Shown here piece after piece: positions 1 to 30,307 of a stretch of DNA of 30,307 nt. Both the position numbers and the translations under genes were made by a program. How positions within the stretch are numbered: position 1 is the first letter of the stretch; every line of letters begins with the position of its first letter. The notes under the pieces are model-generated. The model made no database searches. It was not told the origin of the DNA and was given only the letters and a program-made list of their open reading frames with translations. The DNA lies in the IMG/VR virus record IMGVR_UViG_3300023174_000486, positions 1-30,307 of that record. The stretch is one strand, 5' to 3'. This DNA comes from a virus.

Positions 1-15
1 GGAAGGAGTGAGCAA

Positions 16-264
16 GTGAGTCACGCAAAATACGTGCTTATTGAGCTTGCATCGCAATTGACCGGCTACACGGTCAAGGCGATTGAGCAGAAGATTGATT
101 CCGGCGTTTGGCCGGAGGGTGTTGTTTGGATGAGAGCGCCCGATGGCCGGCGCCACATCATCATTGAGGGGTATCACAAATGGGTAGAAATGGGACGGGC
201 GTCACCCCCCGCGCAACGTCGATCCAAGTCAGCTTCACGCACTCCGGCCAGCATCGCCGCCTGA
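16..264 (+). CDS. Excisionase-like protein
   Basis: Small 82-residue protein that probably binds DNA and steers the neighbouring tyrosine integrase towards excision. The N-terminal 55 residues resemble excisionase-like phage proteins (DUF1233 type): a 'Q-L-T-G-Y-T' helix-turn-helix start, a 'KAIEQKIDSGVWPEG' segment and a 'W-x-R-A-P-D-G-R-R-H-I' wing. The start is GTG at 16, chosen because GGAAGGAG lies at 1-8 with 7 nt spacing and no longer frame is open upstream. The 3' end overlaps the integrase by 85 nt, the tight xis-int arrangement common in temperate phages. The last 25 residues, over the overlap, look low in complexity and may have little function. The family is recognised from sequence pattern; its role is inferred from family and position. 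Confidence 0.75.
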   Translation: MSHAKYVLIELASQLTGYTVKAIEQKIDSGVWPEGVVWMRAPDGRRHIIIEGYHKWVEMGRASPPAQRRSKSASRTPASIAA

Positions 265-1343
265 CCCTCAAGGCAGAGGGCGAGCCAATGCGACCAACTC
301 CGGCCAACATCAAATTCGCTGAGCGGCTGGTGGCGGAAATTCGCCAGAAGATCGCCCTCGGCGTGTTCAGTTTGGCCGAGTATTTCCCCGAGGAAGCGGG
401 CGTGGGTGACGGCACGCTGTCGGCCTTGCTGGACGATTGGGTGAAGACCCTCCGCGCCCCAAAATCGACCATCGCCAAGTACACCAGCGCCGCGAAGTTC
501 TGGACGGGTGAAATTGGGAAGAAACTGCCACGCCTGCTCAAGCCGTCCGACATTCGCAAGGTTATTGCGGCCCATCCTGGCCTATCAGGCAAGACGATCA
601 ACGACTACACATCGGTGCTGCGCCGGGCGCTTGACGAGGCCGTGGACGATGGCGTGATGCAGTCCAACCCGGCAAGCAAGATCGACGCCCTGCCCCATCA
701 GCCGCCGCCGATTGACCCATTCAGCCAGGCCGAGGCGGACAAGATCATTGCAAAGATCCGCGAGCAGTCAGGCGATGCCGCGGCAGACTTTGCCGAGTTC
801 AGGTTTTTCACCGGCCTGCGGACTGGCGAGGCGCTGGGCCTGCAGTGGGGCAATATCGACATCAAGCGCCGCCACATGGTCGTGGCTGAGGCGCTAGTGA
901 GAGGCGAGCACAAGGACAGCACCAAGACCAGCAAGGCGCGGACGGTTGACCTGAATAGCCGCGCCATGGCCGCGATCCTGAGGCAGAAGCCGCGCACCTA
1001 TTTGGCGGGCAAGCATGTGTTCCTGAACCACCGCACAGGCGAGCCGTACAGCAGCGAAAAGCAGTTCAACGACCAGACATGGAAGCCTGCATTGAAGGCG
1101 CTGACGATCCGCTACCGGCGCCCGTACAACACGCGCCATACCTACGCGACAATGATGCTGATGGCGGGGCTGAAGTCGGCCTACTGCGCGAACCAGCTGG
1201 GCCACTCAATAGAGATGTTCCACACGACCTACGCGAAGTGGCTGGACGGAGAGCGCAACGCGGCAGAGCAGGCCCAACTAGAGCGCTTTCTTGGTGTGAT
1301 TCCCGGTGTGATTGTTGAGGATTCGAAGGGATCGCAGAGGTAG
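180..1343 (+). CDS. int: Tyrosine-recombinase integrase
   Basis: Site-specific recombinase of 387 residues that would join attP to a host attB. Residues 1-70 form an arm-type DNA-binding domain of the kind found in DUF3596 phage integrases ('PTPANIKFAERLVAEI' region). A core-binding SAM-like domain follows at about 80-165 and the catalytic domain at 180-370. Visible catalytic residues are R214 (TGLRTGE), a lysine near 249-252, R319 in YNTRHTYA, H342 in LGH and the nucleophile Y351 in TTYAKWL. The usual His of the HxxR box is Tyr316, a substitution I believe is normal in this subfamily. The start at 180 has GAGGGG about 8 nt upstream. The gene reads towards the putative attP at 1393-1425, and its last codons contain two of the candidate arm-type repeats. 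Confidence 0.95.
   Translation: MGRNGTGVTPRATSIQVSFTHSGQHRRLTLKAEGEPMRPTPANIKFAERLVAEIRQKIALGVFSLAEYFPEEAGVGDGTLSALLDDWVKTLRAPKSTIAKYTSAAKFWTGEIGKKLPRLLKPSDIRKVIAAHPGLSGKTINDYTSVLRRALDEAVDDGVMQSNPASKIDALPHQPPPIDPFSQAEADKIIAKIREQSGDAAADFAEFRFFTGLRTGEALGLQWGNIDIKRRHMVVAEALVRGEHKDSTKTSKARTVDLNSRAMAAILRQKPRTYLAGKHVFLNHRTGEPYSSEKQFNDQTWKPALKALTIRYRRPYNTRHTYATMMLMAGLKSAYCANQLGHSIEMFHTTYAKWLDGERNAAEQAQLERFLGVIPGVIVEDSKGSQR
1293..1314 (+). promoter_or_regulatory. Candidate Int arm-type sites, left pair
   Basis: Two direct copies of GGTGTGATT begin at 1293 and 1305, inside the 3' end of int. A matching pair lies on the other side of the putative attP core, at 1468-1487. Pairs of short direct repeats flanking a core are the usual form of arm-type integrase sites. 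The function is inferred from spacing and position. Confidence 0.45.
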
Positions 1344-1392
1344 TCCTATCTATGAAGCAGTCCCCTGCAATCCCCCTCAATACCTGCGCATC

Positions 1393-1425
1393 TGAGTTCG
1401 AATCTCACAGCTTCCGCCATTTTTT
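1393..1425 (+). other. Putative attP core: tRNA 3' end
   Basis: The sequence has a T-arm (TGAG-TTCGAAT-CTCA), then an acceptor 3' strand CAGCTTCC with GCCA, then a run of Ts. This is the 3' end of a tRNA, and an acceptor ending CTTCCGCCA would fit a serine-type tRNA. No D-arm or anticodon arm precedes it, so it is not a full tRNA gene. Phage integrases often use a tRNA 3' end as the att core so that the host tRNA is rebuilt on integration. Phage genes lie on both sides, so this is attP rather than attL or attR. Confidence 0.7.
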
Positions 1426-1448
1426 GCAAGCGAAATCAACAGCTTGCA
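1425..1448. repeat. 7-bp inverted repeat beside attP core
   Basis: TGCAAGC at 1425-1431 and its exact reverse complement GCTTGCA at 1442-1448 are separated by 10 nt. The repeat follows directly on the tRNA CCA and T-run. It may be part of the core recombinase sites or a weak hairpin. Confidence 0.4.
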
Positions 1449-1467
1449 GATACTTGACGAAAATCCA

Positions 1468-1487
1468 GTGCGATTCTGGTGTGATTC
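1468..1487 (+). promoter_or_regulatory. Candidate Int arm-type sites, right pair
   Basis: GTGCGATTC (1468-1476) and GTGTGATTC (1479-1487) are 11 bp apart in direct orientation. The second is identical to the first of the left pair at 1294-1302. Together with that pair they bracket the tRNA-like core at 1393-1425, as expected for P and P' arms. The function is inferred. Confidence 0.45.
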
Positions 1488-1724
1488 TTGTAAAATCAAG
1501 GCTCACCCGCGACGGGTGGCTTTCACAAAACCGGCGGCGTGGGAAGATGACACGCAACGAGGGATCAGCCAGACCTCAAAAATCCAACTGGAAATGGGCA
1601 GGTAGGTGGCCCAGGGCAAAGGCGAAAGCCGGATGAAGCCTAGAACACATTGCAGGTGTAGCGCCCTGCCCGGTTTTGTGAGAGTGACTTGCCAAGCCTC
1701 CCGGGATAAGCGTGTGGCGCCGGG

Positions 1725-2014
1725 CACTCCCTTCAATCAGGAGCAAGAATGACCCCATTTCAGAAGCTGACAACCCAACTGATTGAGTCTTGCGTGATGC
1801 CTGCTCTGGTCGTGCTGAGCCGCCGCGATGCAGAGGCGATAACCAAACTATCCGGCCTTCCTGGCTCGGTGCTGCACAGTTTGTCGCTTCAAGGGGTTCC
1901 AGTCTCGGTTGCTGATGTGCCAAGGTCGTTTTACATCACGGCAGGCATTAGTGATTACGATGTGTCAATGCACTTCCTTGACCTGTAAGCCACATCACCG
2001 GCCACTCCCTTCAA
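1725..2014. repeat. 12-bp direct repeats flanking the 1749-1988 gene
   Basis: CACTCCCTTCAA occurs at 1725-1736, just before the ribosome site of the + strand gene, and again at 2003-2014, inside the last codons of the endolysin gene (- strand). The copies are 278 bp apart and enclose exactly one gene. They may mark the ends of an acquired segment or be a chance match. Confidence 0.4.
1749..1988 (+). CDS. Hypothetical protein, possible moron
   Basis: A 79-residue protein of unknown function. The ATG at 1749 is preceded by a good ribosome site (AGGAG ending about 6 nt upstream). It is on the + strand between attP and the lysis cassette and converges with the endolysin gene, whose stop is 7 nt away. 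The sequence looks protein-like, with a predicted helical N-terminal half (residues 1-35) and a more beta-like C-terminal half (45-79). I see no signal peptide, membrane segment or recognisable motif. A 12-bp direct repeat lies on each side of the gene (1725-1736 and 2003-2014). An extra gene beside attP, against the direction of the late operon, is typical of lysogenic-conversion cargo, but this is inference only. Confidence 0.55.
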   Translation: MTPFQKLTTQLIESCVMPALVVLSRRDAEAITKLSGLPGSVLHSLSLQGVPVSVADVPRSFYITAGISDYDVSMHFLDL

Positions 2015-2459
2015 CAAGCGCCGCCTCAGCTTCTCTCCGAAGCACCAGCCCCGGCAGCACCTTCCCGCCTGCTCTGACCCACTTGCGCAGCTCCCGCTGA
2101 GCGGCAGGCCAGTCGCCGGCATTGACCTTGCGGCGCAGCGTTGACGCCCTCAGATTGCCCGCGCCCAAGTTGTAGGCGAAGTCCACCAGCGCAGCCGCAC
2201 GGCCATCTGTGTCGGCGCCCTGGCAGAGCTTGAGGACGGCAGGCAGGTAATCGCGCAGGATTTGCTCGCGGGCCAGGATGTAGGCATGCTCGCGGGTGAT
2301 TGGTGGATCGGTGAGTCGCACCGGGCGCCCATCGAGGTAGCGAGTGCTGCCCAGGCCAATCGTCGGCACGCCGGCCGGGCAAAGGTATGGCCGTAGTCTC
2401 AGACCCTCAAACCGCTCCAGCAACGGCAAGAGCAACGCCAGGATCTGATCGACGATCAT
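1995..2459 (-). CDS. Endolysin, GH24 lysozyme
   Basis: A 154-residue T4/lambdoid-type lysozyme that would cleave the MurNAc-GlcNAc bond of peptidoglycan at the end of the lytic cycle. The catalytic pattern Glu-x8-Cys-x5-Thr is present near the N-terminus (E18 in ERFEG, C27 in YLCPAG, T33 in PTIG). Cys in place of the central Asp is an accepted variant of the E-8-D/C-5-T triad. The 'FAYNLGAGNLRASTL' block (about 94-108) is a GH24 hallmark. The ATG at 2459 overlaps the stop of the upstream gene as ATGA; longer in-frame starts would run through that gene. The N-terminal 'ILALLLPLL' is hydrophobic but too short for a clear SAR domain, so export probably depends on the holin at 2920-3105. Confidence 0.93.
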   Translation of the reverse strand: MIVDQILALLLPLLERFEGLRLRPYLCPAGVPTIGLGSTRYLDGRPVRLTDPPITREHAYILAREQILRDYLPAVLKLCQGADTDGRAAALVDFAYNLGAGNLRASTLRRKVNAGDWPAAQRELRKWVRAGGKVLPGLVLRREAEAALVEGSGR

Positions 2460-2920
2460 CGGCCCGTGCTGCTGATCCGACCACCCAGGAAAAGGCCCAA
2501 GGCCGCGCAGACCACCTCGCCAACAAGGCCAGTCAACACCACATGCTGCGGCCAGAAGGCATTGCACACCAGCAGGATGATGCTGACCTGCGCAAGCTCT
2601 GGACGAATCAATGCATTGAAGCCGTCGATCCACTTGATGCCGCTCGGCGTGCCCATGGATTGCATCGTGGTCAGAAGCATCTGATCCGACATGGCTCTGG
2701 CGCTGGCCTCGGTCCGGGCCTCGATGACCTTCACACCTGCCGCCGCCTGCGCCGCGATGGCCTCTTGTTGCCATTGGTGGCGCTGGGCGTCCTGCTCCAT
2801 CGTCAGCCGCATTCGCTCAAGCTCTTGCGCGTGTTCTTGCTTCTCCTTCAGGTAGCCGAACAATTCACCGAAGAGCCAGCGAAACGCCGTGCCGCCGAGG
2901 AATGAAAGTAAGCCACCCAT
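2456..2920 (-). CDS. Lysis-cassette membrane/coiled-coil protein
   Basis: A 154-residue protein between holin and endolysin. Residues 1-25 are hydrophobic or amphipathic (GGLLSFLGGTAFRWLFG). A charged, probably coiled-coil helix spans about 25-90, rich in E, Q and R. The C-terminal 45 residues contain two likely membrane segments (VSIILLVCNAFW and LVGEVVCAALGLFLGG). The topology recalls phage holin-associated or GTA-holin-like proteins. A spanin-like role is also possible, since no classical Rz/Rz1 pair is visible. The ATG at 2920 overlaps the holin stop as TGATG and has GGAAGGA upstream; a GTG one codon earlier is possible. The membrane assignment is by eye and the precise role is not determined. 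Confidence 0.7.
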   Translation of the reverse strand: MGGLLSFLGGTAFRWLFGELFGYLKEKQEHAQELERMRLTMEQDAQRHQWQQEAIAAQAAAGVKVIEARTEASARAMSDQMLLTTMQSMGTPSGIKWIDGFNALIRPELAQVSIILLVCNAFWPQHVVLTGLVGEVVCAALGLFLGGRISSTGR

Positions 2921-3105
2921 CACTCATCCTTCCGAATCAGTTTGTCCCGCACCAGCACATACAGCTGCACCGCCGTATAGATCGCCGTCAGCACAAGCAC
3001 CACCTGCTGCAACGTGATTGAGCCGACAAGCGCCCCCATCCAAGCGACTGCAACTTTTGCCATTGCCATCGCGCCACCTCCTGCATCCGTGTGTTGGTCA
3101 CTCAT
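2920..3105 (-). CDS. Small holin-like membrane protein with possible dual start
   Basis: A 61-residue protein, almost all hydrophobic between residues 17 and 53 (VAVAWMGALVG, then LQQVVLVLTAIYTAVQLYVLV), ending in a charged RDKLIRKDE tail. One or two membrane helices and a position ahead of the endolysin point to a holin that sets lysis timing. There are two plausible starts. ATG at 3105 lies 3 nt after the tail-fibre stop but has almost no Shine-Dalgarno. ATG at 3069 has a perfect AGGAGGT (3082-3076) 6 nt upstream and gives a 49-residue form. The 12-residue N-terminal extension contains Asp-Gln-His-Thr-Asp and could make the longer form an antiholin, as in lambda S. The holin call rests on topology and context. 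Confidence 0.75.
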   Translation of the reverse strand: MSDQHTDAGGGAMAMAKVAVAWMGALVGSITLQQVVLVLTAIYTAVQLYVLVRDKLIRKDE

Positions 3106-3108
3106 GAC

Positions 3109-5160
3109 TTAGTTCGTGTAAGGGGATTGAGACATGGCGCGATGTCGGATCACAGTGGCACGCAGGTCGTAGCCCAGCGGGTTGCCAGTACGTACTTGGA
3201 TCGTTGACCCGCTGACGTTCACCGAGAGGTCGGAGGAGTTACCGGCATCCGCCTGGACGCGTGACAGCCCAGATTGCCAGAACGAAACAAGCCACCGGCC
3301 ACTTACTACAGTTGCACCGTTATATAACCCAACAACCGCTATATCGTAGGTGTTCCGATTGATTGCAGTGGCGACGGGCTGGTCTGCCACCCCCGTTAAT
3401 GACCAAACAGTGGTAACCCCGGAGGACATGCCAAACTGGTAGTACGAAGCCGAGGTGAGGCTTTCAGGGGCAATAGTGGCTGATGCGCCATTGTTTGAAA
3501 TGTCGCCAATAACAGTGCAATTGGCCGCAACCAATTTGTACTGGAAAAAATCAGACGCAGAGATAGGAACACCGACGGCATTGACAGACCCACCAGTCGC
3601 GGCAATTATTTGCTTGTACGCGCTTCCTGAGTTTGCCCCGCCCTGCGCAAATAGCTTTTGCAGTGAGTAGTCGGCGTAATCTGAAACGATGGGCTGCTGG
3701 ACATACTCTGCATACATCTCAACAATATTGCTGGTCGCTCCGAAAGTCGAAGTGCCGCTCCCGCTGTTCTGCAGCCAAAGCCCGATGTTTGCCAAGCCAG
3801 CCGGGGCCACAGCGTTACCGCTGCCGGTTCCGGTTCCGTTCTGACATGTCAGGTCAAAATAGGTCGTGTGGAATGTGCCCCACACGCCGATTTCGCACCC
3901 ATCAGCAACGCACAACTCGAACCTGTTGTGATTGTGGAAAAAGCCAGGGTCTAGATTCCAAGCGCCTGGCGCGGCGGGGTTTGTGTCGTTCCCGGACGTG
4001 GTGAAATTGGCATTTCTGGAGCCCTTCAGGCCAACGCCACAATTAAACCATCTGACGTCCTTTACCGTGTTCCAAATGCTGTAGCGCCACCATTGGCCGA
4101 ACCGGAAGCCCTCAATATTCAGGCCCTCAAATTTGCAGTAAGCGGCTTGCTTGCCTGTTGGCGTTGCAAATGCAGTGCCAGTTTTTGGGGTGCCAGTTTG
4201 GATAACTGACAAATTCTCTGCCTCGAAATATTCGGCGTGCTGAAACACCACGAAATTTCCATGCGCTGCAATCACAGTCCCAAAGCGCGACTTGCCGACC
4301 AATCGTATCGGCTTTGCGGTACCGCGAAAGAAATCGGTTGTTCCGGTCACTTTGTAGGTGAGTTGATCGAGGTTCAACTCCCCGCCTCCGACCGAATGAA
4401 GATATGCGGCAGCTTTTTCAAAAGCCGCAGTGTCATCTACAACGCCGTCTCCGACTCCCCCGAAGTCCTTGATGTGGACAGACTCTTGATTTTTGTCGTG
4501 CTGCGTGCGCTCCACTGCCCCGGTAAACGGCTGCTTGACGGCAATCAGGGCATCGCCCTTACCTGCGCTACTGCTGGCGAGATCAGCACTCAGCGAATTC
4601 ACCGAATTCTGAACAACTCCAGCGGCAGTAAGCGCTGCGGCTGAAAGCGCGCGCCCCTCGCTATCAGCCTCTTCAATGGCTGCCTGAATCGTAGATGACG
4701 AGATCGTTGCTGTAGGCGTGAATGGGATCGCCGCTGCGGTTGGAGTTGCCCCCAATGCAAGCAGTAGCCACTTACCTGAAGCAAGATCCGTCGCGAATGT
4801 TCCAGCCACATGCGGGACTGTGGCCATATAGGTATTGCTACCCTGGCTCACCAAATCCTTCAGCGCATAAGTGGTCGCTGTGAGCCACGCCCCGCGTGGG
4901 GTTACACCATAGGAGATCAGCAGGGCGAGGACTTCGCTGGCAAGGGCGGGGATCTTGACCCGCCCGTCGCGGATCTCGCCATCGTCGCGCTGATTCAGCG
5001 CCTGATTGGCCTGAAGTGCATTGATCGAGGTGGAAATCGCATCCAGCTCTGCATCAACTTGAGCAGTTCGCACCGTAGACCGGCCGCCTACGTTGTCACG
5101 CTCTTCGTTGGCAAAGCCGGTTGCCCGGGTGTAGGTTGGTGCTTGGCTCATGCCGACCAT
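3109..5160 (-). CDS. Tail fibre/tailspike with pectate-lyase-like beta-helix
   Basis: A 683-residue receptor-binding protein. Residues 1-60 look like a virion-attachment and trimerisation segment with a short coiled coil. Residues 85-135 (GAWLTATTYALKDLVSQ...GKWLLL) match a small domain often seen in phage tail fibres. Residues 229-265 (KDFGGVGDGVVDDTAAF...GGGELNLD) are the hallmark entry into a right-handed pectate-lyase-type beta-helix, which continues through repeated N/G-rich rungs to about 560. The tail end (580-683) is probably a C-terminal trimer domain. Such proteins bind or cut host polysaccharide; the active site cannot be named from sequence alone. Neither ATG at 5160 nor the one at 5151 has a clear ribosome site. 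The gene lies at the end of the virion genes, just before lysis. Confidence 0.88.
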   Translation of the reverse strand: MVGMSQAPTYTRATGFANEERDNVGGRSTVRTAQVDAELDAISTSINALQANQALNQRDDGEIRDGRVKIPALASEVLALLISYGVTPRGAWLTATTYALKDLVSQGSNTYMATVPHVAGTFATDLASGKWLLLALGATPTAAAIPFTPTATISSSTIQAAIEEADSEGRALSAAALTAAGVVQNSVNSLSADLASSSAGKGDALIAVKQPFTGAVERTQHDKNQESVHIKDFGGVGDGVVDDTAAFEKAAAYLHSVGGGELNLDQLTYKVTGTTDFFRGTAKPIRLVGKSRFGTVIAAHGNFVVFQHAEYFEAENLSVIQTGTPKTGTAFATPTGKQAAYCKFEGLNIEGFRFGQWWRYSIWNTVKDVRWFNCGVGLKGSRNANFTTSGNDTNPAAPGAWNLDPGFFHNHNRFELCVADGCEIGVWGTFHTTYFDLTCQNGTGTGSGNAVAPAGLANIGLWLQNSGSGTSTFGATSNIVEMYAEYVQQPIVSDYADYSLQKLFAQGGANSGSAYKQIIAATGGSVNAVGVPISASDFFQYKLVAANCTVIGDISNNGASATIAPESLTSASYYQFGMSSGVTTVWSLTGVADQPVATAINRNTYDIAVVGLYNGATVVSGRWLVSFWQSGLSRVQADAGNSSDLSVNVSGSTIQVRTGNPLGYDLRATVIRHRAMSQSPYTN

Positions 5161-5183
5161 TTGGCCGGTTCGTGTGCTGCGTT

Positions 5184-5217
5184 TTGTCCAAGAAGTCAGG
5201 CGCGCTAGACTTGCGAC
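5184..5217 (+). promoter_or_regulatory. Candidate sigma70-type promoter, + strand
   Basis: TTGTCC (5184-5189) and TAGACT (5206-5211) are 16 bp apart and each matches 4 of 6 consensus bases. The predicted transcription start falls at or next to the ATG at 5218, which would give a leaderless message. It points against the surrounding operon. The match is only moderate. Confidence 0.35.
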
Positions 5218-5415
5218 ATGACGCCTGCCGAATACGACACTTTGCGCGTAATCCTTGCCGCAGTAATCGGCCCCATGTTCTGGGGCTTGGTGATGCTGTT
5301 GTTAGACGCCAGAGCCAGCCGCCGCGCCGGCGCCGACCGCCGCAGGCGCGAAGAGTCGCTGCAGCGCGCGTACAGCTTCGGGCGAAAGTTCGCGCGGTTG
5401 CTGAGAAACCGCTGA
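5218..5415 (+). CDS. Candidate small membrane protein, antisense to virion operon
   Basis: A 65-residue frame on the + strand. It starts in the 141-nt gap between tail-fibre and ejection-protein genes and runs 114 nt antisense into the 3' end of the ejection-protein gene. Residues 10-29 (VILAAVIGPMFWGLVMLLLD) form a clear single membrane span. The C-terminal 35 residues are strongly basic (11 or more Arg), predicting N-out/C-in topology in the inner membrane. There is no Shine-Dalgarno, but a promoter-like sequence is placed for leaderless expression. Small membrane proteins of this kind in late regions are sometimes superinfection-exclusion factors. The Arg-rich tail could equally be an antisense artefact of Ala/Gly-rich coding on the other strand, so the call is tentative. 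Confidence 0.4.
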   Translation: MTPAEYDTLRVILAAVIGPMFWGLVMLLLDARASRRAGADRRRREESLQRAYSFGRKFARLLRNR

Positions 5416-7728
5416 GCCAGGAACAGCCAGGCCCTGCACAGCCCGCTCGTTTGCTATCTCTCCCGCCTGATTGGCCAGCGACCGAACGCCTGGGACGTTT
5501 CGCACCAACGGAGACTCAATGATTTTCTGGAACAGGTTGAAGAGCGCAGAGCTTGAGGCGGAATAGTTCACCGCATTCTTTGCGCCGGCCGGCTCCGAGT
5601 TGATGTCCGCCGCCACCTTGCCCGCCAAGTTGAAGCGCATCACGTCCTGAGGGTCAAAGAACACACGCAGGCGATCCGGCCCCAGGTTCCGCAGAGCTTG
5701 GGCGTAGCGCTCAGGAGCGAACACCTTGTCACCGGCCAGGTTCTCACCGAAGGCCGCGCGCTTCAGATGGTCCGCAATCTGTGCCCGCGCTTGGGCCAAG
5801 GCCTCGGGGCTGTTCTGCAGCACTTGACGCAAGTTGCGCAGATCCTCGGCTTTGCCGCCAAGGACATACTTGCGCACGAAGTCGTCGGGCGCTTCACCTT
5901 CCAATGCGGCCTTAAGGGCTGGCGTGTCCTCAATGGTCGAGAAGCGCGAGCGGGCAGCTTGCCGGGCCTGCTCGAATGCTTGGCGCGCGGCTTCGCCATC
6001 GCTCATGCGCTGGCCAGCGGTTGCTCCCTGTGCGCCACCGGCAGGCATGGCCATATCCGCCTCTGTGGCCAATGCAGAGCCAGAAGGCCTGGGCAATGCG
6101 CGTTGACCGCTGGGCAGAGCCTGCCGTCCGACTTCACGAAAAGCCACATCATCAATCCCGTTGTCGACCACGCCGGCCGCGCGCGCAGCCTCGGCAACAC
6201 CTGGCGCGCGCTGCGACCATTGCTCAGCCGCGAATGGCGTGTTATTCAGGTGGTCGCGGATCACGCCGATTGCTGATGCCTGGGGCGACTTCTGTGGAAA
6301 GCCGCGCTGTGCTGCCGACAAGATGCTGTCGATCTGCACCGCAGCGTCAACATTGAACGGAGACTTTCCAGATGCAATGTCGTTCATCATGCCGCGCACT
6401 TCGGCTGGCACGTATTGGCCCCACATCCCCTCATCCAGCGCCGCATTGACGGTCTGATTGAAGTGACCGCGGTCCAGCTCAGCGGCCCGGCCTGCATTCA
6501 TGCCGCGGGCGGCTGTGTAAAGCTCATCCACACCAGCCTTTACCGGCTCGTCGGCTTGGCGCAGTGCGTCCATGATCGGCGCCCCAGCTTCGCGCGCATT
6601 CACTGCGCCCTTAGCCCCTGCGGTATCAAAAAGATCCTGCAAGCGCTGGTTCTGGTTTGTGAAACGCGTAGCCAGCGGGTTGCTCGGCCCCTGTGGCGTG
6701 TTGATGACGATGCCAGACATATTGCGCTCTTGGGCGTAGCGCATGGGCTCGCGGGTCAGCTGGCCAAGTGTCGGTGCAGCGTCACCGGTCAGGCCCACGG
6801 CTTCAGCTTGCGCCTGGCGCAGAGCAGCAGCCGGGTCAATCTTGCCTCGATTGGTCAACGACTCGCCAATTTGGCGCTTGATGCTGTCAATGATGGCGGG
6901 CGGCATTTCCTCGGCCTTCATGCCCTGAGCTTGCAGCAGCCGATTGACCGCGACATCAAGATCAGCAGGCGACACGCCGCCGCGGCCGATCACCACAGGG
7001 CCGCCGCCCTGACCCTGAAACCGCTCCGAAACGCGCTGCAGGCCCTTACCAATAGCGTCACCAGCCTTTGCCGCCAGCGGCGTCATCACGGCTCCAGCCG
7101 CCGCGCCGGCGCCCGCTTGCTCGGCCTTGTCCGTCCAGAAGTTTTCCGTACTCCCAAGCACCGGCTGCAGCGCACCGCCCAGGGCGCCAGCTTTGGCGCC
7201 TGCGATGGCCAGAGCCTTCATGCCCGTGGCGCCCTTCATCAGCGCATTGCCGGGGATGATGTTCACCGGGTTTGCCACATTGCCAGTCAGGCGTGCGAGG
7301 TCGATGCCGTCACGGCCCGCTGCAGCCCGGTCAGCGCTATATTGAGAGTTGACCGATTCAACCATCCGATCAACTGGCGATGCTGCACTGGCTTGCTTGC
7401 CGGAGACCAGGCCAGATAGGTTTGGCGCATCAGGGCCTTCGAGCCGAGCAATGCCAGGTACGCCAACATCTGCCAGCCAGTTATTCAGACGATTGCCTGT
7501 GCGAACGATGCCATCAGGCAACACATGAACAAGCATTTGCGCGCCCGCGTCAATTGGGTCACGGAAACCCATCTTGATGCCGCCGATCACACCACCGGCC
7601 GAGGCATTACCAACCGGCCCAGCTGGTTGTTGCGGCGCCAAAAAGCGAGCCCATGGCCCGGCGGGCTGGTCCTGCTCGGAAGCCGGACTCCCAGACTGGT
7701 TCGCAAACTTTTCCCATGGTCCACTCAT
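5302..7728 (-). CDS. Large internal virion/DNA-ejection protein
   Basis: An 808-residue protein, the largest of the four internal-protein genes, in the place where podoviruses encode ejection proteins that leave the head with the DNA. The N-terminus carries two copies of a Gly-Pro-Trp-x-(K/R)-Phe motif (SGPWEKFANQ near residue 2 and AGPWARFLAP near 25), seen in phage ejection and tail-length-type proteins. Residues 45-95 contain Gly-rich hydrophobic segments. The remainder is largely helical and rich in Ala, Arg and Gln. I see no lytic transglycosylase or protease motif. The chosen ATG at 7728 overlaps the stop of the preceding gene (TGATG) and has GGGAG 8 nt upstream; an ATG at 7743 would add five residues. 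The function rests on position and composition. Confidence 0.8.
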   Translation of the reverse strand: MSGPWEKFANQSGSPASEQDQPAGPWARFLAPQQPAGPVGNASAGGVIGGIKMGFRDPIDAGAQMLVHVLPDGIVRTGNRLNNWLADVGVPGIARLEGPDAPNLSGLVSGKQASAASPVDRMVESVNSQYSADRAAAGRDGIDLARLTGNVANPVNIIPGNALMKGATGMKALAIAGAKAGALGGALQPVLGSTENFWTDKAEQAGAGAAAGAVMTPLAAKAGDAIGKGLQRVSERFQGQGGGPVVIGRGGVSPADLDVAVNRLLQAQGMKAEEMPPAIIDSIKRQIGESLTNRGKIDPAAALRQAQAEAVGLTGDAAPTLGQLTREPMRYAQERNMSGIVINTPQGPSNPLATRFTNQNQRLQDLFDTAGAKGAVNAREAGAPIMDALRQADEPVKAGVDELYTAARGMNAGRAAELDRGHFNQTVNAALDEGMWGQYVPAEVRGMMNDIASGKSPFNVDAAVQIDSILSAAQRGFPQKSPQASAIGVIRDHLNNTPFAAEQWSQRAPGVAEAARAAGVVDNGIDDVAFREVGRQALPSGQRALPRPSGSALATEADMAMPAGGAQGATAGQRMSDGEAARQAFEQARQAARSRFSTIEDTPALKAALEGEAPDDFVRKYVLGGKAEDLRNLRQVLQNSPEALAQARAQIADHLKRAAFGENLAGDKVFAPERYAQALRNLGPDRLRVFFDPQDVMRFNLAGKVAADINSEPAGAKNAVNYSASSSALFNLFQKIIESPLVRNVPGVRSLANQAGEIANERAVQGLAVPGSAVSQQPRELSPEAVRALQRLFAPAAVGAGAAAGSGV

Positions 7729-9164
7729 CACACTGGCTCCCATGAACCCTGGTCGGCAGGATTGCCGCCCTTAAACCTGAATCCATCAATGACTGCTCCG
7801 GGGGCTGGCGCATCCCAGCCGCCAGTAGCTCCACCTTGAGCGCCTGGCAAAGAGCTTCCAGATGTGTAGCGCTTACCAGCAGGCACTTCCGCCATCAGGC
7901 CGTCCACGGCAAGCTTTCGGTTTCGCGCCTTTTGCGCCAGGGTCGCCGGCTTGTCGCCAGGTTGCGGGAAATACTGCTTGGCCGCATTGGCAAACTCACT
8001 TGGCGCGATGGCTGCTCCAGACTCGCGCCGCAGCACCGCGTTGATGAAGTCGCGCTGGGCCTGCTCCACTTGCTGACTGGACTCGCTCAGCATCTTGTTG
8101 CCCACAAGGCCTGCCACGCCGCCAATCACTGGAATTTCGCCCGCAGCAACTTTGCTATTGACCGCTGCTGGCGAATACTTGCCAGCCATTGACGCAATCA
8201 CCTTGTCCGCCTCCATCATGCGAGAGCCGAACAAGTTGGCCTTTGCCTGGGCATCCGTCAAATCTTTGTCCTTGGCGCCCATCGGCTGCCCATCAGGCCC
8301 CAGCACGGGCCGCGCCGTGCCACCGCGAACATCGACAATCACACCGCGAGTCGGGTCATAAGTGCCCTTGGCTCCGGCTTCGGTCTCTGCCCTGGTCTTC
8401 GCTGCCGTAGCCCGCGAGCTATCCGCCGAAGCGTATGACTGCGCCGCGTTGGCCCGCTGAGCCCCTGCTTGTTCGCCCCTGAGCGCAATGGTGCTCTTCG
8501 CCATCGGATTGTTTGTGTCCAGCCCACCGCTGAACAGATCCAGCACGGCGCCGCTTGGGTCCGCGTGATAAAGCGGCTTTGCCTCAACTGCTGCCTGCGA
8601 ACGGCCAATGTCGGCCGCGGTGCGCGAGCCCGCCAGCACCTGATCGCCAAGATCCATGTTGCGGTACGCGCCCTGGGCCTTCGCCCAATCATCGATCTTC
8701 AGGTCGCCGGTATTCGTCACCACGGGCATGAACCGCATCAAGGCTTGCTTGACGGCTGAAACCTTGCCTGGATCAACATCGCCCATCAGTGGATTGCCGT
8801 CTTCCGTCGGGCCGGCCATTTCGATCTGCGGGGCTTGGCCTTTTGCAATCGACTCGCGGATCAGCCGCACCATGGGCAAATCCGTGTTTGAGGCAAGCGC
8901 TGCTTGCTCTTCGAACTGATCCGGCCGGCGCTGCAAGATGCTGGTTTCGTAGCGCTTGTGGTCAGCTTCGGCGCCGGCTTTGTTTGCCTGGGCGTTGTTC
9001 TGGTCGATCTGCGACAGCATCTGCGCGATGCGGCCTTGGTTCAGGTTCTCGGTGTCATAGCCCTGCTGGTAGGCCTGACCTTTTGTCAGTAGAGAACCGG
9101 CAAGCCGGGATAAGCCTGTGCTCATGCCCCCCAGAACGCCGGTATTGAAAGATGAGCGCGGCAT
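7728..9164 (-). CDS. Internal virion (DNA-ejection) protein
   Basis: A 478-residue protein, mostly helical, with Gln/Ala-rich stretches (about 45-75 and 225-260) that suggest coiled coils. It ends in a Gly/Pro-rich tail. The segment 'INAVLRRESGAAIAPSEFANA..YFPQPGD' (about 385-420) resembles a region common in podophage internal proteins. Its start has an AGGGGG-type ribosome site and lies 15 nt after the preceding gene; its stop overlaps the next start as TGATG. Membership of the ejection-protein set (the P22 gp7/gp20/gp16 position) is inferred from gene order and composition, because these proteins diverge quickly. Confidence 0.75.
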   Translation of the reverse strand: MPRSSFNTGVLGGMSTGLSRLAGSLLTKGQAYQQGYDTENLNQGRIAQMLSQIDQNNAQANKAGAEADHKRYETSILQRRPDQFEEQAALASNTDLPMVRLIRESIAKGQAPQIEMAGPTEDGNPLMGDVDPGKVSAVKQALMRFMPVVTNTGDLKIDDWAKAQGAYRNMDLGDQVLAGSRTAADIGRSQAAVEAKPLYHADPSGAVLDLFSGGLDTNNPMAKSTIALRGEQAGAQRANAAQSYASADSSRATAAKTRAETEAGAKGTYDPTRGVIVDVRGGTARPVLGPDGQPMGAKDKDLTDAQAKANLFGSRMMEADKVIASMAGKYSPAAVNSKVAAGEIPVIGGVAGLVGNKMLSESSQQVEQAQRDFINAVLRRESGAAIAPSEFANAAKQYFPQPGDKPATLAQKARNRKLAVDGLMAEVPAGKRYTSGSSLPGAQGGATGGWDAPAPGAVIDGFRFKGGNPADQGSWEPV

Positions 9165-9178
9165 GAATGCCCCCTTGT

Positions 9179-9859
9179 TTAGAAGCGAATGCGGGGGGCT
9201 GGATCGCCCAGGCGCACACCCTTCGGATTGATCGAATACGGGTCTGGCTTACTGCCTCCACCCATACCACCGGTGGCCGCCCACAGCCCGCCGATGGTGG
9301 ATGCGACCTTGCCAAGCTGGCCATACCATGGCGCTTCCACGGCTTGAGCATCCTGGCTGGCTGCTTGAGCCTGATTGCGGTTTGTGGACGCTGCGCTACC
9401 CAGCTGCTCGGTGAGGTCACTGCGGCGCATGCCTTCGGCGGTCATCAGTTGGCCGGGCGCGCGCACCTTCGCCAGCTCCCTGGCCACTGAGGTGAGCCGG
9501 TCGCCTTCGCTGATCGCGCGGTCTGCCTTAGCTTTGAGGTAGTCGCCTGAAACTTGGCCGGCATCGCCTGCGCCGTTGATGACCTGGGCTCCAGCGCCTT
9601 CTTGTGGAGTGCCTCCGCCGACATCCTTGAGCGCTTGAGCCAATGCCGATTGCTCTTGCGTGGCCACATCGGTCAGCCGCTTGGTGCCGTAGTTGCTACC
9701 CTCGGCCAAGACTTGCTTTGTGGCGCGGTCTTGGTTCTGTGCGGTCTTCTCCATCGCGCGGTTCATGATGTCGCGCCGCTCGCTATTTGCGTTTCGCTGG
9801 CCGACGACATCAGCCGCAGTGCCGGCCGCCATCAAAAGGTAAGGTGCGTATGCGGCCAT
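9179..9859 (-). CDS. Internal virion protein
   Basis: A 226-residue protein. Residues 1-20 (AAYAPYLLMAAGTAADVVG) are small and hydrophobic. A long Gln/Arg/Ala-rich helix covers 20-160, and the C-terminal 60 residues are Gly/Pro-rich. The length, hydrophobic N-terminus and long helix recall small podovirus ejection proteins such as P22 gp7 or T7 gp14, but I recognise no specific family. The ATG at 9859 was chosen because it follows the upstream stop in a TAATCATG junction with AGGA about 9 nt upstream. Longer in-frame starts would run back into the previous gene. Confidence 0.75.
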   Translation of the reverse strand: MAAYAPYLLMAAGTAADVVGQRNANSERRDIMNRAMEKTAQNQDRATKQVLAEGSNYGTKRLTDVATQEQSALAQALKDVGGGTPQEGAGAQVINGAGDAGQVSGDYLKAKADRAISEGDRLTSVARELAKVRAPGQLMTAEGMRRSDLTEQLGSAASTNRNQAQAASQDAQAVEAPWYGQLGKVASTIGGLWAATGGMGGGSKPDPYSINPKGVRLGDPAPRIRF

Positions 9860-9861
9860 GA

Positions 9862-10632
9862 TTAGATCCTGCCGTTGTAGACGGAGCCAGAAGCGCCAGT
9901 ATTCGGCGTGCTGCGTCCGCGGTTGTAGTTCTTCCACCAGTCGCCGGCCGCCTGCGCGCCCTGGCTGGCCTGGTTCTTTGTGTAGAGCAAGCCGGCGTTG
10001 CCGAACAAGTCACCCAAGGCGGTGCCCTGGGCCTGTGCGGTGGCGCGGTCGCTGTTCACCTTCATTTGGTTCATAGCTGAACTGAGCGCGCTGCCTTCAT
10101 CCATGCCGGCGTCAATCGACTGGAGCAGCCCCAAGCGGGTCTGTTCGTCGTTGCCCATCATGTCGGCCTTGGTGGCGTCGGCCTTGGCGCCAAGGTCAAG
10201 GAGACCTTGTTTGTAGGTGCGGTCGAGCAAGGCATTCTGATCAATGTCGACGCTTCCGCCCTGCAGGCCATTGGCAAACAGGGCGAACTTGTTGTTGCGT
10301 GTGGCGCTTGTCTTTTGCTCGTCAAACCCGCGCTTGCCAGCGGTAAAGGCGTTATCGCGAACCTGGCTGTAGAGCTGGTCGCGCGCTGCCTTGTTGGCTG
10401 CGGCCTCATCGGCGCCGGTTGTGTCGCCGCCAGCTGATCCGCCCAAGCTGGCGGCGACCTCGCCGCCGACATTGTTCAAGAAGCCCGGGCGACCTGCTGT
10501 CGAAAATGCAGCCGGGCCAGCAGTTGACACACCGAACATCGCATTCAGCCGCGAACGTGCCGCAGCCTTCTTGCGCTCGATTTCGTCTTGTCTCGCCTGA
10601 TACCCACCGTCTCCACCGCCACCGCCGCCCAT
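9862..10632 (-). CDS. Internal virion protein with polyglycine N-terminus
   Basis: A 256-residue protein, rich in Gly, Ala, Asn and Gln and predicted to be mainly helical after a flexible start. Residues 2-7 are six consecutive glycines. Residues 85-215 are a Lys/Arg/Gln-rich helical region (SQVRDNAFTAGKRGFDEQ onwards). The C-terminus is Asn/Gly-rich. The start at 10632 is backed by GAGGTG 5-6 nt upstream; a TTG ten codons earlier has poorer support. It is the first of four adjacent internal-protein genes. The virion role is inferred from position between the tail genes and the other ejection proteins. Confidence 0.7.
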   Translation of the reverse strand: MGGGGGGDGGYQARQDEIERKKAAARSRLNAMFGVSTAGPAAFSTAGRPGFLNNVGGEVAASLGGSAGGDTTGADEAAANKAARDQLYSQVRDNAFTAGKRGFDEQKTSATRNNKFALFANGLQGGSVDIDQNALLDRTYKQGLLDLGAKADATKADMMGNDEQTRLGLLQSIDAGMDEGSALSSAMNQMKVNSDRATAQAQGTALGDLFGNAGLLYTKNQASQGAQAAGDWWKNYNRGRSTPNTGASGSVYNGRI

Positions 10633-10710
10633 AGGCACCTCACTTTCATTTCTTGAGGCCAAGTCTCAGCGTTTGGCGGGGAGGTTTTCTCCACGAATGG
10701 CAGGATGGTT

Positions 10711-10735
10711 CCAATACCTGTCGGCAAGGTATGGG
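10711..10735 (-). other. Hairpin after SGNH gene
   Basis: CCAATACCT (10711-10719) pairs with AGGTATGG (10727-10734) around a short loop, with one bulge or mismatch. It lies directly after the stop of the SGNH gene and before the internal-protein genes. No T-run follows on the - strand, so it is more likely an RNA-stability element or attenuator than an efficient terminator. The rest of the 105-nt gap shows nothing clear. Confidence 0.4.
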
Positions 10736-10737
10736 AA

Positions 10738-12270
10738 TTAGGTGAGCATTTCGCCTTGCGAAGACAAGAGGAAGCCCATCTCAAGCACGGTGAACTTCGC
10801 GACGACGCCAGATGGCGAGCCAACGGTGTCGGGCCGCATCGAGAAGGTTGCGGTGATCGTTGTGGCAGCCGGGTCAACGACCGGAATGCAAGGCGTCTCA
10901 AAGAAGAACTCCCGGCCCTGCCCTGCCGCTTCGTCGTGCGTGTTGACCTCGCGGAAACTGGTGGATACGGTGCCACCGCCCAGGGCGCAGTCCAACTGCA
11001 GCATCGACACATTGACGGTTTGATCGACACGGACGCGAGCGACAGAACGAACAAAGGTGTCGGGCGCCCAGGTGGGTGGGAAGGTGTAGACCTGAACAAC
11101 TGTTGCTTGTGTGCTTGAGACGTTCGATGCGCCTGGGATCGACAGATCGAATTTGAGCGCACCGGACGATTCCCGAGATGTAGCCAGCGTCACACCGGCT
11201 TGCGCGGTGATCGTGGTGGCGTCAGGAACAACGGAGCCGCCCACCAGATTGTTGGCCGTACCGCCAGAGCCCGACAGCAGAACATTCGGCCCGATCATGA
11301 GCTGCGCCAGGCTAGTCGCAGTGCCAAAGGCCGGGCGGCACTGCTCCAAGACACCCGCCGCGATCTGGTAGCGCTTCTCGCCATTCGGATGCACACCGTC
11401 CGTCCAGCCTGCGAGCGGACGGCGAGGAAAGGAGCCGTTGGACTTGTCGATATAGAGCGACCCGGGATCGATGCCAATCGCAGTGGGGAAACGCTGGCCA
11501 ACAGAGAGCGTGTAGGCCACGGCGTCATCGTATGCAGCGGCGCGGGCCGCCGACAGGCTATCGCTAGGCAATGGGGCAGCGAAGACAGGCTTCGCCCCCG
11601 CGCTCACGCACATTTGCGCTGCGGCGTCGATCACATTGCGCATCTCTTGAATGCTGGTCGTGCCAACTGTGTCGTTGTCCAGCAAGTGCAGCGCGACAAC
11701 AGCGGGGCGGTGATATGCAAGCAGCGCGGGCAGCGCGGCCAGAATTTCAGAACCCAGCGCCCCGCCATGGCCATGACCTGGCAGCAGGTCAAGCGGGCCG
11801 CCCAGCATCTGGTTGACGGCGCCAAAGATGCCCAAGCCAGCCCGATGCTGAGCCGCCCAAAGGGTTGGGGCTGTTACCTTCGAGACGCCGGCTGAAGCAC
11901 GCATGAGCCGCGGCAAGCGGCGGTCAATCGTGACCAAATCGGTCGCGATGGCCGTGATTTTGGCAACCCAGAACTGCTGGTTGCACAACCCAAACGCAAG
12001 GTAGTCATTGACTGCAGCACCGAGCGCAGTCACACCGCCAGCCACCAGTTGAATCTGGTTTTGGCCCGCTTTGATGGGCGTTGCCGTAATCGAAGAGGTG
12101 TAAGCGGCGACAGCACGCAGGGACTGGCCGGCAATGCTGGTACCGACAATCAGCCCCGTCTTGCGGCTTGAGCCATTCCCATACCCTGACACCAGGGAAG
12201 CCAAAAGGCTATTTGCCGGCTGATCCGGCGATTCAATCCACTGCCCACCAGCGCCTACATAGCCAGCCAT
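10738..12270 (-). CDS. SGNH/GDSL-type hydrolase tail protein
   Basis: A 510-residue protein with an SGNH-hydrolase core. The nucleophile block is LIVGTSIAGQSL with S45; it reads G-T-S rather than G-D-S. The Asn block is LHLLDND (N199), and the Asp-His block is WTDGVHPNG (D291, H294). About 75 residues rich in beta structure appear inserted between blocks I and II (roughly 60-135). Residues 320-510 look like a beta-rich C-terminal domain (TATFSMRPDTVGSPSG). Phage SGNH proteins usually deacetylate host surface polysaccharide, so this is probably a tailspike or receptor-processing enzyme rather than a housekeeping esterase. It lies between the nozzle/GNAT genes and the internal proteins, about 5.6 kb from the other fibre gene. 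Motifs are visible; the substrate is inferred. Confidence 0.8.
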   Translation of the reverse strand: MAGYVGAGGQWIESPDQPANSLLASLVSGYGNGSSRKTGLIVGTSIAGQSLRAVAAYTSSITATPIKAGQNQIQLVAGGVTALGAAVNDYLAFGLCNQQFWVAKITAIATDLVTIDRRLPRLMRASAGVSKVTAPTLWAAQHRAGLGIFGAVNQMLGGPLDLLPGHGHGGALGSEILAALPALLAYHRPAVVALHLLDNDTVGTTSIQEMRNVIDAAAQMCVSAGAKPVFAAPLPSDSLSAARAAAYDDAVAYTLSVGQRFPTAIGIDPGSLYIDKSNGSFPRRPLAGWTDGVHPNGEKRYQIAAGVLEQCRPAFGTATSLAQLMIGPNVLLSGSGGTANNLVGGSVVPDATTITAQAGVTLATSRESSGALKFDLSIPGASNVSSTQATVVQVYTFPPTWAPDTFVRSVARVRVDQTVNVSMLQLDCALGGGTVSTSFREVNTHDEAAGQGREFFFETPCIPVVDPAATTITATFSMRPDTVGSPSGVVAKFTVLEMGFLLSSQGEMLT

Positions 12271-12273
12271 ACC

Positions 12274-12762
12274 CTACCCCTTCACCGGGCCGACGATGGC
12301 CCATTGCTGAATGTGTTGTCCGTCTCGGCCTGCTGCCAGGCGAGTTCCTTCGAACTCAAACCCAAGCGCCTGCACAAGCTTTTTCGCATCGCCCCAGCTT
12401 TCCAGCACATGGGCTTCAAGCCGATGCCGATGGCTGCTATTTGCTGGGTCGAGTGCATTGCCAATCACTGTGCGCGTGTGTCGAATGAGTTTTCGCCACG
12501 TTTCAAGCGGCAGGCCGTCGCGCAACACCAGCCACATCACGCCCGTCCAGTCGTTGGGGAGCGAAACGCCGCCGATGGCCAGTGCCTGGCCGCTGTCATC
12601 CACCAGCGCCCAGGCTGGGCCGTAGCTCTGCCAGCGGTTCACTGCAAATGCTTCATCGCTGATGTCTCCCAGCAGCGCTTGGACGCACATCCGATCAAGC
12701 GGGCGCATCGCTGCCACCACGTCCAGCGCATGCGCAAGGCTCAACTCTTCAAACCGCGCCAT
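12274..12762 (-). CDS. GNAT-fold phage virion protein (T7 gp13-like)
   Basis: A 162-residue protein with the layout of an acetyltransferase-like fold: an N-terminal 'FEELSLAHALDVVAAMRPLD' helix, a beta strand with G-x-G-G-V near 63-68, and the late 'LGFEFEGTRLAA' block (about 134-145), which matches the closing strand of GNAT proteins. Podophages carry such proteins as T7 gp13/DUF2833-like virion or assembly factors, often without a working acetyl-CoA site. The R/Q-x-x-G-x-A loop is not clearly present, so catalysis is doubtful. The start overlaps the nozzle stop as TGATG, and the stop lies 3 nt before the SGNH gene. Confidence 0.7.
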   Translation of the reverse strand: MARFEELSLAHALDVVAAMRPLDRMCVQALLGDISDEAFAVNRWQSYGPAWALVDDSGQALAIGGVSLPNDWTGVMWLVLRDGLPLETWRKLIRHTRTVIGNALDPANSSHRHRLEAHVLESWGDAKKLVQALGFEFEGTRLAAGRDGQHIQQWAIVGPVKG

Positions 12763-14270
12763 CAGCCGATAGCCCCAAGCACGTAGTAGTAGAAGGTGGC
12801 CTGAGACATTTCGAAGGCCTCATCCGCTTCATGCCGGAACACAGGAGCCAATGCAGTCGCGCATATTTCCAGCGGGACGACATCGCCCGGGCGGGTGTCA
12901 CCGGTCACCAACTGCGGAATGGTTTCCTTACCTTGGTCGCGCGGGTCGTACTTGAAGGCGATGGTGGCCGAGCCCTCCATCACGTAATCCGCTCCAGTGA
13001 ACTGCTTCAAGATGCCAGGAGACTTGGCGTCTTGGAAGGCCATCTGCACTTCAACGGGCACGCTTGTGCCGTTGTCGGTGTAGGTGTCGGCGTCAACCGT
13101 GTAGAGCTGGGTGGCCGTGCGCAAATAGACCGTGCCGCCGAGCGTGGTCAAGCCGGTGACGCGCACAGGCAGCGTGTAATCCGACCAGCATGCGACCTTC
13201 GAGGTGCGGCTGTAGGAATAGGCCCACACCTTGGATGTGGTTCCGTTGTCAAAAATGCACCAATACTGGCCAAGCTGCGGAATCCAGACGCCGAAAGGAT
13301 CAATGCGCGTTGAAGGCGCGATGGTGTTCGAGGTCTTGATGTCAGCAACGACCAGCGGATCAATCGGCACACCAATGTCTATGTCGTCGATCCGGTCGGT
13401 GCTCTGGGTCACGGTCATCGACCGGAAGCCATAGTGGCTTAAGAAGCCCAAGTCAGAGGCCCATGCCGCCTGCGACTGGGGGAAGGAACAGCCGACGCCA
13501 GCAATCCGCTTCTTGATGCTGTTTGCGCTGGGGTCTGTGGCCACATTCCATATCTGCGCACCCTCAGGATAGAAGGCCACCAGCGAATCTTGGAAGGTGC
13601 CAACTGCGGTGCACGGCTCTTTGGTGTCCTGCTGCAAGCCAGTCGGCAGAAATCCGGCATCGCTGGCTGTGGTCCAGTCGCGCGCGGCACCCACGGCGCA
13701 ATAGCGCACCGTTTCACCGTTGATCGCAAAAACCCGGCCGGCAGCCTTGGTCACCGATGCGCTGTGCGGGCAGTTGGCGTCAGTGATCAGCGTGTTTGGA
13801 TTGGTATCTAGGTAGTGATGCTTGGTGCGGTAGTAGACGATGGCCGGAGGAGCCGACGAATAGGTGACCTTGTACCGCGCCACCACGTAGGGATAGCCCT
13901 GAAAAATGTCGGCCCAGTTGACGCCCAGGAACTCGACCGAGGCGTCAACCACCACGGGAGAATCCAGCTGGTACTGGGTCATGAGGGGGAGAGATCCACC
14001 GCCACCGCCTGGCACTGAAATGCCGCTGGGAATGTCGATGGTCGTGCCGCGGCTGGTGAAGACCGCAAGCTGGCCGTTCACCGTCTCCAGGCCGTAGGAG
14101 TTGGCCAGGTTGAAGTCGGCTTGCAGCTTCAGGCAAGGCCGCTTCTTGATTCGCTTGCCGAGCGTGATGTAGGCATTGCGCAGAATCCAGAGGCGCGAAG
14201 CCTCCTGCACATTGATTGGCAGGCGACGGTCTAGGCCGCCGCTGAAGTCGTTGTATGTGATGCTGGGCAT
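12762..14270 (-). CDS. Tail hub/nozzle, packaged-DNA stabilisation protein
   Basis: A 502-residue protein starting 'YNDFSGGLDRRLPINV', the usual opening of podophage nozzle proteins (T7 gp12 / P22 gp10 type) that plug the portal and keep DNA in the capsid. The body is all-beta with repeated aromatic/Gly strands: 'RVFAINGETVRYCAVGAARDW' (cut short here), 'VGTFQDSLVAFYPEGAQIW', 'GFLSHYGFRSMTV' and 'VWIPQLGQYWCIF'. These look like blades of a beta-propeller. It follows the adaptor gene after 45 nt and overlaps the next gene as TGATG, giving the podovirus order coat, adaptor, nozzle. The family assignment is by motif and position; exact kinship to gp10 or gp12 is not certain. Confidence 0.85.
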   Translation of the reverse strand: MPSITYNDFSGGLDRRLPINVQEASRLWILRNAYITLGKRIKKRPCLKLQADFNLANSYGLETVNGQLAVFTSRGTTIDIPSGISVPGGGGGSLPLMTQYQLDSPVVVDASVEFLGVNWADIFQGYPYVVARYKVTYSSAPPAIVYYRTKHHYLDTNPNTLITDANCPHSASVTKAAGRVFAINGETVRYCAVGAARDWTTASDAGFLPTGLQQDTKEPCTAVGTFQDSLVAFYPEGAQIWNVATDPSANSIKKRIAGVGCSFPQSQAAWASDLGFLSHYGFRSMTVTQSTDRIDDIDIGVPIDPLVVADIKTSNTIAPSTRIDPFGVWIPQLGQYWCIFDNGTTSKVWAYSYSRTSKVACWSDYTLPVRVTGLTTLGGTVYLRTATQLYTVDADTYTDNGTSVPVEVQMAFQDAKSPGILKQFTGADYVMEGSATIAFKYDPRDQGKETIPQLVTGDTRPGDVVPLEICATALAPVFRHEADEAFEMSQATFYYYVLGAIG

Positions 14271-14315
14271 ACCAGCACTTTGACCCGCGCCGAGGCGGGA
14301 AAGTTCACAGGATTA

Positions 14316-14993
14316 CTAGGCGCGCCCGACAACCACGGGCCGCGGCTGAGCGGCGGGCTCCTCGTCGCGACGATAGACTCCATTTGTGCTGAAGGTTTGC
14401 GAGCGCAAGCTGCCAAGCAGCGCATTGAGTTGGCCCTGGTAGACCTGGGCGTCAGGCTGTCGGTAGTGGGCCTTGGCATTGGCCAGGGCGTGCAGCAAGA
14501 TCATCTCGTCGTCCAGCGTGGCGACATCTTCAGTCTGAGTGAATGGCTTCAAGTCGGACACGAACCAGACGCGCAAGGTGTACGCGGCGTCAGCTTTCGG
14601 GTAAGTCAGGATCTGGGCGAATCGTTCAAAGCGCTCCGGCTGGCCTGATGCATCCATGGTGGACCACATTGATGTGGTGATCCCCTCAGTGATTTTTACG
14701 AACTGACCGCTCACCTTGGTCTCGATGCGCAAAAGACGCTGATCGCGCGAGCATCCATTGGCCCCCATGACGCCAGAGTCAGGGTAGTCGTAGAGGTTCT
14801 GCCCCACCCCTGTGGTGATGTCCTTGTAATCGGTTAGGCGCTTCCAGTCCTGCATCCAATACAGCTGCGCCTGACCATTGCGCAAGAAAGAGTCGATCAA
14901 AGCCGAGTTCGCGCCGCCAGAGGCACCCAGGCCGGCCATACCCAAGCGGGCCAGCAGTTCGGCCCGGAGTGCTCCCAGCGTGCGATAGGCCAT
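14316..14993 (-). CDS. Head-tail adaptor (gp4/gp11-like)
   Basis: A 225-residue, mostly helical protein. Residues 1-40 include 'TLGALRAELLARLGMAG' and 'LIDSFLRNGQAQLYWMQDWKRL', the pattern of podophage adaptor or tail-tubular-A proteins that form a ring below the portal. The central part is beta-rich (KITEGITTSMW, YTLRVWFVSDLKPF). A helix, 'DDEMILLHALANAKAHY', covers about 160-176, and the C-terminal 25 residues are disordered and basic. It precedes the nozzle gene and its start lies 2 nt after the stop of the small gene upstream. The name is based on position and fold-like pattern. Confidence 0.8.
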   Translation of the reverse strand: MAYRTLGALRAELLARLGMAGLGASGGANSALIDSFLRNGQAQLYWMQDWKRLTDYKDITTGVGQNLYDYPDSGVMGANGCSRDQRLLRIETKVSGQFVKITEGITTSMWSTMDASGQPERFERFAQILTYPKADAAYTLRVWFVSDLKPFTQTEDVATLDDEMILLHALANAKAHYRQPDAQVYQGQLNALLGSLRSQTFSTNGVYRRDEEPAAQPRPVVVGRA

Positions 14994-14995
14994 GA

Positions 14996-15199
14996 TCAGG
15001 CCTTGGCCTTCTTGGCGGTGGCCTTGGGCGCGTCTTCCGGCTGATCGTCAGCCTGTGGCAGATCCGGCAAGGGCTGCTCGCTGCCATCGTCACCCACCGC
15101 GTGGACGGTGAATCCCTGGGCCACCAGGGCGTGGGCTTGCTCCAGCGTGCACTCGCGCGGCACCTTGGTGGCGCTGTCTTTCTCGATCAGGATTTGCAT
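14996..15199 (-). CDS. Small acidic hypothetical protein
   Basis: A 67-residue protein. Residues 1-35 form a short beta-alpha-beta unit (MQILIEKDSATKVPREC, then LEQAHALVAQGFTVHAVG). A linker of Asp, Gln, Glu and Pro follows, then a Lys/Ala-rich tail. Small proteins of this shape are common between coat and adaptor genes in podophages and may be head-completion or minor structural factors. I do not recognise a named family. The stop is 2 nt from the adaptor start. Confidence 0.65.
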   Translation of the reverse strand: MQILIEKDSATKVPRECTLEQAHALVAQGFTVHAVGDDGSEQPLPDLPQADDQPEDAPKATAKKAKA

Positions 15200-15233
15200 T
15201 TGATGTACTCCGTGTTGTCGTGAGGGGGAAGGA

Positions 15234-15845
15234 TCAGGCCAGAGCGCCGGCCAACTCTTCGGCCAGAGCGAGCAATTCCTCGCGGCCCATGGTGTTCAGC
15301 TTGGTCCGCATAGCCTCGGCTTCCTTGCGCTCTTCTGGGCTGGAGTCGTGGCCGACCAGGGGCAGATAGCCATGGCCGATGACGAGCTCGCGCAACTGGG
15401 CGTCGGGCATGTCGCTGTATTCAGCTAGGCCCAAGGCGGCTTCAAAGATGCCGGTTTGAAAGCGGCCGTAGACCGTTTCCACCACGGCTTGATTCACTTC
15501 GGCATCGCGCTCATAGACGCCGGCCAGGCGCTCAAACTCGCTGCGGGCATCGCCGGTGAACACAAAGCCGATGCCGACCGACTCGCTCGGGCGCCGGGCT
15601 GTGTCTTGCTTCTTGTTGAAGGGAAGAATCTCGCCGCCGGCCTTGGCGCTGTAGCCTTCGTCCAGGCTTTCAGCAGGCAACTGCGTGACGTTGCCTTCAC
15701 CAAAGATCGCTTCAAGAATGGGGAACTCATGCGCCCAGATCACGCGCGGCGTGGCCGCCGTTTGATCGCGTTTGACGTTGACAAGGATTCGGCGAGAGAG
15801 GGTCTTACCCGATGCGGCGGATTTACGGGGGGCAGCTGTTGCCAT
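15234..15845 (-). CDS. Hypothetical protein after major coat gene
   Basis: A 203-residue protein of unknown function. The start at 15845 was chosen because AAGGAG lies about 6 nt upstream; longer frames would run through a strong terminator hairpin. A basic N-terminal tail (residues 1-25, rich in Ala, Lys and Arg) leads into a mixed alpha/beta domain with 'WAHEFPILEAIFGEGNV' near 45. A Glu/Leu-rich helical C-terminus, 'GREELLALAEELAGAL', ends it. It lies alone between the post-coat terminators and the head-tail genes, so a head-completion or scaffold-accessory role is possible. It begins a new transcription unit unless readthrough from the coat gene is significant. Confidence 0.7.
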   Translation of the reverse strand: MATAAPRKSAASGKTLSRRILVNVKRDQTAATPRVIWAHEFPILEAIFGEGNVTQLPAESLDEGYSAKAGGEILPFNKKQDTARRPSESVGIGFVFTGDARSEFERLAGVYERDAEVNQAVVETVYGRFQTGIFEAALGLAEYSDMPDAQLRELVIGHGYLPLVGHDSSPEERKEAEAMRTKLNTMGREELLALAEELAGALA

Positions 15846-15882
15846 GTCGGCTCCTTCTATGAGGTGTTGGCTGGTGGCGGTC

Positions 15883-15917
15883 AAAAAGGGCCGGGTCAGC
15901 GACAGGCCGTCCCGGCC
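15883..15917 (-). terminator. Rho-independent terminator after coat gene
   Basis: On the - strand GGCCGGG (15917-15911) pairs perfectly with CCCGGCC (15895-15889) across a 15-nt loop, and a run of five Ts follows at 15887-15883. This is the classic intrinsic-terminator form. It lies 89 nt beyond the major coat stop and 38 nt before the next gene. Confidence 0.75.
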
Positions 15918-15969
15918 AAAGCCCCTGCAGACCGCCGTTTGCAGGATCAAGGAAACCAAGAAGAGGAAC

Positions 15970-15998
15970 GGGCGGCCGGCAGGGTTTGCAGGCCGCCC
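15970..15998 (-). terminator. Second hairpin directly after coat stop
   Basis: GGGCGGCC (15970-15977) and GGCCGCCC (15991-15998) are exact inverted repeats of 8 bp, 8 nt after the coat stop codon. The - strand sequence after it is pyrimidine-rich (GTTCCTCTTCTTGG) but has no pure T-run. It may be a weak terminator or a 3' stabiliser of the coat message. Confidence 0.55.
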
Positions 15999-16005
15999 AG
16001 GTGGA

Positions 16006-17061
16006 TCAGGCCAGGGCCAGAACCGCGTGCGCGTTGGAGCGGTTCATGGTCACGGCACCGCGCCAAGTCACCGCCCAGTAGTACTCGTACCGGTCATAGG
16101 CACGGGGAGGCTTGCGGCTCACCATGTCGTGACCATCGAGCGGGCGCAGCTTGATGTGGTTGGTGTTGATCATGTACATGCGCTTTTCCCAGGCCGTTGC
16201 CGGGGCGAAGCGTGCGTCCAACTCACTGAACTCGGGCGACCACTGCACCTCGGTGCCCTGGAACGTCAGAACCTCGGTGCCGCCTTCCACGCGTTTGCGG
16301 TTGCTCGGGCCAAAGTCCATGCGGCCAAAGGTATTCAGCACGAAGTTGCGGTAGCCGTCGATGAAGTTGGAGCCGGCCACCATCAAGTCAGGGCGCCCAC
16401 CGTTCCGCATACAGGCGCGGTAGCTGACCTCCATGCTGTTCAAGATGGTGCCAGTGCCGGTGGTGGTGGTCAGACCGGTGGCTACGTTGTTGCGCCAGTA
16501 GGCGTTCGCCGATGCCGAGCGGTCGATGCCGCCGACCGTGCCCGAAGTGGGGGTCAGCGAGATCAAGCCGTCCAGGCCGGTGATGGCGTCGGTGCTTTGG
16601 GTGCCATCGGCGTGCAACTGGTAGCTGAACTGTTCTTGGAAGCCCAGCTTCAGCACCTCGGCCTGCTCTTCGATCAGGTTGGTGAGCTGGATCTTCTCGG
16701 CCATCGAGGCAGACGACGGGCTGCGGTCATCGGTCACGGTGATGCCGTTTTGCGCCAGGCGGTCTTCATCCAGGGCGAAGCCGTCATGGCAGGAGCGCCA
16801 CGCATAGTTCGCTTGCTCGATGGTTTGCCGGCGGTTGTAGGCCACAACGCTGGAGCCGTTGAACCACTGGAAGTTCGACTGGTAATTTTTGCGGAGCTGT
16901 TCAACGATGAACTGCTTCGCGCCTGGGGCTTCCTTCTTCTTTGCCTGCAAGGCTTTCAGAAGAACGCGGTCCATGGCAACTTGGTCGACCGGGTTGTTTG
17001 CGAGATAGAAGTCGAGGCCGATCTTGCCGGCGTCGATGATGTCCTGTGCTGAGAATGGCAT
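16006..17061 (-). CDS. Major capsid (coat) protein
   Basis: A 351-residue coat protein that would build the icosahedral shell with the scaffold encoded just upstream. The N-terminus 'MPFSAQDIIDAGKIGLDFYL' and an extended segment to about residue 110 are followed by a mixed alpha/beta domain. 'RNGGRPDLMVAGSNFIDGYR' (about 220-240) is the strand-helix region typical of HK97-fold coat proteins. The length is normal for this group. The ATG at 17061 was chosen because CGGAGG lies 5 nt upstream and the N-terminus then looks like that of related phage coats; the longer frame covers a structured leader. The call rests on the portal-scaffold-coat order and fold-like pattern, with resemblance to podophage coats of betaproteobacterial hosts. 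Confidence 0.9.
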   Translation of the reverse strand: MPFSAQDIIDAGKIGLDFYLANNPVDQVAMDRVLLKALQAKKKEAPGAKQFIVEQLRKNYQSNFQWFNGSSVVAYNRRQTIEQANYAWRSCHDGFALDEDRLAQNGITVTDDRSPSSASMAEKIQLTNLIEEQAEVLKLGFQEQFSYQLHADGTQSTDAITGLDGLISLTPTSGTVGGIDRSASANAYWRNNVATGLTTTTGTGTILNSMEVSYRACMRNGGRPDLMVAGSNFIDGYRNFVLNTFGRMDFGPSNRKRVEGGTEVLTFQGTEVQWSPEFSELDARFAPATAWEKRMYMINTNHIKLRPLDGHDMVSRKPPRAYDRYEYYWAVTWRGAVTMNRSNAHAVLALA

Positions 17062-17086
17062 GTTGGCCTCCGTGCATGGTTTGACT

Positions 17087-17100
17087 GAGCCTTGCGGCTC
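17087..17100 (-). promoter_or_regulatory. GNRA-loop hairpin in coat leader
   Basis: On the - strand the leader of the coat message reads GAGCC-GCAA-GGCTC, a perfect 5-bp stem closed by a GCAA tetraloop, 26 nt upstream of the ATG and clear of the ribosome site. Such small stable hairpins can protect mRNA or hold the ribosome site open. The function is inferred. Confidence 0.45.
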
Positions 17101-17186
17101 CCTTGCAGGTGACGAATCTGCAATCGCGTCTTGCATGCCCTGGGCGATGGGGCTAACGCCACTTGCAGCCGGTTTGCCCTGATGGG

Positions 17187-17223
17187 CGCGGCCCGGTGCT
17201 AGCCGCTAGTTTGGCTGGGCGCG
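17187..17223. other. Hairpin between scaffold and coat genes
   Basis: CGC-G-GCCC (17187-17194) can pair with GGGCGCG (17217-17223) with one bulged G. The loop holds an inner CTAG/CTAG pair (17199-17209). There is no T-run. It lies 37 nt after the scaffold stop and could be an RNA processing or attenuation site that separates scaffold from coat levels. The rest of the 198-nt gap shows only the GNRA hairpin and the coat ribosome site. Confidence 0.4.
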
Positions 17224-17259
17224 ACTCCAGCCTTTCGCGCTTGTGCTCCGTCGCTGGCG

Positions 17260-18396
17260 TCAGCCGTTCGGGAACATGGCTTGCATCATGGTCTTGGGCG
17301 CCGCCGATGGCGATGCCTGGCCGGTAGCCCGCAAAGGCTGGCCGCCGGTTGGAGCGCCGCCGCGTGAGCCGGCAACGTCCTTGATCAACTTGTATTGCGT
17401 CTTGACGACATCAGCCCAGCGCGCGGGGGGCACGCCGTCTAGGATCTGAGGCAGCACGGGCAGCAGCTTGGCTTCAATGGCGCTGTAGTCCAAGTCGCTG
17501 GCCTGCATCTGCTTGCAGAACGCATCCACGGCATTGGTCGCCTCAATCCGAACCTGCTGGGCCTGCTGCTCTTGCTGTGCCAGCTGTGTTTGGCGCTGCT
17601 GGTTCTGCTGTTGCAAGGTCTGCGTACGGTTGGCTCGGGCCAGCTGAATCGCGTCTTCTTCGGAGATCAACAGCGAGTTCACACGCTGGCGCAACTCTGG
17701 GAACTCGGCCAGGGGGTCTACGTGCAGCGGCTGCCCAGTCATCAGGCTGATCTGCTGCAACTGGTCCATCAGAACGCGCTGCGCGCCGTCCAGGTCGCCG
17801 CGGTTGATCATGCCAACCACGGTCATGGCCTGTTCGAACTGCTCGGGCTTGACTTGGTTCTCTTGCCAAATCGTCTGCATGGCCTGAACACCAGGCAGAA
17901 CCTCGTCCAGCTTGGCAGACAGTTCCTTGTTGGTGTTGGCCAGCTTCTGGAAGCGCTCTTGAGCCTTGCCACCCAGGCCTTCTGGCATCTGGGTGATGTC
18001 TTCCTCGGCTGCGGGCAAGGGCTTGCCATCGGCGCCAAGCTTTGGCGCTGCCGCTGCTTGCGCGGCCAGGGCTGCGGCTTGATCGGGAGCCAAGGCGCCA
18101 TGGGCATCTACGGCATTGCCCGCCGAATCCTTGAACGTGAAGCGGCCGGCCTCGTCGCGCGGCTGGCCAGATGCGGGAGCCGGTGCGGGTGCGCCGCCAG
18201 TCTCCAGGCCTTGAGTGATCGCATCCAGCATGCTCGCCGGGCCGGCAGGCGCGGGAGCAGCAACGGGAGCCGGTGCAGGAGAAGGCGAAGCAATGGCCTG
18301 GCCACCGTCGCCACCATCAAAGCCCCCAGCAGAACCGGAGTCATCGAACGGGGCTTGGTATGGCAGGTGACGCAAGAAAATGTTTCGTTTGAACAT
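17260..18396 (-). CDS. Capsid scaffolding protein
   Basis: A 378-residue protein that would assemble inside the procapsid and leave before DNA enters. Residues 20-130 are low in complexity, rich in Ala, Pro and Gly (SPAPAPVAAPAPAG). A long charged helical region covers 150-300, with a Gln-rich coiled coil at about 265-300 (LQQQNQQRQTQLAQQEQQAQ). A compact helical C-terminus (315-378), 'SRGGAPTGGQPLRATGQ' then 'MMQAMFPNG', is the likely coat-binding end. This composition and the place between portal and coat are diagnostic of scaffolding proteins even though sequence is poorly conserved. The start is 6 nt from the portal stop. Confidence 0.88.
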   Translation of the reverse strand: MFKRNIFLRHLPYQAPFDDSGSAGGFDGGDGGQAIASPSPAPAPVAAPAPAGPASMLDAITQGLETGGAPAPAPASGQPRDEAGRFTFKDSAGNAVDAHGALAPDQAAALAAQAAAAPKLGADGKPLPAAEEDITQMPEGLGGKAQERFQKLANTNKELSAKLDEVLPGVQAMQTIWQENQVKPEQFEQAMTVVGMINRGDLDGAQRVLMDQLQQISLMTGQPLHVDPLAEFPELRQRVNSLLISEEDAIQLARANRTQTLQQQNQQRQTQLAQQEQQAQQVRIEATNAVDAFCKQMQASDLDYSAIEAKLLPVLPQILDGVPPARWADVVKTQYKLIKDVAGSRGGAPTGGQPLRATGQASPSAAPKTMMQAMFPNG

Positions 18397-18401
18397 GGCG
18401 G

Positions 18402-20543
18402 CTACATGGTGGGCTGAGGTTGAGCGAGAGGGGTCTGTGCCCCTTCTTCTGAGCCTTCATATTGCTCGGGCTGCTCGGGCGTTTCTTCCATGCTTTCTTC
18501 GCCCATACGCACCGCTTGCATGGCGCCGATGAAGGCCTGCACCGCGGCCAATGGATTTGCCGATGTGGCCAGCGTGGTGGCCGCCGTGATGTAGCCCTTC
18601 TCGTTGGTCTCGCGCTCTTTCTCCAGCTCCTCCATCGCCGCCTGAAGCTGGCTCTTCAATTGCTCCATTTGCTGCTGCAGAACCTCGGGGTCAGCCTTGT
18701 CGGCTTCAGGCGCCTTGGGCAAGTACTGCTCCAAGTCGATGCGCTCATCAAAGCGGCGCAGCGTCTCGCGCAGCATCTCCACCAGGGCCTGGCCGAGCTT
18801 GACTTGACCCTTCTGATACAGGTCGGAGACGGTCATCACCGTTTCTTTGATGACGGGCTGCAGCTTCGTCCAGCGGTCTTGTTCTTGCAGACGATCGGGG
18901 CGGCCCGTGGAGCCAGCGCGAACGCGGATGCTCACCTGCTTGAACACCTGCTCGGCGGTCATCGTCGGCCACACGGCTTGCTCGCCTGCAATCTCTTGAA
19001 CCTCGGCCGGCGTCAACTTGCGCAGGCACATTTGCAGTGTGTAGCTGCCGATCTCAGCCAAGAGATCTTCAAGCGTGTCCTGGCGCTCGGCACTGCGGCC
19101 ACGTAGACCCTGGTTGAGGATCTCGGCCTCGGTGGCCGTCTTGGCCTGCAGCACAGAGCCGCGGCTTGCATCGCCGCCGCCGATGATCTGCTCGATGTCA
19201 GCGCGCGCGGCGCTGGTGTCGTAGTTCTTTGGGTCGATCTGGCCCAACTGGCCCGACCAGATGTCATTGCCGATGGGCTGGCCGCCCACGCCTTCCACCG
19301 TGATGACATCGCCGCCCTTGCGGTTGGCAATGCGTTTGGTGTCCTCTTCGGTGAGCGTGCCGCCCTTGCGAACCACGTTCAGGGGCAAGCAAGCCCGACG
19401 ATCAGCTGCGAAGTCGTCGCGCTGCTCGTTGTACTCGGTGACAAGCGGCTCAATCAGTTCGATGTCGCTCAGCGGGTAGAACGTGCCGTCGATCTCGTTC
19501 CAGGCCAAGGCAAAGAATGGATACCAGCGCTTGCCGGTCCAGTCCGGGCTGAAGGGTGGCGTGCAGAACCCTTCCTCGCCATTGCAAACTGTCAGGACGC
19601 GATTGGACTTCTTGTCCCAGATTTCCCAGACGCAATAGAGGTCTTCGGCGGTTTCGCCTTGCTTGGCAGATCGCGCCATCTGGCCGGCCTGCTCGCGGTA
19701 GGTCGTGCCCTTACTTGGCTCGTAGCCAAACCGCTCTTTGTACGATTCGCGGGTGAACCAAACGCGGTGCCCGATTGCGCCCGCGCGCTCGTAGTCGCCC
19801 AGCTCGCGCACGCCAGCGTCAAGGATCACCACATCCTCGCTCAGCACGAAATCAAGCACCGGGCCGCGCGACACCACCACTTCGGCCTGGCTTTCCAGCC
19901 CGGCCAGCGTTTGGTGCAGATGGGCCAGTTGCAGATCGGTGTCGGTGTTGCCGCTCTGCGGGTTGTCGATCTCATCGCGCAGCTGCTGCAGCCGCTTGAT
20001 GTTGTTCTGGGTGTCATCCAGTTGGTTCTGGATGATTGGGTCGCGCTTGGTGTCTTCCTGCCAGCACAGCTTCCACCAGCCGATTGAGGTGGTATAAGCG
20101 CCGGTCAGCAACCGCTTGGCTCGCTTCTTCAGCTTGCAGTCGGTCACAAGCACTTGGCTCAGCACGGCTTCGGCCGTCTCGCCAAACTTGCGCACCAGCG
20201 GCAACTCAGCCGGCGCCACCGCCTTGGTGGGCGTCACCGAGAACTCGGGGTCTTTGGCGTAGATCTGCGGCCGCATCATCGCCAGATTGGCGAAGTACAG
20301 ATTCGTGCGCAGCTTCTTGCCTTGCTCTTCGCTCTGCCGCTTGCCGCGCAACAGCTTGCGGTTCGTTTCGAATTGTTTGAAAGCGTCTTTGATAGCAGGC
20401 CGAGCGAGTGCATCTTCAACCCGCTTGAGCCAGTCTTGCGCCAGCTTCTTGTCCTGCTCGGACACGATACGGGCATCTCCAGGCGCTGGGGCCTGGGGTT
20501 GAATGACTGGCGGCTGCTGGCCGTTGATGAACTCACCGGGCAT
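18402..20543 (-). CDS. Portal protein
   Basis: A 713-residue portal, which would form the 12-fold ring through which DNA is packaged and ejected. Recognisable blocks are 'KLRTNLYFANLAMMRPQIYAKDP' (about residues 78-100, shown here shortened by family comparison), 'DFVLSEDVVILDAGVRELGD', 'WYPFFALAWNEIDGTFYPLS', followed by 'DIELIEPLVTEYNEQRDDF', and the C-terminal Gln/Glu-rich coiled coil at 625-655. The length is close to that of the P22 portal group. The C-terminal tail is acidic and Pro/Gln-rich. It follows the decoration-like gene by 14 nt and is followed by the scaffold gene. Confidence 0.95.
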   Translation of the reverse strand: MPGEFINGQQPPVIQPQAPAPGDARIVSEQDKKLAQDWLKRVEDALARPAIKDAFKQFETNRKLLRGKRQSEEQGKKLRTNLYFANLAMMRPQIYAKDPEFSVTPTKAVAPAELPLVRKFGETAEAVLSQVLVTDCKLKKRAKRLLTGAYTTSIGWWKLCWQEDTKRDPIIQNQLDDTQNNIKRLQQLRDEIDNPQSGNTDTDLQLAHLHQTLAGLESQAEVVVSRGPVLDFVLSEDVVILDAGVRELGDYERAGAIGHRVWFTRESYKERFGYEPSKGTTYREQAGQMARSAKQGETAEDLYCVWEIWDKKSNRVLTVCNGEEGFCTPPFSPDWTGKRWYPFFALAWNEIDGTFYPLSDIELIEPLVTEYNEQRDDFAADRRACLPLNVVRKGGTLTEEDTKRIANRKGGDVITVEGVGGQPIGNDIWSGQLGQIDPKNYDTSAARADIEQIIGGGDASRGSVLQAKTATEAEILNQGLRGRSAERQDTLEDLLAEIGSYTLQMCLRKLTPAEVQEIAGEQAVWPTMTAEQVFKQVSIRVRAGSTGRPDRLQEQDRWTKLQPVIKETVMTVSDLYQKGQVKLGQALVEMLRETLRRFDERIDLEQYLPKAPEADKADPEVLQQQMEQLKSQLQAAMEELEKERETNEKGYITAATTLATSANPLAAVQAFIGAMQAVRMGEESMEETPEQPEQYEGSEEGAQTPLAQPQPTM

Positions 20544-20557
20544 GCTTCAGACTCCGC

Positions 20558-21148
20558 TTAGGCTTCGAGGACGGCGCCGAACGTACCGGAGGTGTAGGCC
20601 GTGCAGACGGTGCGCATATAGCGCGCCAGTTTCACTTCAGCCGCCTGGCCCGCATTCGTCGCTGCTGCGGTCAATGTGGTCTTGGCTGGCGTAGAAACCG
20701 AGCCGGCCGAGTTGGTGCCGAAAGATGGTGAAAGCACCGGAGCGATTGCGCCTCCCGTATTGGTGCCGGCGGCGAAGTCCGTGTAGGACTCATAGGCTTC
20801 AATGTCCACCGTGCCCACCATGTTGCCGAAGGTGTGAAGGGCGGCGCTGTGATTGCGCATCGTCGGGGTGGTGTCCAGCACGATGGCTGCGCGCACCGTG
20901 CCACCATGCGCACCGTTGCCGACAGAGCCGACCAGGGTGGCAGTTGTGGTGCCGACGCTCGCCAGCGTCCATTCGCCGTTTGCATTGGTGTTGCCGGTGA
21001 TACCAGCCAAAGCCAAACGGTCGCCGTTCTTCAAGCCATGGCCAGCCGCCAAGGTAATGACGATGGGTGTGGCGTTGGTGGAGCCGGAAACGAGGATTCC
21101 GGCTACTGCCGAGCCCATCGAACCGAGAGAGAGTGCTTTATTCGACAT
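20558..21148 (-). CDS. Capsid decoration-like/minor head protein
   Basis: A 196-residue, beta-rich protein of Gly, Ala, Thr and Asn. Residues 28-85 (VITLAAGHGLKNGDRLALAG, then TNANGEWTLASVGTTTATL) match the small beta-barrel often found in phage structural proteins and related to the 'FCCH' barrel family. The C-terminal part (90-196) is a second beta-rich domain. The ribosome site GGAG lies 7 nt before the ATG. Its place between the terminase cluster and the portal is unusual for a decoration protein, which normally flanks the coat gene; a head fibre or minor head role is also possible. A structural role is inferred from composition and context. Confidence 0.6.
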   Translation of the reverse strand: MSNKALSLGSMGSAVAGILVSGSTNATPIVITLAAGHGLKNGDRLALAGITGNTNANGEWTLASVGTTTATLVGSVGNGAHGGTVRAAIVLDTTPTMRNHSAALHTFGNMVGTVDIEAYESYTDFAAGTNTGGAIAPVLSPSFGTNSAGSVSTPAKTTLTAAATNAGQAAEVKLARYMRTVCTAYTSGTFGAVLEA

Positions 21149-21223
21149 GATGATCTCCAGATCAATCGGCAGAGAACGGCCCTACCAGCCGGGTGCGAAG
21201 CGACGGGCCGCACCGCCCGAGGG

Positions 21224-21342
21224 ATCTTTGGTGTGCGCCCTCTTCCGAAGGGCACACCCGCCATGACAACAGACCATTCCTTGCGCCTGCTCATTGCCAA
21301 CTCTCGGCGAGCGAGCGGGATTCGAACCCGCACACCAAAGAT
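21224..21342. repeat. Structured intergenic element with 13-bp inverted repeats
   Basis: ATCTTTGGTGTGC (21224-21236) and GCACACCAAAGAT (21330-21342) are perfect 13-bp inverted repeats 93 bp apart. Inside lies a second hairpin: GGTGT and GCCCT (21230-21241, with a 2-nt bulge) pair with AGGGC-ACACC (21249-21258) around a 7-nt loop. The left 13-mer can therefore pair with either of two partners. The element fills most of the first large gap after the terminase genes. Confidence 0.6.
21315..21331 (-). pseudogene. tRNA T-arm-like relic
   Basis: On the - strand GCGGG-TTCGAAT-CCCGC is a perfect T-stem and T-loop, followed by TCGCTC-GCC-GA, which is close to an acceptor 3' end of the type TCGCTCCGCCA. 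No matching 5' acceptor, D-arm or anticodon arm lies upstream, where the stop of another gene is only 12 nt away. It is therefore a fragment or look-alike, not a working tRNA. Confidence 0.45.
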
Positions 21343-21822
21343 TCATTTCACGGCCCCAGCCGCAAGCACGATGTCATCGCCAATCAGCGGACGGATGGCG
21401 TTCACATCGTTGACAAAGGCGTCAGACTTGTCGGCGTTTGGCTTGGTGGCGGCTTCCAACCGGTCCAGCTTGGAAATGGAGGCAAGGCGATCAAGCGCGC
21501 CTTGGGCTTCGCGGTAGGCTTCGGCCTCACGGTGCAGCATCTCAATGGTGTCTTGCAGGCCCAGCGAGGCCACAGCGTCGGCATGCTCGCGCGAGTCCAC
21601 GCCGCTGATGATGATCACATCGCCGGCCGTGGTGCAGCCCATGGCCAGAGGCTCGCCATGGAGCCATCCGCCGATGGTGTAGACCCAGTAAGCCTGCAGC
21701 TCGCCATCCCAGCCTTCATGCTCAAAGATGACACACGGCTCCTGCAAATCCTTCAGCTCGGAAGCCGTCAGGCTGCGGCGGTGGCCGAAGTTCGGGGCGA
21801 CTGTTTGTGCGGCGATGCTCAT
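21343..21822 (-). CDS. Hypothetical protein between terminase and head genes
   Basis: A 159-residue protein of unknown function. Residues 15-75 form a beta-rich, slightly acidic region (PCVIFEHEGWDGELQAYWVY). Residues 75-130 are a charged helical stretch (DTIEMLHREAEAYREAQGAL), possibly a coiled coil, and the last 25 residues are mixed. No motif is recognised. The start at 21822 has no strong ribosome site in view, and its stop codon lies at the edge of the structured 21224-21342 element. Its place in the packaging/head region suggests a minor role in head assembly, but this is only context. Confidence 0.65.
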   Translation of the reverse strand: MSIAAQTVAPNFGHRRSLTASELKDLQEPCVIFEHEGWDGELQAYWVYTIGGWLHGEPLAMGCTTAGDVIIISGVDSREHADAVASLGLQDTIEMLHREAEAYREAQGALDRLASISKLDRLEAATKPNADKSDAFVNDVNAIRPLIGDDIVLAAGAVK

Positions 21823-21867
21823 GCAAGCATTTGGCCCGCACGCTCACCGCGTTTTCTCCATGAATGT

Positions 21868-23406
21868 CTAGCTTGCCCGCTGCTGCATCACCCAATCCAG
21901 TGTGAAGGGCTTGGGCCCGGCTGCCAGCTGGCGCGGCTTTGGAACTCGGCTCACTGGCCGGGACTGGCAGGCATAGCGCGTATCGTCCCCGGCGTGGTCT
22001 TCCATGCGGGTGTCGATGTCCTCGGGCTTGGCCGGGTCGTGCATCAGCGCCGGGACCGTGCGCCACCAGTCGAAGCAGTCCTCGGTGATGAAGATCATGG
22101 GTTCTTCGTTTTCCATGCCTTCAAACGTCAAGCGCGCGTGCACCTGCTGCCATCCCACGATGCGGGTGTTATCGGCGGAGCGGAACCGAGGCCCCACGTT
22201 GGCCAGGGGCTGCTTGGGATCACATCGCAGCATCTTCTCCGCAATGCTCGGGCCGCCGTCTTCCTTCCACATGGCCGGGTCGGCCACGCTCAGGGTTTCA
22301 TCGACCGTCTCGCCGGCCTCGCGGTCCTTGATGCCCCGGCCCACAGCCTCAGCAGTGAGGCGCAATCCCTTGTCGGGCTTCGGCCGGCCGTTCTCGTCAC
22401 GCTGGCACCCGTACCACTCCCGGTAGCGCACCAATGCGCCGGCGGGCAGCATGCGCTCCGTGCCGTCCTTGAACTTGATCCACTCGGCCTCAGCGATGCA
22501 CCACCAGCCCACGCTGAAGGGCTTAGCGCTGCCCCAGTCCATCGAACGAAAGCGCGTCCAGTGCTTGGGCGGTGTGAAGCTGGGCAGCTTGTGTTTGTCC
22601 TCGCGGATATTGTCGAGATAGGCGCCGGCAACAATGTTCCAATCTCCGTGACGGTATGCCTTCACCAGTTCCTTGGAGCCCAGGCCCATCAAGCGCTTTT
22701 CATAGCCTGGGTCATCCTTCAGCAACTGCGGGTTGTCTTCCAGCTTGGCCGGGATGTATTGCCGGAGCATGCCGCCTTCGTCGTCGCTCATGGCCCGCAC
22801 CTCGAACGGGATCGTGCCGTCGATGAAAGTGGCCTTGACGAACTGGTGCCCCACGTTGCCCGGGTTACTGCCGCACAGGATCAGCGGAATCTTGGCGCGC
22901 AGATCCACGCCGAACTGCTTGGCAAACATCTCGATGGCGCCCGGAGGTATCACCAAGCCAGGCGCCCGCACCCGGTTGCGCAGGTAGCGATAAATCGTCT
23001 CGCTGAAGTGGGTCAGCTCATCGATCAGCAAAACGTGAATCTCGGCGCCCTGGTACTTGCTCACGTCCTTTTCATACTGGCAATGGCAGAGGTAGATCTT
23101 GGCGCCGTTCCAGAACCTGATTTCACGCTCAACGATGCGCACCCAGCCCGCCGCAATGAACGGGCCGAGCAGCACATGAAAAGACTTCGGCCCCTCCATG
23201 TGGTTTTTCTCAAGGTCATCGCTGAGCCGCCGGAATAGGTAGACCTGCAGGCCAGGGATCAGGCCGCAGAGGATGCAGGCCAGCGCACGCATGAAGAAAG
23301 ACTTACCGCCACCGGCCGCGCCGCCGTACAGGATCTCGTTGGCAGGCGACTTCAGCGCCCTGCTCTGCTTGGCGGTGAATTTGACGTTGAAGGTGGGTGC
23401 GGTCAT
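21868..23406 (-). CDS. Terminase large subunit
   Basis: A 512-residue DNA-packaging motor with ATPase and nuclease. Walker A is GGAAGGGKS (residues 28-36, K35), and Walker B with the catalytic acid is VLLIDELTHF (D129, E130). 'GDWNIVAGAYLD' (about 254-265) is the family linker motif. The RNase H-fold nuclease follows with acidic residues at D290 (RSMDWGS), D376 (VADPAMW) and D474/D475 in 'EDHAGDDTRYACQSRP'. The length is typical. The ATG overlaps the stop of the preceding gene as ATGA, so it is coupled to the early operon. All key residues are present. Similar terminases occur in headful-packaging podophages, though the packaging mode cannot be read from the sequence. Confidence 0.97.
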   Translation of the reverse strand: MTAPTFNVKFTAKQSRALKSPANEILYGGAAGGGKSFFMRALACILCGLIPGLQVYLFRRLSDDLEKNHMEGPKSFHVLLGPFIAAGWVRIVEREIRFWNGAKIYLCHCQYEKDVSKYQGAEIHVLLIDELTHFSETIYRYLRNRVRAPGLVIPPGAIEMFAKQFGVDLRAKIPLILCGSNPGNVGHQFVKATFIDGTIPFEVRAMSDDEGGMLRQYIPAKLEDNPQLLKDDPGYEKRLMGLGSKELVKAYRHGDWNIVAGAYLDNIREDKHKLPSFTPPKHWTRFRSMDWGSAKPFSVGWWCIAEAEWIKFKDGTERMLPAGALVRYREWYGCQRDENGRPKPDKGLRLTAEAVGRGIKDREAGETVDETLSVADPAMWKEDGGPSIAEKMLRCDPKQPLANVGPRFRSADNTRIVGWQQVHARLTFEGMENEEPMIFITEDCFDWWRTVPALMHDPAKPEDIDTRMEDHAGDDTRYACQSRPVSRVPKPRQLAAGPKPFTLDWVMQQRAS

Positions 23407-23747
23407 TCGCTGAGCGCCATAGCTGCTGCTGCTCGGACACCTGCACGCCGACGTGCGGCCTGCTTGTCACCTCCGTGTTTTGCGTACAGCTCGTAAATGT
23501 TTCGGCCAACAAACACGCATTCCAAGGTCCACTCCACGTCCAAGTCGCATGCAGCCTCCATACGAGCTTCGTCTCCGTCGTCTGTGAGCGGATTCCAGTA
23601 GCGGCGGGCATGGTCGCCGGGCTCGTAGTCATAGACCAGCCACAGACCCCAGAATGCACCGCTTTTTGGATGCGGCCTGGATTGCTCCGGGTCGTACTTG
23701 ATGCCCGCAGCCTTGGCCGCAAGCTCCAGCAATTCACGGTCTGTCAT
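23403..23747 (-). CDS. Small phage protein, MTDRELLELAAKAAG family
   Basis: A 114-residue protein with the opening 'MTDRELLELAAKAAGIKYD', a Trp/Gly-rich middle (FWGLWLVYDYEPGDHARRYW, then NPLTDDGDE) and an Ala/Arg helical end (AARRRAGVRAAAAMALSE). This pattern is shared by many small proteins of unknown function in phages of proteobacteria, often near ninX-type or terminase genes. The start at 23747 was preferred because it gives the family N-terminus and overlaps the preceding stop as TGATG; a TTG ten codons earlier is the alternative. The stop overlaps the terminase start as ATGA. The function is not known. Confidence 0.8.
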   Translation of the reverse strand: MTDRELLELAAKAAGIKYDPEQSRPHPKSGAFWGLWLVYDYEPGDHARRYWNPLTDDGDEARMEAACDLDVEWTLECVFVGRNIYELYAKHGGDKQAARRRAGVRAAAAMALSE

Positions 23748-23875
23748 CACTTGCACACCTCCGGCTTCGCCTTGCAATCCACCGGCATGACCCCGGCCTT
23801 GTCGTCGTCGGGCTCACTGCCGCCACCACAGCCGCACAGCACGGCCAGCATCAGAATGGAAATGATCGTTTTCAT
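23747..23875 (-). CDS. Small lipoprotein
   Basis: A 42-residue protein that is easily missed. The N-terminus MKTIISILMLAVLCGC is a lipoprotein signal: Lys2, a hydrophobic stretch of about 12 residues, and a lipobox ending L-C-G-C16. The mature part begins CGGGSEPDDDKAG and contains two further Cys near the C-terminus (V-D-C-K and V-C-K). The Asp-rich region after the lipidated Cys gives no Asp at +2, so the outer membrane is the likely site. It is locked into the operon on both sides, ATGA with the small terminase and TGATG with the next gene, which strongly supports translation. It could be a small outer spanin or a superinfection-exclusion lipoprotein. It lacks the Pro-rich body of Rz1. Confidence 0.75.
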   Translation of the reverse strand: MKTIISILMLAVLCGCGGGSEPDDDKAGVMPVDCKAKPEVCK

Positions 23876-24411
23876 GCTTCGCTCTCGCTTGTCACTGTCA
23901 CGTTGAACACGGGCGCCAGGTCGGCCATATCCGGCTGATCGCCCTTCTTGTCTTTGTTGGCCGCGAGCAGGTTCAAGGCAATCGAACTGCTGTCATTGGC
24001 CAGCTTGGTCAAGGCAGCCACGCCTCGCATGGCATCCATGCTTTCAGTGCTCAACACCTTGGCGTCGTCGATCTTGCTAACTTCAACATTGGCCAGGGCA
24101 GACAGCCGGTGCGAAGTTGCGGCACCCAGCTCAGCAGCCGCTGCCAAGCTCTGGCTGATGTTCTGCAGCTTCTCCGCAAGACTCAGTGCGCTGTACTGCT
24201 GGCGCGCCGGGAGTTCAGCTAATGCGGTCTGTGCTTCCGCAACCTTTTGCGCAACATTTCGCACTTGTTGCGAAACTTGCGAAACCCGGCGCGTTAGCTG
24301 CGATGGGTGCACATCAAATTCGCGCGCCAAGTCGCTTGCCTTTTCTCCCGCTGACATGCGGCGCTCGATGTCATCCCATTGCGCCTGGGTTAGCTTTGAA
24401 GGCCGAGCCAT
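23872..24411 (-). CDS. Terminase small subunit
   Basis: A 179-residue DNA-recognition subunit that would select the packaging site and feed DNA to the large subunit. Residues 5-45 (TQAQWDDIERRMSAGEKASD then LAREFDVHPSQLTRRV) form a homeodomain-like helix-turn-helix. A long helical coiled-coil region (45-130, with VSQQVRNVAQKVAEAQTALA) is typical of the oligomerising middle domain, and the C-terminal tail is acidic. The start at 24411 overlaps the previous stop as TGATG. It is three genes ahead of the large subunit instead of directly adjacent, with the lipoprotein and the 114-residue gene in between. The assignment rests on fold pattern and context. Confidence 0.8.
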   Translation of the reverse strand: MARPSKLTQAQWDDIERRMSAGEKASDLAREFDVHPSQLTRRVSQVSQQVRNVAQKVAEAQTALAELPARQQYSALSLAEKLQNISQSLAAAAELGAATSHRLSALANVEVSKIDDAKVLSTESMDAMRGVAALTKLANDSSSIALNLLAANKDKKGDQPDMADLAPVFNVTVTSESEA

Positions 24412-24740
24412 CAGGTCACCCCGCAATGTTCGTCCTCATCCCGCACGAATGGCAGGCTGAGGGGTTGGCCGGGCTCGATCACTTCGGCAATGCCTACCGT
24501 GATGGCATAGGCCGCCTGGTGCTCGCGGTACTGGCGCGGACAGTGAAGCGCGTACATGGCCAGGACGGTGCGGCCGTCGCTTTCCTTTGGTTCTCCACCT
24601 TCGGCCCATGCCCTGACGGTGCCCACATCTCGGCAGCATTTGCGCGCGACCGCGGACATGGAAACGCCGGCCGCCATCAGGTCGCGCAAGATGCGGAACC
24701 AATCGCGGCGGCGGTTATTCACTGGGATGGCTGATCTCAT
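24411..24740 (-). CDS. HTH DNA-binding protein
   Basis: A 109-residue protein with a helix-turn-helix at about residues 13-48 (RDWFRILRDLMAAGVSMSAV then ARKCCRDVGTVRAWAEG). A 'GGEPKESDGRTVLAMYALH' segment and a looser C-terminal tail follow. It probably binds DNA, either as a small regulator or as a partner of the small terminase encoded next. I do not recognise a named family. Overlaps on both sides (ATGA with ninG, TGATG with the small terminase) place it in the coupled operon. As the last gene before packaging genes it is a candidate for early-to-late control, which is inference. Confidence 0.75.
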   Translation of the reverse strand: MRSAIPVNNRRRDWFRILRDLMAAGVSMSAVARKCCRDVGTVRAWAEGGEPKESDGRTVLAMYALHCPRQYREHQAAYAITVGIAEVIEPGQPLSLPFVRDEDEHCGVT

Positions 24741-25390
24741 AGCTGTTTCTCCAGTTCTCGGGCCTTAGCCCTGTAGCCGTCACGTATTGCCCGCAGTTCG
24801 TCGTGTTGCCACTTGTGCGGCTTGTTGTCGTTCTCAAGCGCCAGATACGCCGCCTCGCCAATGCGTTTGATTGCTGCCTCGCGCATGACATGGGGCAGGG
24901 TTCCGCCTGGTGCGTTGCAGGGCTTGCATTGGCCGTGCACGTTCAACTCGTTGAAGCGCAGATGACTGGCTACTGAGCGGGCGCGAACGTGTCCGGCGTC
25001 GAACCCTCCGCCAATGCCGCCCATGGTCAGCAGGTCACCGCACACAATGCAGCCCTTTCCCTGGTCGCGTAGCCTGATGTACTTGTTAAAGGCGTCTTGC
25101 GCTTCAGTGATCAAGTCCGGGATTCTTTTCAGGCGCTCGCGTGTCGCCCTATCCTTTGCTCGCTCTTCTTTAGCTGCCTTAAGCGCGGCCGTACCCCGAT
25201 CTTTTTCAGCCTGCCACTTCCCGACTGAGCCGGCGCAATCTGGGCCGCACGCGATTTGCTTGGCAAGCAGCGGAGTGAAATACTGCCCACACCCGCCCTT
25301 TTTGACGGGGCACTTCCTAACCTTGGCTGATGCCCTGGCCGCACTCGTGTCACGGAGAGGGGCGCTGCGCTTCATGGGGGTTCGCTTCAT
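24737..25390 (-). CDS. ninG: NinG/Rap-type recombination protein
   Basis: A 217-residue member of the NinG (Rap) family, Holliday-junction and D-loop endonucleases that help phage recombination. Zinc-type cysteines are visible near the start (C39 and C46 in KCPVKKGGCGQYF, then ACGPDC). The HNH-like core follows: KGCIVCGD (about 126-132), 'GFDAGHVRARSVASHLRFNE' (about 140-160), then 'NVHGQCKPCNAPGG'. These match the family signature C-x2-C ... AGH ... LRF-x-E ... C-x2-CN. The start at 25390 was preferred because it overlaps the ninB stop as ATGA; upstream starts lie inside ninB. The length is close to lambda NinG. Confidence 0.92.
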   Translation of the reverse strand: MKRTPMKRSAPLRDTSAARASAKVRKCPVKKGGCGQYFTPLLAKQIACGPDCAGSVGKWQAEKDRGTAALKAAKEERAKDRATRERLKRIPDLITEAQDAFNKYIRLRDQGKGCIVCGDLLTMGGIGGGFDAGHVRARSVASHLRFNELNVHGQCKPCNAPGGTLPHVMREAAIKRIGEAAYLALENDNKPHKWQHDELRAIRDGYRAKARELEKQL

Positions 25391-25866
25391 GCTGTGCATG
25401 CCTCGCGCTTGGCCGGCGCGCAGCACTCATCCGGCACATCGCGCCCAAGGCTGGTTCGGCGCCACTGCACATCCCGGCCTGCTCCGAAGGCGTGCGCCAG
25501 CTCAATCACCGCCGTCATTTCCGCAATGGTCATGTCCGAGGTGCTAGAGCCGCGGCCAATGGCGACAAAGCCGGTGCCGTCCATGTTGGGCACCAAGTCC
25601 TGGCCGTTCAGGTGTGCGGTGAGGTAGTCCTTCCAGGCTTCGGGCTTGAGTCGGCGGGTGCCATCCCACTTCACTTGCTCCGAGAGGTCAGTGAGGCAGG
25701 ACCACATCAGGCTGTTCTGCGCCAGGCTGCGGGTTTCCTTGCGCACCGTCAGCGTGAGCTTGTGACCGCCCAACAGCATGGCCTTAATCCACGCCCAGGC
25801 TTGGGCGAGTTGAGGCGCTGCGGTCTGGGCGTCTTGAAGGCTCAGTGTTAGGCGGTCGTTGCTCAT
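25387..25866 (-). CDS. ninB: NinB/Orf-type recombination mediator
   Basis: A 159-residue member of the NinB (lambda Orf) family, single-strand DNA-binding accessory proteins that act like RecFOR mediators in phage recombination. Signature blocks are 'RSLAQNSLMWSCLTDLSEQV' (46-65), 'PEAWKDYLTAHLNGQDLVP' (about 75-93), 'GTGFVAIGRGSSTSDMT' and 'EMTAVIELAHAFGAGRDVQW'. Two Cys near the C-terminus are part of a short tail beyond the usual family end. It lies between a wHTH-like gene and ninG with ATGA overlaps on both sides, matching the nin-region pairing seen in lambdoid phages. Confidence 0.93.
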   Translation of the reverse strand: MSNDRLTLSLQDAQTAAPQLAQAWAWIKAMLLGGHKLTLTVRKETRSLAQNSLMWSCLTDLSEQVKWDGTRRLKPEAWKDYLTAHLNGQDLVPNMDGTGFVAIGRGSSTSDMTIAEMTAVIELAHAFGAGRDVQWRRTSLGRDVPDECCAPAKREACTA

Positions 25867-26381
25867 GCCGCCGCCATTGCCGCGCAGCTCGCCGGCTCAA
25901 ATGCGTAAACGCCGATTGGCAACGGCTTGATGCTGGCCGGGTCAACGTAGTGCTTGATGCCCATGTTCGGAGCGTGGCCCAGGCGCTGAATCTTCTTTTG
26001 GTCTTCTGCGGTCAGCTCATAGCCGGTGTAGTTGCTGGCCTTCAGTGCCGCGGCCTTTTCGTTGTCGCGGCGCAGACTGTCGGCGTATTCCGCTTGCTTA
26101 GCCTGCTTCTGGCTTGGGCGGCTAATGGTGATGTTGATCCTCTTTGGCGCTGCGCCGATCACAACGCCGTGATCTGGGTTGAACTGGTGCCCCTCCTTCC
26201 CATCGGTCTTGAGGATGCCGAGGTTGCGCAGTTTGCAGATGGCATCGCTGACCAAACCGTATTTGATGTTCAGCATTCCCGCCGCTGCCCCAGTGGTGTA
26301 TTGCAGGGGGTAGTAGCGCTTGAAGAAGTCCATCACTTTCTTGGAGACGGACTTCGGGGCGGGTTGGTAATACTTGGTCAT
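25863..26381 (-). CDS. Winged-helix-like hypothetical protein
   Basis: A 172-residue protein. Residues 11-70 (SVSKKVMDFFKRYYPLQYTT then GAAAGMLNIKYGLVSDAICK and LRNLGILKTDGKEGHQF) have the helix pattern of a winged helix-turn-helix. A basic linker (about 80-115) and a C-terminal region with 'YELTAEDQKKIQRLGHAPNM' follow. It probably binds DNA and might act in replication or regulation, but no family is recognised. The ATG at 26381 follows the SSB stop in a TAATCATG junction; longer starts would lie within the SSB gene. Its stop overlaps ninB as ATGA. Confidence 0.75.
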   Translation of the reverse strand: MTKYYQPAPKSVSKKVMDFFKRYYPLQYTTGAAAGMLNIKYGLVSDAICKLRNLGILKTDGKEGHQFNPDHGVVIGAAPKRINITISRPSQKQAKQAEYADSLRRDNEKAAALKASNYTGYELTAEDQKKIQRLGHAPNMGIKHYVDPASIKPLPIGVYAFEPASCAAMAAA

Positions 26382-26383
26382 GA

Positions 26384-26962
26384 TTAGCCTCCGAAGTTGG
26401 CGCGGTTCATGCGGCGGGTCTTGCTGTTGGCAACAGCGAAGTCGCATAGGTTCAAGGCGAACGGAATGTCGTCGTCCATGTCCGAGAAGCCGGTGCCAGC
26501 ACTCCACCCTGCAGCATCTCCCGTGCGGGCCGGCGTGCCGCCCGTGCCGTAACCAGCAGCCTCGCCAGGCCGGCGCGGTGCCGGTGCGCGGGGGGCTGGA
26601 GCGGGAGCGGGAGCGCGGGCCGGGGCAGCGCCATCGCCTTCTTCGCGGGGTTGGCTGATCGAAAATTCAATGCTCACCACGCGGCCAACAAGCGAGTGGC
26701 CCTTGCCGTTCTTGCCTTCGAACTCCTGAATATTCACGTCCTGCAAGACGGCGACGATGCCCTTACCCTTTGTCAGATATGGCGCGAGCGCTTCGGCCTG
26801 CTTGCCCCAAAGCGTGGCCTTGACCCATTGAGTCGGCTGCTCGCCGTCCACTTTTCTGCCGTAGTTGCAGGCGATGGCAATATCAGCCACGGCCTCGCCG
26901 CTGGGGATGAAACGGAGTTCAACGTCTCGGCCAATGCGGCCATGTGCGATTGCGTTCAGCAT
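26384..26962 (-). CDS. ssb: Single-stranded DNA-binding protein
   Basis: A 192-residue SSB that coats single strands during phage replication and recombination. The OB fold covers residues 1-105 with the usual opening (NAIAHGRIGRDVELRF), 'VKATLWGKQAEALAPYLTKG' and 'FSISQ'. A flexible Ala/Pro/Gly/Arg linker covers 108-158. The acidic interaction tip DMDDDIPF is at 161-168 but is not terminal: 24 further residues follow (ALNLCDFAVANSKTRRMNRA then NFGG). In most SSBs IPF is the last triplet. The start is 15 nt after the helicase stop; the stop is 2 nt before the next gene. Confidence 0.93.
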   Translation of the reverse strand: MLNAIAHGRIGRDVELRFIPSGEAVADIAIACNYGRKVDGEQPTQWVKATLWGKQAEALAPYLTKGKGIVAVLQDVNIQEFEGKNGKGHSLVGRVVSIEFSISQPREEGDGAAPARAPAPAPAPRAPAPRRPGEAAGYGTGGTPARTGDAAGWSAGTGFSDMDDDIPFALNLCDFAVANSKTRRMNRANFGG

Positions 26963-26976
26963 GCTTTCTCCTTGGG

Positions 26977-27942
26977 TTAATAGGTCTTCTGGCGCTCAAG
27001 GTGAGGCCAGGGGTTCATGTCAATCGTGCTGTTGGGGTAGGCCGTGTACTGCATGGATTCCGGGTCGAACCAGAGCTTGATTGCGCCCTCCCACCCGGTG
27101 CCGTTGCGCTGCTTGCGGCAAAAAATGATGGTGTCGGGGTCTTCTTCGTTGACCATCTTTCCGGCCTGGCGGTCTAGTTCCTTTTGCTTGTTCCGCCAAA
27201 CCAACATCAGGTTGTCCACTTGGTCTGTGATCGATCCGGACCCCTTCACATCGTTCTTGTCGGGCTGGTCGGTCTCCTTGCCGGACTTGCGTAAGTGGTG
27301 GACAAGGTGGATGTGCGCGGAGTAGTCGCGGCCGATGGCGGTCAACTCGTCGACCAGCTTTTTCTGGCCGTTGTAATCGTCCTCGCCAGCCACGCACTTC
27401 ATGAGCGAGTCAATGACCATGTGCCGAATGCCAAGCTCCTTGAAGCAATAGCGAGTCACAGCACAGATCCGGTCAGCGTTGACGGTACCCTGCTGGTCAT
27501 ACAGCCACAGATGCTTCTCGCAGAGGGCCGCAAACTGCTCGTAGATGTCGCGCAGCACGGCCACTTCCTCAGGCCTTGGCTCCGCATCATTCAGGCCCAT
27601 GAACTGGCGCACCATGCGATGCAAGGTCTTGCGCGGCTTCATCTCGAAGCTGGCAATGCACACCTTTTCGCCCTGGGCCACCAGCGAGGCCGCTGCCATG
27701 CCAGTGACGGCGCTCTTGCCGTGTCCGTTGACGCCAGCCCATAAAGTCGCCTCGCCGTGGCGGAACTTGAAGATCTTGTGCGTCTTCTCCCATGGCAGAT
27801 ATGACCCAGGCTCCACCGCGTCAGGCCGGCCAAGGTCTGCCGCCATCACCTTGAGGTATTCGCCGGCTGGGCGAACCTTCGAGGCCGTTTCCGTCTCGCG
27901 CTCGTAGGCTGACCAATCAATGTCGTCAGGGATGAGGTTCAT
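26977..27942 (-). CDS. DnaB/RecA-fold replicative helicase
   Basis: A 321-residue ATPase of the RecA/DnaB-C superfamily that would unwind DNA at the phage replication fork. Walker A is AGVNGHGKSA (about 69-78, K76). The catalytic Glu region is CIASFEM (E100), Walker B is HMVIDSL (D178), and the His/Arg sensor block is AHIHLVHHLRKS (209-220). 'GSGSITDQVDNLMLVWRNK' (about 230-250) is also typical of this helicase group. It lacks the DnaB N-terminal domain and is shorter than full DnaB. The start at 27942 overlaps the preceding stop as ATGA. Coming after the initiator gene, it makes an initiator-helicase pair like P22 gp18-gp12, a comparison based on gene order. Confidence 0.9.
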   Translation of the reverse strand: MNLIPDDIDWSAYERETETASKVRPAGEYLKVMAADLGRPDAVEPGSYLPWEKTHKIFKFRHGEATLWAGVNGHGKSAVTGMAAASLVAQGEKVCIASFEMKPRKTLHRMVRQFMGLNDAEPRPEEVAVLRDIYEQFAALCEKHLWLYDQQGTVNADRICAVTRYCFKELGIRHMVIDSLMKCVAGEDDYNGQKKLVDELTAIGRDYSAHIHLVHHLRKSGKETDQPDKNDVKGSGSITDQVDNLMLVWRNKQKELDRQAGKMVNEEDPDTIIFCRKQRNGTGWEGAIKLWFDPESMQYTAYPNSTIDMNPWPHLERQKTY

Positions 27943-28241
27943 TGATCCACCCCCATCAACCGCAAGTGCCGCCACGGTGCGCCGTCAGCCTTGGCAATGA
28001 CGGTTGATGCCCCCGCCTTGACTGCGGCATCTGCCCACCGGCTGACTGCATCGCCGTCTTTGCCTTGAACGACCACAAACAGGTCGACCAGCGCCCGCAA
28101 ATCCAAAAGCTCAGGAACGTCCGTTAGTTCAATCCGAATGTCGCCAAGCCACCCCTCTAGCTGGTGGGTGTCAGATAGCGCAACGTAGGGTGGTTTCATG
28201 CCCTTCCTGCGTGCTTCAACAACTTGATCGAGGCCGCGCAT
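27939..28241 (-). CDS. Small hypothetical protein between initiator and helicase
   Basis: A 100-residue protein with mixed alpha/beta character: 'MRGLDQVVEARRKGMKPPYV' (basic start), 'RIELTDVPELLDLRALVDLF' then VVVQ in the middle, and 'AVSRWADAAVKAGASTVIA' near the end. No catalytic motif or membrane segment is visible. It overlaps the initiator stop as TGATG and the helicase start as ATGA. Its place suggests a replication accessory factor such as a loader, but there is no sequence evidence for that role. Confidence 0.7.
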   Translation of the reverse strand: MRGLDQVVEARRKGMKPPYVALSDTHQLEGWLGDIRIELTDVPELLDLRALVDLFVVVQGKDGDAVSRWADAAVKAGASTVIAKADGAPWRHLRLMGVDQ

Positions 28242-29086
28242 CAGATGGCTCCAATCAAATTCAGCGTCGAGGCCGGTTCGGAAACCCCGGCGCCTTCCCA
28301 GCGGCGCTGGTTCAGGTAGACCAGCGGGGCCGGGATGAACTCGCCGCCGTTCTTGGTCCAGGCTTGAGACGTCTTGAGGCTGTTGACATGCCGGATTACG
28401 TCAGCGGCTACTGACTCGACCTTCTGCTTCTTCCAAACTTCGAGGCATTTGCCCTTGGACTGCTTTCGAGTGGTTGCAGGCCAAATCTCCCAGAACTCCG
28501 AAAATCCATCGGGCTCCCCCTTGGGGGTAGGGGGTTTTATCTCTTCTCTTCTCTTCTCTTCTCTGCGGTTACTCGTTACGTCACCAGTTACGTAATTCGT
28601 TACGTCACTGGTGACGTAACGCTTTGCGGAAGATTCAGATAGATCGGACTTCTTGCGCTCGCGGTATTCCTTTTGTCGCTGAGCCGCGCTCTTTGCGCCT
28701 GCGCTTCTCAGTTCGCCGGATGTGTTGTATTCCTCGAAATTCGGTAGCGCTACGGTGAACTCTTGATCATCAAAATAGGCCCATCCAACCGACTCCATAG
28801 CCTCACCGAAGCCTGGAATGCCAACCATGTCGTCGATGTCGGCAAGGTCAGCGCCACGGAACACACCGTCCTTTGTGTGTTCGTTTGCTGCCCCCCAAAT
28901 AACGAGTAACGCAGACACCGTAACGTGTCGCATAACGTTACGCGTAACGATGTCACGCATACTTCCGTGAAATCCGGTCGTAAGCGCGGCACTTACCTTT
29001 TCCGAACACTCAAGCGCCCTGGCAATCCCATTGACCTTTGGATTTGTCAGGAGTGAAGTTCTCATCTTGATCCAGTCACCAGACAT
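28241..29086 (-). CDS. Phage replication initiator (O-like)
   Basis: A 281-residue replication protein. The N-terminal 110 residues (MSGDWIKMRTSLLTNPKVNG onwards) match the DNA-binding start of phage replisome organiser proteins. A low-complexity linker follows (150-190), containing YVTSDVTNYVTGDVTSN and an Arg/Glu/Lys tract. The C-terminal domain (193-265) has 'FWEIWPATTRKQSKGKCLEV' and ends with 'IPAPLVYLNQRRWEG', the pattern of helicase-interacting C-domains. The linker codons form 24-bp tandem repeats, a likely origin within the gene, as in lambda O. The start overlaps the preceding stop as TGATG, and the helicase gene is two genes downstream. Confidence 0.85.
   Translation of the reverse strand: MSGDWIKMRTSLLTNPKVNGIARALECSEKVSAALTTGFHGSMRDIVTRNVMRHVTVSALLVIWGAANEHTKDGVFRGADLADIDDMVGIPGFGEAMESVGWAYFDDQEFTVALPNFEEYNTSGELRSAGAKSAAQRQKEYRERKKSDLSESSAKRYVTSDVTNYVTGDVTSNRREEKRREEIKPPTPKGEPDGFSEFWEIWPATTRKQSKGKCLEVWKKQKVESVAADVIRHVNSLKTSQAWTKNGGEFIPAPLVYLNQRRWEGAGVSEPASTLNLIGAI
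28541..28564. repeat. CTCTT tandem repeats (purine tract) beside iterons
   Basis: CTCTT is repeated almost five times at 28541-28564. On the coding strand this is a pure-purine AAGAG tract encoding the Arg/Glu/Lys stretch. It lies 8 nt from the iteron-like repeats. Strand-asymmetric tracts often form part of the melting region of phage origins, so it may belong to the putative origin. Its length could vary by slippage. Confidence 0.6.
28572..28619 (-). repeat. Two 24-bp tandem iteron-like repeats
   Basis: Read on the - strand, 28619-28596 and 28595-28572 are direct repeats of 24 bp with 20 identical positions. Each has the form TTACGT(C/A)AC(C/T)(A/G)GTGACGTAACGA(A/G). The plus-strand span 28598-28621 is also a perfect palindrome, CGTTACGTCAC-TG-GTGACGTAACG. 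They sit in the linker-coding part of the initiator gene. By analogy with lambda O they are candidate initiator-binding sites. Confidence 0.7.
28899..28949. repeat. Second cluster of TAACG/CGTTA motifs
   Basis: Within about 50 bp there are five copies of TAACG (28900, 28907, 28921, 28933 and 28945 as first bases) and one of CGTTA (28936-28940). The same pentamer forms the core of the iteron-like repeats 300 bp away. This cluster lies in the N-terminal part of the initiator gene. It may be a secondary binding region or reflect codon bias. Confidence 0.5.
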
Positions 29087-29205
29087 CAGAGTCCCAGCCT
29101 TTCTGCGATGGCCTGGAAGGCCCGTTCGATCTGGTCAGGCGTGGCGCCAGGGTGGGCGCGAAGCCATGCCGCTTTTTCGGCGCTGTAGAGTTGATGCGGG
29201 TTCAT
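29086..29205 (-). CDS. 39-residue early protein
   Basis: A short gene locked into the operon. It starts at 29205 by a TGATG overlap with the HNH-nuclease stop and ends at 29086 by a TGATG overlap with the initiator start. The protein reads MNPHQLYSAEKAAWLRAHPG and ends QAIAERLGL. It is helical and lightly charged, with 'LRAHPGATPDQIERAFQAIA' as the central helices. Small proteins of this size before replication genes are frequent in phages. The function is unknown. Confidence 0.75.
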   Translation of the reverse strand: MNPHQLYSAEKAAWLRAHPGATPDQIERAFQAIAERLGL

Positions 29206-29876
29206 CAGATCAACTCCCGCTGCTTTGCTGGCAGGCGTACGGGGTTTGCTGCATTGCCAGATGATTTGTTTCTGACCGGCCTCGCGGTCGGGTCTTCACC
29301 TGGCCGCTTTTCAAGACGGGCACGAAGAGTCGTGTAGCCAATGCCTGTTGACTCGCTTAGCTCGGCAAGAGTTACGCCATTGACATATCGATTGACGCGC
29401 GTATTCCTGCTTTGCTGCTTTGCTGTCGCCCATCGGCAATTGCCTGGCTCGTAGTTGCCATTTACGTCAATGCGATCCAGTGTTCTTCCGCATGGGCGAT
29501 CCCCCATATCGGTCCGGAACGCGTCAAACTCTTTCCATCGCTCGCAGACATGAATTCCTCTGCCGCCATAGTTCTCGTAGCCTCTTGCCTTCGGTGAGTT
29601 GCACCTTTCCAGCATTGACGCCCAAGTTCTGTATGTTGGTGTTCCGCACATGCCATGCTTCACATTGGCCTGTGTAGCTTTGCTTCTCGCTTCGCGCTGC
29701 AAGCATCCGCATGACTTTGTGTTTCCGCTTTGAAGGTTCTTGCCAGTCGCAATGCTTGACGCGCCGCACTCACAAACACATCGCCACTGGACGCGGCCCT
29801 CATGCGTGCTGCATACGCGCTCGACAACGGTGAGGCGGGAAAACTTGCGCCCAGCTAACTCAACAGCTTTGCTCAT
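29205..29876 (-). CDS. HNH-type homing-endonuclease-like protein
   Basis: A 223-residue nuclease-like protein. The N-terminal 60 residues carry a zinc-finger pattern, C33-x-C35-x-C37-G and C56-G-C58, with H74 beyond. The core has 'NYGGRGIHVCERWKEFDAF' (102-120), then 'RTLDRIDVNGNYEPGNCRWA' (131-150) with Q154/N158 nearby, the signature of an HNH-like family widespread in phages and mobile introns. A C-terminal helix-turn-helix (about 166-190, NGVTLAELSESTGIGYTTLR) would bind the target. Its base composition is visibly less GC-rich than its neighbours, consistent with later entry. It is nevertheless linked into the operon by ATGA and TGATG overlaps. A free-standing homing-type nuclease is the best reading; cleavage is not shown. 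Confidence 0.85.
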   Translation of the reverse strand: MSKAVELAGRKFSRLTVVERVCSTHEGRVQWRCVCECGASSIATGKNLQSGNTKSCGCLQREARSKATQANVKHGMCGTPTYRTWASMLERCNSPKARGYENYGGRGIHVCERWKEFDAFRTDMGDRPCGRTLDRIDVNGNYEPGNCRWATAKQQSRNTRVNRYVNGVTLAELSESTGIGYTTLRARLEKRPGEDPTARPVRNKSSGNAANPVRLPAKQRELI

Positions 29877-30124
29877 GCGGCCTCCGGCGTCTTGATGTCG
29901 GCAGGCTTACCGGCCCATGTGAGGGTCTGGTCTTCGCCATCTTGGTCGCGGATGGGGCGCAAAATGCAGTCGGCAATCCATGGCTGGGCTTGCTCTGGAA
30001 GAAGTCGATCAATCCTCCAATAGTTATGTTCGCCACCGACAAACTGGACGCACCGCACGATGTAGCCGTCGTACGAGTTCCCTGGGTAGGAAATCACCGC
30101 CAGATCGTTAGGCTTGCAATTCAT
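29873..30124 (-). CDS. Small early protein, LRPIRDQDGED family
   Basis: An 83-residue protein. The first 45 residues form a small beta barrel-like unit (KPNDLAVISYPGNSYDGYIV). The C-terminal half contains 'CILRPIRDQDGEDQTLTWAG', which I recall from hypothetical proteins of Burkholderiales prophages. The ATG at 30124 has AGGAGG within the preceding leader gene. The stop overlaps the HNH gene as ATGA. The function is unknown; the family call is from memory of pattern. Confidence 0.8.
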   Translation of the reverse strand: MNCKPNDLAVISYPGNSYDGYIVRCVQFVGGEHNYWRIDRLLPEQAQPWIADCILRPIRDQDGEDQTLTWAGKPADIKTPEAA

Positions 30125-30156
30125 GCTGCCTCCTGGGGTATCATTTGCTTAGTCAT
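30121..30156 (-). CDS. 11-residue leader peptide
   Basis: The frame MTKQMIPQEAA starts at 30156, preceded by AAAGGAAAA, and stops at 30121 with a TGA that overlaps the next ATG (ATGA). The ribosome site of the next gene (CAGGAGG) lies inside it and is read as codons for Gln-Glu-Ala. It may exist to couple translation of neighbouring genes rather than to make a functional peptide. Confidence 0.4.
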   Translation of the reverse strand: MTKQMIPQEAA

Positions 30157-30307
30157 GCCGTTTTCCTTTCTTGGTCGGCGTTGATAGAAGCCCCGTCCTG
30201 TTCGCGCAGTGCGGGGTTTTCGCTTTTCTGCGGCTGCAGAATTGGTAATGGGCAGGCGTGGCTCCGGTGGCCTGTGTGTAGGCAGCGGATGCAGACCTTG
30301 CGCGGGG
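30153..30307 (-). CDS. Zinc-knuckle protein, 3' end only
   Basis: The C-terminal 50 residues of a gene that begins beyond the right edge. The visible start is 'RKVCIRCLHTGHRSHACPLP'. It contains a perfect CCHC zinc knuckle, C-x2-C-x4-H-x4-C, and is followed by a polar tail (LQPQKSENPALREQDGASIN). Zinc knuckles bind single-stranded nucleic acid, and small proteins of this type occur in phage early regions. The TGA stop overlaps the leader-peptide ATG as ATGA, and the frame is open to the edge. All three - strand frames are open over much of this stretch, but only this one gives a recognisable motif. Confidence 0.6.
   Translation of the reverse strand, partial: PRKVCIRCLHTGHRSHACPLPILQPQKSENPALREQDGASINADQERKTA
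30188..30228. other. Terminator-like hairpin inside partial CDS
   Basis: AAGCCCCG (30188-30195) pairs with CGGGGTTT (30212-30219) across a 16-nt loop with an inner CTG/CAG pair. On the + strand it is followed by TCGCTTTT, resembling an intrinsic terminator. On the - strand, the direction of the operon, no T-run follows. It lies within the coding sequence of the partial zinc-knuckle gene. It could stop + strand transcripts or act as an RNA structure in the early leader. Confidence 0.45.

What the first reader, a model, noticed from the sequence alone, without database searches (positions are those of the whole stretch)
28541..28621. Putative replication origin inside the initiator gene
Two 24-bp tandem repeats, a 24-bp palindrome and an adjacent CTCTT purine tract all lie in the codons of the protein linker. 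The arrangement matches the logic of the lambda origin inside O. The repeated peptide (V-T, D-V-T) appears to be a by-product of the DNA repeats.
Basis: partly seen in the sequence, partly recalled or inferred. Interest (0 to 1): 0.65.

Follow-up and report, generated by a model that had tools for sequence, protein, structure and literature searches.

The report
Phage replication origin inside initiator gene
Within the gene for a phage's replication starter protein, the DNA itself appears to be the replication start site: clustered copies of a short binding word next to a purine-only tract, a layout shared by the starter genes of many otherwise unrelated phages.

Summary
At 28568-28621, in the linker codons of a replication initiator (gene 28241-29086, minus strand), eight GTNAC words lie in 12-bp units within a 48-bp inverted repeat, 3 nt from a 25-nt purine tract (28540-28564, AGAGA repeats on the coding strand). 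A second cluster of the same word lies in the N-domain codons (28906-28956). All six CGTWACG sites in 30.3 kb fall in this gene (0/20000 synonymous recodings match).

Nearly all lie in linkers of phage initiators with many different N-domains, directly 3' of a family-specific iteron array, in all three frames. Where the peptide REEK[RK]REE was found by codon-degenerate homology search, the DNA is almost invariant. Iteron words recur in a second cluster 200-400 nt upstream (78 hits against 22 expected, 55 non-redundant genes), switch type together in both clusters, and follow the N-domain. The mapped lambda ori shows iterons followed by the gene's longest purine run.

Best reading: a lambda-type in-gene origin with paired iteron clusters and a pentameric purine opening element. 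Function is inferred, not shown.

The parts
28241..29086 (-). Replication initiator gene (281 aa): predicted winged-helix-like N-domain, disordered linker with embedded iterons and purine tract, separate C-domain
   Evidence: phrog_2509 E 4.6e-35 and phrog_9474 E 4.7e-31 'replication initiation protein'; no Pfam hit; N-domain model pLDDT 89 with order H-E-H-H-E-E
28568..28621 (.). Proximal iteron array: eight GTNAC words (28568, 28575, 28580, 28587, 28599, 28604, 28611, 28616), 12-bp units, 48-bp inverted repeat
   Evidence: synonymous null for the linker 34/20000 (CGTWACG) and 11/20000 (GTWACG)
28540..28564 (-). 25-nt purine tract on the coding strand, AGAGA repeats, encoding REEKRREE; proposed origin-opening element, followed by A-rich TAAAA on the coding strand
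   Evidence: purine run matched in 3/20000 synonymous recodings; same 24-mer found in initiator linkers of many phages; almost invariant codons in homologues
28906..28956 (.). Distal iteron cluster in N-domain codons: GTWAC at 28906, 28920, 28937, 28944 and GTCAC at 28952
   Evidence: synonymous null 1/20000 (CGTWACG) and 0/20000 (GTWACG); kept in L002, L003, L004, L008
26977..27975 (-). DnaB-like helicase (332 aa) downstream, same direction
   Evidence: Pfam DnaB_C E 2.2e-17; phrog_5482 and phrog_239
27939..28241 (-). 100-aa ORF between initiator and helicase, no family match; possible loader or accessory protein
26384..26962 (-). Single-strand DNA-binding protein
   Evidence: Pfam SSB E 7.9e-15; TIGR00621 above cut-off

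Best explanation
The initiator gene contains the phage's replication origin. The initiator's N-terminal winged-helix-like domain binds GTNAC half-sites (iterons) in the linker codons, which sit about one helical turn apart. Assembly of initiators there bends the DNA, helped by bridging to the second iteron cluster about 340-390 bp upstream in the N-domain codons. The stress opens the adjacent AGAGA purine tract, one strand of which is captured. The C-domain and downstream gene products then deliver the DnaB-like helicase to the opened tract. Shown by sequence: the anatomy, its conservation at DNA rather than protein level, the two clusters, co-switching of word type, and phasing. Inferred: binding by the N-domain, bridging, opening, helicase delivery, and origin activity.
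For: Sites are non-random and not explained by the protein. Homologues at 57-62% identity keep both clusters. In L003's whole 39.8-kb contig all five CGTWACG are in the initiator gene, in two clusters. The exact purine tract, searched in IMG/VR, falls in linkers of initiators: 118 of 120 loci have a coding-strand ORF of at least 100 aa, and at least 85 of 109 N-parts without the tract match initiator PHROGs. The iteron array mostly ends 1-3, 11-15 or 21-24 nt before the tract and repeats at 11-12, 22-24 and 33-36 nt; the word is read in two or three frames in 98/106 genes. The distal cluster is general: 78 against 22 expected, maximum 46 of 1000 shuffles, in 55 non-redundant genes. GTWAC against GTSAC switches together in both clusters. 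Iteron sharing follows the N-domain, not the C-domain. Lambda O has iterons followed by the gene's longest purine run, and lambda's opening region is reported as having almost all purines on one strand (PMC5043065).
Against: No binding or replication data for this phage or its close relatives were found. The tract is about 40% G+C, less A+T-rich than lambda's. Structure search gave only winged-helix-like hits without significance (E > 0.2). Cumulative GC skew is uninformative, with its minimum near the contig end. Lambda has no distal cluster, so that part lacks an experimental precedent. N-domain and iterons are physically linked, so their co-inheritance alone does not prove binding. Word co-switching could partly reflect genome base composition.
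Confidence: 0.88

Rival explanations
1. The shared purine tract is mainly a recombination joint: phages swap initiator C-domains through a common 24-30-bp string in the linker, and this exchange keeps it identical. The iterons may still be an origin.
For: Near-identical N-domains carry unrelated C-domains right after the tract. The tract is identical across phyla, more uniform than an opening element would need to be.
Against: Tract distance to the iterons is helically phased, and a different pentamer (AAAGG) takes the same place in other families. Lambda has a purine tract of different sequence at the same place. It does not explain the iterons or the distal cluster.
Confidence: 0.2
2. The repeats serve the protein: VT-repeats and REEKRREEK are a functional linker or an ssDNA-binding tail, and the DNA pattern follows.
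For: All three frames of AGAGA repeats encode the same REEKR cycle, so the peptide is constant too. Charged linkers are common.
Against: Synonymous nulls, words read in several frames, almost invariant codons although Arg AGA is 8% elsewhere, and unrelated peptides encoding the repeats in other families.
Confidence: 0.04
3. The sites are operators: the initiator or a repressor binds its own gene to control expression, and the origin is elsewhere.
For: Two clusters of palindromic words separated by about 340 bp resemble looping operators, and in-gene binding could block transcription.
Against: Both clusters are inside the coding sequence and not at its start. The near-invariant strand-asymmetric tract next to the array and the fit to lambda ori are not expected of an operator.
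Confidence: 0.08

Closest known systems
Phage lambda ori inside gene O (and Stx phage relatives)
   Same: Origin in the middle of the initiator gene; several iterons with inverted-repeat symmetry; strand-asymmetric purine opening region directly 3' on the coding strand; helicase-delivery gene downstream
   Different: Initiator not recognisably homologous to O (phrog_2509, not the O-like families); 12-bp GTNAC units instead of 18-19-bp iterons; AGAGA pentamer tract instead of an A-rich one; second iteron cluster in N-domain codons, absent in lambda
SPP1 oriL inside gene 38
   Same: Initiator-binding direct repeats plus opening region within the initiator gene, with loader and DnaB-type helicase (PMC6316719)
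   Different: Sequence could not be fetched for comparison; SPP1 has a second origin about 13 kb away
Epsilon15, phiPSA1 and CP2 phage initiators
   Same: Homologous initiators with the same purine tract directly after an iteron array (GTCCGC in epsilon15 and phiPSA1, GTAACG in CP2)
   Different: Different iteron word in two of them, and no origin among the features listed for the stretches fetched

Membership tests
Lambda-type in-gene replication origin | Located inside the gene of the phage's own initiator | tested here: met
   Gene matches replication initiation PHROGs; array and tract lie in its codons
Lambda-type in-gene replication origin | Several copies of an initiator-specific iteron | tested here: met
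   Eight GTNAC words in 54 bp, beyond synonymous chance
Lambda-type in-gene replication origin | Iterons have inverted-repeat symmetry | tested here: met
   22-bp arms at 95%, near-palindromic words
Lambda-type in-gene replication origin | Strand-asymmetric opening region adjacent to the iterons | tested here: met
   25 purines on the coding strand, 3 nt from the array
Lambda-type in-gene replication origin | Opening region strongly A+T-rich | tested here: inconclusive
   Tract about 40% G+C in a 60.7% G+C contig: relatively, not strongly, A+T-rich
Lambda-type in-gene replication origin | Helicase or helicase loader encoded next to the initiator | tested here: met
   DnaB-like protein at 26977-27975
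Lambda-type in-gene replication origin | Initiator binds the iterons and opens the tract; segment replicates autonomously | not testable with these tools
   Needs experiment
Lambda O protein family | Sequence homology to lambda O | tested here: not met
   The window protein matches phrog_2509 and phrog_9474 but no O-like PHROG at E 0.1

The most novel reading that the evidence does not exclude
A purine pentamer tract (AGAGA or AAAGG repeats) is a portable origin-opening element used by unrelated phage initiators across bacterial phyla, placed directly 3' of initiator-specific iterons inside the initiator gene and paired with a second iteron cluster 200-400 bp upstream that takes part in a looped initiation complex.
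Probability: 0.5. Interest if true: 0.85.

Novelty: new variant of a known kind. Interest (0 to 1): 0.7.

Why it matters
Origins are mapped in only a few phages. If this holds, the origin and the binding word of the initiator can be read from sequence in a large number of phages and prophages. The shared pentamer tract asks why unrelated initiators in different hosts need the same string, possibly because a conserved host factor or helicase step reads it. The paired iteron clusters predict a looped complex not described for lambda. Both are directly testable with small plasmids and synonymous recoding, which leaves the protein unchanged.

Tried and rejected
Cumulative GC skew of the window: minimum at 29885, confounded by the contig end and one-sided gene order, not used. 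Fold search of the N-domain in PDB: only weak winged-helix-like hits, E > 0.2. Profile search of PDB sequences: nothing. Maximum 6-mer count upstream of the tract compared with the best other window in the gene: not decisive, because the distal cluster itself inflates the control; replaced by positional and word-shuffle tests. Arg codons counted inside the longest purine run: circular, since such a run can only hold AGA or AGG; replaced by counting codons of the peptide found by homology. Blastn of the tract against phage records: no match, probably the low-complexity filter. SPP1 as a second mapped control: record not held. Small plasmids as minimal replicons: an 8.5-kb E. coli plasmid has an initiator with another N-domain plus protein P, but no purine run of 12 nt or longer, so it does not test the tract. 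Tetranucleotide control (AAGG repeats): 22 loci, 11 with ORFs of at least 100 aa, only a few of them initiators. Literature: no paper found describing the AGAGA tract in phage initiators; the library lacks most subscription journals, so prior description cannot be excluded.

Full report
The window is a 30.3-kb viral contig. The finding lies in the gene 28241-29086 on the minus strand, encoding a 281-aa protein that matches 'replication initiation protein' families. Downstream in the same direction lie a 100-aa ORF, a DnaB-like helicase, an SSB and a NinB-like protein. This is a typical phage replication operon.

What is in the sequence. On the coding strand the linker reads, in 12-bp units, TACGTCACCAGT GACGTAACGAAT TACGTAACTGGT GACGTAACGAGT AACCGC, then the purine run AGAGAAGAGAAGAGAAGAGAAGAGA and an A-rich TAAAA. 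Eight GTNAC words lie between 28568 and 28620. The whole forms an inverted repeat with 22-bp arms. A second group of the same word lies at 28906-28956, in codons of the N-domain. All six CGTWACG heptamers in the window are in these two groups. When the gene is recoded at random with the phage's own codon usage, none of 20000 versions reaches six heptamers (mean 0.46). The distal group alone is matched once, the linker 34 times and the purine run three times. The tract uses Arg AGA three times, although AGA is 9 of 355 Arg codons in 14 other window genes.

Relatives found by protein. Four close relatives (57-62% identity in alignment) keep both groups and the tract while their C-domains differ completely. 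Two more distant relatives, L010 and L011, have no GTWAC in the gene. They have GTSAC words in both the N-domain and the linker, so both groups changed together. Over 46 genes with GTNAC-type linkers, W-type linkers go with W words in the N-part (4.8 against 1.3) and S-type with S words (5.7 against 1.3). Base composition may contribute to this.

The tract is an object in itself. In 118 a coding-strand ORF of at least 100 aa runs through it, and nearly all carry it in the linker of an initiator-like protein. With the tract removed, at least 85 of 109 N-parts match initiator families, and a few others match replisome-organiser types. Directly 5' sits a repeat array whose word differs by family: GTAACG, GTCCGC, GTCACG, GTCTAC, GTTCAAC, GTCCCG and others. 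Because 5 and 3 share no factor, all three frames of AGAGA repeats spell the same REEKR cycle, and all three frames are used (87, 26 and 5 loci). The other purine A3G2 pentamer, AAAGG, gave 70 loci. At least 39 of the 58 N-parts scanned match a different initiator family, phrog_2562, and others match further initiator families. A purine tetramer, AAGG, gave 22 loci, of which only a few are in initiators.

DNA, not peptide. In loci found by homology with codon-degenerate patterns, 29 occurrences of REEK[RK]REE have AGA GAA GAG AAG as the first four codons in 29 of 29. AGA is 52 of 626 Arg codons nearby. Hosts of the genome-derived loci include Pseudomonas, Cupriavidus, Stenotrophomonas, Planctomycetes, Verrucomicrobia and Acidobacteria. 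In 106 non-identical genes the family's own word is read in three frames in 62, in two in 36 and in one in 8. Arrays contain both orientations in 88. Same-orientation spacings peak at 11-12, 22-24 and 33-36 nt. The last word ends 1-3 nt before the tract in 54 genes, with further groups at 11-15 and 21-24 nt. This is helical phasing of the array to itself and to the tract.

Two clusters are general. Positions of the own word relative to the tract are bimodal: one group within 90 nt, another at 200-400 nt, few between or downstream. After reduction to N-domains below 60% identity, 55 genes have 78 own-word hits in the distal zone, against 22 with words shuffled between genes (maximum 46 of 1000). 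The distal excess is seen for GTNAC and GTCC word types against synonymous recoding (2.43 against 0.68; 2.60 against 0.35) and, more weakly, in the AAAGG set (1.07 against 0.44).

Which part reads the iterons. Pairs of genes with similar N-domains share repeated words in 34-68% of cases. Pairs with unrelated N-domains do so in at most 10%, and 0 of 11 do when only the C-domain is similar. This fits N-domain recognition, but physical linkage of N-domain and linker would give the same pattern. The N-domain model is confident (pLDDT 89) with winged-helix order of elements, but no solved structure matches significantly.

Comparison with mapped origins. In annotated lambda O, four iterons are followed by an 18-nt all-purine run, the longest of the gene. 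A review states that lambda's opening region has almost all purines on one strand, citing Schnos 1988 (PMC5043065). Two iterons plus the adjacent tract are the minimal unwinding unit (PMC7466680). SPP1 oriL is likewise inside its initiator gene (PMC6316719). So the kind is known. The pentameric tract shared by many families and the second iteron cluster are the new features; lambda lacks a distal cluster. No earlier description was found in the open library, which does not prove there is none.

Mechanism and limits. Shown: anatomy, statistical non-randomness, DNA-level conservation, phasing, two clusters. Inferred: initiator binding, bridging of clusters, opening of the tract, helicase loading. 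The main uncertainty about the tract is why it is so uniform. Exchange of C-domains through it may contribute, and that is kept as a rival that can act together with an origin function.

Noticed in passing
L016, L018, L020 (initiator linkers): These initiators carry a different linker repeat (ATCGATTC-type words in L016 and L018) and an A/C-rich KTKTKT-encoding tract instead of purine pentamers, suggesting further classes of in-gene origin.
   Followed up: no
L009:2100-2430: A homologous C-domain sits behind an unrelated N-domain with GACGCGTCAACC-type repeats and a GGAAG-type purine tract: a natural domain swap that also swapped the iterons.
   Followed up: partly
window 29205-29876: HNH endonuclease-like gene (phrog_374, E 8.2e-67) directly upstream of the initiator gene; may be a homing endonuclease near the origin.
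   Followed up: no
L256:6048-7088: 8.5-kb circular E. coli plasmid whose only listed replication genes are a DnaT-like initiator and protein P, resembling a natural lambda-dv plasmid; a compact system for testing in-gene origins.
   Followed up: partly
KJ507100.1 33588-34262 (hit H1): The phiPSA1 initiator region is labelled 'pyocin large subunit | peptidase' in this record, while the RefSeq copy NC_024365.1 calls it replication initiation protein: apparent mislabelling.
   Followed up: no
L120, L136: Two of the 120 tract loci are longer AGAGA microsatellites (84 and 40 nt) without a surrounding initiator ORF; background for the scan.
   Followed up: no
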